Assembly (NCBI GenBank): GCA_958510825.1
Contig: OY294052.1
Span: 1,633,816 to 1,697,815 of the forward strand
Direction of reading: 5' to 3'
DNA: 64,000 nucleotides
Source of the DNA: Brachypterus glaber
Taxonomy: Eukaryota; Arthropoda; Insecta; Coleoptera; Kateretidae
Below the pieces are notes generated by a model. The model had not been told where the DNA came from and searched no databases. It worked only from the letters and a program-made list of their open reading frames with translations. A program made the position numbers and the translations under genes. Below, in pieces: positions 1 through 64,000 of this stretch (position 1 is the first letter of the stretch; every line of letters begins with the position of its first letter).

Positions 1-126
1 CAGAAATAAGTTACAAAATTTTATGGGGTAATTCTACATTAAAAAATTTGAAAAAAAATCCTATAAAAGTTGGTCCGGAAATGAGTCCTAAGGGAGCTAC
101 GACCCTCTTAAGGGTACATTTAAATA
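1..126 (+). repeat. Fragment of the cagggtgattc foldback family, split by a later insertion
   Basis: This stretch (ggggtaattctacat, then tggtccggaaatgag, then gggtacat) matches the arm of the complete foldback at 45831-46358 and the fragment at 12341-12560. The family sequence breaks off near 126 and resumes near 656, so the element at 127-655 landed inside it. Non-coding; assigned by repeat similarity within the window only. Confidence 0.65.
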
Positions 127-655
127 GTATATTAAAGTACTAGTTTCATTACATACGTTTTTAACGCACGAGTACAAGTTTAGAAAACGAGCCGCTTGCG
201 GCGAGTTTTCTAAAGTACCAGTGCTGTAAAACCGTGTTATGAAACGAGTGCTTTATACAATTTTTTCTATTTTGCTCTAAAATTTAAAAAACTTACATTT
301 AAATTGATGACTGATTTAGGGATTTTTGTTTTGGGTTGGCATTCCAGTTTACACTATGTTTAAAATTCTAAGAACAAATGATATTTTGATATATTTTACA
401 GTCATCTCTTCTTTTTTTACTGCAATTAACCAGTCCACAATTTTAACACGGTAAAAAATAACCCAAATACAAAATTTTGTAAAAAATTAAACTTTAAATC
501 GACATTGACATTTGCACGCAAAACGTCAAGAGATAGGCTTTTGTATGTTGCCAACCCAACAGAAAAAAAAGTAGAGACCTCTTATGGGCCTATAAGAACA
601 CGCAAAATGCGTGTGATTATGAGCTTATAAGAGTCGCAAAATAGAAAAAAGTAGT
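127..655 (+). mobile_element. Short inverted-repeat element with a gccgcttgcggc hairpin (copy 1)
   Basis: The element is nearly identical to 50468-50988. Its left 115 bp form a foldback centred on gccgcttgcggc. Further in, ttttttctattttgc near 263 is mirrored by gcaaaatagaaaaaa near 637, giving a second inverted pair. No ORF worth the name is present. It interrupts a foldback repeat: the host sequence gggtacat...atagtttttatttaatatctctgg is continuous at 12420-12460 but split here. A non-autonomous DNA element is likely; the superfamily is unknown. Confidence 0.6.
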
Positions 656-1885
656 TTTTAGTTAATATCTCTGGAATCCTATCAGATTTCAGATTCAGAT
701 ATAGTTAATTCGTACATTACAATATTTATAAATTATTATGTTATTCCACCTAAACATAGTTTGTGTGTGGAATTTAAAGAAATATTTATAATACATTTTA
801 CTTACTGGCTAATTATCCTAAGACTATGTAAATAACTGAGAGAGAAAAGAAATACAAGGAGTGAGAGAGAGAACTCCAATAACGAATTTTCGCACATGCG
901 CTAACTTTGATGAAGGCTGTCTCTTATCTTATGTAATTTTTATTTGGTAATTTTAACCAAAATGGTGATGGCGATGTCAGTTTTTGGCCCCGAACTTTTT
1001 CATCCGTAGATATTTCGACATTTTCTCAATAAAATATGATCCTTTAGTTAAACATACATAAAAATAGATAAAATTGCAGTTAAAGAGAGAATTTCTAATT
1101 TGAGCATTAAAAATGCGCCAATAATAATTTCAATACTGCAAAGCGTCTTCACATTACTACTTGGTGTAAATGTGCTTGGTACTAAACTATTAAAAAATAT
1201 TTTTGACTTTAACCTTCAAATTTTTCCATAAAAATTATAACGACTATAATATCTGGCAGGTAATCTAGTAGACTTTAAATCTCATTATGTGAAAATTAAA
1301 AAAGCATATGTTCGTGTTTGATTTAAATGAAAATAAATTGACAATGTTATTTTTATACGATGAGATCACGAATGGGTTGCCAATTTTGATTAAAATCGAA
1401 AATACCGGGTGGAACCATTCTACAGTGAATTTTAAGGTATACTTTTTCAAACGAAATTAACTTTTACTTCAAAATGGCGGGACAAAATGGCAATTTTAAT
1501 TTTGGTCTCAAAGGTTTTTATTAAAATTTTTTAGTAAGGACAGAAATTTTTAATTTTAAATGTTTCAAACGGTTAAATTTACCGGGTTTTTAATGTAGAA
1601 TCATCCTGTAATATTTAAATTGGTGCATTTTTGAGTTCTTATTTTTGATGCTCAAAACGTGAAATTGCAATTTTCTCGAAGACGCTTGGCCCTACGGTGT
1701 TACATAAAAAGTATCATTTTATTTTTAATTAAAGAATCATATTTTATTGATAAAAAGTCAAAAAATCTACAGATGGCAGTTTGGGGCAAAAAAGTGACAA
1801 AAGTACAGAATTTTAAATTTGAAAATTTGTGGGATGGTTTCTTTCTGCAAAAAGCCGTGCCTCTTTCTTATTCACCCGGTATAAT
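656..1885. repeat. Degraded remainder of cagggtgattc-family foldback
   Basis: From the phrase aatatctctggaatcc through aactttttcatccgtagat and on to about 1100, the sequence follows one arm of the 45831-46358 element. From about 1560 to 1830 the opposite arm is visible in reverse (aatgtagaatcatcctgta, then aaaatctacagatg). The middle is diverged. Short ORFs here (1265-1450, 1659-1892) lie entirely in repeat sequence and have no recognisable domain. Confidence 0.5.
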
Positions 1886-2696
1886 CAATTAGTTACTTGT
1901 TCTATTTTGACACAACATTCGATTGGTAATTTTGGCAGCAGTTTTAATAGAAAATATTAAAAATAAGTATTAAAAATGATTTTACGTCAAGTTGGACTTT
2001 TTGGATTCCTTAACTTTGGCCTACTGCATAAAAATTGATTCTATCTACTTTATACATTTACAGCACCCCTTTTTCTCTTTTAGCTTTCTTTGGTCGTAAC
2101 TGCTAGGGCTCTATTTTAATTGGTTCCCTTGATCAAAAGTTATGGACGTCACGTGCACCCTTATTGCGAATAAAATGATTGGCCTCGCAGATTTTATTTC
2201 TTAATTTGATATAAATGATACTATGTCACAATGTTATAAAATAAAATTTGGATTATTCAAAAGTCCAACTAAATCGCCATTTTCGGATCTGTTATTTTAT
2301 TAATTTTCTTTTAATTGAATAAAGTTTTTCATAATATTTATATATTTTTCTTTGTAAATGTATTAGTTTGGTAACAAACATTTTTATAACATTATTATTA
2401 ATTTGTTCACGGCTGTGGATTTGTGACATCTGATATCTACACTGAAAAAATTTTTGCGCCGATGAACAGCTAAGGCAAGAATTTTTAAGCATCCAAATAG
2501 CTTTAAACTTCTTGCCTTTATGTATATATTAACAAATTTTATTATTTAAATTTATTTTACATTTAGACAACTAATTTTAAGCATTTATATAATAACATTT
2601 TCTTTGTGACAATTAAAAACGAACATCGGTGCAAAATCAATGTAATTTTTATTGATATCACGTAAAATGTTGGTTTGGACTTATTTATTAGCTTAC
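1886..2696. other. AT-rich non-coding DNA downstream of the PH exon donor (intron)
   Basis: This lies immediately downstream (on the minus strand) of the donor of the exon at 2697-3014, so it should be intron. It is AT-rich with no convincing exon. An acactgaaaaaa motif near 2440, also the end of several elements in this window, hints at a small decayed insertion. Confidence 0.5.
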
Positions 2697-3014
2697 CTTA
2701 GCCAGCCTCATTGCAGTCACCCAGCAGGTCCTCACTCGTTCTGAGTCGCAGGCGATGCACCTCAGTTCAGTGGCGGACGACGAGGTGGAAGAATGGGCGG
2801 ACGCGGCGAGCGGTGGAGGTTCCTGAGGGGAATCCCCGCCGCTGGAGACGATGCAAATCTCGCTCTCCGACGTGTTGTCGCTGCCGCAGGGCCGCAGACA
2901 CAAGCCCCACTCGGTGGGGGCCCGTAGTTGATTTTTGGCGTTCAGCGTGGCGTAAATATGGTAGTCGGGTAAATGAGCGAGGACCGAGAGTCCCGGTAAA
3001 TCGCCGTCTGAGAT
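2697..3014 (-). CDS. Internal exon: PH domain of a Grb7/Grb10/Grb14-type adaptor (partial gene)
   Basis: The exon encodes 106 residues in phase 0 at both ends. The minus strand shows a polypyrimidine tract and tttcag acceptor just above 3014, and an AAG|gtaagc donor just below 2697. Its reading frame has HIYATL (residues 19-24), APTEWG (32-37), a long Ser/Pro-rich loop (about 44-82), ELRC (83-86) and RTCWVTAMRLAK (95-106), which contains the invariant PH tryptophan at 98. The order APT(D/E)xGxCxKP - ELRxxC - RTCWxTAxRLxK is the hallmark of the Grb7/10/14 PH domain; vertebrate proteins continue with YG straight after the final K, so the exon end fits too. These proteins are cytosolic adaptors that join Ras-binding, PH, BPS and SH2 domains downstream of receptor tyrosine kinases. 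No other exon of the gene was recognised in the window. The alternative, an MRL (RIAM/lamellipodin/Pico) PH domain, fits less well because RTCW and APTE are Grb-like. GC content and codon use stand out from the surroundings. Confidence 0.85.
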
Positions 3015-3112
3015 CTGAAACAAAAAAAAATTAATTAGTGCAATATATAGGTATCCCTTGCCCTCCCGAGACTAAATTAATGATAATTTTTCGATTTAAT
3101 TGTGTTTTTTAT
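3015..3112 (-). other. Intron segment upstream of the PH exon
   Basis: It contains the polypyrimidine tract and AG acceptor of the exon on the minus strand; on the plus strand this is the run ctgaaacaaaaaaaaa. Nothing else is visible. Confidence 0.7.
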
Positions 3113-3195
3113 GACATTTTGGACCCCCCCTGTAACGCTATTTTCCTATACCCCCCCTAGGTGCGTTACGTAATATTTGAACGTTCCCTATGGCT
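3113..3195 (+). repeat. Fragment of the gggaacgttc MITE family
   Basis: The sequence ggaccccccctgtaacgc ... gcgttacgtaatatttgaacgttccc matches the complete palindromic copy at 8780-8929, with its central part deleted. It sits in the intron about 100 bp from the exon. Confidence 0.65.
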
Positions 3196-3784
3196 TAATG
3201 TAGTCGAGTCTTCGGTTAAGGTATTGAAATTTTACTGTACCGACATGAAAAAAACTTCAAAAAATATGTATCGTGTTTTTCCAATTATTTTTTACAGTGT
3301 AAGTTTAAACTTTACTCGACATGCATGATCGGATCAGTAATGAAATTGATCTCATTGAAGCTTATAGGTATTATATTATGCATATGAATAATTTTCAAAG
3401 TTTGAGAAGCTAATGCATACAGTGTATAATGTAATGCATACTTATAGTTAAAGAGCTGGTGAATATTTTTGAGAAGGTATTTTTTCCCGGCTGAATTCCA
3501 ATTGCCAGGTTTTGGGTGTTCCTTTGTAGGTATGCTAAAACATCTTGAAAACTTATTTTTAACAAAAAGTCCCACCCCTTAAAATTCTTCCTTTATTCAA
3601 ACTTTGATATTGGGCGTTTATGGAACAAAAAAGTTTTTCTGGATAATGAAGGAATATTCTCAATTTTTATGCTCCTCTACAAAAATAAAACGGATTTTTT
3701 ATTGGGTAAAAATGCTAAAAATTGACACATAAGGCTAGAAAAAAAAGCACTTTTTTCCAAAGAGTTCTTTTTTTCTAGGGTATT
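3196..3784. other. Intronic AT-rich sequence without recognisable features
   Basis: No conserved coding signal. The 87-codon minus-strand ORF at 3312-3575 has low-complexity composition, no domain and no splice or promoter support, so it is not called. Confidence 0.4.
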
Positions 3785-3876
3785 TAAAAAAAAGCAAGCG
3801 GCTTGTTTTCTAAACTTGTACTCGTGCGCTAAAAACGTATGTTATGAAACTAGTACTTTAATATACTGTTTAAAGT
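3785..3876 (-). repeat. End fragment of the gccgcttgcggc hairpin family (minus)
   Basis: This is the reverse complement of the left end of 127-655: gcggcttgttttctaaac, cttgtactcgtgcgc, then actagtactttaatatact. The fragment carries one arm only. Confidence 0.6.
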
Positions 3877-4340
3877 TTCGATGCGAAAAAAAACGTTGCA
3901 AACTTCAGATTCATTTAAAAAGTGCCTTTGACAGATCATGTCAAAGACACTTTTTAAGGACTTTATCCCGTTTCCCCAGAATTATTTTGTAAAAATATAG
4001 CTTAATGTTTTCTCCTTTTTTTTGGGATTCTAGCGCCCAAAGGAACCGGATCCAGAACCTGCTGATTTAGAAATAGCCTAAACAGAATGTACTTTGAAAT
4101 GTTTAAAATTCAGCTGGGAGAAAATAACTTTATGAAAATGATGTATTACTAGTTTCTAGAGTAGAGTTTCATCGATAAAAGCATTAGAGAACCTGCCAAT
4201 TACCAAAGTGATCAAATACAGTATTTTATCCTGACTAGCTTTTTTGTAAATTGTAAACAGTTTTATGAACACCGGATTCGTTGCAAATTTTATTGCACAC
4301 GGCGTTCACAAAATCCTCTAAACAAAAAAATTGGACATTG
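3877..4340. other. AT-rich spacer with one small hairpin
   Basis: The only structure is an imperfect inverted repeat at about 3918-3960 (aaaaagtgcctttgac ... gtcaaagacacttttta, 7-nt loop), capable of a stem of about 16 bp. No gene seen. Confidence 0.4.
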
Positions 4341-4356
4341 GAAAACCATAGGCAAT

Positions 4357-4444
4357 AACCGGTTTTTGGTTAACCGGTTGGGGAAATTGCCTCAGACCGG
4401 TTTTTGGTTAAAACACGGAAGCAATAACCGGTTGAGAACCGGTT
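4357..4444. promoter_or_regulatory. Cluster of five ACCGGTT motifs (grainyhead-like sites)
   Basis: AACCGGTT occurs at 4357-4364, 4372-4379, 4426-4433 and 4437-4444, with gaccggtt at 4395-4402. AACCGGTT is the known core of Grainyhead/CP2 binding sites. Five copies in 88 bp within an AT-rich intron are far above chance. They partly follow a tandem-like repeat (ggcaataaccggtt / gcaataaccggtt), so a repeat origin is possible. Function is inference. Confidence 0.35.
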
Positions 4445-4477
4445 TAAACCTTAATTTCTCTACTTTTTTGTAAAAAA

Positions 4478-4602
4478 ACAAATGTTACGCAACAAATGGG
4501 AGTGGGGTGGGGGGTCTTGAAAATGTTACGCCGCGTTGAATGGGGATGGGGGTCAAAAATTGCAAAATTTTGCGTTACGTAATACTTGAACGTTCCCTAA
4601 GT
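4478..4602 (+). repeat. Diverged copy of the gggaacgttc MITE family
   Basis: Its right end gcgttacgtaatacttgaacgttccc matches the 8780-8929 element. The left half (tgttacgcaac, G-rich run, tgttacgccgcg) is the diverged mirror arm, so most of the palindrome is retained. Confidence 0.6.
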
Positions 4603-4858
4603 ATACCGTATTATTAAAAATAACTAATTTTATGAGCAATTACTGAATTTAGAAAGTCGTTTGATGTAAGCAATAAAAAAACTTTATTTAGTTACTTTAT
4701 ACAAGAACTAAAAGTTCTATAAACATTGTATATTAGTCTTTACAGCATAGTACATTGTTCTACCAAGATTATAATATTAATATACTATAACAAGCCGTGA
4801 AGATATACAATTCTTCACATTATATAGTATACTCCTCTCAGTTGCAGGCATTTTTATT

Positions 4859-5100
4859 CAGGGGCGGAGATATGGGGGGGGGAAGCCTCCCCCTATACTA
4901 ATTGAGTTGGTAAATTATCCTGTTAAAGTTGGTAAAACGTCCGCCCAAGTTGGAAATTATTTTAGTCGTAAAAATTTTCGGTAGGTTAAAGCTTTTTTTC
5001 AGACTATATACAGTTGGTAAATTCAGTTGACAGAGTTGGTAAATTTGGCTTTATGAGTTGTTAAATTTTGATCTCCGCCACCTATTTTGAAATTCAAAAA
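4859..5100 (+). mobile_element. hAT-like non-autonomous fragment (caggggcggagat end)
   Basis: It starts with caggggcggagat followed by a G run, and an inverted counterpart, atctccgcc, lies near 5078-5088. CAGGGGCGG termini are common in hAT elements. The interior repeats gttggtaaat four times. No 8-bp duplication could be confirmed, so the right boundary is uncertain. Confidence 0.4.
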
Positions 5101-6652
5101 AGTTTTAAGTTGTAATAGTAGAAACGTTTTAATTTTTTTAGTCATCAACTTTTTTTTCGAGGGAATAAAAATTGTAATTTTAGACTAAAAAAAATGTGAT
5201 TTCGACCTTCTTCCCCCTCGTTTTAAATCTTCTTTGCTATGGCCCTGGCTGCGAGGAGTATAATAGTATAACTTCCAACATAGTTTACTAAAATAAAAAC
5301 TTTCTTATTGAAATAAAGTTTCATAAACATCAAACTTTAAGCATATTTTTCCATAAAACTCTATAAAGTTGAATACAAACTATTATGACAAGAATTCAAA
5401 AGTACACTAATTGGCAATTTTTTTTTTTATATAAAACCACTTTTTTATCAAGTGTGCCTTCTTGATGGTTGGTGTGCTAAGCTTCATGTTGCCTGTTTTT
5501 TTTTCTAGCTAATATCTAAATAACTATAATTAGATTATGTAGATACTTGGTTTTTGGCTTAGTATATGCAGTTACCACTAAAATGCTTAGTAAAATAGTA
5601 CACTGAGAGCTCGTGATCGTAGCAAATACCAAACGTTTTTGCTTATATGGAACCCCGCGAAAGTTTAGTTTAGTTTAGTTTAACATTGACCGTAGCTCTG
5701 TGTACATTGTTAAACATACCCTCAATTTTTTTTGTTGAAAATAACCCGTTTAGAGCAAATATATCGCTTAGGGTGGGGTGGGGTACAAAAAGTACCTAGA
5801 AGTAACTTGGTAATACATATAATATTTTCTAAAAAAATGTGATAATAGTTACCCCCTTTGTCCCTAGTGCGGTCAGTTCATAAATAAAGCTAGAAAATTG
5901 GCGGTTCCCATGATAATATCCCATAAAACCTAATAAAGTTAACAATTTGTATACATTTTCAGTTTTGCGATTTTTCCATTATATTTTATGTAGGTCGGTT
6001 TTTTTCTGTTAAAATATCTCAAATAAATATAACCATGTATTCGCAGGGGAGAGAGAAATATGGGATAGGACTTTTTAACTAAATTGTTTAATGTTATCCT
6101 AGATAAAAAATTATTTACCTGTTTTCTGTTTTAATAAAGACCTTCAGTATGAGGAAAAATTAATGAAAAAACCAAACGAAATTAAATTTCGTTTAAATTT
6201 TGATGCCAAATTTCGGCATCCACCTCCTTCATTTGAAAGTTAAAAATAAAAAATAAATACTTTTTATTTTACAATTTGGAAATTAAGTGGGGCTATTTTT
6301 ATTGTTTTGAGCAAGGTTTTGAGCTAAATTTGGCACGGAATGTGGTTTTTGGTTTTTGCTGTTATATTTCTTTAATTTTCAAATGCCAAATTTCGTTTTT
6401 TAAGCTGAAATTTGGCATATATTTAAATGCATGCACGACATGGAATACCAGGGTCGTTTAATAAAAAATAATCCTGCCTTACAAAAAAAGTTATATATTT
6501 TATTTTTTTAAGCTGAAAAGGCATTAAATATAACGCTATAGTGTGGTAAAAATATCTGTATACATTGTGATAAAAGTAATGTAATAAAATAATAAACAAA
6601 ATATAAATTTTCTAGTTTGAATAAAATCGTTAATTTTTTATATAGGTAATCT
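5101..6652. other. AT-rich non-coding stretch with a (gttta)n run
   Basis: The notable piece is a short agttt pentamer run at 5662-5682. The plus-strand ORF at 6276-6461 is a low-complexity open frame without homology that I recognise. No exon or RNA gene found. Confidence 0.4.
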
Positions 6653-6653
6653 A

Positions 6654-6830
6654 TTAAGGGCTTATCCACAGGCTTGCATAACAAAACATAACGCATAACA
6701 CATAATGACATAATTTGCATATGTTCGTCCTCTTCTTCTTCCTCTATCGTCTATTAACCAATGGATAGTCTTATGTCAAATGCCGTATGCAAATTATGTC
6801 AGTATGTTATTAGTGGATATGCCTTAAAGC
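6654..6830. mobile_element. Short palindromic MITE of about 175 bp
   Basis: The left end ttaagggcttatccac mirrors the right end gtggatatgccttaa. Subterminal arms taatgacataatttgcat and atgcaaattatgtcag also mirror each other. The loop is pyrimidine-rich. It has no coding capacity and no clear superfamily. Confidence 0.5.
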
Positions 6831-7221
6831 CTAGCCAATAAAATGGTTATGTTTATACATAATATTTACATAAATAAAAATTTTATTCGCGTATAAACAA
6901 AATTTTGTTTATGTACCTATAACATTAGATTATTTTATCGTTAAATATTTCTTTTATGGAAATTTTTACGCATTTGAATACCTAACCTAGCCTAACAGCA
7001 TAATTATTGAGAGTATGCCAATTAGAAAATAGTTGGTAGTAAATAAAACCTAAAAATAGGTGGAATTACACAATATCTAAAAATAGGAGGCATTAAAAAA
7101 AACAGCATATATTAGCCAGTCTATGTTAGATAATTATTTTAATTTATGTTTTTTTTAATTTTTCATCACGAGGGGCCAAGTTTTTTTAAAAAAAATAGCA
7201 GATTTTGAGGAAAACTGCCGT
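6831..7221. other. AT-rich spacer, no features recognised
   Basis: Only AT-rich sequence with short tandem-like phrases (aaaataggtggaatt / aaaataggaggcatt, about 7063-7095). No coding signal. Confidence 0.4.
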
Positions 7222-7490
7222 TTTAAAGGAGGATTGGACTACCGCGTCGTACTTGACGAGTTTACTACCCAAAATAGCGAGAGTTCGGTTCTCACCGGCG
7301 CCGATTTGCCTTTTTCAGTTAATTAATAATTGATATTTGGCGAAGGCGTAAGTGAAGCGGACACTCCCTATAAATTGGTGCGAAAGTCAATTAAAGCCGG
7401 TGGTTCCCTCTACTACTAGCCCACACAAGTCCTGGACTTAGGGGATGCTTAATTAAGTAGAATAGTACGAGGTTAAACAAAATGTAAAAA
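7222..7490 (+). mobile_element. tRNA-derived SINE, family S1 (copy 1)
   Basis: The head has an RNA polymerase III B-box-like gagttcggttctcacc and a weak A box. The body then matches 46383-46655 closely: gatttgcctttttcagtt, ggcgaaggcgtaagtgaa, gccggtggttccctc, cccacacaagtcctggac, gggatgcttaattaagta. It ends in an A-rich tail (aaaatgtaaaaaaatgtaaaa). Flanks resemble an imperfect duplication (aggaaaactgcc / aggaaaatagcc). SINEs are copied by the reverse transcriptase of a partner LINE; none is intact here. Confidence 0.75.
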
Positions 7491-7714
7491 AATGTAAAAG
7501 GAAAATAGCCCATTTTTTTAAGAAAATGACTAAACTTCAAAAACTCTTTTTTTTATCTTAAATCTGCTCTTGAAATAATAATAAAAAAGAGCACCTTTCT
7601 CTTTAAAAACATTGTGTACTCATGCCAACTTAATTTATTATTTCAGAAACAGTAAATTTTATTAGCTTATTTTTAGGATTAACTTAAACATTCAAATCCG
7701 CCTATTTTATTTTA
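7491..7714. other. AT-rich spacer
   Basis: Sequence between the SINE and the foldback element; nothing recognisable. Confidence 0.4.
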
Positions 7715-7717
7715 TTA

Positions 7718-8699
7718 CACAGGCCCACAAAAAAAAATTCTGAGTCTTGGATTCCAATATGATATTCATATGTATTTTTTCCCGCTGAAACTGAATCAGC
7801 AATCCGTTTAACCCCTACACGTCAGGATTTTGACATAACCTCAAAAAACACCCGAAAAACTACTGAAGCCTCTAAAATCATCTATGCCATACCACTGTCA
7901 CCCCCCTGTCCCCAAATTGCTAATTCTAAAACCCCAGAAACCCATAATCCCCTAACCTAATACCATAGCCGCATAACCTCCAAACCCCGTAACCTCATTA
8001 AGTAGAAAAATCTAATTTGGGAAAACAGAAAACATTTTTTTTGTTGAACATAGTCATAGGTAAGTAACTCTATAACCCCAAAATCCCCCAACACCATAAC
8101 CTCAAAATCCCTTCACTTCATAACCCCATATACTATATCCCCTTAATCCCGTTATCCTATTCTGTGGAGAAGTCCGGTTAAAAAAATAATGAAGTAGACC
8201 TTGACTCATGACTTCACTCACAAAACTCTTATGATTTTGAGAACCGGATTTCTCCACAGAATAGGATGATGGGGTTACGAGGTTATAATATATGGGGTTA
8301 CGGAGTGAAGGGGTTAGGAGGTGTGATGGGATTTTAGGTTTATACAGTTACTTATTCATAACTATATTCTACAAGAAAATTTCACGTAATTGTTCTGTTT
8401 TACTGAACCAGATTTTTCTACCTAATGAGGTTACGGAGTTTTGAGGTTATGGAGTAATGGTATTTCGAGGTGAGGGGATTATGGGGTTACGAAATTACGA
8501 ATTTGGATCAAGGGGGTGAAAGTGGTATGGAGTAGATGATTTTAGCGGTTTCAGTCGTTTTTCGGGTGTTTTTTGAGGTTATGTCAAAATCCTGACGTGT
8601 AGGGGTTAAACGGGTTACGGATTCGGTTTCAGCAGGAAAAAATACATAGGAATATCATATTCGAATCCTAGACTCACAATTTTTTTTTGTGGGCTTGTG
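7718..8699. mobile_element. 982-bp foldback element with cacaggcccac termini
   Basis: Both ends carry cacaggcccacaaaaaa (right end gtgggcttgtg), flanked by TTA at 7715-7717 and 8700-8702. The arms mirror each other for about 450 bp (for example cctacacgtcaggattttg near 7815 against caaaatcctgacgtgtagg near 8585). The interior is a degenerate series of C-rich phrases on the left arm (cataacccca type) and G-rich ones on the right. A 3-bp TTA duplication fits PIF/Harbinger-type insertion, but the TIR alone does not prove it. Shorter relatives are at 13506-13750 and 42710-43203. Confidence 0.75.
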
Positions 8700-8779
8700 T
8701 TATTAAACAAAATAGAGTTTTTTTTTAATTACTTTTAAAACCAAAAATGGAATCTTCTGCTTAGATGGGCCATACCTTA

Positions 8780-8929
8780 GGGAACGTTCAAATATTACGT
8801 AACGCAAATGTTGATCATTTTGGACCCCCCCCCCTGTAACGCTATTTTCCTATACCATTAACATGGGCGTAACACTCCAAAATGACCCCCACCCCCCCTA
8901 GGAGCGTTACGTAATACTTGATCGTTCCC
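8780..8929. mobile_element. Complete gggaacgttc palindromic MITE (150 bp)
   Basis: It begins gggaacgttcaaatattacg and ends in the mirror image gtaatacttgatcgttccc. TTA flanks both ends. C runs mark the left arm (ggaccccccccc) and the right arm (gaccccca). It is the reference copy for fragments at 3113, 4478, 33837 and 57087. Confidence 0.7.
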
Positions 8930-8930
8930 T

Positions 8931-9334
8931 TATAACCTTTTTTTATGGTGGCTGTTTATTTTAATATTGGAGCAAACAATAGAGAAAAACAAAAATGTTT
9001 AAAGAAGCATTTTACAAATTTATTCGGAGTCAGGACCTTTTTTAATATCCTTCTCGGTACATAATTTTGTCACAATCGCTCACAGTTTCGCTTTTATCTT
9101 TAGGTCCGGATCTTCGGAAAGTTATAAAACATAAATTTTAACAGTCGTTTTCAAAATTTAGGCATGATTCACTTTTATATGAGTTTTTATTTAAATAAAT
9201 TACTTCTAACCTAGTAAACAAACATACTGAATTTTGTGGGTTATCTTATCTGTAAATACACTACATATTTTAATTGGGGGGCAAGAACTTTTAGGCACAG
9301 TGTCGCAATTTCTCGTTATTATTCAACAATATAT
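8931..9334. other. AT-rich spacer
   Basis: No coding, RNA or repeat signal recognised between the MITE and the next foldback. Confidence 0.4.
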
Positions 9335-9402
9335 CGTCCCCGACACTAAGAAGTAAACTGAATATTCAGTTACAAATGGATAGGAAATCGGAAGTTATTA
9401 CA

Positions 9403-9600
9403 CACAGAAAAATATTATCTTAAATCAAGAATGTGTGATTTGGATTATATTCTCCTTTAAAACAAAATGAGAATATGGTATGCTTGAAAGAATATATTCT
9501 CAAATATTAAAGGGTATGCTTGAAGAATATATTCTCTTAAAAGAGGAATATATTCTCTTCGTTATATCCAAATCTTGATTTAAGATAATATTTTTCTGTG
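9403..9600. mobile_element. 198-bp MITE with cacagaaaaatatt TIRs
   Basis: Terminal inverted repeats of about 28 bp: cacagaaaaatattatctta at the left and taagataatatttttctgtg at the right. The interior has several copies of agaatatattctc, which is itself palindromic. No ORF. Confidence 0.7.
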
Positions 9601-9641
9601 TCTATCCTATACAATTGTAGTTACTTTAATTTTTGTTAAAA

Positions 9642-9942
9642 ATAGTTATTTATGGTACTAGTGGGTAAAGTAAGATATTACCCATGAGAAAATTAACATG
9701 CGAGGCGTCAGCAAAGCATGTTAATTTTCGAGAGGGCAATATCGGTTTACCCATGAGTGCCATACAAGGTTTTATCCAATAAATAGCTTAGGAATTCATA
9801 TTTTTATTAAAAATTTTAATGACATATACAAGAAAATAATTTGACAAGCGACAGTTGAGTGGGTAAAATAAGTAATTATCCACTCAATAAAGTAAAAGCC
9901 ATGCGGGGGTAATGGTCTTATTATCTGTATGTATTGGATAAA
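9642..9942 (+). repeat. Hairpin-family element, copy a
   Basis: The order is tactagtgggtaaagtaag, a hairpin (ttaacatgc ... gcatgttaa), cggtttacccatgag, gttttatccaataaatagc, gtgggtaaaataa, and a terminal tgtattggataa. Six other copies share this order (10326, 12977, 19154, 22583, 37783, 61167). No ORF. The ends show no clear inverted repeat, so its class is open. Confidence 0.7.
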
Positions 9943-10325
9943 GTGTTTTATGTCCGTCCATAAATATTAAAGTACATGACTTTAGAACTATAGTGTTTAT
10001 AGCAAAAATTAAAGTACATTTGCAACGGATCATAACTTCCTATCCATTTGTAACTAAATATTCAGTTTCTTTGTGCAGGGTCACATATAGTTTTTGCATT
10101 AAATGAGCTTATGAAAGTTGGGCTCTAAAAGTTGGTAAACTAACAATTAAATTTTGCAACTTGTAATTGAATACTACAAAAGTTGGTTTAATTTAATTTA
10201 ATTTTAAACGGGATCCATCTAATTTGGAGACGAATATTTTATAAACTTTTCGTCGTAAAAGTTAACATCTGCTAGATAATATTAAAATAAACAATGCGAG
10301 AATGTAATTAACATTTTTAAATATA

Positions 10326-10660
10326 CTTTATCCAATACATACAGATAATAAGACAATTACCAGCCTTATTTTAAATAGATAAACTCAATAATAACCCCCG
10401 CGTGGCTTTTACTTTATTGAGTGTATAATTATTTATTTTACCCACTCAACTGTCACTTGTCAAATTATTTTCTTGTAAATGTCATTAAAATTTTTAATAA
10501 AAATATGAATTCCTAAGCTATTTATTGGATAAAACCTTGTATGGCACTCATGGGTAAACCGATATTGCCCTCTCGAAAATTAACCTGCTTGGCTGATGCC
10601 TCGCAGGTTAATTTTCTCATGGGCAATATCTTACTTTACCCACTAATACCATAAATAACT
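10326..10660 (-). repeat. Hairpin-family element, copy b (inverted relative to copy a)
   Basis: This is a full-length minus-strand copy of the family seen at 9642-9942, retaining the hairpin (ttaacctgc ... gcaggttaa). With copy a it makes a large inverted pair about 380 bp apart. Confidence 0.7.
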
Positions 10661-11334
10661 ATATTTCATTATTAGAGATCGGATTTTACCGAGTCGACAC
10701 GTCAAAATCCATAGCCGGGTACAAAAAATTATTAATAATTTTATAAAAATGTTTTATAAGCTATCAAACTACTACATTTAGAAAAAAAAGTATATAAATA
10801 TTATGAAAATCTCCTAACCTTTTTATTTAAGTAAAAAAAAACTAAACAATACTTTATATTAACCTTATGAGTATTCTAGAGAGAAGAGTTATTAGTTCGC
10901 TGCAACCGTTAAAATAAAGTATCGCCAACATCTCGGTTTGTTTGTAAACAAATAGTGGGTATATTCAGGCCTGAACAATAACAATTACCAGTAACTGGTA
11001 TTGTTGTCTCTGTTAGAACAAAGATGTGCGAGTAAGACAGACGAATGTTTATGTTGCCGACGGTTTTGTCAGTTTTAACGAATGGAATGCCTATTCTAGA
11101 TAGAAGAGTTATTAGATCGTTGGTACATGTATGTATTAATATTTTGGCAAAAGTTATACATGATTTAAGTTCAAGAAATGAACATTTAAACGATGAAACA
11201 AAAGTTAAACAGATACACGGTTTGTTTATCATTAAATAATTATTTGAAGATGTTTTTTTTTTTAACTTTTAGCTAATATTGTCTTAGTTTAATTAAATAC
11301 GAGAATTGCCTCTTTTTTGCTTTATTTTATTATT
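10661..11334. other. AT-rich DNA with a 30-bp direct repeat
   Basis: The phrase tattctagagagaagagtta at 10872 recurs near 11091 as tattctagatagaagagtta. ORFs on both strands (10909-11232, 11045-11239) overlap antisense in this segment and have no recognisable domain, so they are not called. Confidence 0.4.
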
Positions 11335-11760
11335 AATTAACAAGGTAACAAGAGTAAATACCTCGGTAAATACTAAATAATGTTAGGCAAGAACAATTAA
11401 TTAAAAGTTTCATCCAGACTTTTTTATTAATGTTTGCTACGGCTCGTGTTAATGACTCCCTAGCTATTCGTAGATTTCGGGCTTTTGGGTTCCGCGATCG
11501 GCTGTATAAATCTTCCAACCTCTTTATTGTGGCTCTGCTCAGGAGTGACATTCTATGGCGTTCCAATCTGGAGTAGAGTTTTAATGGGGGGCGGTAGTAC
11601 TTCTGAACTATTGTATATTGGCTAATTATTAATTTTCTTGTAGATATATTGTATGTAGGCAAAGCGGCGCCAGTGAGAATCGAACTCACGCTAGTCGGCT
11701 TGTCATTCTGACGCGCTAGCCCACTAAGCCATTGCCATTTAATAGATACACCGCTTTTGA
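11335..11760 (-). mobile_element. tRNA-derived SINE-like element, family S3 (minus)
   Basis: The minus strand starts near 11740 with an A-box-like tggcttagtgggctagc and has a B box gtgagttcgattctcac about 45 nt on. The spacing is right for a polymerase III promoter, but the arms do not close as a functional tRNA. Its downstream body differs from S1 and S2. The tail end near 11335 is A/T-rich. The 159-codon frame at 11333-11812 runs straight through the tRNA-like head and is not credible as a protein. Confidence 0.6.
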
Positions 11761-11894
11761 TGTATCCTACCGCGAGATAGCACTTTTTATCCATATTCCT
11801 TCCCTCATCCATGCAGCAACAGGCAGAATAGTCTAGCTAGACAAAGAAGAAGTGGTCACACAATTTGCTTTCGTTCATTTCATGAAAATAATTT
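11761..11894. other. Short spacer
   Basis: No feature recognised between the SINE-like head and the hAT-like copy. Confidence 0.3.
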
Positions 11895-12012
11895 AGTTCA
11901 CCCCCCAGCGATTATATTTTGAGATACATTAGCATATATTTTTTTATTTTTGGTGAATGCGCATTTTTTTCCTTATGAATTTCCCTTAAAATTAAATAAA
12001 TCCGCCGCTGTG
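11895..12012 (+). repeat. Diverged copy of the cagggacggattt hAT-like MITE
   Basis: It parallels the right two-thirds of 18659-18815: ccccccagc, atacattagcat, ggtgaatgcgcatttttttc, cttatgaat, then aaataaatccg. The left end is missing. Confidence 0.55.
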
Positions 12013-12340
12013 TAGATTTGACCAGCAATAGCTGTTGTCGACTGACTTGAGAAAGTCATACAAAATAATATTTTTCTCTCTTTAAGAAATTCGACGTTAA
12101 AAATAAATCCTGCATATTTCAGAAACGATTACTTATATTTAAAGAGTGCAGTGTACCACATTTTTAACTTAATTACCTATATGCCTGGCGCCAGTAACTC
12201 AGTATTTTTAATACTGAGTATTTTCTGTTTATTAAACTCTTTACGACCAATAGCAGAAGAGTGTTACACGATGGTTTTCAAATTTTCAGAATCGTCTCTA
12301 AATCAACCAATTCCCTAAATCACATTTTTAAGAGTTTGTT
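12013..12340. other. AT-rich spacer with a small hairpin
   Basis: There is a small palindrome at about 12196-12226 (actcagtatttttaatactgagt). No gene recognised. Confidence 0.4.
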
Positions 12341-12560
12341 CCAGAATTTTAAGGGGTAATTCTACATCAAAAAATATTAAAAAAAGTTTCTATAAAGGTT
12401 GGTCCGGAAATGAGCCCTAAGGGTACATCTGAAAAATAGTTTTTATTTAATATCTCTGGAACCCTATGAACCACAGTATCGGATTTTTGCACCAACCTTA
12501 ACATTGATAAAGGCTATCATTTTATGTAATTTTTATTTGGTATTTTAACCAGGGACGTGC
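12341..12560 (+). repeat. Left-arm fragment of the cagggtgattc foldback family
   Basis: It contains aaggggtaattctacat, tataaaggttggtccgg, gggtacatctgaaaaatag and aatatctctggaaccc in family order. It shows the uninterrupted form of the sequence that is split at 126/656. Confidence 0.65.
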
Positions 12561-12976
12561 GAAAGGGGGGGTCACTTTTTTCCCCAAACATTTTTACTTT
12601 TATTAGAGTCTATAATAGTATTATCTACCGTAGTTTATATACTAGTTTGTTTACTACTAGCACTATTTAACTATTTTTATTCAAATAATAAAATAAATTA
12701 TTAACAGAAGTTATATTTCTTGAAATTTTCATAAAAATCAAGTAGCCTGGATGACATTTGCTCAAATAAATACTTTGAACTGACGTTTAAAAATTTAGTT
12801 TTTTTATTTATTTTTTCATAATATTTAGCTAATTATTAATTGGTAATAATTATAATTAATTATATGTAATAAATAGAAAGTTATTTAAAGCTATTTTCTT
12901 GGGTTTAATTAACAAAGAACTGAAACATCTATAGTGACAGAAATAAATTGTTTATAAAATTTTCCTACTAGTAGAG
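12561..12976. other. AT-rich spacer
   Basis: Mostly A/T homopolymer-like runs. No coding, RNA or repeat family recognised. Confidence 0.4.
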
Positions 12977-13230
12977 TACTAGTGGGTAAAGTAAGATATT
13001 GCCCATGAGTGCCATACAAGGTTTTATCCAATAAATAGCTTAGGAATTCATATTTTTATTAAAAATTTTAATGACATTTACAAGAAAATAATTTGACAAG
13101 TGACAGTTGAGTGGGTAAAATAAATAATTATCCACTCAATAAAGTAAAAACCACGCGGGGGGTATTATTATGAGTTTATCTATTTAAAATAAAGCTGGTA
13201 ATTTTCTTATTATCTGTATGTATTGGATAA
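12977..13230 (+). repeat. Hairpin-family element, copy c (internal deletion)
   Basis: It lacks the hairpin arm. The sequence passes directly from gatattgcccatgag to tgccatacaagg, which is what recombination between the two cccatgag repeats of a full copy would give. The rest matches copy a. Confidence 0.7.
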
Positions 13231-13505
13231 ATAATTATTATTGCTATAGGTGAAGAAAATTGATTGCACAGTGTGAAAACATGATAAATAATGGTATGTT
13301 CTAAAGCTAGTAGTGAAAAAAGAAAGTGACACTGTAAAGAGTTTATTTTGGAATGCGAAGCATTACATAACTTTTTTCATGACTTGTTTTTTATACTTCT
13401 CCATATATTCAGTTTTAATATCCCGACTGACCCATATTTGACGAAATTACATATTTTAATAACAAACATTAATGAATGACAATATGAATAAATTATTATG
13501 AATTA
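13231..13505. other. AT-rich spacer
   Basis: Nothing recognisable; ends in the TTA flank of the next element. Confidence 0.4.
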
Positions 13506-13750
13506 CACAGGCCCACAAAAAATAAATAAAAAAACATATTTGTATGTCTAACCAATCATTTAAAGTTGAAATACACAATAAAATAATTTTGGTTACTTTT
13601 TCCCCGTTTGGTAGTATAGTGCGGCTGTAGACAAAAATCCAGACTAGGGGTTAAACTGAGCTCAGATTCAGTTTCAGCGGGCGAAAATACATAAGAATAT
13701 CATGGTCCTATCCATGGCGCAGACCACTTTTATTTTTTTGTGGGCCTGTG
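13506..13750. mobile_element. 245-bp cacaggcccac element
   Basis: The ends cacaggcccacaaaaaa and ttttttgtgggcctgtg are perfect inverted repeats flanked by TTA on both sides. The interior keeps the subterminal phrases of the 982-bp relative (cagtttcagcgggcgaaaat, tacataagaatatcat). It looks like a deletion derivative. Confidence 0.75.
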
Positions 13751-14448
13751 TTATTTATTAAATGCACCGTAAATTTTCAGATATTACTTCTGCCGAAAGT
13801 GTTGAATTCATGCCTGACGGTTCAAACATAACGACGAGTGCCAAACAAAAACCGACTACGAAAAAATGCATAACTACCATTTTTAAAAATGCGGACGCTA
13901 TGATACCGAATTCATAATAATAGTAATTAAATACCAAGGCAGAGAAGACACTTTTTATAGCCGATCGCATTAAATCCCGAGATGCTTCGCATCGAGGGAT
14001 ATAAGGGCGAGGCTATAATAGTAGTAGTAGTAATAGTAGTAGTAATAGTAGTTTTCTAACGCGGTTTATATATTATGTTTTATCACTACTAGCGCATTGA
14101 TTTTCATTATTTAAACATTTTTTTATCAATAATAAAGTAAAATGTTCACTGAATCTTAATTAACCGCAAAAAACAAGTAGCCTTTGAAATCGCCATTTTT
14201 GAAAACAAATGAATACATTAGTCACTAAAAGTTGACAGTACTAGTAGCGTTTTAATATTTTTAAAATGTGTGAAAACACATGGTTAAGTATTTATTTAAT
14301 AAATAATGTGTTTCGTTCTATTATAATTAATTAATTTATGATGTTTGCCAAGTTAATTTTTATCCAGTGTCAAAATATTGTTGAATTTTGTTATTAAGCA
14401 ATGTCATGTCTTTGCAAAACCAGGAAAATCAAGTGTTTATAAAATTAA
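13751..14448. other. Non-coding DNA with a (tag)n microsatellite
   Basis: A tag/taa trinucleotide run occupies about 14018-14052. Just before it, gatgcttcgcatc forms a short palindrome. The 70-codon minus-strand ORF at 13758-13970 has no recognisable motif. Confidence 0.45.
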
Positions 14449-14872
14449 AAAGTTTATTTTTTTAAGGTATAGTTATTTTAAATTTGCCGCTAAATACTCC
14501 ACAAAGTCCGATTTACACTGAAGCATGTGGCTTGTTTTGAATGTCAACATAACCAAAATTTATAATTTTTGTTTACTTACTTTGTTTTTATGATGTTTTG
14601 ATGTAAACAAGAGAATTGATAAAGCTGCTAAAAACACTTGTATTCCTGTAGAAACAAAATTTGCTTATAAAATCGCTTTTATTCCAGAAATTTAGAGGAA
14701 TAAACCACTGTTTTGTTCTCGTTAATGGCACGTCAACGTTTTACGGTTGTGTAAATTGGGCCTAGTCATTTCGCTTACGACGCATGCGTATCTTACGTTG
14801 GTATGGTAATTTCAAGATTGTTTAAAACCGGGAAGGTTTAAAATAACTATACCTTAAAAAATAAACTTTAGG
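14449..14872. mobile_element. 424-bp MITE with 33-bp terminal inverted repeats
   Basis: Left aaagtttatttttttaaggt then atagttatttta mirrors right taaaataactat then accttaaaaaataaacttt. The interior has no ORF. Target duplication not resolved because the flanks are A/T runs. Confidence 0.65.
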
Positions 14873-15409
14873 AGAGAAAAAATGGTTATTGTTCTAGGTG
14901 CAGAGATTTAATTTCACGGATTAAATACATTTTAAAAAAATCTTTAGATTTCTCTAATTTTCCCTTAAATTTCCGATGATAATAATAAATATTTTCAAAA
15001 CTTGGAATGTTATGTAAAAAGGCCCACAGGGAAAATTAAATGCATTTTTTTTAAATTTAATATGGACCGTAATATACCGAATTTATTTATTTAAAGTCTA
15101 CTTCAGATTCTAAATTTTCAGTAATAATAGTAACGTTATATCGCTGGATTAGCATTTATACATTTTTATCTAAATAATCATACTGTAAATATCAAAAAGC
15201 AATAGAGAAAATCGCAAAAGCATTAAAGTATGCTAATTCGCTTTAGCATGGGCGTACACTAACACACTTCCCAAAAAACATTAAACTTCATTTACATAAA
15301 CGATTTTGTTTGAAATTTATCTCGTTGATGCTGATTTCACATTTTAAACTTAATTTTTTGTTAAAAAACATTTTTTTTATACTACTGGTTTAGAATATAG
15401 ACATAGAAT
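14873..15409. other. AT-rich spacer
   Basis: No coding or RNA signal recognised between the TIR element and the retrozyme. Confidence 0.4.
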
Positions 15410-15421
15410 AAATCCATTTTA
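15410..15421 (+). repeat. Left target-site duplication of the retrozyme
   Basis: The 12-mer aaatccatttta here is repeated exactly at 16111-16122, directly flanking the element. The last two or three bases overlap the inverted arm, so 10-12 bp is the safe length. Confidence 0.8.
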
Positions 15422-15479
15422 TATAAAACATTTTACTATTCCTTAAAACGACTTTTGTTTGATTAACGCAGTCGTCCCT

Positions 15480-15534
15480 CCGAAGTGACTGATCGATTTC
15501 GTGCTTTTTAGCACTCTTCAGAGCCACATATCGG
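15480..15534 (-). ncRNA. Second hammerhead ribozyme core, minus strand
   Basis: The inverted 5' arm places a full catalytic core on the minus strand: CUGAAGA (15515-15521), helix II gugc/gcac with a uaaaaa loop (15501-15514), GAAA (15497-15500), and predicted cleavage between 15491 and 15490 after AUC. Inner helix I is present (agccac 15522-15527 with gtgact 15485-15490; tcgg 15531-15534 with ccga 15480-15483). The outer helix I of the plus-strand copy is missing because the inversion junction cuts it off, so activity may be lower. Confidence 0.7.
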
Positions 15535-15536
15535 TA

Positions 15537-15674
15537 AGTGCTAAAAAGCACGAAATCGATCAGTCACTTCGGAGGGACGACTGCGTTAATCAAACAAAAG
15601 TCGTTTTAAGGAATAGTAAAATGTTTTATATAGATTTTTTAAATTTGTAAATATCAAACAATTTAATTTAGTTT
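15537..15674 (+). repeat. Left 138-bp terminal direct repeat of the retrozyme (ribozyme 3' half only)
   Basis: Identical to 15973-16110. It begins within helix II and so lacks the upstream CUGAAGA strand; this copy cannot fold as a hammerhead alone. It retains helix II 3' strand, GAAA, the cleavage triplet AUC ending at 15561 and the 3' strand of helix I. Confidence 0.8.
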
Positions 15675-15930
15675 ATTAATTCAGATACCACTGTAAAAGG
15701 TGACCTCCTAGCGTTTAGGATTCAATTGGCGGCAATGTCCACCGTGGCATTGATTAATCTGCCCCCTATCGACAGCGTGCAATAGGTTCTTGAAACCAAT
15801 AACTGCTTCCTTTTTTGGACTGTCGATAGGTTTATCCAGTCTCTGCTTTTAGCAGTAGATGTCGCTAGCTGTTTTTGCTTTTCCTTACAACGATTTTTAA
15901 ACTCTATATAGAGATATATGGAAAGGATTT

Positions 15931-16027
15931 GATTTTCGTAGTTGTCCCTACTACCGATATGTGGCTCTGAAGAGTGCTAAAAAGCACGAAATCGATCAGT
16001 CACTTCGGAGGGACGACTGCGTTAATC
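15931..16027 (+). ncRNA. Type I hammerhead ribozyme (self-cleaving RNA)
   Basis: All conserved parts are present. Core CUGAAGA is at 15967-15973 (the CUGANGA box). Helix II gugc (15974-15977) pairs with gcac (15984-15987) around a uaaaaa loop. GAAA is at 15988-15991. Predicted cleavage follows the AUC ending at 15997. Helix I is long: gtggct (15961-15966) with agtcac (15998-16003); ccga (15954-15957) with tcgg (16005-16008); cgtagttgtccct (15937-15949) with agggacgactgcg (16009-16021); gatt (15931-15934) with aatc (16024-16027). Internal loops acta and tat/t lie where loop contacts usually form. Helix III is only the self-complementary AUCGAU, too short to close in cis, a form known from ribozymes acting as tandem or dimeric RNAs. 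Bases and pairing were read directly; activity was not tested. Confidence 0.9.
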
Positions 16028-16110
16028 AAACAAAAGTCGTTTTAAGGAATAGTAAAATGTTTTATATAGATTTTTTAAATTTGTAAATATCAAACAATTT
16101 AATTTAGTTT

Positions 16111-16122
16111 AAATCCATTTTA
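16111..16122 (+). repeat. Right target-site duplication of the retrozyme
   Basis: Exact repeat of 15410-15421 (aaatccatttta). Confidence 0.8.
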
Positions 16123-16140
16123 GTTCTAGTTCTATTCACG

Positions 16141-16166
16141 GTGTGACTATACCGGTATAGTCACAC
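16141..16166. repeat. Perfect 26-bp palindrome
   Basis: gtgtgactatacc followed directly by its reverse complement ggtatagtcacac, then a second partial echo (acggtataccgt) at about 16167-16178. It could form a cruciform or be a remnant of abutting transposon ends. Confidence 0.6.
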
Positions 16167-16243
16167 ACGGTATACCGTGTTGGAATGAGGCTACCAACAT
16201 TTAGTTGGATAATGAATGAAACAGAAGGTATTATGGGTTAATG

Positions 16244-16736
16244 TAAACTGATCGAAAAAAGTTAAGGATATTTTGATTTCTCTGAGAAAAAATAATCGAA
16301 AAGACAAAAAATGTCTTATTATTTTGTTTAACTGTATTGAGCATGTCTGGGATATGCAGTAAGCAATAATTAATCGTCAACCGCATTTTTATGACGTAAG
16401 GAAACTAGCAAGTTCTTCCGGATTTATGGGATATATTGGACCAAAATCGCTTTATTTTAAGTATGCCTCGACGAGGTGAAGCGGTTATAGCCAACATAGG
16501 TAGAATTACTCGGTGTTAATTAATTTCAAGTTTTTAAAAATAATTTTTCTTTTGTTACATCAAGGAAAACATATTGTTAAATCCCGAATATAAATATTTT
16601 TGAATTGATTAAATTTATTTGTTTTTTAGAAATGATTAGAGAATATGGACATTTTATGATTTTTTTCCTAAACTGTTTTTTTTTTCGGAGAAAGCACCAT
16701 CCGTAACAATATCCTTAACTTTTTTCGATCAGTTTA
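16244..16736. mobile_element. 493-bp MITE with 29-bp terminal inverted repeats
   Basis: Left taaactgatcgaaaaaagtt then aaggatatt is mirrored at the right by aatatcctt then aacttttttcgatcagttta. The interior is AT-rich and has no ORF. The target duplication was not resolved. Confidence 0.65.
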
Positions 16737-18299
16737 TGTTGGTACAACTGGTGAAGTTAAATACGCGAAATAACCGTATCGTAAAAATCAAACTGTAGCA
16801 CTAGTAACTACTAATTACGCCCGTTTTTGCAGTTTGCTTTGCAGACTTACCCAATTGCAAGCTTCTGCAAATATTGAAATTTTACATTTAAAGTACCCAC
16901 CATTCTTAATATTTATGTTAATATTAACGTTTTCAGTATACAAAATTTCCGTTTTACCATTTACATATAAAATAAATATAAATAAATGGCACAAATCCAT
17001 TTATGCAATTCTAAGGTTTCCTTTATGGACAGAAGCAATAAATGATAAGATTTGTATACGTACAGAATTACAATAAATTAATAGTAAAAAACATTTTTAA
17101 GAACAAGCTTTTATTTAAGTGCACTAAAAAGAAGAAAATAAACTTTCAAGTAAATCAAACCCATCATTTTATTGCATTATACAATTTTATATCATACGCC
17201 ATACTTATTTAAACATGTTTTCAAAAACTGCAAACAAAAACAATAAAACTGGCCATATCTCAAATTATCTAATTTGCAGATAGGAATACTTGTCTTAGCA
17301 GGGCAGTAATATAGTCTGTATAACTTAGTGTGCGACTGTAATTCATTTGTCTTATGGAAAGCCTGAAAAGTTTTTTTCAGTCGGTTAAGTCCCCTTCTCT
17401 ATGAGTAAAGTTTTAATCCAGCCTGGGAAAGATAAGTATATCTGTTTTTCCAACGAAAATCTAAAATCGATGAAATTTTATTTGTCTGATCCAATAGTAT
17501 TTCTTTCTCGAATAAGTACCTGCACTTCGGTAGTTGTGTAGTATTTTTCACGAAAATTACCCAAACGAAAGACATTTTAGAGAAATCTAGTGAGTTAAAA
17601 TAGAAAGAAAGTTACAAATAGGCAAGAAAACAGAAGTAATCTATTCAAAGTAGTGTTTTATTATTTGTTTATCAAGAACTAAGTAATTTGCGTCAAAAAT
17701 TGTTTTTTTTATTTATCTTTTTAGTTGTTCCTTATTTTCCTATTTGATATAGTTGGTACATCCAGAAATAAGGTTGGCACAACCAGAAATCTGACCACAA
17801 TATGTCTTCTTTTAATTTATTGTTTTTTAAAGAGTATAAAAAGGGGTCCAAATTTTAGATAGTAATCAGTCTACGTAAAATTTTACGCAACATAACATTG
17901 TTACTATTTCTCTTTTTGTTGTGGGATCGACCCTTAAAATGTTTAACTTTTTTTAATCCCCCTGTACAATATTAAAGTAGGTATTTAAGATATTTCAGTT
18001 TTCTGAAAAATTGCGTTTTCTCTTCTGTGAAAAAATGTAGGTAGGACATATTTAGTAAAATAGAATACATAATTTAAGTTGGGATTTCTTCATATATGTA
18101 GACATAGAATGTTAAAAAAATCATTAATGAATTCAGAAAATAGAAGAGCTAGACAAGAAATGTTGCTACTCCTTATATGGATTTTCAGACAGATTTATAG
18201 CTAAAGGACTGCTTTAAAAAAAAACACGCATAAAAAAGTTTTAATTAAATTATAATTATTTTAAATAAATTATATTATAATTTAGCTTTTTTATAATAT
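16737..18299. other. AT-rich intron-like DNA without supported features
   Basis: Overlapping antisense ORFs at 16815-17000 and 16834-17076 are low-complexity and not called. No splice-bounded exon, RNA gene or repeat family was recognised in this 1.5 kb. Confidence 0.4.
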
Positions 18300-18996
18300 T
18301 TAACCAGTTATTTTAAATTTTAAATTAATACCAATTTTGTTAAGAAGGAAATTTCCAACTATTTTTGTTTGGATCATTTTTTTATTACATTAATAACAAT
18401 CGAGTTATTCAAAAATTGCAATGTTGATGAGTTTTTTTTTTTTGATTTTTCAGCCAAATTTTGATGGGAGGATAAAATTAGTTATGAGAAAACTTGAAGC
18501 TGTTGATTTTCATATATTATTAATTTTCTTAGGTATTTTTGTACTTTTCCAGTGTGGCGTAATTCGACTTTCAGCGCCCTCTGTAACCGTACCAAAATAC
18601 CTATGAAAATTTATAATATATGAAAATTATAGAGAATTTCAAGAGCTACAAGTTTGCTCATGGGCGGATTTGGGGGGGGGGCATGGGGGCCATGCCCCCC
18701 CCCCAGCAAGATATATTAGCATAGAAATACCTTCAAAATTAAATTTTTGGCGAAAGCGCATTTTTTTCCTTATGGATGCCCCCTCCCCCCTTAAAGTGAA
18801 ATAAATCCGTCCCTGAGTTTGCTAATATCCTTCAAGGAATAATTTGGCTGAAAAATCGAAAAAAAAAAACAATTTCACATAACATGGATATTTTTAAATA
18901 TTTATAACTTGATTGTTATTAATAAAATAAAAACATGATGAAAAGAAAAATTGTTGGAAATAGATAAGAGAGGGGTGACTTTTAGACCGCTCTGTA
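18300..18996. repeat. Foldback element interrupted by a hAT-like MITE
   Basis: The left arm (tttccaactatttttg ... ttaataacaatcgagttat ... tttttcagccaaatt) is mirrored at 18845-18965 (aatttggctgaaaaa ... ataacttgattgttattaa ... ttgttggaaa). The right end ggtgacttttagaccgctct resembles the terminus of the 41432-42146 family. The MITE at 18659-18815 sits near the centre and inserted later. The 61-codon ORF at 18421-18606 lies inside the arm. Confidence 0.55.
18659..18815 (+). mobile_element. 157-bp hAT-like MITE with an 8-bp target duplication
   Basis: The ends catgggcggattt and aaatccgtccctg are inverted repeats. The 8-mer agtttgct occurs at 18651-18658 and again at 18816-18823. An 8-bp duplication and CAGGG-type ends are typical of hAT transposons. 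G and C runs flank an internal ggggcatgggggccatgccc palindrome. No coding capacity. Confidence 0.8.
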
Positions 18997-19094
18997 TTGT
19001 TGTCTACATCTAGAAATACATTGTGCAAAATATACATTATCTAATAGACTTTATTTTAAAACAAAGTATTAAACTTTCCCTATTAATGTACTTA

Positions 19095-19130
19095 TATTAT
19101 TATTATTATTATTATTATTACTATATTATT
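19095..19130 (+). repeat. (att)n microsatellite
   Basis: About eleven uninterrupted att units. Confidence 0.9.
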
Positions 19131-19153
19131 TCTGCGTGTGTATTTAAGGAATA

Positions 19154-19456
19154 GTTATTTATGGTACTAGTGGGTAAAGTAAGATATTGCCCATGACAAA
19201 AATAACCTGGCGTCAGCCAAGCAGGTTAATTTTCGAGAGGGCAATATCGGTTTACCCATGATGAATAGCTTAGAAATTCATATTTTTATTAAAAATTTTA
19301 ATGACATTTACAAGAAAATAATTTGACAAGTGACAGTTGAGTGGGTAAAATAAATAATTATCCACTCAATAAAGTAAAAGCCATGCGGGGATTATTATTG
19401 AGTTTATCTATTTAAAATAAAGCTGGTAATTGTCTCATTATCTGTATGTATTGGAT
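19154..19456 (+). repeat. Hairpin-family element, copy d
   Basis: Starts ttatttatggtactagtggg and ends gtattggat. The hairpin (ataacctgg ... aagcaggttaa) is mismatched here, and the segment tgccatacaaggttttatcc is missing just after cggtttacccatga. Confidence 0.7.
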
Positions 19457-20136
19457 TTTTTTCTTTGGACATTACCTTTTTCCGCTCATAAATTAAATTG
19501 CATCACATTAGAATGATCGGAATGGTTAAGTGTTCCCCCTTGCTTGTTGCTAGGAGGAAATTACATTTATTTTACTATAAAAATAATTAAAAAACGTTTA
19601 AATAAATCTACACGGTGACTGGTAACGAAGATTTAGTCCAACTTTCGAATATTATTTCATAGCTCTATTCGACGAAGAACTGAGATCATTTTAAGACTTT
19701 TTTAAAACATCTATCGGGCGGTTTTTTTTATGATAATTGGTGGTAAAAGAAAACATTTTGTTAAATATCTTGATTTTGGCCCACTCTATTGATTTTTTTT
19801 AAATAATAAAATAAAGAGTTTTCTTTTTCTATAATTTACTTTAAATGCACATTTGTGTACAGTTGATAATAAACTCGTTCCAGAGAGATAAATGATTTTT
19901 GAACGAAATTTTGCATATACATTTTCTTAAAAATATTTTTTTTTGGACCATCATCACAAAATTTTATTTAAAAAATATTAATTATACAAACATATGTATT
20001 TAAAAAAAAGAGCATTTTACCCTCTTTATTTAATTATTTAAAATAATTTTAATAGGGTGGGTCGATATCGAGATATTTAAAAAATATATATTTTTTGTTC
20101 TAATTCTAATTTTCTAAATTTTGACTAATTTAAATG
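19457..20136. other. AT-rich spacer
   Basis: No gene, RNA or repeat family recognised. Confidence 0.4.
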
Positions 20137-20550
20137 AATGGACCTCTCTACAACTAGAATTATGAAACAAAAGACGTCTACCCTATCTCTGTCTCATTTG
20201 TGCTACACTTTCCAGCCAACCAAATAAATACTGTATTTGTTTTTCATACAACAAATACAGTATTTATTTGGTTGGCCGGAAAGTGTAGCAGTGAGCGGCA
20301 CGAACGAACATAGCTAATGTGAATCTGTAGAATAAGATAATTCTACTAAAATTTAGATGGCGCCAGTAATTTCTTTAATTAAAATAATATAGTTACACTT
20401 TTCGCCCGGCCAAGTAAATATTGTATTTGTTCAACAAAGAACAAATACAGAATTTGTTTGGTTGGGTGGAAGTGGGAGTGTATGTATGTCTTCTATCCTT
20501 TTTGGGTAGAACTTTTGTCCCTGTCTAATCTAACGGGAGAAATCTCCATT
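20137..20550 (+). mobile_element. Twin-hairpin MITE, copy 1 (414 bp)
   Basis: Two long hairpins lie side by side. The first arm, gctacactttcc then agccaaccaaataaatac, pairs with gtatttatttggttggc then cggaaagtgtagc around a short A/T loop. The second (cccggccaagtaaatattgt ... gaatttgtttggttgggtgg) is less perfect. The ends read aatgg...ccatt, a very short inverted repeat. Other copies are at 27154 (partial), 28478, 38727, 40906 and 54121. Confidence 0.75.
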
Positions 20551-21339
20551 AGAAAAAATCGCTCATGATTTTTAAAAAATTAGCCTTGAAATTATCCCAA
20601 CGCTTCGTAAAATAGAGTACGAAATACTATTTGGTTTGGTCGAAAGTCGAACTAAATCATCATTCCAAGAGACCGTGTCAAACAAAGCCTGTGTAAAGTG
20701 TGCGGACATTACGAAAAAAAGAATAATAATAATAGTGTATTATATTTTAAGTGGCACTTTTTCCTCTGTTGATGAGTTCAACGAACTGTATGTGTGTTAC
20801 TTCACTTGCAGTGTAGTTGCGTTAAAAAATTGCAACATGGAGGCGCAAAATTATAATTACAAAAGTGTGGGCGAATAGACACGTACAGGGTGATCCAAAA
20901 TTGACCGTCCAAGCTAATATTACAGTTGAACCAATTTTGTATCAACTGTATCTCATCTGATCCTTAAAAGTTTTCAATAATATGCACCGTATTTACCCAA
21001 AACGACATTTTTGACAACAACTGTGAGGTTAGAATTCAAATGTCATCAGTTTCAATATCAATTTACGTCAACTATTTAACTTTTCGCACTAGTGCGAAAT
21101 GACAGGTTTGCATTTAAAATGAAGCATTTTTAATATGGTCAGTACCTATTTTAAATGTGGCACGCTGTTAAAACAAATTTTACAAGGTTTTCATAAAAAA
21201 GCTATAAAAAGTATGGATTTTTTTGAAATAATACTGGAGCCTATCTTAACTGACCCCATGGTGGTTATTGAGAAACAGGCAGCAGGGTCTATTTTAAATT
21301 TATTGACATTCAAATCCAGAAAAAGTGTACAGCTATCGT
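20551..21339. other. Non-coding DNA with a cagggtgatcc end
   Basis: A transposon-like terminus, acagggtgatccaaaattga, starts near 20886. ORFs at 20636-20878 and 21135-21341 show no domain I recognise, and an antisense ORF overlaps the second. Confidence 0.4.
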
Positions 21340-21935
21340 AGATAACAAGATATAGATGCGGGAGTAAAACAGTAGGTTTGGTCCCGCAAAAGAGAGAGTA
21401 AAATAACGTTTTAGTCCCGGTCGTGCACAATAGTTATTTATAAAAAGCCAAGTTTAGTCCTGAGGTATATACACTATTTTTTGCAGGACCAAACATAATT
21501 TAGGTAGGTAGATAAAATTAAAATTAAAAACCACGCGTCTAAATTCTGTTGTTTTATTTTCGTAATTTAATCAAGATGCCTGTAAATTGCGAAAAGTCAG
21601 TTTCATGGCTATCGCGATTTCAATTGTTTTTAATATGGTTGACACAAACGTCAAAAAAATGGACGAAGATGATAAATTTTAAGTTATTTATAAATTGTTA
21701 TTTTTAAAGGTTTTCTTTGTTAAAATCAAAAAAATTAGTTTGAATCGCTAATTTATTACAAAACACCACCAAACCTAATTTTTGAACCAGCAAAGCACAT
21801 AGTAAGTATAATATTTTAATATTATCAAGGTTGCCGTGATTTTTATTCCCTAGGGAGAAAAACGGCAAGTTTAGTCCCGAAAATGAAAGCGTAAAATTAG
21901 GTTTTAGTCTTGGTCGTGCAAAAAGGTTTTATACG
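21340..21935. repeat. Repeated tttagtcccggtcgtgc segment
   Basis: The phrases gtaaaataacgttttagtcc and cggtcgtgcacaa near 21400 recur near 21890-21925 as gtaaaattaggttttagtct and tggtcgtgcaaaa. The two half-copies are in direct orientation about 490 bp apart. Unclassified repeat. Confidence 0.45.
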
Positions 21936-22582
21936 TTTATATTTCGGCTATTTTAGACACACATTAAACAAATCCTACTGCTCATGTGAATTATCTCGTA
22001 CGTGAGGTAGCATTAACCTATGTTAATGTTAATAACATGCCTAGGAACATACAAATGTTTATGAAATAATAAGTGTGACATCAAACAAAATAATAATCAA
22101 TAATATTCAATGAACTGCTACTTTATAAATATAAATATAAAACCTCTGCTTTGTATGTACCTGACCATCTTTAAAAATAAATTTTGCATAAAAAAAAGAT
22201 TAAAAAAAACACCAGAATTTGAAAAGTACAATAAAGTACCTCATGACACAATGTTAATGACTTTATTCACGTGTGACATACAACATTTTTCCAGTCAACC
22301 ATAAAAATAATAATTTTGCTCACCTTAATATTAAGAATGGATAAAATTGTTAAAATCTTTCTAGATTTTAGTTGCTAAACTAAACTTTAATGTTGTCAAC
22401 TAATTTTAATTTAAAATGTGATTTAAATAAATAAGATAAAATAAATAAACTTGAAAAAGGCTTTTAGGTAGGTAACTTAATAATTACTTAAAACTTTTAA
22501 TGACTTTTCCCGTAAGCATTAAACTAATATTTGGTACACAAGAATTAAATTTGGATAATTTAAAACACAATGTAAAAAAATT
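21936..22582. other. AT-rich spacer
   Basis: The 64-codon ORF at 22110-22304 is K/F/I-rich and unsupported. Nothing else seen. Confidence 0.4.
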
Positions 22583-22903
22583 GTTATTTATGGTACTAGT
22601 GGGTAAAGTAAGATATTGCCCATGAGAAAATTAACCTGCCAAGCAGGTTAATTTTCGAGAGGGCAATATCGGTTTACCCATGAGTGCCATACAAGGTTTT
22701 ATCCAATAAATAGCTTAGGAATTAATATTTTTATTAAAAATTATAATGACATTTACAAGAAAATAATTTGACAAGTGACAGTTGAGTGGGTAAAATAAAT
22801 AATTATCCACTCGATAAAGTAAAAGCCACGCGGGGTTTATTATTGAGTTTATCTATTTAAAATAAAGCTGGTAATTGTCTCATTATCTGTTAGTATTGGA
22901 TAA
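22583..22903 (+). repeat. Hairpin-family element, copy e
   Basis: A full-length copy with a short tight hairpin (ttaacctgc-caa-gcaggttaa), then the standard body and the tattggataaa end. Confidence 0.75.
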
Positions 22904-22949
22904 AGTAAATTTGTTGCCATAGACCGATTAAGTATTATTTAAGTATTTA

Positions 22950-22974
22950 ACGTTTTTTTTTTGTGGGCCTGTGT
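22950..22974 (-). repeat. Solo end of the cacaggcccac family
   Basis: tttttttttgtgggcctgtg followed by TTA is an isolated right terminus; no partner end is visible nearby. Confidence 0.55.
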
Positions 22975-25900
22975 TATCTAAACCAGAGAATATCATTCTA
23001 GGTGGGTACCAATTATTAAAATTACTACATACCTAAACAAATCTTTTTATTCTTTATAATTTAAATAATTTAAAAATTTACATATTTTATTACAGTGCTT
23101 ACTTTGTCTTGAAAAAAGTTAAGTTTATTGAGATGACCTTATAAAGCAGTTTAAATTGAGAACAATTTATGTTTTAAACGTCAATTATGCAATGTATTGT
23201 TTAAATGTTTAAATTTTACAACTCATTATTATTAATAAAATTATAGTTTTATTTTCTAAATATTTCCACATAAAAATTAAAATTTTAACAGCCATATCTT
23301 TGGAGATACTACTACCTATGTAAGTTTAGTGAACCAACGATAATGTCTTACAGATACTGGAGTTACTCAATTTGACTTACTTTTTACCAAGCGCCTAATT
23401 GCAGCTCTCTATGCAGGGGTTTGTTTTGGATTGGTCTTTTTTTTAAATGAGGGAGCCTTGGTTTACGTTAACGTTGGTTTGGCGTCTGTTTGGTGTTTTT
23501 TTTATTGTAAAAAAATGTTTTTTATTTAAAATAACATTTTGAAAAACGGTCAGCGCATGCGCAGTTTATCAAAACGCGGCATAAAGAGCTGCACATTTTT
23601 AAAAGTACTCATGCGCTGCAGAAATGTCAATGAATACTTTTGGGGTCATACTTTACCTTACGGTATGTGTCATATACCGTCATCCGCTTACGGAATGTGC
23701 TATATACCGTAAGAGTTTTTTTTTACTAACATTTTAAGACAGTCGTAGAAAAAATTATTTCTTTGAGTGCTCTGTAGTAAAGGCTATGCGTAATCTTAAT
23801 CAAAGTATATTTTCACAGGAAATATTATTAATATAATAACTTTTATTAGCTACCGCCTCGGGTTAATGTATGCAAAATGCCTTAAAATAAATAAACTCGA
23901 TCCAATTATAAATCAGGAGATATAAGATTATGTTCAGAATTATTCTTAATAATAACACTGTACGACAAAAAAAATGTCATCAGCTCTGTTAACCTCAGTA
24001 GTTAATTTAGGACGAATTTAGTCGAGCCCCCAAGGGGTTTCCTATATTTAGGCGATTTTTGTCCCCTGACTTCATTTTGACCCCTAAACATATAAAAATA
24101 TACCAAAAAATGATTTTGGTTGTGTTATTTACGTATTCTAAGGTTATATCTTAAGCTGTTCAAAAGCTAAGGGTGGGGGGAATTTTTACACGCACGATAT
24201 ACTAGACAGTCTGAAATAAGAAAGGCACGTATCTCACGAACTTATCTAGCGTGTAGAATTTTCTGTAGTTTAAAATTTCAAAATATAAATAAAAACAATT
24301 GAAAACAATAAATCATGTTAATGATTTTTGCGAAAATACCAATTATAACAGGATAGTTTTGAGAAGTAACACTGTTCGACATATTTTAAATCTAAATGAC
24401 ATACAGAGATGTTTACTTTTTGCAGGGTAAGTCTTGTGTTAGTAAAAATTTTGTATTGATTTCTTTTACGTTTTGTGTAAAAAGAAGATGATTTCCGAGA
24501 AAAAAAGTCTACTGGGAAAATTTGCGATAACGGTAGCTTGAGAACGTTTTGAGATAAAGACTTCAAATAATGATAAATAGACCACCCTGTATATTGGCAC
24601 AATGAAAGTTGCTAAAAACGTCACAACGTGCACAACTTGTGGAATTGAAACCCACAACCTATGAACAACTTTGTTATTGAGGGTTTTGCGAAGAAGTGTC
24701 CGAAGTCACCCACACCGTCTGAAGTCAACCCACCTGACGGTACTTATTGTACGTTTTATAACAATCTTTTAAATGAATAAACAGAAACAGAAAAATAATA
24801 TAAAAGCGAGGAATAATGTTTTTATTTCTCCATAAGGCTAAAATTTAATTTAAACCTAGATTTAAACAAAATATTGCAAGGCAGTCGAACCAACTTTGCG
24901 CAAACAATCTAAGCTAACATTTAGATTGCAATTCTTTATTTTTCTAATTCCATTTTCACAGAGCATTCTAGGAAAATGTAAAATTTAAATTCTGAACTTT
25001 GTTTAAATATTACTGAGCAGAATTGTTACCTTTAAATTATAGTTTATAGTTATAGTTTATTTCTGCAATGTAATACATAAGCATGGAGAGCCCCAAATAA
25101 GCTTTTGGCTTGTGTTAGGGGCTCTCCATTAATTTTGAAAAAAAAATATTATTCAAATGACATTTTTGCCATAAATTTTCAAATTTCTTCTTCTGCGATC
25201 CACCTTCATGTCTACAGCTTCTTCTTTTCTTATCTATGCGCAACCATCATTCCAAAAATAAATTTGCTTCTTACAGTAAATTTTTCATCAAAATAAAATA
25301 CTTAGAAAATTGACATTAAATGTCAATGTTGACAGAACTTATATAACTTGTATACATATTATTACACAGTGAAAAAAACAAATGTGGTCGCTGAAACTGA
25401 TTCTGGTAATAAAAGAAACTAACTCCACCCCGGAGGAGGGGAATATGGAAAAATGGGAAAGCCTTTTTATCTGCTTTTTTTATAATTTTTTTTATTGCTA
25501 TAATACGATTTTTTTTAAGTTTAAAACCCAAAAACTGTTTGGGGGATTATTTTTAAATACAATAGTATCTGCCTGTCATAGAACTTCTTCCTGAAAAATC
25601 GAATAATTCTTCGTTGAGTTATTGTTTACACAAAAACGTGACATCAGACAGACATACGGAAATTTTCAAAGTTTCTTATTTTTTCATGAAACACGTTTAT
25701 ATCCAGGATTTTTTTGTCTAGGACTTTGCATAATTGTAGACTTATTTAGACTAACGTATTTTTATCCAGTCCACGTGGACTGATCTAGCCAGTTAACGTT
25801 CGACCCTATCCAATCATATTTCACCAAAGATTTAGTAACACCCAAAAGGCATTTGTAGCAATAAATATTTACTGGACCGGCTTTAATTTATTTTATTTGT

Positions 25901-26600
25901 GTTCTGTGCATCGAGCTATATCAGATAAATATGTATTTAATATAATAAAATTTTATTACGTCCCTGTCCCACATTAATCTGATTTAAATGTAAACATTCT
26001 ACTATAAATGTGACACCGACTATACCGAATAGTACTTTTTTAGCGCTTACGCGCTGTGAATAGTATAGTAATTATAATAATGCGAAGCACGTATGTTTCC
26101 GCCTTTGATCTACGTAACAATTATTATCAATTATTTAATTTAATTAAACCAAACTATTTAAATTATTATCAATAATTATCATAATTAATAAAAGATTGCA
26201 TTATTAATAATTCAGAATTATAGTCTAATATAATTTTATCTATATTTGGCTCCCATAGCAACCAAGCACATTAGGCTGGGAAAAAAAACATTTTTTTATA
26301 TTTTGCCAATGGCGATACCCGCAAGAGTTTTTACCACATAGGTAAAGAATATATAGAGGAAATAAACGTTTTTGCAGGTTTCTGCGCTGCGTAATAACAA
26401 TAGATAGAACATTGACATCTAAAAGGTAAAATTGGCGGTTCTACGTTGCCAACAATATTTCAACCGTATAATTTTTAATTATAAAAACCAATAAATTTTC
26501 AATATTTTGCTACAAATTTTAATAAGAACACTCAAAGACAGCATAAATTTACATTCAAACCGTTTAAATGCAAGCAAACGTAAATTTGCATGGGTAGGAG
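22975..26600. other. Long AT-rich intron-like region with minor structures
   Basis: Noted inside: a paired cggtatgtg/tatataccgt motif at 23655-23720; a transposon-like accaccctgtatat end near 24580; ORFs at 24318-24657, 25105-25296 and 25316-25594 on both strands, overlapping antisense and without recognisable domains. No supported exon or RNA gene. Confidence 0.4.
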
Positions 26601-26816
26601 GTCCGACAACGCTGCACTCTGTCATTTTGTTGTGAAATCGAATAATTGGTGATATTTTGTTTGTGGCGTTTTTTGTAGTATTTGCGTGTCTTTATAGTTT
26701 TATTTTGTTTATAGTGTTAAAATTTTTAACTTAAAAATTATTCGTTTTGTAAAAATTTGAAAAACCTTTTCGAGGTTTTGTTTTTGTTTACAAATTTTGA
26801 CGTTCAAAAGGTAAAA

Positions 26817-26942
26817 ATGGCGAACAAAAATTTTACACACTTAATGTGTTTTTGTCTTTGTCTAATACCCACTATAGCTTCTCTACCTATGTGGTTTTTA
26901 CTTGCTATTTACGTTTTTTTTTATCGTTTAATAAATAAATAG
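26817..26942 (+). CDS. Possible small ORF encoding a 41-residue hydrophobic peptide
   Basis: The frame starts at ATG 26817 in a favourable insect context (gtaaaaATGGCG) and ends at TAG 26940-26942. The peptide has a polar start (MANKNF), a hydrophobic stretch (about residues 9-23, ending SLP), a second hydrophobic stretch (24-36) and a basic end (YRLINK), so one or two membrane segments are possible. Upstream at 26600-26690 is a less AT-rich tract that could be a 5' leader. The same frame is open further upstream, to 26757. No homologue is recognised, and the alternative, a chance open frame, is quite likely. A competing reading uses aaag|gtaaaa just before the ATG as a splice donor. Confidence 0.25.
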   Translation: MANKNFTHLMCFCLCLIPTIASLPMWFLLAIYVFFYRLINK

Positions 26943-27153
26943 ATATGACATGAACTTTTTCGCAACCAATTCATGCGCTCAGGTTTCAGAAAACACGTAA
27001 ATGTAATTTGTTTAAAAATTGATCAATATTTCGGACATCACTGGGCAACATATTGTGCGAATTCGATATTTTCTTAATTTTTGCTTATTCTTGCTTATTT
27101 TTGCCTGCTGCTGTCCGAAATATTTACCGATTAAAAAAAATACATTTACTTAC

Positions 27154-27298
27154 AATGGCGATTTCCCCCGTTAGATTAGACAGGGACAAAAGTTCTACCC
27201 AAAAAGTATAGAAGACATACATACACTCCCACTTCCACCCAATCAAACAAATTCTGTATTTTTTCTTTGTTGAACAAATACAATATTTACTTGGCCTA
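27154..27298 (-). mobile_element. Twin-hairpin MITE, partial copy (minus)
   Basis: It has the right end (aatggcgatttcccccgtt), the gggacaaaagttctaccc phrase and the second hairpin, then stops at acttggcc; the first hairpin is gone. Confidence 0.75.
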
Positions 27299-27389
27299 GG
27301 ATATTTAGTGACCACTTTTGCAATTATCGCCATTAACAAAATCGATAAAATCGTTGTTTTGGCCCAGCCTAATAATGCACATACAAGTA

Positions 27390-28010
27390 CAGGGTGATTC
27401 ATATTTAAAAATACAAGTTTCTAGAATGTTATTTATAGATTGCATTAATAAATTTTATTACCAAATTTATGGTTTTAAATATGTGAGTGGTCACGCGAAA
27501 AGGGACCTGAAAGGTGTATTTGAAATAGTGTCAATAGTTTTAAGGGGTGATTCTACATCGGAAAATGCAAAAAAAAGTTCCTATAAACATATGTCTAAAA
27601 ATGCGTCGTAAAGAAGCTACGCCCCTTTGAAAGGGATTAAAAAATAAGGTTATTTAATAACTCAGGAACCCTTTAGGCTAAATAAGGCCTATTATCATGT
27701 TATTTTCATGTAGTTATTAAAGGTTCTCCTGTTATAATACCTTAAGAATAACCGTTTTAGAGAAAAATGCATTTAAAGTTAAAATTTCACGTTTCGAGGA
27801 CAAAAAACTAAACAATAAAACGTTTAAACCCAAAATTTAATGATGCAGAGTTATTCTATATCAAAAACTAAGAAAAAAAGTTTTTATGTAGATCCAAAAA
27901 TCGCTTTTAAAGCTACTATGGACCTTTAAAGTTGGTGTATTTTTAGGAGACCGTAGCTCCTTTGGGTTTTTTTCCTTAGTTTTTGATGTATTTTAGTGTT
28001 TAATTTTTGC
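27390..28010 (+). repeat. cagggtgattc-family foldback, partial
   Basis: acagggtgattcat at 27390, then aggtgtatttgaaatagtgt at 27510, gggtgattctacatcgg and aagctacgcccctttgaa correspond to the left arm of 52402-53507. From about 27780 to 28000 the central part (aaaactaagaaaaaaag ... ggagaccgtagctcc) follows. The far arm is missing. The 97-codon ORF at 27318-27611 crosses the junction and is not credible. Confidence 0.55.
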
Positions 28011-28477
28011 AACATGCAACAAAAAATTATTTGCGTATTTAATTACATGGCTAAAAAAATTATTTCATTTTAAAATTAGCACATTTTTTATTGGGTGAAT
28101 CATTTATTTGAATTAAACAAATATATTTACTTAAACTTTTAGGTAGTATCACTGTGTAAATATAATTTTCAATTATTTTATGCAGGTTTATATTTAAAAC
28201 AATTATTGATAAAAATTTAAAAAATTCCCAACACTAATATAAGTCCAGTCAAATAATAAATGTAAAATGCAACAAATGTACACAGGCTGATATTTTAAAG
28301 GGTAGTAGTGGATGGTAACAGAACACTCCTGTTAGTTTTTCACCGAATGATTTGCGTAAGGGGTGTCCGCTATCTTGAATTTTAGGGGTGAGTTGCTTAA
28401 TATTTGCAAAAATATTGATTCCTTGAGTAAAAATATATAAAAAATGTCATATAGTTTGACACTGTGGGAGCAAATGC
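28011..28477. other. AT-rich spacer
   Basis: No feature recognised. Confidence 0.4.
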
Positions 28478-28889
28478 AATGGAGCTCTCTACAACTAGAA
28501 TTATGAAATAAAAGACGTCTACCCTATCTCTATCTCATTTGTGCTACACTTTCCAGTCAACCAAATAAATACTGTATTTGTTTTTCATACAACAAATACA
28601 GTATTTATTTGGTTGGCCGGAAAGTGTAGCACTGGGCGGCACGAACGAACATAGCTAATGTGAATCTGTAGAATAAGATAATTCTACTAAAATTTAGATG
28701 GCGCCAGTAATTTCTTTAATAAAAATAATATTTACACTTTTCGCCCGGCCAAGTAAATATTGTATTTGTTCAACAAAGAACAAATACAGAATTTGTTTGG
28801 TTGCGTGGACGTGCGAGTGTATGTATGTCTTCTATCCTTTTTGGGTAGAACTTTTGTCCCTGTCTAATCTAACGGGAGAAATCGCCATT
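28478..28889 (+). mobile_element. Twin-hairpin MITE, copy 3 (412 bp)
   Basis: Full length, aatggagctctctaca to gggagaaatcgccatt. The first hairpin is preserved apart from a single a gcc/gtc difference. The 67-codon frame here (28698-28901) recurs in other copies only because the DNA is repeated. Confidence 0.8.
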
Positions 28890-29091
28890 AAATGGAAGTA
28901 ACATTTAGAAGGCTATAACACCTTTAATATTAAATTTAAGTGTTTCGGTAAAGAATACTTTTTTGCTTAGTTTTAAATGAAGAATCGCCCTACAATATTA
29001 AAATTTTATTGGTACTTTTTTTGTCCTCCATACCAATTTAAAAAAAAAAACTCTCGCGTAGAATTTCAAGAAATAAATTTTAAATAGTATT

Positions 29092-29092
29092 T

Positions 29093-29141
<49 letters not shown>
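29092..29141 (+). repeat. (taa)n microsatellite
   Basis: About sixteen aat/taa units without interruption. Confidence 0.95.
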
Positions 29142-29143
<2 letters not shown>

Positions 29144-29782
29144 TATTATGTTTATTATGTTTTTGTGTATAATAATATAAATAGTACGTTGGTCATGTCG
29201 ATAAAATATTAAAATAAAACGTATACGCATAGTTAAGGTTTATAATTTTCAAATTTTAATACGTTGGGCCCCGGTATGTTAAAACCTTTTCGCGACCCTT
29301 GGGCTCGCAATTTTTTTATTGAATTAATCTTTGAATCTATTTCTAAAAAGCACACTGCTATAAATATATTTATTTTTTTTATTTTTTTCATATTTTTTTC
29401 TTATTTTTTTTTATTTTGAGGAAAACTCGCCCACCTTGCGGGTCAGACGGGCGGAATATTGCTATTCACCCGTTAATTACAATATAATTTCTCTAACTAA
29501 GGTTGATTATGACAAAATTTTTTTTAGAACCCCCCCCCAGAATCTCCAGTTTACAAAAAAATATGTTTGAACTCAAAACAAAACAAATTTGAAAAAATCA
29601 GTGTTGGCGCATTCGCCATAATTGTAAATTTCAGATAAGAATAGCACTTTTATTACTAAAATGCCACTTCGCGGTTCCTAGCGTTAATTACCTCTGTACG
29701 AACATGATGAATGATAATATACCGGGTGTCCCAACTCTATTTACCCAGCCATTTTCTCGTAAACTAAAAGAGATAATCAAGT
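29142..29782. other. Non-coding DNA, long T runs
   Basis: T-rich with ttattttttttatttt near 29380. A gggtgtcccaactctattta phrase near 29725, similar to other element ends in the window, precedes the next repeat. Confidence 0.4.
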
Positions 29783-30350
29783 TCTGAGAAAACCATCTTA
29801 AATAAGACAACTTAAACTATCTTTTAGCATATATTTGATACTTTCAGCTCTTGAAATGTTGGCAGGGGAGCTTAGAGGGACATTTTTTAAATGGAAAGGG
29901 GTTGTGTGATACATCATTTTAAAGCTTATAAAATTCTCCATTTAACTATATATTTTTTTATTTTTTTAAACATTTGTTTTTGGGTTTAAAATAGGGTTGA
30001 AAATGGGTATTTTTGTTATAATTTCTCTAAAAAATCAGACAATTATATAAAAATTACTAATTTAATCATGAAAAAACGTAAATTATACTTTTAAACTAAT
30101 TTTAATTGAGATAAATAAAAATTTACAAAAAAAAAACTTAAAAAATCGCATTTTTTAGCACCAAAAATTAAAAAATCAAAACCTTAAAAAATATACAGTC
30201 CAATAGAGAATTTTATTTGTTTTAAAATGATGTATCACACGACCCCCCTTTTCATTTAAAAAACTCCCCCCCCCCATACCCCCCCCCCCTGGCCACATTT
30301 AAAGAGCTGAAAGTATCAAATATATGCTAAAAGAAAGTTGTCTTATTGAA
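29783..30350. repeat. cagtgcggtcc-family foldback lacking its ends
   Basis: The two arms mirror each other: taaataagacaacttaaact, tatatttgatactttcagct, then gtgtgatacatcattttaaa on the left; their complements from 30225 to 30345 on the right. It matches the interior of 41432-42146, but both terminal gcggtccaaaagtcac segments are replaced by other sequence. Confidence 0.65.
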
Positions 30351-31078
30351 GACGGTTCGCAGTCATCAAAATTAGTTTTGCTAGCAAACTGCTGAACGGC
30401 TAATATCTGTCACTTGTCACTACCACCATTTGAGGTTAGAAATACCCACAAAAAGTACATTCCCGCGCTTTTATAAAATCAATCAAAAGTAATCATCTCA
30501 AAATGTTGATGAGGAATGATTCAGCCATATCTGTCAATCGAAACTGATCATGATTTGACAGCTTTCGGTGAGTTTTGCTGTTTCCATTGAACGCAGCCAA
30601 TGTCACGCATTTTTTTACATTATTATCAATATTTTTATTAATGAGGCCTCGAAGCCACAAAATCCAAACACTATTAAAATTAACATTAGGTCAATATTTC
30701 TAGAATTTTTTTTCAAATATTTATTAAACAATTAGTTTTAATTTGACTACCTCAAGCAAAAATATATTGTGTCAGTAAACAAATAATATTATAAATAGAA
30801 ATACATAAATTATTTTTTAGACATTTACAATACAATTATTTTAACCTTCGTATGTATTTATAAATTTATATGGATATTTTTCCTGTACATAAAATACACT
30901 AAACTCCAAGATATATTTCCAGTAAACAATATTTTAAATGAATTAGACACAATACGTATTATTTTATACTTTGTATTTATTTATAATTTTATTGGTATTT
31001 TCTCTGGGCACAAAATTGAAAATTTCAAGACGCAGTTTCTGGAAAATGGTACACTGTAACAAGAATTGATGTAATTTT
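30351..31078. other. Non-coding spacer
   Basis: A slightly less AT-rich tract at 30350-30600 has no open frame of note; the remainder is AT-rich. Nothing recognised. Confidence 0.4.
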
Positions 31079-31733
31079 ACATCGGCACTTAGTACTACTA
31101 AGAGTGCCGATGTATTCAAATCTTCGCCGAAAAGTCAAAATCTTTGATCAGGTTTTTTTCACATTTCTCGACGTTTTAGACCATTCTGAGTCGAAATCAG
31201 TAAAAAAAATTTTGAAACCGTCTGTCTGTCTGAGTGTAGACTCCATTTCTACATGAAATATCGACTTGCGGTTTTTTGCATATTGTTTCTTATCGTATTC
31301 CGAAGAGCTGATTAGATTTTGGGGGTAAACGATTGGGGGTAAGGGGGTAAAAATTGGGTAAAACTCCTATTTTTAGCGTTTTTTGTTTATAATTAAGGCA
31401 ATTATTATTGTATTTGGTTAATTTAGCACTTATATAAAAGATAATTTTAAATTGGTCAAAAAATGTTATAAACAACGTTTTCCTAAAACGCACTGTTTTC
31501 GAGATATTGGTGTTTAAAGCAGTAAAAGGTTTTTTAGCATATCTCATATTTATAACCCGATTTCAAAAAATTATATTTTAAATAAAAGCTTTTTTTTTAA
31601 GCCTTATTAAAAATGTTATATACAGTTTTTTGCTAGAATATAATGATTTAAAGATACAGAATTTAAAATCAAACAAAACACCTAGTTTGAAATTTGCAAG
31701 CTAGATGGCTCTAGTGTACAATAGTGCCTATGT
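31079..31733. repeat. acatcggcact element, copy 1 (655 bp)
   Basis: It opens with a hairpin (acatcggcactta ... taagagtgccgatgt). The interior matches 36785-37450 closely, and it ends with agtgcctatgt, a near mirror of the start. Similarity to the second copy extends about 30 bp past the end (gacagggtgcttgcaacgtt). The 85-codon minus frame at 31290-31547 is shared with the second copy but decays with it. Confidence 0.6.
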
Positions 31734-31805
31734 TTTGACAGGGTGCTTGCAACGTTTCATCTAGTTCTATAAATTTCTAAATTGTATAAATTTTATACTT
31801 GGCAG
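31734..31805. other. Spacer before the tandem array
   Basis: Contains the shared tail tttgacagggtgcttgcaac of the preceding element; nothing more. Confidence 0.4.
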
Positions 31806-32157
31806 GCTTCAACGCCGAAATTTTCACAAAAAAATATCACAACATAGAAAAAAATTAAACAGTAATTTTTTTTATAGCACAAAAATGGCAATGTCTTTTG
31901 GCGAAACCATTTTTATCACAGATTACTGATTACGACATGAAATGATCAGTTGTATAAGATTACATCGATGTATGTCCGCTTGTTTTTTTACGTACGTTCT
32001 TTTATATTGAGAAAATATGAGTGGCTAGAGTTGGCTCAAATTAAATGTCAATCACGTTTCTGAATTCTTGAAAAATGACAGATAGGTATCTGAGCGAGAT
32101 TTCTCAAAATGATGTAAAAAAGAATATGCCTTTAGGGGTTTTAGATTTAACTGAGTA

Positions 32158-32336
32158 TTTTTTTTTTGTTCTTTAGGAAAATTCCTTTTTAACCAGATAC
32201 AGTTTATTTATTTTTCAATATACATTATAATACTCGATAAAGACAACACACAACAACCATGCCCTAAGCGGGATTCGAATCCACGATCCCTAGCACCGAA
32301 ACCAGATGTGCTATCCACTAGACTGCCGGGATCGGC
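32158..32336 (-). mobile_element. tRNA-derived SINE with 12-bp target duplication (family S4)
   Basis: The minus strand begins with cggcagtctagtggatagca (A box), then a B box ggattcgaatccc, a short body, and an A-rich tail ending at 32158. tttaactgagta flanks it exactly (32146-32157 and 32337-32348). The paralogous repeat unit at 32989 has the same site uninterrupted, which confirms insertion. The cloverleaf does not close (acceptor strands do not pair), so it is not a tRNA gene. Confidence 0.85.
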
Positions 32337-32657
32337 TTTAACTGAGTACTTACATTATTCTCAGTTAAATGTCAATTTTAGACTTCCTGATTGGTTAAAT
32401 TGGACAGTTAACTGAGTATAATCTGAGTACCCACTTAAATGGAAAACCCCCTTAATCAGCTGATTAGATTTGTTTATTTTATTATTCAAACTTTTTTCAT
32501 ACATATTGGCGGTACTTATAAAAATATTATCATCTTCTGTCGGAAAGTTTTTATAAACGTTTATTTTGAGATAAGGGCAATTTTAACTATTTTCTAAACA
32601 AATTTCGCACTAACCAATGAGGCTGAAGTTTGCAACGTTTTTTTGCAACGAAAATTC

Positions 32658-32785
32658 AAATAGTATATTAAAGTACTAGTTTCATAACATACATTTTTAA
32701 CGCACGAGTACAAATTTAGAAAACAAGCCGCTTGCGGCGAGTTTTCTAAAGTACTAGTGCGCTAAAAACATGTTATGGAATAAGT
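32658..32785 (+). repeat. Solo foldback of the gccgcttgcggc hairpin family
   Basis: Only the left 120-bp palindrome of the 127-655 element is present: agtatattaaagtactag ... gccgcttgcggc ... tagtgcgctaaaaacatgtt. Confidence 0.65.
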
Positions 32786-33446
32786 TACTAGTTAAAACAT
32801 GAAACGAATCAGCTGGATTAGAGGTATTTTCGCTTGTTTTTTTAGGTACGTTCTTTTATATTGGAAAAATATGAGTGGCTCAGAGTTGCCTTAAGTTAAC
32901 ACTCACGTTTCCGAATTCAAGAAAAATTACAGATATCTGATCAAAATGAGGTAAAAAAAATATGCCTATAGAGGTTTAGATTTAACTGAGTACTTTAATT
33001 TTTCTTAGTTTTAGACTCCCTTATAAGTTAGATTTGACAGTTAAGTGACACTCAGTTACTTAGTTACTGTCAATAACTTACTGAGTATAATCTGAGTACT
33101 CATTTAAATGGAAACATCAGCTAGATTAGATTTGTTTGTTTTATTATTCAAACTTTTTTCATATTTTGGCGGTACTAACAAAAATATTATTATATTGTGT
33201 CGGAATGTTTCTGTATACGTTTATCACTAATAAGGGTAATTTTAACTATTTTCTAAACAAATGTTGCACTTACCAAGCTTCAACGCCGAAATTTTCACAG
33301 AAAATATCACAATTTCGAAAAAAAGTTAAACCGTCAGTTTTTCTTAAACCACAAAAATAGCAATGTCTTTGGGCGAAACAATTTTTATCACATAGGTTAC
33401 TGGTTACAATTTGAAATAATCATTTGGACTGCATTATTCCATCTCC

Positions 33447-33600
33447 GTCTAGCGCCAACTCAACGCGGCGACCGGCGTTCAACTGCCGGCGTCGTCTCAC
33501 TGTCTGAAAAGCCGGTATCACAAAGCCCGAATGGAGCCGGAACCACACGAACATCTGACAGTCAGCTGATTTCGCGTCGCGATGAATTTTACCTGCATTT
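33447..33600. other. CpG-rich patch of unknown identity
   Basis: GC content and CpG density rise sharply (for example gcggcgaccggcg and gccggcgtcgtc) against an AT-rich background. On the minus strand a frame stays open for about 50 codons from near 33590 to 33433, Arg-rich in the middle (QTVRRRRQLNAGRRVE), with no ATG at a sensible place. Possible readings: 5' exon or promoter, or the end of a GC-rich transposon. No decisive evidence for either. Confidence 0.3.
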
Positions 33601-34149
33601 AATATCGCAATAAGCAGGATTATTGTGCAGGATTACGAAACGCGGTCTGCTGACACTTCTCGATACAGTAGCTAACTTGCCTTGGCAACTACTAGGAAAT
33701 CATTTACTATTCAAAAATATAAAACAGGTACCTTTTCTAGACGGGTGGAAAAATGAGGAAGTTTATACAATAAGATATCAAATTTACTTCACTTTTCCTG
33801 TATTCTTGGGTCATTTCCTTTGTTTTTTTCTTTGGGAACGTTCAAGTATTACGTAACGCAAAATATGGACATTTTTATTCGAGTTTGTAAAACTTAAGCG
33901 TATAATTTGTGAGGATATTCGCCTAGAAATTTCTTACCTTTTTGCGCCTGCGGCTCAAGGCCTTCTTTACGCTTTTTTATTCGAGTTTGTAAAACTTAAG
34001 CATGAAATCTGTAAAAATGTTCGCCTGCGACGATAGAAATTTCTTGGATTTTTATAAAATTTAAACTTGTAACACGCGTATTGTTTTAAAATTAAAATCT
34101 AATCAAAATTGTAAAAAAATCGCCTGAGGCCCAATGGTTTTTTTATTTT
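33601..34149. repeat. Repeat segment (ccttttctagacgggtgg), copy 1, and flanks
   Basis: gtaccttttctagacgggtg through aagatatcaaatttacttc and ggtcatttccttt at 33727-33830 match 34748-34850. A gggaacgttc end fragment follows at 33837-33862. The phrase cgagtttgtaaaacttaag occurs twice (33881 and 33981). The ORF at 33623-33856 is repeat sequence. Confidence 0.5.
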
Positions 34150-34747
34150 TTAAAATTTAGGATTGTAAAAATTGAATTTTAAAATACATATTGAATTTAA
34201 AAATAAAACGGCAGAAATTAACAGAATTTGTGAAAACTTTCTCCTAGTTAATGAAAGGCTACGATGGGAAAGAGATTTTTTGGAAAAAAAAAAAAAAACT
34301 TCCCTGGACCTGCGGTTAAATTGGTCCAGCTTTCTTCGTTTTATATCATTATAATTTGGATCTGTTTTATTGTATAATAATAATTTGGATCCGAAAATGT
34401 CTAAAAATGAATTTTTTGCACTTCTGAATTTATTTCTCGAAATCCTAACGTGGCGAAGAAAGGCCAACCGATTTTGAACAACACCACAAAATCTTTGGGG
34501 TCCTCTGAATTTAAATCATGCCGGCCTGTGTTAGAGAATGCCATTAATGTGGCATATCAATATTACAAACTGAAAAATATTGCAAAAGGTGTGTCAGGAT
34601 AATTGCTGTATCCAACAAAGGTCAACGTCCTTTTAAAGACAAACCCTTACTATTATATAAGTAGGAGTTGTATATTTATTTATAAGCAGTGGTCGGATCG
34701 AAGTATTCATTTACCGGGGGCCCCAAAAATTAAAAAATACGAAACGG
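34150..34747. other. Non-coding spacer
   Basis: Overlapping antisense ORFs (34150-34467 minus, 34172-34354 plus) are not credible: both run through an A12 homopolymer and show no domain. Confidence 0.4.
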
Positions 34748-34926
34748 TTACCTTTTCTAGACGGGTGGAAAATAAGGAAGTTTATATTATAAGATATCAA
34801 ATTGCCTTCAATTTTCCTGTATTTTTGGACCACTTCCTTTTGTTTTTTATTTGTAGCTTTATCGGATTGTTTTTCTGGCGGCACCATTATCAGAAATTTA
34901 TTAAAAGAAAAATTAATTTAAATTAA
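34748..34926 (+). repeat. Repeat segment (ccttttctagacgggtgg), copy 2
   Basis: DNA-level match to 33727-33830. Part of the frame is conserved too (IRYQI...FPVFL), but the two copies differ by frame-altering indels, and neither has an upstream gene structure. Confidence 0.5.
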
Positions 34927-35036
34927 TTTTACCTATGATTGAAATTTTACTAGTGACATCTAACTAAAAATGTAAAAATATATCAGCATTTATTAAAATG
35001 CTTATATTCCAAGATGGTTTTACGATAAAAATGATT

Positions 35037-35182
35037 ACATATCTGTGGCTTGATTCTCAAAGGGCGGATGTCACTTTGTCAATAGCAACTTTTTCACGTC
35101 AATTAACTCTGATCTAATATTTTAAAAACGCTGCTACTGGCAAAGTGACATACGCCCTTTGAGAACCAAGCCACAGATATGT
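35037..35182. mobile_element. 146-bp MITE with 42-bp TIRs
   Basis: Left acatatctgtggcttgattc then tcaaagggcggatgtcactttg is mirrored at the right by caaagtgacatacgcccttt then gagaaccaagccacagatatgt. The loop is about 60 bp with no ORF. Confidence 0.7.
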
Positions 35183-36784
35183 TTTTGTAGGGAATAAAAC
35201 ATTATTATATATATAATATATTACTATAAATAATAAGTGAGATAACGCTAAAAATTACAGTTTTTGTCCATTTTGCCTCCATTGCTCATGTTAACCATAT
35301 TTGATGTGCACTGGATAGGTAAAGGTATTAATTGTCATTTTCTTGTACATTTTTTCATTAAATAGATTGTATTTTAGTACTTGAACCTAAATTCCCTATA
35401 ATTTAATTGTCTTCTTTTTTGCAATAAACCTTGAACTTTACGATTCTATTACCCAGATCAGCCTCAAATATATGCAAAACCGAATGTTTACTTGGTAACA
35501 CCTTTTAGATATACCTATCTTGTATAATCTTAAGGTTTTGTGTATAATAATAATTTAGCTGATATCTTTAACGTAGATTTAGGTAATTGGTATTAGGGAA
35601 AAGTGAATCAAACTAAACCATGCGCATGCATGCGCGTAAAACGATTATAGGAAGAATTATTACTATGCGATAGTTTGTAGTATTAAAATTTTTCATTTAT
35701 TCCAAAAAACATTCTTCTATTTCAATAATTTTCCAACTATACAAGGTTGGTAGCCAATTGCCGTATTGACATTTACTTGACAATAGAAAAAATAACTGTC
35801 AAAATGGAAAAACAAAAGCATAACATCTTTAAAAAGCACTAGCGTTGTAATGTGAACTCAAACATGCGCCTTATACAAAGTAGATTTAAATATCGGTTTC
35901 TATTAACATTACTAATAGCTTACACGGAAAAAAATATAGCTAAGAGCGCTATAAGACATATACCAAGCTAATTATAATCGCTTATTATATAAATATAAGG
36001 CTTCCTGTTACAATTATGGCATTCAGTGTAACAAATTATATGGAATACTTTAATTGTTTAGTAAATAATAATGCTAATAATGTTTATAATATAATAAAAT
36101 TTCTGTAAATTTATAATAGTGCCTGTAATAAATATAATCGTTTCCAATTTATTTGTAACATTATTAGTTTTCGTGTCTCTTATAATATATAGCTTAAATC
36201 ATTATAACTTGCGACTGTTACCAAATATCTTTTTTGTCTAGAGGGGTCATTTTGGGCCACTTTTCCCTACCTAGATTTTGGAGATTAGGTTTTATTATTT
36301 ATTAATTTAAGCAATTAAATTACATATTGGTTAATATGTAAGTTTCCAAATGTTATGCATTTAAGAGTTTATAATTATAATAATTACAGGTGTATGTAAT
36401 TTTAAAAATGTTCTGCAACTATTATAAAATAATTTTTAAATTAAGTGAAAGATATGCACGATATGCGTTGCATAATGCTAGACAATCAATCTAAGTGACT
36501 AGGAAACTTATGATGTTTATTATTTTTTACACTCCTTGCAACTTAATCCAAAAATTAAAAAACAAATGTCAAGAATCTTTTTTTTTGTACCAACGTGCGT
36601 CATATAAAAATACTTTTATTAAAACGATCAATCCTACCAAATTTGAGAAAAAAAATCCCCAGAAAAAAAATATTTAGCTTCTAAATTTTGCTATAATATT
36701 TTAAAAATATGTACTATTCCTAGTACTTCCAATTACGAGGAGAAATTTATAGAATGCAAAATAAATCCATCTTCACGGCTTGTT
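35183..36784. other. AT-rich intron-like DNA
   Basis: Nothing supported. A cacggaaaaaaat end-like motif near 35930 may mark an old element. The ORF at 36495-36677 is low-complexity. Confidence 0.4.
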
Positions 36785-37450
36785 ACATCGGCACTTAGTG
36801 CTACTAAGAGTGCCTATGTATTGAAATCTTCGCCGAAAAGTGAAAATCTTTGACCACGTTTTACTTCACATTTCTCGACGTTTTAGACCATTCTGAGTCG
36901 AAATCAGTAAAAAAAATATTTTGCGTCCGTCTGTCTGTCTGTCTATCTGGGTGTAAACTCTCTAACTCCATTTCTACATGAGATATCGACTGACGGTATT
37001 TTGCATATTGTTTCTTATTCTTATTATATTCCGAAGAGCTGATTAGATTTTGGGGGTAAGGGGGTAAAAATAGGGTAAAACTCCTATTTTTAGCGTTTTT
37101 TGTTTATAATTAAGGCAATTATTATTGTATTTGGTTAATTTAGCACTTATATAAAAGATAATTTTAAATTGGTCAAAAAATGTTATAAACAACGTTTTCC
37201 TAAAACGCATTGTTTTCGATATATTGGCGTTTAAAGCAGTAAAATGTTTTTTAGCATATCTGACATATTCATAACCCGATTTCAAAAAATTATATTTTAA
37301 ATAAAAGCTCTTTTTAAGCCCTATAAAAAATGTTATATGCAGTTTTTTGCTAGAATATAAGGTTTTAAAGATACAGAATTTAAAATCAAATAAAACACCT
37401 AGTTTGAAATTTTCAAGCTAGATGGCTCTAGTGTACAATACTGCCGATGT
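36785..37450. repeat. acatcggcact element, copy 2 (666 bp)
   Basis: Same layout as 31079-31733, with a perfect right end (agtgccgatgt allowing one base: actgccgatgt). It contains a ctgtctgtctgtc run. Similarity continues past the end to about 37483. A solo hairpin of the family is at 42216-42246. Confidence 0.6.
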
Positions 37451-37782
37451 TTTGACAGGGTGCTTGCAACGTTTTATCTAGTTTATGTTAAATGTTTATG
37501 TGGCAACTAAGCCTTTTGGTAGTGGCACGCACAAATTCTGATTAAATTCGCTCTATGGAAAATTGTTAAATGGCAGGAAAAGTCGCTGACTGCAGAATTT
37601 TCTCTGATGTAAAAGAGAGATAAGATATTATAAACTTAATTATCTAAGACACTTTTTATTAGGGTATTTGGCTTAAAAATTTATTTTTAAAAACGTTTAT
37701 ACTTTCAAGCAGTAAAAATGACGAAAATACCCATTTCAACCCTATTTTAAACCACAAAAAAAATGTCAAAAAAAGATATGGT
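37451..37782. repeat. Spacer and left remnant of a cagtgcggtcc foldback
   Basis: From about 37720, aaaatacccatttcaaccct then attttaaacc matches the central part of the foldback family. It is cut by the hairpin-family copy that follows and resumes at 38080. Confidence 0.5.
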
Positions 37783-38079
37783 AAAATGAGAAAATTAACC
37801 TGCTTGGCTCACGCCTCGCAGGTTAATTTTCGAGAGGGCAATATCGGTTTACCCATGAGTGCCATACAAGGTTTTATCCAATAAATAGCTTAGGAATTCA
37901 TATTTTTATTGAAAGTTTTAATGACATTTACAAGAAAATAATTTAACAACTGACAGTTGAGTGGGTAAAATAAATAATTATCCACTCAATAAAGTAAAAG
38001 CCACGCGGGGGTTATTATTGAGTTTATCTATTTAAAATAAAGCTGGTAATTGTCTTATTATCTGTATGTATTGGATAAA
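37783..38079 (+). repeat. Hairpin-family element, copy f (5' truncated)
   Basis: Begins within the hairpin (aaaattaacctgcttggc ... gcaggttaattttc) and runs to tattggataaa. It lies inside an older foldback remnant. Confidence 0.7.
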
Positions 38080-38218
38080 ATGATTTATCACACGATCCCC
38101 CTTTTCAATAAAAAAGTAACCACATTTTAAGAGCTGAAAATATCAAAAAGATAGTTTAACTTATCTTAACTAATTAAAAAGGTCAAGAGGGGGAGGGGGT
38201 GACTTATGGACCGCACAA
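38080..38218 (-). repeat. Right remnant of a cagtgcggtcc foldback
   Basis: tgatttatcacacgatcccc ... cacattttaagagctgaaa ... gggtgacttatggaccgca is the right arm and terminus of the family. Confidence 0.6.
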
Positions 38219-38726
38219 ATAAGGGCTACAAGACATTATAATGTAGCTATACTTGTCATCTCTGAATGACTTGATTAACGAAAATTAATCAGCCGTTGTC
38301 GAACAGGCTAGCCAACATATCAGAAACATCAAGTGTGCTGTTTATCTAGTCCACTAACCACCCTATTTAATTACACCCTTGCTGTCTGGCTCTACAGGGC
38401 GTCTTTTAATGAGAGAATGAGTGATGACCTATCTAGCAGGATTACAGACAGAAATTAAACAAAAATGGTAATACCATCAATTACGCCACGCTATTTTTGA
38501 TCATTTGGTTAAAGGGGGGAGAGATAAATTAAATTAATATTTTTAAACTTGAAATTATATTTTTATATTAGATTAAAAAATGTGGCGTGACGTCACGGTG
38601 AATTCAATACTCCCTCTACCTCATCAGACTTCGTCACGCTTAAGCTAACCCCCTCTTCTCCTTACTTCGTGACGTAATTAATTGATGGCCCCATAAGAGG
38701 TTTGGTTTTGTTATCCTGCATAAACC
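38219..38726. other. Non-coding spacer, slightly GC-richer
   Basis: The tract at 38580-38690 has ggcgtgacgtcacggtg, containing the palindrome gtgacgtcac (CRE-like tgacgtca at 38587-38594). No open frame of note. Confidence 0.4.
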
Positions 38727-39139
38727 AATGGAGATTTATCCCGTTAAATTAGACAGGGACAAAAGTTCTACCCAAAAAGGATAGAAGACATACATACACT
38801 CCCACTTCCACCCAACCAAACAAATTCTATATTTGTTCTTTGTTGAACAAATACAATATTTACTTGGCCGGGCGAAAAGTGTAACTATTTATTTTTATTA
38901 AAGAAATTACTGGCGCCATCTCAATTTTAGTAGAATTATCTTATTCTACAGATTCACATTAGCTATGTTCGTTCGTGCCGCTCACTGCTACACTTTCCGG
39001 CCAACCAAATAAATACTGTATTTGTTGTATGAAAAACAAATACAGTATTTATTTGGTTGGCTGGAAAGTGTAGCACAAATGAGATAGAGATAGGGTAGAC
39101 GTATTTTGTTTCATAATTCTAGTTGTAGAGAGCTCTATT
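38727..39139 (-). mobile_element. Twin-hairpin MITE, copy 4 (413 bp, minus)
   Basis: Full length in inverted orientation; both hairpins intact. It differs from copy 5 (40906) at only a handful of sites. Confidence 0.8.
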
Positions 39140-39476
39140 GGTTAAAACTATAAACTTTCAATATAACAGTGAATTCTTGAAGCAAGAAATTATTTAAATA
39201 TGCAATAATTCTTGGGCGGGGAAAAATTGAAAATATGGACGAAGAAAATCAATTTTTTTTTTAAATTATGGCGAAGGCGCCACTATGTAAAATATGATTT
39301 TCAACATCCATTAATTATGTAACACTAATGTCCATCTTCGAAGGGCCGCAGCTCCCTTGGGGCTCATTTCCGGACCAACCTTTATAGAAACATTTTTTTC
39401 ATATCTGTATATAAAATACAGCCGGGAAAAAATAATGAAATTAAATTTTACTATACGTAGAGCATAGACCAAGTCA
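39140..39476. repeat. Spacer with a cagggtgattc-family fragment
   Basis: 39335-39405 (cgaagggccgcagctccctt, gggctcatttccggaccaac, ctttatagaaac) matches, on the minus strand, the left arm of that family. Confidence 0.5.
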
Positions 39477-39479
39477 CTA

Positions 39480-39685
39480 TAGTCGTATTAAAGATACAAG
39501 TCGCTTGCAAAACAACTTTACAGAACGATATCTCAAGAACGCTGTGACACAGAGACTTAAATTTTGGACCCCAGATTTTCAACGTGGCAAAGAACTGTTG
39601 GTTAGAACTTCAAGTCTCTATGTTAAAGCGTTCTTGAAATATCGTAGTGTAAAGATGTTTTGCAAGCGACTTTAATACGACTATA
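39480..39685. mobile_element. Foldback element of about 206 bp
   Basis: tagtcgtattaaagatacaa then gtcgcttgcaaaacaac is mirrored by tgttttgcaagcgac then tttaatacgacta; inner arms gatatctcaagaacgct and agcgttcttgaaatatc also match. Related single arms occur near 40455 and 56655. Confidence 0.6.
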
Positions 39686-40905
39686 CTTGGTGTGAATGGA
39701 AGGGTTTTTAGGCTTTTTAAAAACAGTTTTTATCATACCATTTGTATGACATCATATACGTTTATGTCTGGTATTTTTTTAAAATATATAAATAGCATAC
39801 GGTTTGATTTGTAAGGATTGAAAGCTTTTTGGGGGAGAAATATGTGTTCAAGAGGTCTTGCTAAGTTTTTCTCCCGTACTTTCGACCAAGGACTAAAAAC
39901 GAATTGATTTTGAACGGTGCATTCATATGGGGTTATAGTATAAAGTAAGGGGTTTACGAGAACCAAGAAACGGAACTTCTCGTCACGATTTTCGAGAGTC
40001 TCAATTTTCGAGATAAAAAATAGGCTGATCTTGTCTTGAAAATTTGTCTTTAACTTCTTGTCTCATCTCGCGAGATTCTTGATTTACAAGACTCTCGACA
40101 TTCTGAAGGGTTGATTGACCTTAGTATCACGTGTCGAAATATTTCCAAACCAGGCAAGTTTTTATTATTGACAATGATTCTATATTTCCATATCTTTCAG
40201 ATACCTTAATGTTAGTGCACAAAAAAAAATAAAAAATATTTACCCCCTCACTCCCGTGGGGGTGGAGTTATTTTTTTTATTATCAGATTCAAATTCAGCA
40301 ACCTCAAAAACCCCTATATAGCAATTTTCGAATTTTTGTGAAAAAATATAGCATTTTTCCCATTTGCTCCATTGCCCCATCCCAATGTTTGTCAAAAACA
40401 ATCCCGAGCGAGAACTTTTGGTAACATACCTGTATGCCCAGTTTCAAGTCTCTAGCTTAAAGCGTTCTTAAGTTATCGTGCTCACAAGATTTCCCGGACC
40501 GACATTTTTTTTGCTCAAAATTGATTTGTCGGCATAAAAAGTCATAAAACGCAAAAAAAATTCAAAATTTTTGCACTTAGTTTTTGTTCTTAGTCGTATT
40601 ATTTGACAGGCTAGGTCACAACACACCACTCGAGACGAAAAAAGGAAAAAGAAGGAAAATGTTTCAATAGTGGATAATAATCTTCGAAATAATTACAAGC
40701 TAGACTAGATGAACAGTTGTAGGCATCTTACCTTATTAAAACATCGGCACTATTTTGTGTTTAATATGCAACCATTAATACACCCGCGTGTTATGTGAGT
40801 TGCACAAAAAAATAGAAAAGAAATAGAAGTTTTAAGGAGTTGCATAACATTTTTGTTTTAATTTAAAGACGCTTGCATTTGAGATATTTTATGAAATTGT
40901 TGTCC
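39686..40905. other. Non-coding spacer with repeat traces
   Basis: aaagcgttcttaagttatcgtgctc near 40460 is a lone arm of the preceding family. A tagacta-rich segment follows. The ORF at 39733-39966 has no domain. Confidence 0.4.
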
Positions 40906-41318
40906 AATAGAGCTCTCTACAACTAGAATTATGAAACAAAATACGTCTACCCTATCTCTATCTCATTTGTGCTACACTTTCCAGCCAACCAAATAAATAC
41001 TGTATTTGTGTTTCATACAACAAATACACTATTTATTTGGTTGGCCGGAAAGTGTAACACTGAGCGGCACGAACGAACATAGCTAATGTGAATCTGTAGA
41101 ATAAGATAATTCTACTAAAATTGAGATGGCGCCAGTAATTTCTTTAATAAAAATAAATAGTTACACTTTTCGCCCGGCCAAGTAAATATTGTATTTGTTC
41201 AACAAAGAACAAATATAGAATTTGTTTGGTTGGGTGGAAGTGGGAGTGTATGTATGTATTCTATCCTTTTTGGGTAGAACTTTTGTCCCTGTCTAATTTA
41301 ACGGGATAAATCTCCATT
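40906..41318 (+). mobile_element. Twin-hairpin MITE, copy 5 (413 bp)
   Basis: Full length, ccaatagagctctctac to aacgggataaatctccatt. The first hairpin has two loop or stem changes (tgtgtttcat, acactattt). Confidence 0.8.
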
Positions 41319-41431
41319 CTTACTTCATAGCCCTAATCGTTTTAAATTTTGGGGGTAACACCCCATAAATCCAATCAGATCTTCTAGAAATGGATTGAAT
41401 TTACAAACAGAAAGACGTATTTTTTTATATA

Positions 41432-42146
41432 CAGTGCGGTCCAAAAGTCACCCCCCCCCCTTTAACTTTTGAACGAGTTGAGATATCGACTTCAAATTTA
41501 GAACTCTTAAATAAGACAACTTAAACTATCTTTTAGGATATATTTTATATTTTCAGCTCTTAAAATGTGGGTGGGGTGCATGGGGGGACATTTTTTTAGA
41601 TAGAAAGGGGGGTCGTGTGATACATCATTTTAAAGATTATAAAATTCTCTATTTAAACTAACATTTTTAAATTTTTTAAAAATGTTTTTTAAGGTTTTGA
41701 ATTTTCAATTTTTTGTGCTAAAACATTCGATTTTTTAAGTTTTTTTTTATAAATTTTTATTTATGTCAATAAAATTAGTTTAAAAGTATAATTAACATTT
41801 TTTTATGATGAAATTAGGCATTTTTAAAAAATTATTTGTTTTTTTTTAGAGGAATTTTGACATTAATACCCATTTTCAACCCCATTTTAAACCCAATTTT
41901 TTTTTTATTTAAAAATATGGAATTAAATGGAAAATTTTATAAGCTTTAAAATGATGTATTACACGACCCCCTTTCCATTTAAAAAAATGTGCCCCCATGC
42001 CAGGGACCCACATTTTAAGAGCTGAAAGTATTAAATATATGCTAAAAGATAGTTTAATTTGTCTTATTTAAAAGTTCCAAATTTGAAGTCGATATCTCAA
42101 CTGGTTCAAAAGTTAAGAGGGGGGGGTTGACTTTTGGACCGCTCTG
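41432..42146. mobile_element. 715-bp TA-flanked foldback with cagtgcggtccaaaagtc ends
   Basis: TA precedes and follows the element. The ends cagtgcggtccaaaagtcac and gacttttggaccgctctg mirror each other, and the mirror runs inward across nearly the whole element (for example gatacatcattttaaag against ctttaaaatgatgtatta). TA flanks and CAGTG(C/A)GGTCC-type ends fit a Tc1/mariner-related non-autonomous element. No transposase ORF. Transcribed, it would make a long imperfect hairpin RNA. Confidence 0.75.
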
Positions 42147-42215
42147 TATATTTCGACTCAGGAAGGTCTAAAGCGTCGACAAGAATGAAAAAAACAGTCA
42201 AACATTTTGACTCAA

Positions 42216-42246
42216 ACATCGGCACTCTCAGTAGAAGTGCCGATGT
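42216..42246. repeat. Solo acatcggcact hairpin
   Basis: acatcggcact-ctcagtaga-agtgccgatgt, the terminal hairpin of the element family at 31079 and 36785, standing alone. Confidence 0.6.
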
Positions 42247-42706
42247 AATAAAATGTGAAACCATTGAAACTAATAAGAAAGATACTTAAAACGGAAAAAC
42301 TTTTAGAGAGAAAACATAGAAATGTTGGCGTTTAATTGCTTGGAACAGTATGAAACATTAAACATTTTGCTAATGGTGAAGGCATCCTTAAAGTTACTAT
42401 GATATATAATGTGGCTGGAAAATTTTTTATTTTAAGTCAAAAATAATTATATCCAGAGTTTAACTTTTAATTAGATACAGGCAATGTAACTGGCACCCGT
42501 CCTACTCCGCCTTGTCCATTGTCTAGATAATATGGATGCGTTGTTGCCACATTTAGCGGTTAATATGCAGTACAATGTCTAATCATAGGTTAAACGTACT
42601 GTATTATTATATTTTAACATGTGTGGGATTAAAAGTATTAGTTATTTACCCACACTGAAAAAAGATCTGGTTTCAGCAGCAAGAAAAATAGTTGGTCCGT
42701 ATTTAA
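42247..42706. other. Non-coding spacer
   Basis: No feature recognised. Confidence 0.4.
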
Positions 42707-42709
42707 CTA

Positions 42710-43203
42710 CACAGGACCACAAAAAAAATTGTTTTTTATAAACCACACTTTATTTTTTCTACGTATTTTTGGGTGCTGAAAAAGCTATGATAAAATTTTG
42801 CAACTGTGCGTATGGTTTTGAAACAAACTAGGGATCAGAGAAGGCTTTTGATGTTAAATTTGTTTAAATCGCTAAAAAAATATTGAGAAAAAGGGTATCA
42901 TTGAATTTTATGATATTTTTTTGACATGTGCAACGTTAAACCGCCCCCAGACTCTTCACCACTGGAGATAAAAAAATATATGTTTATTACATATATAAAT
43001 TTTTGGCTGTATCTATTATTTATATAAAGTTTTGAATGAAATATATCGGAAAAACACGAAAAAAGTACTATATTTGGAATTTGTGGCCCTGTAAAAATTA
43101 ACCAGGGTAGATATTTAAAATCGTTTTTAGCGCCCAAAAATACGTAGAAAAAAATGTAGTCTGGTTTATAAAAAATATAACTTTATTTTTTTTTGGTCCT
43201 GGG
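42710..43203. mobile_element. 494-bp foldback of the cacaggcccac group
   Basis: Ends cacaggaccacaaaaaaa and tttttttggtcctggg, flanked by CTA on each side. Arms mirror (ttttttctacgtatttttgg against aaaaatacgtagaaaaaa). A 3-bp duplication as in the relatives. The ORF at 42898-43137 lies within it. Confidence 0.7.
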
Positions 43204-44768
43204 CTATTGATGGAGTTTATTTACTTTAAAAAATTGTTTTTCTAAATTCTAATTTTTGCTTGGGTTAATATGGATATCAATTCGGATTTTAGCTGATTCA
43301 AACCGCCGATAAGAGATGCCGCCTAAAATACATAATTTTTGTGGGCCAGTTTAATTTATCATTTTATATCATGTTGTGGTTTTCCTAAACAATCAATTAC
43401 CTACCACAAAATAGCCCAGAAAAGACTATACATGTTTAAACTTGTAATATTCTACGTTTATCTTATCCAGAAGTCAAGAAAGTTTCGTGACGAAAGTCAC
43501 GTGTAAGTTTATTCCTTATTCTCTTTGCATTTTATCTATTTTAAGTACATACAAAACTGTTCTTACGTTTTAAATTCATAAAATTTTTACGGGAAATATG
43601 TTTGGAATGTGTGTGTAAGTGGGAGGCCCGTTGTAAGCACGCACGCCTTATAACGCTCTTGACGGAAAGAAGAGAGCGCGAATGATTCCTCCCCCTTCCG
43701 TCGGAGACTTTCTTTCATGCGGAGAACCATAATTTCGTAGAAATTTAAACCAAATTTTATTATCTCTACTATAACATACTAGTATGGTTTGAAGAGGGTT
43801 GTTTAAATGACGTCATAGTTAGTTGTAAAATCTTTTTCGAGGTTAAAAAGTTGATTGAGTTGTTTATTTTGCGATATTTAAAATTGAGAACCAAAAATGA
43901 GGTCTACAAGGAAAAAATTAGGCTTGTCCTAACTTTGCAAGAACATTTTTGGATAAAGCTTATAAATTACTTACTTTTATTTAACTCGTTTATCGTACCT
44001 ATATTATCCAGGAATGATATTTGACGATTGTTTAAAATAATATCAATAGAATTAATTCTTGCCAAGATTCTTGCAAAAGTGGCAAAACAATCTTGTACAT
44101 AAGTCCGGCTTCCACAAAAACACTAACCTCCTCTTCGTCGAAAAAATATGATTTGGAAAGGACAGAAATATGATAGAAAAGGATAGAAATACTTACTATG
44201 CGAGCAAACCACCTAGGGGTACATGGTTACTAAGAATACGTCATTGTTTGTTGTAGTTAACTAATAAAATGTGTGTAGTATGCTGTTCTTCATTCTAGTA
44301 GTATGTTATAGTTTCGATAATAAAATTTGGTTTTAGTTATCAATTTTTGTTGGCACTACGTTAATTTAATATTAACTTAGATGTGTATAGTTTGTTTGAA
44401 ATTAAACTGAATTATGTATTATGTAGTTCCTTTGCTCTCAACATATCCTTAGGCCCCAGGACGAAAGACAGGTAATTTATAGTACAACTTTTGTACAGTA
44501 ATGCGGCCCTATAGGGCTTTATATAAAGTTACGAAGTCCTACCAATGTTTTTACCAATAAATGGCTGGTTGCAAACCGTAAATTGTTTAAATATTTAAAT
44601 AAAGGGGAAACTGAGGCTAGTTTTATCTTACTTTCTTTTTGATTTCGACATACGAATAAAAAAATGGTTTATTTATTTATATAAATCGAACATGGTCGAT
44701 TTTGCATAATTATTGGATTTGCTATAAACTTAAATGAAAAATTGAAATATTGTTTTTCCATGTCAATT
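43204..44768. other. Non-coding region with a GC-richer patch
   Basis: A solo tttttgtgggcc end lies near 43335. 43620-43740 (ggaggcccgttgtaagcacg ... cccccttccgtcggagac) is less AT-rich and could be a regulatory or 5' region, but no ORF or splice-bounded exon is visible. The rest is AT-rich. Confidence 0.35.
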
Positions 44769-44772
44769 TTAA

Positions 44773-45446
44773 GGGGTTCTGATATTTGGCTTAAAAAACG
44801 ATTTTTTTTTTGCTTTTTTATATTTCTTAATTCACTAGAATTCACTCATAAAATAATTTGACGAAATACGTCTTCTTTAAAAAGTTATACACCTATACTT
44901 TAAAACACAAAAAACACCTATACTTTTTAAAAAACACATTTTTCATGCAATTTTTCAAAACGGGTCCAGCGATTAAAAAAAAACTATTGACCTAAATCTT
45001 TCGGAAATTTGTCGAAAATCATGTTGGCGAGTTAGATAATGTACAATTTTTTTTTCAAAACTTGTTATTTATGTTTTATCCCTCCTTATTTACCCATTTT
45101 TGGCCGGAAAAATTGCATTTTTTGTATTTTTCACTAAAATACGCATGGAATTTTGACTAATTAGCTAACTTTTAACTTAATTAAGACTGTTTTTGGTTTG
45201 TGTATTTAAGACCAATGGGGCAGAGCTGGGATCGTTTGCCATGTTATTTTTAAAGTGTCACCTTTAGCGCGTGCTGCATATTTATTTATGTCGGCAAAAA
45301 AATAAAAAATATTTTTTTTTATGAGATTGAGAGTTGCCTAATACTTTGTAAAAAGTTTTGTATGTATGTACATAAAAATAATACAGGTTTTCCGAAAAAA
45401 AAAAACAAAAATCGTAATTTTTTGCCTCAAAAATCAGAACAACCCC
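44773..45446. mobile_element. 674-bp TTAA-flanked foldback (piggyBac-like target)
   Basis: TTAA lies at 44769-44772 and 45447-45450. The left end ggggttctgatatttggc mirrors the right gcctcaaaaatcagaacaac apart from a 3-base indel, and subterminal aaaacgatttttttttt mirrors aaaaaatcgtaatttt. A TTAA duplication is typical of piggyBac transposases; no ORF is present. The 61-codon ORF at 45366-45551 crosses the right end. Confidence 0.7.
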
Positions 45447-45450
45447 TTAA

Positions 45451-45830
45451 TTATAAACATCTCGCTTAATTCTGGAAATCATGAAAAGAAAAAACACATG
45501 ATTTCAGTTTTGTGTTATTTTTCAGAATTGTTTCTGGTTGCAGAAAAATAGGTGGTCCTTATTTAACTGCTTACTACCAGATACTTTCTTCACCGTCGAT
45601 ATATTCCCTTTTGGCTGCTTAGGCTTAGGGTATAAGACCAAAACATGTATCTATTTGATTCATCGCTAAATTTTGGCAAAAATTGTGTAGGTTAAACTTT
45701 ATACATTGAATCGTTTAACATGGGCTAAATGGCCAAATGTTTGGCTTCTAAACAACTGCAATTTATAAAATTTCTATTTTATGTTTTATACACAGAGAGA
45801 ACTAATATCTTAATTTAAGTAAATAATATA
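45451..45830. other. AT-rich spacer
   Basis: Nothing recognised. Confidence 0.4.
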
Positions 45831-46358
45831 CAGGGTGATTCAGAAATACGGTACAAAATTTTAAGGGGTAATTCTAGGTAAAAAAATATAAAAAAAAGTT
45901 CTTATAGAGTTTGGTCTGGAAATGAGCTACGATCCTCCTAAGGGTAAATCTGATAAGTAGTTTTTATTTAATAACTCCGAAACTCTATAAACTACAATAA
46001 ATATTTTTTGCACATGCCTTAACATTGATAAAGGCTATCCTTTTATGTAATTTTTATATGGTGGTGGAAAGTGCAAAATGGAGAGGCAATATCACTTTTT
46101 TGCACCTAACTTTTTCATCTGTAGATTTGTTGGCATTTTATCAATAAAATATTATTCTTTAAATTAAAGACTTTAATTAAAACTACATACAAAAGGTATT
46201 TTTTATGTAACACTGTTTTTAAGAATATTACACATAAAGAAGCAATTTCATGTTTTAAGAATCAAAAATAGGAACTAAAAAATGCACCAATTAAAATTTT
46301 AATACTGCAGAAGGATTCTACCCCTTAAAATTTTGTACCTTATTTCTAAACCATCCTG
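45831..46358. mobile_element. 528-bp TA-flanked foldback, complete cagggtgattc element
   Basis: TA at 45829-45830 and 46359-46360. The ends cagggtgattcagaaata and tatttctaaaccatcctg mirror, and so do gtacaaaattttaaggggta and taccccttaaaattttgtac. This is the best-preserved copy of a family with at least five other fragments in the window. Confidence 0.75.
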
Positions 46359-46382
46359 TATTATGTTATTTAGTAAATGAGA

Positions 46383-46655
46383 GGATTGGTGTAGTGGTCT
46401 ACTGCGTCTGTACATGACAAGTCTACCAGCCAACTAGCGTGAGTTCGATTCTCACCGGCGTCGATTTGCCTTTTTCAGTTAATTAATAATTGAAATTTGG
46501 CGAAGGCGTAAGTGAATGTCCCTATAAAAACTGGTTCGAAAGTCAGTATAAGCCGGTGGTTCCCTCTACTACTAACTAGCCCACACAAGTCCTGGACTTA
46601 GGGGATGCTTAATTAAGTAGAATAGTAAGAGGTTAAACAAACATGTAATGTAATG
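46383..46655 (+). mobile_element. tRNA-derived SINE, family S1 (copy 2)
   Basis: Head gaggattggtgtagtggtct (A box region) and gtgagttcgattctcacc (B box, a perfect stem-loop), then the S1 body as in 7222-7490, ending ggttaaacaaacatgtaatg. It inserted about 25 bp from the end of the foldback. Better preserved head than copy 1. Confidence 0.8.
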
Positions 46656-47127
46656 ATTTCGTATATTCTTATTCTGTGTGTACAATATTATGTAATTTTT
46701 TACTATCTACATTTTTATTTCAATGCAAATAAGGTCGGGTATCACAGCGCTCACAAAACAAATTTATAAAAAATAAATTACAGTATTATATTTTTGGTGT
46801 AAACCCTGCAGGCCGCAGTCTGTGCAACCTGCAAAAAATCAATATCCTTTTACATGGGCACTGAACTTTTAAATTTACGCTAGGTGCAATGGAAAAAAAT
46901 ACGCTCTTTCCCCTCTAGGGCGGACAAAAAATTTGAAATATAAAAAAATATAGTAATAATTATTTATTTTTTGCTTTCTTTTAAAAATAAACAAGCCATG
47001 ATGATATGTTAATAAAAATAAAAACTTTTTTTTAAGTTTAACCCCCCATAACTTTTTTGTTTTTGGGTGGATTACTTCCAAAAATAATAGGGATCTTTCT
47101 TCCCTCATAGAACTTGATTTTTCCTTT
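46656..47127. other. Non-coding spacer
   Basis: The ORF at 46875-47108 (minus) is K/F-rich without a domain. Nothing else recognised. Confidence 0.4.
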
Positions 47128-47359
47128 GTATATGTGTTTTTTATGTCCAGTCAAACAACTTACATAAGAAAATTCTCGGTAGCGGGGCGTTTTTTTCTTT
47201 GGGACCACTCCTTAACTTTAGGGAGTCCGATAACGGTATTGCACGAAAATTTTTGTCGGACAAGGTAACCACTTGAGTTTATCCCAAAAAAGAACGCCCC
47301 GCTATCAAAAATTTTCTTCTGTGAGAAGTTGATTGACTGGACATACAGAACACGTATAC
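47128..47359. mobile_element. Foldback MITE of about 232 bp
   Basis: Left atgtccagtcaaacaactta, aagaaaattctcggtagcgg and ggcgttttttt mirror the right aaaagaacgccccgctatca, aaaattttctt and agttgattgactggacat. The 91-codon ORF at 47160-47435 runs through it. Confidence 0.6.
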
Positions 47360-48081
47360 AAAGTCTCAACGGTGAGGTAATAAAAAAAATCATACTGGAC
47401 GTGGGCTCCCGGACTATAAGACTCAGGTGGCTCAATATAGAACGCTCGGTATAAGTAACTATTATTCTGTAAGGTGTACTAAACTTTGGAGCGTTGAACT
47501 TTTGCCGTTGCTACAGGTTGACTGTAACTGATCGATACGTGGTCGGAAAAAGACAGACGTGCGGAGCCTGAGACACTTTTAAATCTATATGAAAACAGTT
47601 CAGGCAATTGGTTTCAAAAACAGGAATAAAAACTTATATTTTCCCAACTTTTTCCAAGTTTCTGCAAATTAACCTGATTATTTTTTAACGTTTTTATCAA
47701 CCAATCATTTAACAATATTTCTGGACAAGTGTTTATTTCTGTCCAATCATATTACAGTTATATCGGGAATTTTCTACTGTAGAAAATTCTAGTGAGAATC
47801 GCTGTAGTATTTTGCCTTATCACTTTTTTCTCGAACGTTTTCCGTGTAACTTTCTTGTAGGTTTTTTATTAAAATATGTTTCATTTGTGACACGTGACCA
47901 TATGTCCTTCTCACTTTGTTGTTCATAAACTTAGAGTGGGAGATAGCGCACGGCGCTAGGGCTTCTCTATATCTATAAAAGTGACACTTTACCCCTGTCA
48001 AATCAAACTGTCATTTTACGCCCGATTGGACAACAAATACATTATAATAATTCAATTGGAGCACTGGATAGGTAGATTTGT
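47360..48081. other. Non-coding spacer, somewhat GC-richer at 47500-47580
   Basis: No exon recognised. The 70-codon minus ORF at 47789-48001 has no domain. Confidence 0.35.
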
Positions 48082-48094
48082 TAATACCTAACCT
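48082..48094 (+). repeat. Left target-site duplication of SINE S2
   Basis: taatacctaacct, repeated exactly at 48583-48595. Confidence 0.85.
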
Positions 48095-48582
48095 AGGGGC
48101 GGCGGTGGCTCAGTCCTGAACACCTCGATCTAGTAATCGAGAGGCCGGGGTTCAATCCTCGGATGTGGAACAACTTTTTCACAGAAATAAAATACCGTCG
48201 TTTCCCCACCACGTTAGCTTATGCTGCCGAAGATCTAATCTAAGCACACAGTACAGAAAAAGGTTTGCAGTGGATAATGCTGCACTAGCACTCGGACCTG
48301 TGATACCGAGCTCACTTTAGCGACTTTCAAGCAACCAGGATCTGTACTAAGGCTGCAAGCGAAAATGATCCTGAAGTAGTTTGGCGCCGGTCCAAGTGCA
48401 CTGGCAGCCAATAAACTTAAGAATCAAAGCCAAAAAAGACGACTAAACGAGGTTCGGATTCCTCGCTAAACTGTAGGTCCCGGGGTACAACAACAAAAAT
48501 CCGCGTTAGAGTAGAAAAACTAGTGACACAGGGGTAGGCAAAAAGGTCTAGTTGCCAGGTTTGACCTCCCCACGATTACTAC
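48095..48582 (+). mobile_element. tRNA-derived SINE, family S2 (488 bp, full length)
   Basis: The head has an A box tggctcagtcctg, an anticodon-stem-like ctcgatctagtaatcgag, and a B box gggttcaatcctc: a polymerase III promoter. The long body (450 bp) is GC-richer than its surroundings and has a hairpin ctcggacctgtgataccgag. The 3' end is not poly(A) but ends gattactac. A perfect 13-bp duplication flanks it, pointing to a recent insertion. The long unique body is larger than most insect SINEs and could include a LINE-derived tail; its partner is not in the window. Confidence 0.85.
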
Positions 48583-48595
48583 TAATACCTAACCT
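48583..48595 (+). repeat. Right target-site duplication of SINE S2
   Basis: Exact repeat of 48082-48094. Confidence 0.85.
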
Positions 48596-50467
48596 TATTA
48601 GGTTAGGTGCTAATATACTTTTTACTAGACCACTAAGTGGCTGCCACTTATGGAAAATACACGAATTCAGAAGTACAGTCTGCCAATCGGGTGTTCCTTT
48701 TCATGAAAATGTATTTCAAATTCGGATCACGATTTTGGATAAGTGTCCAGGTTATGTACCAATCTGAATATACATAATGCATTTATATTGTTAAAATCAG
48801 TACTGTACACATTATGTGCCATACAATACAAACAAATCACTTTGGGAATTTATTTACAGAGTGATACTGGGTGTCCCAAGTTTTCTGTTCCACAAAAGGT
48901 GGAAGTTTAGACCCATATAATTTTTTCCTTTTAATAAAAGTAATTTTTTCTGAAAAAATGACGTTTATCGCATTTTTTATATTTTTAGAGTTTAGACCCC
49001 TATCACTTTTATGTTTTTGGGGAGCTTTTTATCAAATTTGGTACGGTTGATCTATTTAATAAAAGTAATTTTTCCTGAAAAAATAAGTTAATTTTCTTCC
49101 ACTATTTTCGTTTTTGTTTTTACGATTAGCCCTTCATAACTTTCTTATTTTTGGGGGAATTCTTTTCAACACATCGCGTCCTTACCAATATTATTTTTTT
49201 CTGAAAATTTGGAGTCGATCGGATTATTCTGCCTTATCGTGCGGACTAAAAACGTGACATACGGACAAACGGACGGAGAGACGGGTCTAGACGGACGGAC
49301 ATTTTTGAAAGTGGTTTAAAATAGTATATATTTTTGATTATGGAAAAAAAAATACTTTTTTCGGGGTTTGAAGTAAACGTACAATATTCTAAAGCTGCGA
49401 GGAGAATCAAAATATAAATATTGTATTCTTCGTTATCCAAGAATCACAGGAGACTATTCTAAAAATAGGCCAAGATCCGTATTATATCTAGTAGATTACC
49501 CCAGATTTTAAACCACAGTCATTTAACTTTTAACATCCATAATTCGTATTACAGAGTGTCCCGAAATTCATAACATGTCCGGGAAATAATAAAAAAAAGC
49601 TCCATAAAATTTGCCATTGAAAAATGATTTTTTATCGATTTTTGATAAAAACTAAAACATAAATTTAAAATACAGAGTGGCTGCTTTTGGTTCAAAATTC
49701 AGATAATTCATTTCTAAATTTTTATAGCTACCCTCTATCTAAAGATTGAGCACCGAAAATTTAATTTATCTGTCATAATAAATATATAAACATTCGAGTG
49801 TTTGAAAATATTATACCCTTTGCCAACCGAAGACTGTTTGAGAATAATTCTGAATACAGCGAATCAATCGTACACAGTAAACCTTTTCTTTTTAGACAAA
49901 CAAAAAAAATTTTCTAACAAAAAAATTCGGCATGTAAGTAGTTATGGGACACGCAGTATTTATGTATATGAACTAAGTTCATATAGCTTACTCCATTAAT
50001 TTTATTAATATTTTAAAATTATTTTGGGACGTATTTTATTTAGGTTAATGCATATGAATAAAAGTGGTTCCCTATTAAGGTAATGGAAGTTTGAAACAAT
50101 ACCAATATTTCATGAACTTTCCTTTCTATATGTCTTTTGTTTCCATTTTTTCTACAGCCCATTTGTTTGTAATCAAAAATCAACTCTGCATAGTAACATG
50201 GTAACAAGTTTTTTTATGTAGAGAAATAGTTTGTTAAGTATGTACATTGTACAAGATTCTAATACGAACTGCAGCTGCAGTATTTTACGGTTGGCTGGCT
50301 TAATTTTAGTTTAGGAACTTGTTCAATCAACTTTTTGCATGCAATTTTGCTTAGATTTAATCCTATCTTGGACATCAAAGTGTAAACCAGGCTACTGTTA
50401 GAAATTTCATCCCTATTATTCTTTACCAGGGGTGACGGGATAAAAGGGGGGGTAATCTACTGTCCAG
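48596..50467. other. Non-coding region with transposon traces
   Basis: Two gtgtccc-type ends occur: ctgggtgtcccaag near 48868 and agagtgtcccgaaa near 49553. A tract acggacaaacggacggagag / acggacggacat is at 49260-49300, a low-complexity motif often seen near insect elements. ORFs at 48552, 49246 and 49802 are unsupported. Confidence 0.4.
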
Positions 50468-50988
50468 TTAATAGTATATTAAAGTACTAGTTTCATAACA
50501 TACGTTTTTAGTCCAAAAGTCCAAACTCGCCGCAAGCGGCTCGTTTTCTAAACTTGTACTCGTGCGCTAAAAACATGTTATGAAACGAGTGCTTAATACA
50601 ATTTTTTCTATTTTGCTCTAAAATGTTAAAAAACTTACATTTAAATTGATGACTGATTTAGGGATTTTTGTTTTGGATTGGCATTACAGTTTACACCATG
50701 TTTAAAATTCTAAGAACAAATGATTTTTTGATATATTTTATAGTCATCTCTTCTCTTTTTTACTGCAATTAACCAAGCCACAATTTTAACATGGTAAAAA
50801 TAACCTAAACACAATTTTTTGTAGAAAATTCAACTTTAAAGCGACATTGACATTTGCACGGAAAACGTCAAGCGATAGGCCAGGTCTGTTGCCAACCCAA
50901 AAGAACAAAAAGTACAGACCTCTTATAATAAGAACACGCAAAATGCGTGTGATTATGAGCTTATAAGAGTCGCAAAATAGAAAAAAAT
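50468..50988 (+). mobile_element. gccgcttgcggc hairpin element, copy 2 (521 bp)
   Basis: Near-identical to 127-655 over the full length, including the internal cttataagagtcgcaaaata tail. The central hairpin has lost part of its left arm (gtccaaaagtccaaactcgccgcaagcgg), so the two copies differ mainly there. Confidence 0.65.
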
Positions 50989-51530
50989 ATTATGGAGTTG
51001 ATGACAATTTATTGATGCTTAGTAAATGTGTTATTTTATAGTCGTATATTTGGGGCTATTATGTATATATTTGTGGCTATTATATATTTATTGCCCTTAT
51101 TAAAATAACTATTTATCCTAAATAACTAATGTTGGAAAACTGATTAAATTTATTCTATTTACTTTACTATAAATGAAAATATGATCACAGGGATTTTTCT
51201 CGGTGTGGGTAAATGCATTCTCATTATTATACACTTGGCTCTTTTTTGGCGACTTGCATAAAATATAGTTTTAGATTAAGTTTAATTTGGCGAAAACGTA
51301 CTAAATAGGAAAGTAAATTCAAGAAGTGTCCGTAGATAATTGTGTACGTTCACCAAAATAGGAACTTGTTTGTCGTTATGAAACATATGTCCAAGTCAGA
51401 TAAAAAAAAACTATGCCTTCAATAACTCTCCATATTGGCATATAGCGACTTTAAATTAACGAAACGAGAACTAGTGGACTTCTTAGGGGTTGTAAATAAG
51501 GGAGTAGAAGGGAAAAAGGGATATCACTAA
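50989..51530. other. AT-rich DNA next to the exon candidate
   Basis: On the minus strand this lies downstream of the possible donor at 51531. No feature recognised. Confidence 0.4.
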
Positions 51531-51640
51531 CCTTGGTTTTGATGCTGATCGATGTTCTTGTGCACAAGTGGCTTCTTCTTGATGTTGAGGTTTGTGAGGA
51601 TAAATATGGGTTTGGAACGAGAGTAGTTGACGATGACGAA
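51531..51640 (-). other. Candidate exon (minus), possibly a 5' exon
   Basis: On the minus strand a well-formed donor, CCAAG|gttagt, ends a 110-bp tract with balanced base composition and few long A/T runs. All three minus frames are open here. One frame reads NLFVIVNYSRSKPIFILTNL and then NIKKKPLVHKNIDQHQNQ, and stays open upstream to beyond 51780; no ATG fixes a start and no domain is recognised. It may equally be untranslated leader. If it belongs to the Grb-type gene it would be an upstream exon about 48.5 kb from the PH exon. A plus-strand ORF (51627-51887) overlaps it in antisense and ends in a repeat, so it is disfavoured. Confidence 0.35.
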
Positions 51641-51797
51641 TAGGTTTTTACAACAAATTTTAACGACTTTTCGAATATTTAACGACGATGCATCACGTGA
51701 ATTAATAAGAAAAATAGGAACGGAACATACTTCCAGGTTAAAACGTAAAAATTTTGAGCTAAAACGGTTACTGCTGATAATGGTAAGCGGTACACAT

Positions 51798-51925
51798 AGA
51801 TTAGATAAAGAGAGAAGTTCTACAGAGAAAAAAAGAGGTATTCTTATGTTTAAAAATAAAATTGTGCATATTTTAATAACATTTTAAATTATATTTTAAA
51901 TCATATTAAGGTAAAATATTTATAT
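51798..51925 (+). repeat. gagaagttctacag repeat, copy 1
   Basis: tagataaagagagaagttct, acagagaaaa and aaataaaattgtgcatattt recur in order at 61005-61085 (plus) and 53741-53860 (minus). Unclassified family of about 110-130 bp. Confidence 0.55.
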
Positions 51926-52400
51926 TTGTAAACGGTAGCACAGAATTAATGTAAAGTTTGACAACCATTGAGAATAGCCCGTTGTGTGTGAAGAAAGCTA
52001 ATGATTAGCTTCATTTTGACTGAAAAATAACACAGGACCACAAAAAAAACGTAAATTACTCTTAATCAGACCTTTTTACCGGTAACCAAATAAACAAGGT
52101 CTTTTTTGCGAGAGTTCACGGACAATTAGCAAAAAACCTTTGATGGTTGCGGTTCCATTGCCAAAGTATTCTCTGTAATTTTCCTGTAACCATTATGCTA
52201 AATTTATTTTATCGATTGTCATTTAGGTCTTGGTTAAAATTCTAAAATATCAAGAAAAAGAACAAGAGTACCTTTTTTATATATTTTTAATTATGAATCC
52301 TATTTTACTGAGAAACGTCAAAAATCTACAGATAAAAAAGTTTAGGGCAAAAAAGTGACATCACCCCCATATTGTAAGTCCCTGGTCAAAATTATCAAAT
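51926..52400. other. Non-coding spacer with a solo cacaggaccac end
   Basis: aacacaggaccacaaaaaaa near 52027 is a left end of the 42710-type element; its partner is absent. Confidence 0.45.
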
Positions 52401-52401
52401 A

Positions 52402-53507
52402 CAGGGTGTATTTGAAATAGCGTAGGAAATTTTAACAGGTGATTCTACATGATAAAATATGACAAAAAGTTCCTATAAACATATGTCGAAAAATGCGTCA
52501 TAAGGGAGCTACGCCCCTTTGAAATTGGCTAAAAAAATCGGTTTTTATTTAATAACTCAGGAACCCTTTGAGATATGTTAACGAGGTTTTGCACGTGAAT
52601 TAATCCTAATAAGGCCCATCTATGTATGTCATTTTCACGTACTTATTTAAACCAGGGGTGTGCGAAACGGGCCTTATCAGTTTTTTGTAACAAACTTTTT
52701 TCTGTGTAACTTTTTTGCAATTTTATTTTTGAAATATGATTCCTTAGGTCAAAATACATAAAAAAGGTACTCTTGTTGTAATACTGTAGGATTAACCGTT
52801 TTCGAGAAAAATTCATTTGAAGGTGAAATTCCACGGTTCGAGGACGAAAAATTAAATACTAAAATGTCGAAAACCAAAATTTTAATGATGCAATGTTATT
52901 CTACATCAAAAACTAAGAAAAAAAGTTTCCATACATGTAGGTCGAAAAAACGCTTTTAAAGCTACCATAGCCCTTTAAAAATGGTGCATATTTAGGAGAC
53001 CATAGCTCCATTAGGATTGATTTTTGGAAGTACCTGTATATGAAGTTTTATTCTTAGTTTTTAATGTACATTCGCCCTGCATCATTAAAATTTTGGTTTT
53101 CAATATTTTAGTATTTAATTTTTTGTCCTCGAACCGTGGAATTTCACCTTCAAATGAATTTTTCTCGAAAACGGTTAATCCTACAGTATTACAACAAGAG
53201 TACCTTTTTTATGTATTTTGACCTAAGGAATCATATTTCAAAAATAAAATTGCAAAAAAGTTACACAGAAAAAAGTTTGTTACAAAAAACTGATAAGGCC
53301 CGTTTCGCACACCCCTGGTTTAAATAAGTACGTGAAAATGACATACATAGATGGGCCTTATTAGGATTAATTCACGTGCAAAACCTCGTTAACATATCTC
53401 AAAGGGTTCCTGAGTTATTAAATAAAAACCGATTTTTTTAGCCAATTTCAAAGGGGCGTAGCTCCCTTATGACGCATTTTTCGACATATGTTTATAGGAA
53501 CTTTGGA
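52402..53507. mobile_element. 1.1-kb foldback with near-perfect 440-bp arms
   Basis: The left terminus is acagggtgtatttgaaatag, preceded by TA. The arm 52455-52890 is mirrored with hardly a mismatch by 53070-53507; the minus frame 52643-52834 and the plus frame 53136-53327 translate identically, a direct readout of arm identity. The loop is also partly palindromic, centred near 52985. The right arm stops at ggaacttt, about 55 bp short of a full mirror terminus. Transcription would give a long, nearly perfect hairpin RNA. The 63-residue frame has no known domain and is judged non-coding. Confidence 0.75.
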
Positions 53508-53740
53508 TTTTATCACAGTGCAACAAAAAATGTGCATTATATGCAAAATTATTAAAGAACACAAAAACAAGTACAAAATCTTCACACATAACGGGGTATT
53601 TATTATCAATGACTGTTAAATTAGGGAGTAGGTTATAAGTTCCCTAGGAAACTTTAGACCTACTGTACACATAGCTGTGTGAAAATTAAAAAAAAAATTG
53701 TTTTTTACTTAAAAAAAAACAAATATTTTACCTTCATGTA
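53508..53740. other. Spacer
   Basis: AT-rich; nothing recognised. Confidence 0.35.
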
Positions 53741-53860
53741 ATTTAAAATATAATCTAAAATGTCATTTTTACCTAAAATATGCATAATTTTATTTTAAGA
53801 CAATAATAATTATACTTTTATCTCTTTCTGTAGAACTTCTCTCTTTATCTAAACTAAATA
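53741..53860 (-). repeat. gagaagttctacag repeat, copy 2 (minus)
   Basis: Minus strand: tagataaagagagaagttct, acagaaagag, aaataaaattatgcatattt, taggtaaaaatgac. Same order as copies at 51798 and 61005. Confidence 0.55.
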
Positions 53861-54099
53861 GGCGGCAGTCCATTCCGAGTAGAATTCCAAATAGTTGTTT
53901 AATGAAAACGAAAGATTTTCATTTTAGGTTAGGCACAGGGTAATATATAAATATCAATTTAATTGGATTTTGCACGTAACAATGGAACTTCATTTAATTA
54001 ACAATAACTGTAATTTAAAGGAAAATAGACAATGGCAACAAACACAATAGGTAGACTTTTAAAAAATTAATAGATAATAGAATTGGCAATATAAATGTA
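53861..54099. other. Spacer
   Basis: Nothing recognised. Confidence 0.35.
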
Positions 54100-54636
54100 T
54101 GATATCGTCTATGATACTGCAATGGAGCTCTCCACAACTAGAATTATGAAACAAAAGACGTCTACCCTATCTCTATCTCATTTGTGCTACACTTTCCAGC
54201 CAACCAAATAAATACTGTATTTGTTTTTCATACAACAAATACAGTATTTATTTGGTTGACCGGAAAGTGTAGCACTGAACGGCACGAACGAACATAGCTA
54301 ATGTGAATCTGTAGAATAAGATAATTCTACTAAAATTTACATGGCGGCCAGTAATTTCTTTAATAAAAATAATATAGTTACACTTTTCGCCCGGCCAAGT
54401 AAATATTGTATTTGCTCAACAAAGAACAAATACAGAATTTGTTTGGTTGGGTGGAAGTGGGAGTGTATGTATGTGTTCTATCCTTTTTGGGTAGAACTTT
54501 TGTCAGTGTCTAATCTAACGGGAGAAATCGCCATTCCACGTATCGTCATTTGACAGAAATCTAAAAATCTGTTATTCAATAAACATTTATTTCTGTCAAA
54601 TGACAATACGCGGTATTGCAGTATCACAGACGATAT
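54100..54636. repeat. Small foldback split by a twin-hairpin MITE
   Basis: gatatcgtctatgatactgc at 54100-54119 is mirrored by tgcagtatcacagacgatat near 54616-54636, and cgtcatttgacagaaat near 54545 by atttctgtcaaatgac near 54590. The 415-bp element at 54121-54535 sits in the left arm. Aligning the two arms gives the empty site and suggests a 2-3-bp target duplication. Confidence 0.6.
54121..54535 (+). mobile_element. Twin-hairpin MITE, copy 6 (415 bp)
   Basis: Full length, aatggagctctccaca to gggagaaatcgccatt; first hairpin intact except ggttgac for ggttggc. Nested in an older foldback. Confidence 0.8.
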
Positions 54637-55519
54637 GGTGAAATATCTCCAAATACTTTTGGGGACAGCTAAGAATATTATTTATATCTAGTGATAAAAT
54701 CTTCTTTTCCAGTTTTTTTTCCTTTTAACAAAAAGTATCAGCATATTGCATACACACAACATCTTCTTTGTTATTTTTTGTAATAACATTCAAAATATGG
54801 AAAAAAAGCAGCAAAATGAAAGAAAATATTTTTATGACCGGATAAAGTATAAAAATAATCAAAATTCTGAAAAAATATAACAGTGGCATATAAAATTCGC
54901 AATAATTTTCCGATAAGGTCTATATATAGGATTGGTAACAAAGTAATCCAGAGACTGAAGTAAAAATACAACTGTCTTTTAAGTGCCTTTTTATTTGTGT
55001 TTTTTTTATCTCGGTAGTAAAATATTTTTTCGTTAAAAATATGTAGCAAATCTTTATTGTTATACCACTCTTCATCATATAGTATACTAATAGTACTTTC
55101 ATTATAGACTTATTGTCTATTGAATATATTTTTTCTATAAAAACTTTGTTTTTGCTAAAATAAATGTATTAAAAATTTATGATATATGCTAGATGTTTTT
55201 TTGTTATGACAAAACCAAAAATAAAAATAAAAAACACATTTTTTTCATTTTGGAGACCAGAATTGCAAAGTATAACTGATACATTAAAAATTAAATTATA
55301 TTCCATACCAATATTTAATATTAAAATGCATTTTAACTAAAGCTTTTATGGATTAAAAAGCCATTTATTATTAAATAGGCTCTAAATTTTCAATTATTAC
55401 ATTTTTAAAGTTAAATATAATTTATTACTTTAATGCAGACTTTTTTATTTAAAATAAAAATTTTAAAATACCGTTTTTGAAATCAAAACATACGCATCAT
55501 GGTTTTACGGATGATTTTT
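54637..55519. other. AT-rich spacer
   Basis: Overlapping minus ORFs (54771-55102) are low-complexity (K/F/Y-rich) and unsupported. Confidence 0.4.
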
Positions 55520-55690
55520 CTCTTGTTTTAAGGCTGGCATTTCATTGGACCAAAATCAATGTCCTTGAATGAAGGATATTTACTTTGGTTCAAAGAAATG
55601 CTAACCTTAAAACAAGATAATATGGCTTTGAACACATCGAAAGACACGTGTCCTTGATTCAATAAATCCTTTTTTTTTAGTGTATGAGCA
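55520..55690. repeat. aaggctagcatttctttgaacc foldback, copy 1
   Basis: ttttaaggctggcatttcat and aaagaaatgctaaccttaaa form the arms; atcgaaagacacgtgtcctt and an end tttttttttagtgta follow. The family recurs at 58230, 58860 and 63870. Confidence 0.55.
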
Positions 55691-56934
55691 TGTACATCAT
55701 TTTTGTTGGATTTGTTTTATATTAGTTTTGTGTGTAATACATATTAGCTATCTATATTCATAAAATCTAATAAATCTGATTTACAAATTTGTAACGAATT
55801 ATTTGTTACTATGTCACTGGCGTTAAATTTTAATTTATTGCGTGACCTATTCTAGTCCATAAATTGCCATTGTGCGCCGGAAACAATTATAATTAATTTG
55901 ACAGAGTATTACTATGCTCTTCGCGGTAATACAGGGCACGGTTCACCAGGAACCAATGATTAGAGGAATAAGGATAAGGCTTTTAATTCTACGCGAGTGA
56001 CATCTATGTTGAATCCTATTTTTTAAGCGAAATTTCAATTGCCGGATTGGGATTGGATATATCACGAACTGTAACAAAAGTCCCTAGAAACGGTTTTACA
56101 ATTTACATTCAAGTATTAGGCGATCAAGCGTCAGCATCGTGCTGCCATCTTTTATGATGTGCCTCGTGTATTTTTGGTTTGCAATCTTCTATGATGTGCA
56201 TAGAGAATTTTTGTATTAATGTTTTAAGTGCACGTTAAAGTCAACCATAGATATGGTTATTAATCGTGTGAACTTTTGAATTTTAAGTGAATAATAATGG
56301 ACGTTTGAAGATATTTTTTTTGTATGTTTTTAATGATAACTTTTTATATTACTACAGTAGTAATTTATTAGTGATAGTGCGCAAAGAGAACAAAGCTTAA
56401 AATATTAGGCCGCCCTATTAGATCTATAGATAGATTCCGCACGCGATAATAATGGGACAGCTACGTCATAAACTTAATGACGACACTGCACACAACAGTG
56501 TGGGCGGAGTGAATGGCTTTATTCCAAGTGTTTTTTTTTTCGAAAAAAGAATATTTTTGAAAAAAAATCAATTTTTTCTTCAAAAAAGTTTCTTTTTTTT
56601 TAAACGAAAAATAAAAAGGAGTCCATGTTCCAAAAAAGTCTTTGGCTTAAAGCGTTCTCGAGTTATCGTGGTCAAAAACGTTAAAAAGCAATAGAATTTT
56701 TATTTTTGACCCCTTTGGGCAAATAAAGTCAATAAAGAGTATTCTATAGAATGTGAAGTATTTTAAATCTTAATTTTATTTACAAAAAACTAAATCCATG
56801 AATTTGTGAGAAACACGCAGACAAAGGATTTGGGGTGCAAACGTTGACCTTCTGGAAATCCGGCCAAAAGGTTGAGCAGGACAATCGACCTAATCAGTAG
56901 CTCGATTCTTCAGGGTTGCGCTACATAGGTGCAC
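55691..56934. other. Non-coding region
   Basis: A single arm ttaaagcgttctcgagttat near 56648 belongs to the 39480-type foldback. The ORF at 56452-56694 runs through T/A homopolymers and is rejected. Confidence 0.4.
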
Positions 56935-57395
56935 AGTGTATTTTAAATAGCGTCAATAATTTCAAGGGGTGATTCTACATCAGGAAATATAAAAAAAGTT
57001 CTCATAAACATGTCTAAAAATTCGTCGTAAGGGATCTACGCCCCGTTAAAAGAGCTAAAAATTTATTCAATAACTCAGGAACCCTTTGGGAACGTTCAAA
57101 TATTACGTAACGCAAACTTTGATCATTGGACCTTGAAATTTCACGTTTTAAGGACAAAAAATTAAACGATAAAATGTTGAAAACCAAAATTTCAATGATA
57201 CGGGGTTATTCTATATCAAAAACTAAGAAAAAACGTTTTTATACATGTAGGCACAAAAATCGCTTTTAAAGCTACTATGGTCCTTTAAAAATAAGCATTT
57301 TTAGGAGACCATAACTCGTTTGGTTTTGATTTTTGGAAGTAAATGCATAAAAAAAGTTTTTTTCTTAGTTTTTGATATACGTTCAACCATTTTAG
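56935..57395 (+). repeat. cagggtgattc-family fragment with a nested gggaacgttc piece
   Basis: cagtgtattttaaatagcgt, aaggggtgattctacatcag, ggatctacgcccc and ataactcaggaaccc follow the 52402 arm. At 57087 it switches to gggaacgttcaaatattacg for about 45 bp, then returns to the family centre (aaaactaagaaaaaacg). The insertion shows relative age. Confidence 0.6.
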
Positions 57396-57705
57396 GCACT
57401 TACGAATTTGGCAGTGTTGTTCATTACCTGAAATTAAAAAAAAATAAATATATCTAAGATACCTATAGGTAAAATAACCTGCAAAAAATATAGATTTTTT
57501 GTCCAGGTTATGTTGCAATAAAAATGATTTAAGGGAACTAACTAGGACAATTATTAATCTCTTCAGTGCGCATGTATGTATATGTAGATATGATAGAAAT
57601 AAGTGGTTAAAATAACTAATGGTGCGCAGTGAGGTGATAATTAATATATTTTCTTAATTAATTCACACAGTAAACCAGCCACAAATAATTTGAATCATTT
57701 TAATA
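57396..57705. other. Spacer
   Basis: Nothing recognised. Confidence 0.35.
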
Positions 57706-57707
57706 TA

Positions 57708-57743
57708 CAGGGTGTTTTATGAATATGTTTATTAAACACCCTG
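57708..57743. repeat. Minimal 36-bp TA-flanked palindrome
   Basis: cagggtgtttta and its mirror taaacaccctg surround a 12-14-nt centre, with TA on each side. It looks like the two ends of a TA-target element with almost all of the interior gone. Confidence 0.65.
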
Positions 57744-58229
57744 TATATATTTTTTGAAAAATATAACAACAAACTCAGAAGAAATTGAATTCAATTAATT
57801 AATTAACTAAAAAAGTATTGGCTTTTATTTTAAATAACTTAGTTATTTCTTCTTAACTTGTTATGTTTTATCTCAGATTTTGTTGAAATCAGTTTTTTTT
57901 TAAGTCTGCAAAAAAAGTGTTATTAATTATAAATATTAATAATAATAACTATTTATGAGTTGTTATAATTAAGTTCTAAACCAGATAATGTTTTTATTAT
58001 TATAATATATTAATATTAATTTTCTGAAAACTAAGATCAAACATTTTAGCATAAATTCAAATACCAATATCCTATTTGCTTGCGTGCTATTGCAAATTAA
58101 TTAAATTTTCGTCAAAGATATTGAAAAGTTTTCCTAAATTGACGTTTGTACGAATTCAGCAAATAATAAAAAAAACTGGTTCAACAAATTTGAAATAATT
58201 GATTTCCCTTTATATTAATTAATATGCAC
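57744..58229. other. AT-rich spacer
   Basis: Nothing recognised. Confidence 0.35.
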
Positions 58230-58462
58230 ACAGAAAAAATTTATTCCTTGAACCAAGAACACGTGCCTTTCGATATGTACAAAACCATATTTTTTTGTTT
58301 CAAGGCTAGCATTTCTTTGAACCAAAGTCCTTGAATAAAGAGCGCGGATCTTCATTCAAAGACCCGTGCTCTTCATTTAAGGACACTGACTTTGGTTCAA
58401 AGAAATGTTAGTCTTGAAACAAGAGAATAGGGCTTTGAACATATCGAAAGACACTTTATCTA
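58230..58462. repeat. aaggctagcatttctttgaacc foldback, copy 2
   Basis: Starts cacagaaaaaatttattcct; the arms tttcaaggctagcatttctt then tgaaccaaagtc and gactttggttcaaagaaatg then ttagtcttgaaa mirror; centre gcgcggatcttcattcaaag / cccgtgctc. Ends near atatcgaaagacac. Confidence 0.6.
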
Positions 58463-58859
58463 GCGGCGACTTCAGCAGTGGCAAAACTGACACCTCAAGA
58501 TGACCTTATATGAAACCCAAATTTTGCAGAAATTATTTTTGGCTCAAAAACTTTTTCATGTTTTCAAAAAAAAAACTTATTTTACTCCACCCTAATGGAC
58601 ATACCCTCTAATCAATATGTGACTAGAATTTAATAAATTAATTATGTAATTTGACACTGATTAGTTTCTCATTAAATTATATTTGTAATTAAAGTCAAAA
58701 TCAATTTTATATTGAATTATGTACGGATTAAGAAATTATCGATTAACAAATGAGGGACTGCAAAATCACGGATTAATAAAGTTATTTCTTATCTGCTAGT
58801 TTTTTACTACACTGAAAAAATACCTGGGGTTTCAAGAGTATCGACTTTTCCTACGACCT
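58463..58859. other. Spacer
   Basis: A ctgaaaaaatacc end-like motif near 58812; nothing else. Confidence 0.35.
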
Positions 58860-59012
58860 AGTTACATAGAAAAGAAGTATTCCTTGTACCAAGTACACAC
58901 GTCTTTCGATATGTTTAAAGTCATATTCTCTTGTTTTAAGGCTAGCATTTTTTTGAACCAAAGTCTATATCCTTGAATGAAGAGCACGGGTTTTTAAATG
59001 AAGATCCGCGCT
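58860..59012 (+). repeat. aaggctagcatttctttgaacc foldback, copy 3 (half)
   Basis: tctttcgatatgtttaaagt, ttttaaggctagcattt, aaccaaagtctatatccttg and gaagatccgcgctc: one arm and the centre; the second arm is absent. Three short ORFs overlap here and beyond; none is supported. Confidence 0.55.
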
Positions 59013-59884
59013 CTTGGAAATTGAACCTTGTGGTTGGAAATTTCGAGTTTGCCAACCAACTATTGTTTTTAGCAATGTCCCCACCACACCTATCCCAGAC
59101 ACCCTCGCAAAGTCTCTGCAAAAAAATACCTTGGTTTTTTGGTCTATTTTATACAAAAACATACAAAAGGTAACAAATTGGCTCATAAATATCAGACAAA
59201 TAAATGTATGTAATTAATTATAGCGGACAAATTGTGGTAGGCCATGATACAACATTAATCTACAATATCCTCTATGGCTTTGGCAGTCAAGTAAGAGTGA
59301 TAAAGGAAATATCTAATAAAAAAGCTTTTCAATATAATACAAAGCATTTTCTTTTGTGTATTGATGGGATTAGAAAAGGCCATGGTAGAAGAGAATATAA
59401 TTTTACTCGGATATTATTGTTGTATTTAATAATAACACTGGCCCATAAAAATACCTCAATTAGGTACTCTTAACCAGACTATGTTTTCCTTACTATACGT
59501 ATTTTTTAGCGCTAAAATGAATGAATTTAGAAATGAAATTCGCTGACCCCCAGGACCACGCTTCAATCTTAAAACTTTATAAATAATAAAATTTATTATT
59601 AATATTTCAAGATTTTTAACTTCTGCACCAGCTGTATTATTGATTTTCGAGGGTTGTGCAGCACAACTTGTGTCCTTGAACAGATCTATAAAAAATTCAA
59701 AATTGAGCCATCTGAGCCAGATTTGGTTTCTGTCAGATTATCTGAAACCATATGTGCACAGGGCATGCAAGATTTTTGATTTTGGGTATTCCTCATGAAT
59801 CAGGGGACGCTAAGGCATATTTATAAATACTTTGTTGAGAAAGTTTTGTTGAGGGTGACTTAATTCAATAATAAATAAGGTTTA
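59013..59884. other. Non-coding DNA, possibly decayed retroelement sequence
   Basis: A plus-strand 89-codon ORF (59204-59473) has no recognisable domain. Because a reverse-transcriptase fossil lies next to it on the minus strand, this may be its decayed downstream part, but no motif supports that. Confidence 0.3.
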
Positions 59885-60064
59885 TTCCAAACTGGGACTT
59901 CGTAAGGAAGTACTAACTTAAGAGTTTTTGCAATAAAACTTAAACAGAAGTCTGGATAGTGGATTTTTTCTATCTAGTAGGGACGTCGACTGTTTTAAGA
60001 GCGTTTATGGCTGATTCCAATTTGGGTTTTTGTATAGGGTAATGCCTAGATATTTAACATGGTT
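59885..60064 (-). pseudogene. Fossil of a non-LTR retrotransposon reverse transcriptase (C-terminal part)
   Basis: The minus strand encodes HVKYLGITL, then PNWN about 5 residues later, at 60064-60018. This matches the K(Y/F)LGxxLDxxLxW block found after the catalytic domain of Jockey/CR1/R1-type LINE reverse transcriptases. About 40 codons downstream comes TLKLVLPYEVPVW (59925-59887), the equivalent of the TLxRPxLxYGxPVW block. Spacing and order are right. Stop codons and a frame change between the blocks show decay. The catalytic motif upstream was not found. Clade assignment is not possible. Confidence 0.65.
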
Positions 60065-60328
60065 TCGCAAATATTTTAAATGGTTTTGTAAAAAGTCCAA
60101 ACCCTAAAAAAGTTATTTATTATTTAAGTTAATGATAGACTCGTGCACATTATTCACTTATATTTTAGAACTTGCGCAAATAGGTAGAAAATATAAATCC
60201 TTTAACTAAAAGCCTTTTAGCGTATATTTCTCTTTATGGCTTTGTTTTTGAGTTTATAATATTAGTTTATGCATTTAAAGTTAGCTTATATTAGCCATAG
60301 TTTAAACTTTATCCTTCTATACACACTA
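60065..60328. other. Spacer
   Basis: May contain more decayed retroelement sequence; no motif seen. Confidence 0.3.
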
Positions 60329-60730
60329 CACTGAAAAAAATTACGTTCTTTGCTCAAAGTAGTCAACACTCTTGGCAGTTATTCTTTTGGCTTAAAAGAT
60401 GTGTATCTTCAAACAAAAGATTTATCTTGTCCCAAGAAAAGTGTCGCTTTAAAAATAATTTTAAAACTCTCTTGGACCTGGCGCTTTTGAGGCAAAAACC
60501 ATTTATCTTGTTTTAAGATTGTTAAAAATTAAATACTTTGTCCCAAGAATTTTTCTTTTGTGACAAGACCACTTGCATTTCACACAAGATCAAAGAATTT
60601 TAAGTTAAAGAATCAGAAAGATATTGACAAGTTTCATGTTAAGAGAAGGCGCTTTTGGACGTATTCAAGAGTGCGAAGCATTTGGCCTAATTTCATATGC
60701 CATTACCGCAAAGGATCCTTTTTTTCAGTG
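60329..60730. mobile_element. 402-bp element with cactgaaaaaa TIRs
   Basis: Ends cactgaaaaaa and tttttttcagtg, flanked by acta/tagt. The interior repeats cttgtcccaagaa and aaacaaaagatttatcttg, with scattered aaga/tctt pairs rather than long arms. No ORF. Confidence 0.6.
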
Positions 60731-61004
60731 TAGTATATTCAAATGTTAAATTTAGCTTGAGCTATCCTAATTAGAAATAAGCTCGATACCGATATTCAAT
60801 CGGGATAACGCTTCAATGGGTTAAATACTCATATCCTTTAAGGGAATTTCGACTATATTTGGTATACCCAATGACGTTTTGCTTTGTTAATCTGTGTCTG
60901 TTGAATATCAGGCTAGGAACTGAACATACTGTTCTATAGTCTAGATTTAATTTCAAAGCTCTTGCAAATAGTTGCAAAGCTACTTCAAGGGGCACCTGTA
61001 CATT
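60731..61004. other. Spacer
   Basis: The 87-codon minus ORF (60813-61076) extends into the adjoining repeat and shows no domain. Confidence 0.35.
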
Positions 61005-61095
61005 TAGATTAGATAGAGAAGTTCTACAGAAAAAGAGAGACTTTTTAAGATTATATTTTAAAATAAAATTATGCATATTTTAGGTAAAAATATAA
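61005..61095 (+). repeat. gagaagttctacag repeat, copy 3
   Basis: tagattagatagagaagttc, tacagaaaaagaga, aaataaaattatgcatattt, taggtaaaaata; same order as 51798 and 53741. Confidence 0.55.
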
Positions 61096-61166
61096 TTAAA
61101 TTAAAAACATATTTAATTTAATTCTGTCCTTTTGTTAAGAGTAACTATAATTGATCTATTGTTATA

Positions 61167-61432
61167 ATAGTTATTTATGGTACTAGAGGGCAATATCGGT
61201 TTACCCATGAGTGCCATACAAGGTTTTATCCAATAAATAGCTTAGGAATTCATATTTTTCATTTAAAATTTTAATGACATTTACAAGAAAATAATTTGAC
61301 AAGTGACAGTTGAGTGGGTAAAATAAATAGTTATCCACTCAATAAAGTAAAAGCCACGCGGGGGTTATTATTGAGTTTATCTATTTAAAATAAAGCTGGT
61401 AATTGTCTTATTATCTGTATGTATTGGATAAA
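61167..61432 (+). repeat. Hairpin-family element, copy g (internal deletion)
   Basis: The hairpin is lost: ggtactag is joined directly to agggcaatatcggtttaccc. The rest of the body and the tattggataaa end are intact. The deletion differs from that in copy c, so the two arose independently. Confidence 0.7.
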
Positions 61433-61808
61433 TATTGTTTATTTGATGCCAACTGTTGGAAAAATAAATAACATTTATTTATTTAAGAAATATCAATACT
61501 ATTGGAAAAGTTCGAAAGGACATATTAAATCCCAACAATGGAAAATAATGATTGTTCTATCTGATCTGATACAGTAGAATGTTTACAGACTAATGTGAGA
61601 CAAGGGCGTACTTTATTTATTATATGAAGTACGTAGAAAACGTTCTGATTGGACGACTGGTGACAATATACCTTGACACGTGTCGGAAAAAATGTTCGCT
61701 GCTGAGAGGAATTATTTCATATATGTGGCGTCTACTATACCAATATAGGTAAACTGGCAATTGTGTCTTTCTTTTTTAACGGTGTGGTTCTCTTTAAGTC
61801 TTAATTCA
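61433..61808. other. Spacer
   Basis: Nothing recognised apart from possible decayed retroelement sequence next to the integrase fossil. Confidence 0.35.
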
Positions 61809-61911
61809 AATTATTGTTGCTTTTAAAGCTTTGTGAGACCTTTCAACAATTCCATTTGATCAAGGATGATAAGGCGTTGTCCAAATATGATAAATAGTAG
61901 ACGAAAATAGT
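61809..61911 (-). pseudogene. Fossil of an LTR-retrotransposon integrase
   Basis: The minus strand reads TTPYHP, a stop, SNGIVERSHKALK within 20 codons (from about 61880 to 61820). This is the well-known end of the integrase catalytic core around the DDE glutamate (TxPYHPQSNGxxER.h..LK). One in-frame stop occupies the usual Q position, and the frame closes about 5 codons after the motif. The upstream region shows no further clear motif. It is an isolated broken remnant of a gypsy-like (or related) element, described only as it stands. Confidence 0.7.
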
Positions 61912-62037
61912 GGAACTGAATCTTGGTAAAAACAAAAACACCAGTTAATCTATGTTTACGTTTCATCTTATGTTAAGACATCTTCAGGACTAACATTAAT
62001 TTTATGAATATGGGTTCTATAAGAAATAGAAGCTTTG
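61912..62037. other. Spacer
   Basis: Possible decayed integrase upstream sequence; nothing firm. Confidence 0.3.
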
Positions 62038-62054
62038 CTATATATATATATATA

Positions 62055-62769
62055 CAGAGCGGTCCAAAAGTCACCCCCCCCCCCTCTTAACTTTTGAACC
62101 AGTTGAGATATCGACTTCAAATTTGGAACTTTTAAATAAGACAACTTAAACTATCTTTAAGCATATATTTGATACTTTTAGCTCTTAAAATGTGGGCAGG
62201 GGGGCATGGGGCGACATTTTTTTAAATGGAAAGGTGGGTCGTGTGATACATCATTTTAAAGCTTATAAAAGTCTCCATTTAACTGTATATTTTTTAAACA
62301 TTTTTGTTTGGGTTTAAAATAGGGTTGAAAATGGGTATTTTTGTCAAAATTTTTCTAAAAAATCCAAACAATTTTTTAAAAATGCCTAATTTCATAATGA
62401 AAAAAAGTAAATTATACTTTTCAACTAATTTTAGTTGACATACATAAAAATTAACAAAAAAAAACTTAAAAATTTATGTTTTTGGCACAAAAAACTGAAA
62501 AGTCAAAACCTTAAATAACATGTTTAAAAAAAATTAAAATGTATGGTTATATAGAGAATTTTAAAGGCTTTAAAATGATGTATCACACGACCCCCCTTTC
62601 CATTTAAAAAAAATTCCCCCCATGCGCCCCTGCCCACATTTTAAGAGATAAAAGTATCAAATATATGCTTAAAGATAGTTTAAGTTGTCTTATTTAAGAG
62701 TTCTAAATTTAAAATCGATATCTCAACTCGTTCAAAAGTTAAGAGGGGGGGGGTGACTTTTGGACCGCA

Positions 62770-62772
<3 letters not shown>
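62055..62772. mobile_element. 718-bp TA-flanked foldback with cagagcggtccaaaagtc ends
   Basis: Full-length relative of 41432-42146: ends cagagcggtccaaaagtcac and gacttttggaccgcactg, with mirrored C and G runs next to them and arms that pair inward for about 330 bp. It lies inside a (ta)n tract, consistent with TA target preference, so the exact duplication cannot be read. Confidence 0.75.

Positions 62773-62821
<49 letters not shown>
62773..62821 (+). repeat. (ta)n microsatellite
   Basis: About 24 uninterrupted TA units right of the foldback; a shorter run (62038-62054) lies to the left. Confidence 0.9.
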
Positions 62822-62822
<1 letters not shown>

Positions 62823-63599
62823 GTTCTTTAAAAATATAAATTATACCTTAATTCTTAAGAAGATCTTTAATATCGTGTCTTAGATGTGCTTTATAATTTG
62901 ATCTCATCTTTTATCATCTAGAGCTTATCAACGGCGAACGTACAAAGCAAAAATAATTATAATTATTACGGTATTAAAGTAAAACAAAATGGAATAAGCC
63001 TCTACTTATAAGCCTATATTTATAATTTCTTTGCTTTAAAGACTGTACGTTAAAACTTTTCTATACACACAAAGGATAATACTCTTCAAATAAATTTATT
63101 GTTTTTCTAAGAAATATTGTCTTTGTTTAAAGCAAATTTTTACAAACAAAAATAATATTTTCAATATACAAAATTATGTTCGTGTATTCTTATCGTATAC
63201 CTGGTGTCCCAATAGGGTCTTGAGAAGCCATATTTTCGTTATTTAAAAAGATATGTCGTTATAAATATACATTGATCGTTAGTTACCAAATTTTCAATAA
63301 AAAAAATATCTTTTAAAAACGCATAACCTACCATAAAGGGTAAGGTTCCTTTTCTCGTGGAACATCACACAGTCCTTCGCAGTTTTCTGCACAATAATTT
63401 ATAATACTGCTGTAAAACAAATATTAATTAATCTCTAATGGATTTTTTAATTAAAGGCTTTTTTATCGATTACGCTTATCTTAAATTTAAAACTGTAAAA
63501 TTCATAAGAATTATGTGACAGAAGCCGTTGCTTTAACTAATAAGCTCTGAAGATAATATCATCGCATTTCACAGCGGATAGTATGTTGGTAAAAAGAAT
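62822..63599. other. AT-rich spacer
   Basis: A tggtgtcccaatagggtctt end-like motif near 63202; otherwise nothing recognised. Confidence 0.35.
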
Positions 63600-63790
63600 T
63601 TTCACCTTCGGGTTTGGACCGTTTTAATGGATTTTCACTTCCCGACGTTTCGTCTCTGCTAGATACATTTTCAGAGATTAATCTGAAACTGTTTTAGATT
63701 AATCCCTAAAGATGTCTCTAGCAGTAAGGGACGTAACGTCGGAAAGTGAAAATCCATTAACACGGTCTAAACCCGAAAGTGAAAGTTCTT
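63600..63790. mobile_element. Foldback MITE of about 190 bp
   Basis: ttcgggtttggaccgtttta, atggattttcacttcccgac and tctctgctaga mirror the right tctctagcag, gacgtaacgtcggaaagtga, aaatccattaacacggtcta and aacccgaaag. The loop is gattaatc-rich. Confidence 0.65.
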
Positions 63791-63869
63791 TATATCTTAT
63801 TGATAGTGAAACAGTATCAGTGCCATCACAATTTTCCCTTCAATTTTTTATTATATAATTTTCTTCATT

Positions 63870-63982
63870 CAGGATGCTCAAGGACATTACCTTCGGTTTA
63901 AAGTAATGCTAGCCTTGAAAGAAGAGAATATGGCTTTGAACATGTCCTCAGTTTAAGGAATCCTTTATTTCTGTGTTAATAC
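63870..63982 (-). repeat. aaggctagcatttctttgaacc foldback, copy 4 (half)
   Basis: taatgctagccttgaaagaa, gagaatatggctttgaacat, gtcctcagtttaaggaatcc and an end tttatttctgtg: one arm with its terminus. Confidence 0.55.
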
Positions 63983-64000
63983 TCTTCAAGCAATTCGTGC

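Follow-up and report, generated by a model that had tools for sequence, protein, structure and literature searches.

A dispersed 436-nt unit with a type I hammerhead ribozyme in Brachypterus glaber, and an insertion pattern common to it and Penelope-like elements of the same genome

The window, which is the whole 64,000-nt stretch of Brachypterus glaber DNA that was analysed, contains a 688-bp insertion at 15422-16109, composed of two arms that stand head to head and were copied from a non-coding unit of 436 nt, and a type I hammerhead ribozyme (15931-16027, plus strand) is located within it. Because the same 13-bp word is found at both flanks, the segment is most simply explained as one insertion event; no such match longer than 9 arose in about 5000 random placements. 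The features are as follows.

15409-15421, no strand: left copy of the 13-bp target duplication TAAATCCATTTTA, from flank comparison
15422-15536, minus: inverted arm, outer end at unit position 69 (site A), without tail
15461-15536, minus: mirror hammerhead whose core is intact (core C 15521, C17 15491)
15537-16109, plus: direct arm of 1.3 units, outer end at unit position 112 (site B), with tail
15537-15675, plus: partial direct copy, 139 nt, spacing 436, beginning at the last A of CUGAAGA
15562-15997, plus: a single unit of 436 nt between successive cut sites (spacing 436; circular fold z -7.9)
15676-15871, plus: non-coding body of the unit, present in many genomic copies (genome search, query 15676-15930)
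15872-16056, plus: long quasi-palindrome extending helix I around the ribozyme (15865-16068 folds with z -9.35)
15931-16027, plus: type I hammerhead, cut expected after 15997
15967-15973, plus: CUGAAGA box, read directly
15974-15987, plus: helix II, GUGC(U)/(A)GCAC, 4-5 bp, read directly
15988-15990, plus: GAA, read directly
A15991 and U15996, plus: helix III, A-[UCGA]-U, read directly
15997, plus: C17, predicted cut directly 3'
16069-16109, plus: tail, at the B end and missing from the inverted A end, from arm comparison
16110-16122, no strand: right copy of the target duplication TAAATCCATTTTA, from flank comparison

The inverted copy is perfect over 117 nt (15420-15536 matches 15952-16068), and the mirror hammerhead lacks the distal 5' strand of helix I. 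Since the partial direct copy takes up CUGAAGA only from its last A, the ribozyme there is incomplete on that strand. A preliminary description of this DNA had read the hammerhead correctly, while the inverted copy at 15461-15536 and the partial direct copy at 15537-15675 were overlooked. Sub-gathering Rfam scores for the microRNA precursors MIR2619 and MIR161 (62-65 bits at 15426-15626), mir-1420 and mir-2511 coincide with the perfect inverted repeat and are likely an artefact.

Several other features were observed in the window. A perfect palindrome of 26 bp lies at 16141-16166, just beyond the right target duplication, and perfect 29-bp inverted repeats (16244-16272 and 16708-16736) enclose about 490 bp, resembling a small inverted-repeat transposon. 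A repeat of about 415 bp, 95-99% identical, occurs in both orientations at 20137-20550, 28472-28890, 38727-39141, 40904-41318 and 54121-54535. The GC-rich open segment at 2691-3071 (minus), probably a host-gene exon, matched growth factor receptor-bound proteins 10 (E 6e-7) and 14 (E 6e-5). When 30 open segments of the window were scanned against Pfam, all matches were weak and under the curated cut-offs.

The core of the type I hammerhead is complete and open at helix I. All core bases could be read directly, in agreement with the preliminary description, which had reported that no core position was missing and had named the CUGAAGA box, helix II, GAAA and the AUC cleavage triplet; C17 is at 15997. 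Helix I, for which more than 25 bp with internal loops had been claimed, was counted at 27 pairs in four runs (GUGGCU/AGUCAC, CCGA/UCGG, a 13-bp run and a 4-bp run) with internal loops. Helix III is reduced to the palindrome AUCGAU, again as earlier described, which gives one pair and a palindromic tetraloop in the monomer instead of a stable helix. A helix III of six pairs is possible only between two copies, and a dimer or tandem is therefore expected for cleavage, in line with the preliminary description. The 97-nt segment folded with a z score of -6.8, and the cleavage-competent fold was not the lowest-energy fold of a single copy, with a core-open ensemble of about 2%. Judged from the sequence, cleavage would be expected after C15997, probably as a dimer through AUCGAU.

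A strict hammerhead descriptor found two motifs in the 64 kb, at 15931-16027 and at the mirror copy (core C at 15521, minus strand); 120 Markov-simulated windows yielded none, which rules out a chance motif. The Rfam check proposed earlier turned out otherwise, as no family reached its gathering score in the window; with relaxed thresholds, Hammerhead_HH9 scored 28.4 bits at both copies against a cut-off of 52 (E = 7.5e-5 on the plus and 7.1e-5 on the minus strand, in an 801-base search). The missed threshold is a curator's score limit and not a structural defect, and helix III of the HH9 model is longer. By itself, the ribozyme is ordinary for animal retrozymes.

The unit has 436 nt with 36.7% GC and a longest ATG frame of 16 aa, and a reading frame with reverse transcriptase and GIY-YIG endonuclease, as carried by an autonomous Penelope-like element (PLE), is absent from it. 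Folded as a circle, it was more stable than all of 100 shuffles (z -7.9), and the body alone showed only mild structure (z -2.7; the lowest z among 40 control windows was -2.6). When the genome (648 Mb, 842 contigs) was searched with the body (15676-15930), at least 44 matches were obtained, at least 40 of them full-length at 100% identity; these counts are lower bounds, since the best 40 of 1171 candidates were scored. Tandem arrays with a spacing of 436 or 437 bases were common among the matches. At 29 places, divergence from the unit of the window was 0.46% of aligned bases, and the core was intact in 76 of 81 complete hammerheads. Exact-pattern scans of viral contigs and of genome contigs gave no match. 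A genome search with the ribozyme part as query, by a method that passes over very common words, yielded no candidate and is therefore no measure of rarity.

The unit is thus small, non-coding and low in GC, carries a type I hammerhead in tandem, and is dispersed in copies whose target duplications exceed 4 bp, in the manner of metazoan non-LTR retrozymes. The family is an animal non-LTR retrozyme, dispersed and young, and this membership had not been recognised when the type I hammerhead itself was correctly named.

Insertion anatomy was analysed at 30 places (29 and the locus L039), of which 25 had two arms and five a single arm. The loci came from the body-query matches, best 40 candidates, and are biased to identical copies on contigs C1, C2 and C4 and in the window. 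Arms of the head-to-head insertions varied from about 0.1 to 4.5 units, and their junctions showed microhomology or a small number of filler bases. At 24 of the 29 places (the set without L039) the target duplication was exact and 11-15 bp long, and these 24 were 90% AT, compared with 69% in the window. In a control on the retrozyme flanks, 810 mismatched pairs averaged 5.0, with 6.3% reaching 9 and a maximum of 12, so a short duplication alone is no proof.

The outer ends fell at two sites, counted from the ribozyme cut: site A at unit positions 65-80 (median 68.5) and site B at 110-116 (median 112). All 24 measured two-arm insertions with a target duplication (the window, 22 loci and L039) had one A and one B end, with no A/A and no B/B case; under independent and equal choice the probability of this is 6e-8. 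The rule is established for the sample examined. The A end of L028, at unit 80, is an outlier and adjoins a run of A, and L003, L004, L018, L031, L032 and L037 were counted with further rearrangements inside them. The count excludes the single-arm places L001, L002, L008, L011 and L013, among which only L008 had a clear duplication (12 bp), and the two-arm L038, whose ends at 115 and 112 are both B-like and whose flanks matched over 5 bp only. L038 was read as a later duplicated chimera, because it has no real duplication and its left flank is common with L037; if it were counted as an insertion, there would be a single B/B case.

Three of the five single-arm copies (L001, L008 and L011) begin within 5 nt of the cut site, against one of 48 two-arm inner ends (Fisher p 0.0017, in a comparison devised after seeing the data). 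This may be a trace of ribozyme-cut templates, or of structure stopping the enzyme. Arms end at unit 412, the base before helix II (15537/15973 in the window), in the window, L025 and L026; a stop of the reverse transcriptase at the ribozyme stem is possible there, though the L025/L026 junction is a common one. L017 and L028 have a common arm end at unit 306 with different junctions. Two insertions about 1 kb apart, L035 and L039 (C1, about 4.977-4.980 Mb), have different target duplications. Inserts interrupt the retrozyme copies in L003 (2711-3014, palindromic) and L037 (1367-1630, its start resembling a tRNA-derived repeat by eye).

With its inverted arm, one-end tail, short target duplication and hammerhead upstream of the ends, the retrozyme has the insertion anatomy of PLEs, and it was compared with PLEs of the same genome. 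A GIY-YIG search gave 31 matches (best 150 of 419 candidates scored), several of them within long open frames with PLE-like reverse transcriptase sequence, which we take to be PLEs. Five PLE regions were extracted with wide flanks, and no Rfam match at gathering score was found in these five loci. A hammerhead descriptor lacking an extra base gave no match in the PLEs. After examples had been viewed, the descriptor was widened post hoc to allow an extra base and C or U at the first core position, and minimal hammerhead-like motifs were then found in 26 of 30 loci (L042-L071). Over L042-L076 it returned 42 rows, about 35 distinct places without overlapping loci, compared with 0.5 per strand in simulation. 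All 42 matches had one extra base between core and helix II. Their helix III palindromes were ACGU or ACUAGU, and the ACUAGU group, with U at the first core position, may be inactive.

Fifteen PLE loci were tried, which gave 12 head-to-head hammerhead pairs, 11 with a duplication and nine of these distinct (L052 equals L074, and L062 equals L073); the twelfth pair, L075, involves its internal 5' repeat. All nine distinct insertions, with head-to-head arms and duplications of 11-18 bp taken as read, had one A and one B end. The ends lay 50-68 and 82-99 nt past the cut position, with A and B about 30 nt apart. Since both follow the one-A-one-B rule, the retrozyme inserts like the PLEs of its genome.

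The whole is best read as an animal retrozyme that is non-autonomous, consists of a non-coding unit of 436 nt with a type I hammerhead, and is mobilised by Penelope-like machinery (probability about 0.75). Retrozyme RNA in multimeric or circular form would most likely be copied by a PLE reverse transcriptase, starting from the two sides of a staggered break. The hammerhead would cut multimeric transcripts, probably as a dimer through AUCGAU, and the retrozyme RNA, probably circular, would serve as template. An endonuclease would make a staggered cut of 11-15 bp in AT-rich DNA, and each of the two 3' ends could then prime reverse transcription on the retrozyme RNA, at site A for one of them and at site B for the other (about 69 and about 112 nt past the ribozyme cut). 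Two antisense cDNAs, of up to several laps, would then be joined head to head. In favour of this speak the tandem units with their identical bodies, the mostly intact cores, the target duplications, the A/B ends of retrozyme and PLE insertions alike, the hammerhead-like motifs of the PLE loci, the four variants present in every unit of both arms, and the anatomy of a Penelope insert described in PMC3846280. PLEs had been named a strong candidate for the mobilisation of retrozymes (PMC7229834) and likely candidates for moving animal retrozymes, with PLE hammerheads being minimal (PMC7761336).

Some points count against this mechanism: the Rfam gathering score was missed, the monomer is predicted mostly to adopt another fold, and clear sequence similarity between the 436-nt unit and the PLE loci was not found. 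In vitro, a PLE protein had two start sites and extended both strands, with the same start-site use on top and bottom strand (PMC11167929); the two start sites and the extension of both strands speak for the mechanism, the lack of a strand difference against it. According to the same source, a dimer is predicted, the hammerhead was active only with protein, ribozyme mutants left insertion in vitro unaffected and unprocessed RNA was the dominant substrate; the lack of effect of the mutants counts against a needed role of cleavage.

A more specific version can be put forward tentatively, at somewhat less than even odds. Each insertion would use one RNA, probably a circle, with a reverse transcriptase at each of two fixed start sites; the two enzymes would be primed from opposite sides of the staggered break and both would go round in laps, and the rule would be common to autonomous PLEs and the retrozymes using them. 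Such a model predicts one A and one B end per insertion, and variants common to all units of both arms. Among 127 variants at positions covered by at least two units (deleted columns each counted separately), 114 were in a single unit, nine in some units and four in all units. The latter, in both arms, were 384T>C in L009 (3/3), 63T>G in L015 (5/5), and 37A>G in L026 (3/3) and L028 (4/4), and they fit one circular or homogeneous multimeric RNA per insertion. Where both arms cover the position, 84 of the 89 variants were in one arm and five in both; this excess counts against a single template, and later mutation or copying errors would also produce it. The presence of 37A>G in two of five units of L025 was likewise counted against a single template. 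L025 and L026 have the same inner junction about 24 kb apart at different targets, which may reflect gene conversion or the copying of a palindromic RNA.

The head-to-head arms could instead come from one cDNA folding back and priming itself, as suggested for rotifer Penelope elements, where self-priming was inferred from palindromes at inverted junctions (PMC3846280). The junction of L032 (-99/+99) and the near-symmetric ones of L010 and L036 speak for this, as does the single junction of L025 and L026 at different targets, where a palindrome may have been copied as such. However, a simple fold-back would return the second arm to the start of the first and give equal ends, whereas the ends were unequal in 24 of 24 insertions and the majority of junctions were asymmetric, so self-priming is considered unlikely.

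Inverted arms, target duplications and tandem units would also be expected of an ordinary satellite, or of an inverted-repeat DNA transposon, whose ribozyme-like motif had decayed. Such an origin is very improbable here, since arm length ranges between 0.1 and about 4.5 units and duplication length between 11 and 15 bp, nearly all complete hammerheads have an intact core and the ends are fixed relative to the ribozyme cut; the inverted-repeat DNA transposon is rejected on the variable arms and duplications and the fixed ends. Least credible are PLE terminal repeats that captured host DNA at one site, a process described in PMC3846280 and in line with the GC content of the body (44%, against 31% in the remainder of the element), because the same body at 100% identity occurs at many loci and in tandem, and the at least 40 identical full-length copies refute a one-off capture, which may still be the ancient origin of the family.

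Retrozyme mobilisation by PLE machinery thus stands as the preferred reading, and what is new is the one-A-one-B insertion rule common to the retrozyme (24 insertions) and the co-resident PLEs (nine). The titles and abstract beginnings screened contained no statement that each insertion uses both start sites exactly once. This common and precise signature makes the question of what moves animal retrozymes testable, constrains how PLEs copy both strands, and yields a defined RNA with two start sites for an assay.

Metazoan non-LTR retrozymes are described as tandem units of 150-450 bp, non-coding and low in GC, with a type I hammerhead and without LTR, with target duplications longer than 4 bp and with circular RNA demonstrated (PMC7229834, Cervera and de la Pena 2020). 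The present unit, of 436 nt, is like them in all these characters except the circle, which is here inferred, and differs from them as described in PMC7229834 in its head-to-head arms with two fixed alternative ends. In axolotl HHR_Amex1, helix III likewise has one pair and a palindromic tetraloop, cleavage was poor alone and better as a dimer (PMC7229834), and action as a dimer is also expected here. Its unit is about 330 nt, unlike the 436 nt found here, where a long helix I of 27 pairs forms part of a larger quasi-palindrome.

In a Penelope insert, a target duplication accompanies an inverted repeat, and one repeat may carry a tail (PMC3846280). The PLEs Pen2a_Av (PMC3846280) and PAc (PMC11167929) resemble the retrozyme in the inverted arm at one end, the short target duplication, the hammerhead near the ends and the tail on one end only (31-bp), and the two reverse-transcription start sites of PAc in its two ends. 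In contrast to PLEs, the 436-nt unit encodes neither reverse transcriptase nor endonuclease. The PLE hammerheads of this genome, under the present descriptor, differ from that of the retrozyme by the extra base before helix II and, in the ACUAGU group, by U for the first core C.
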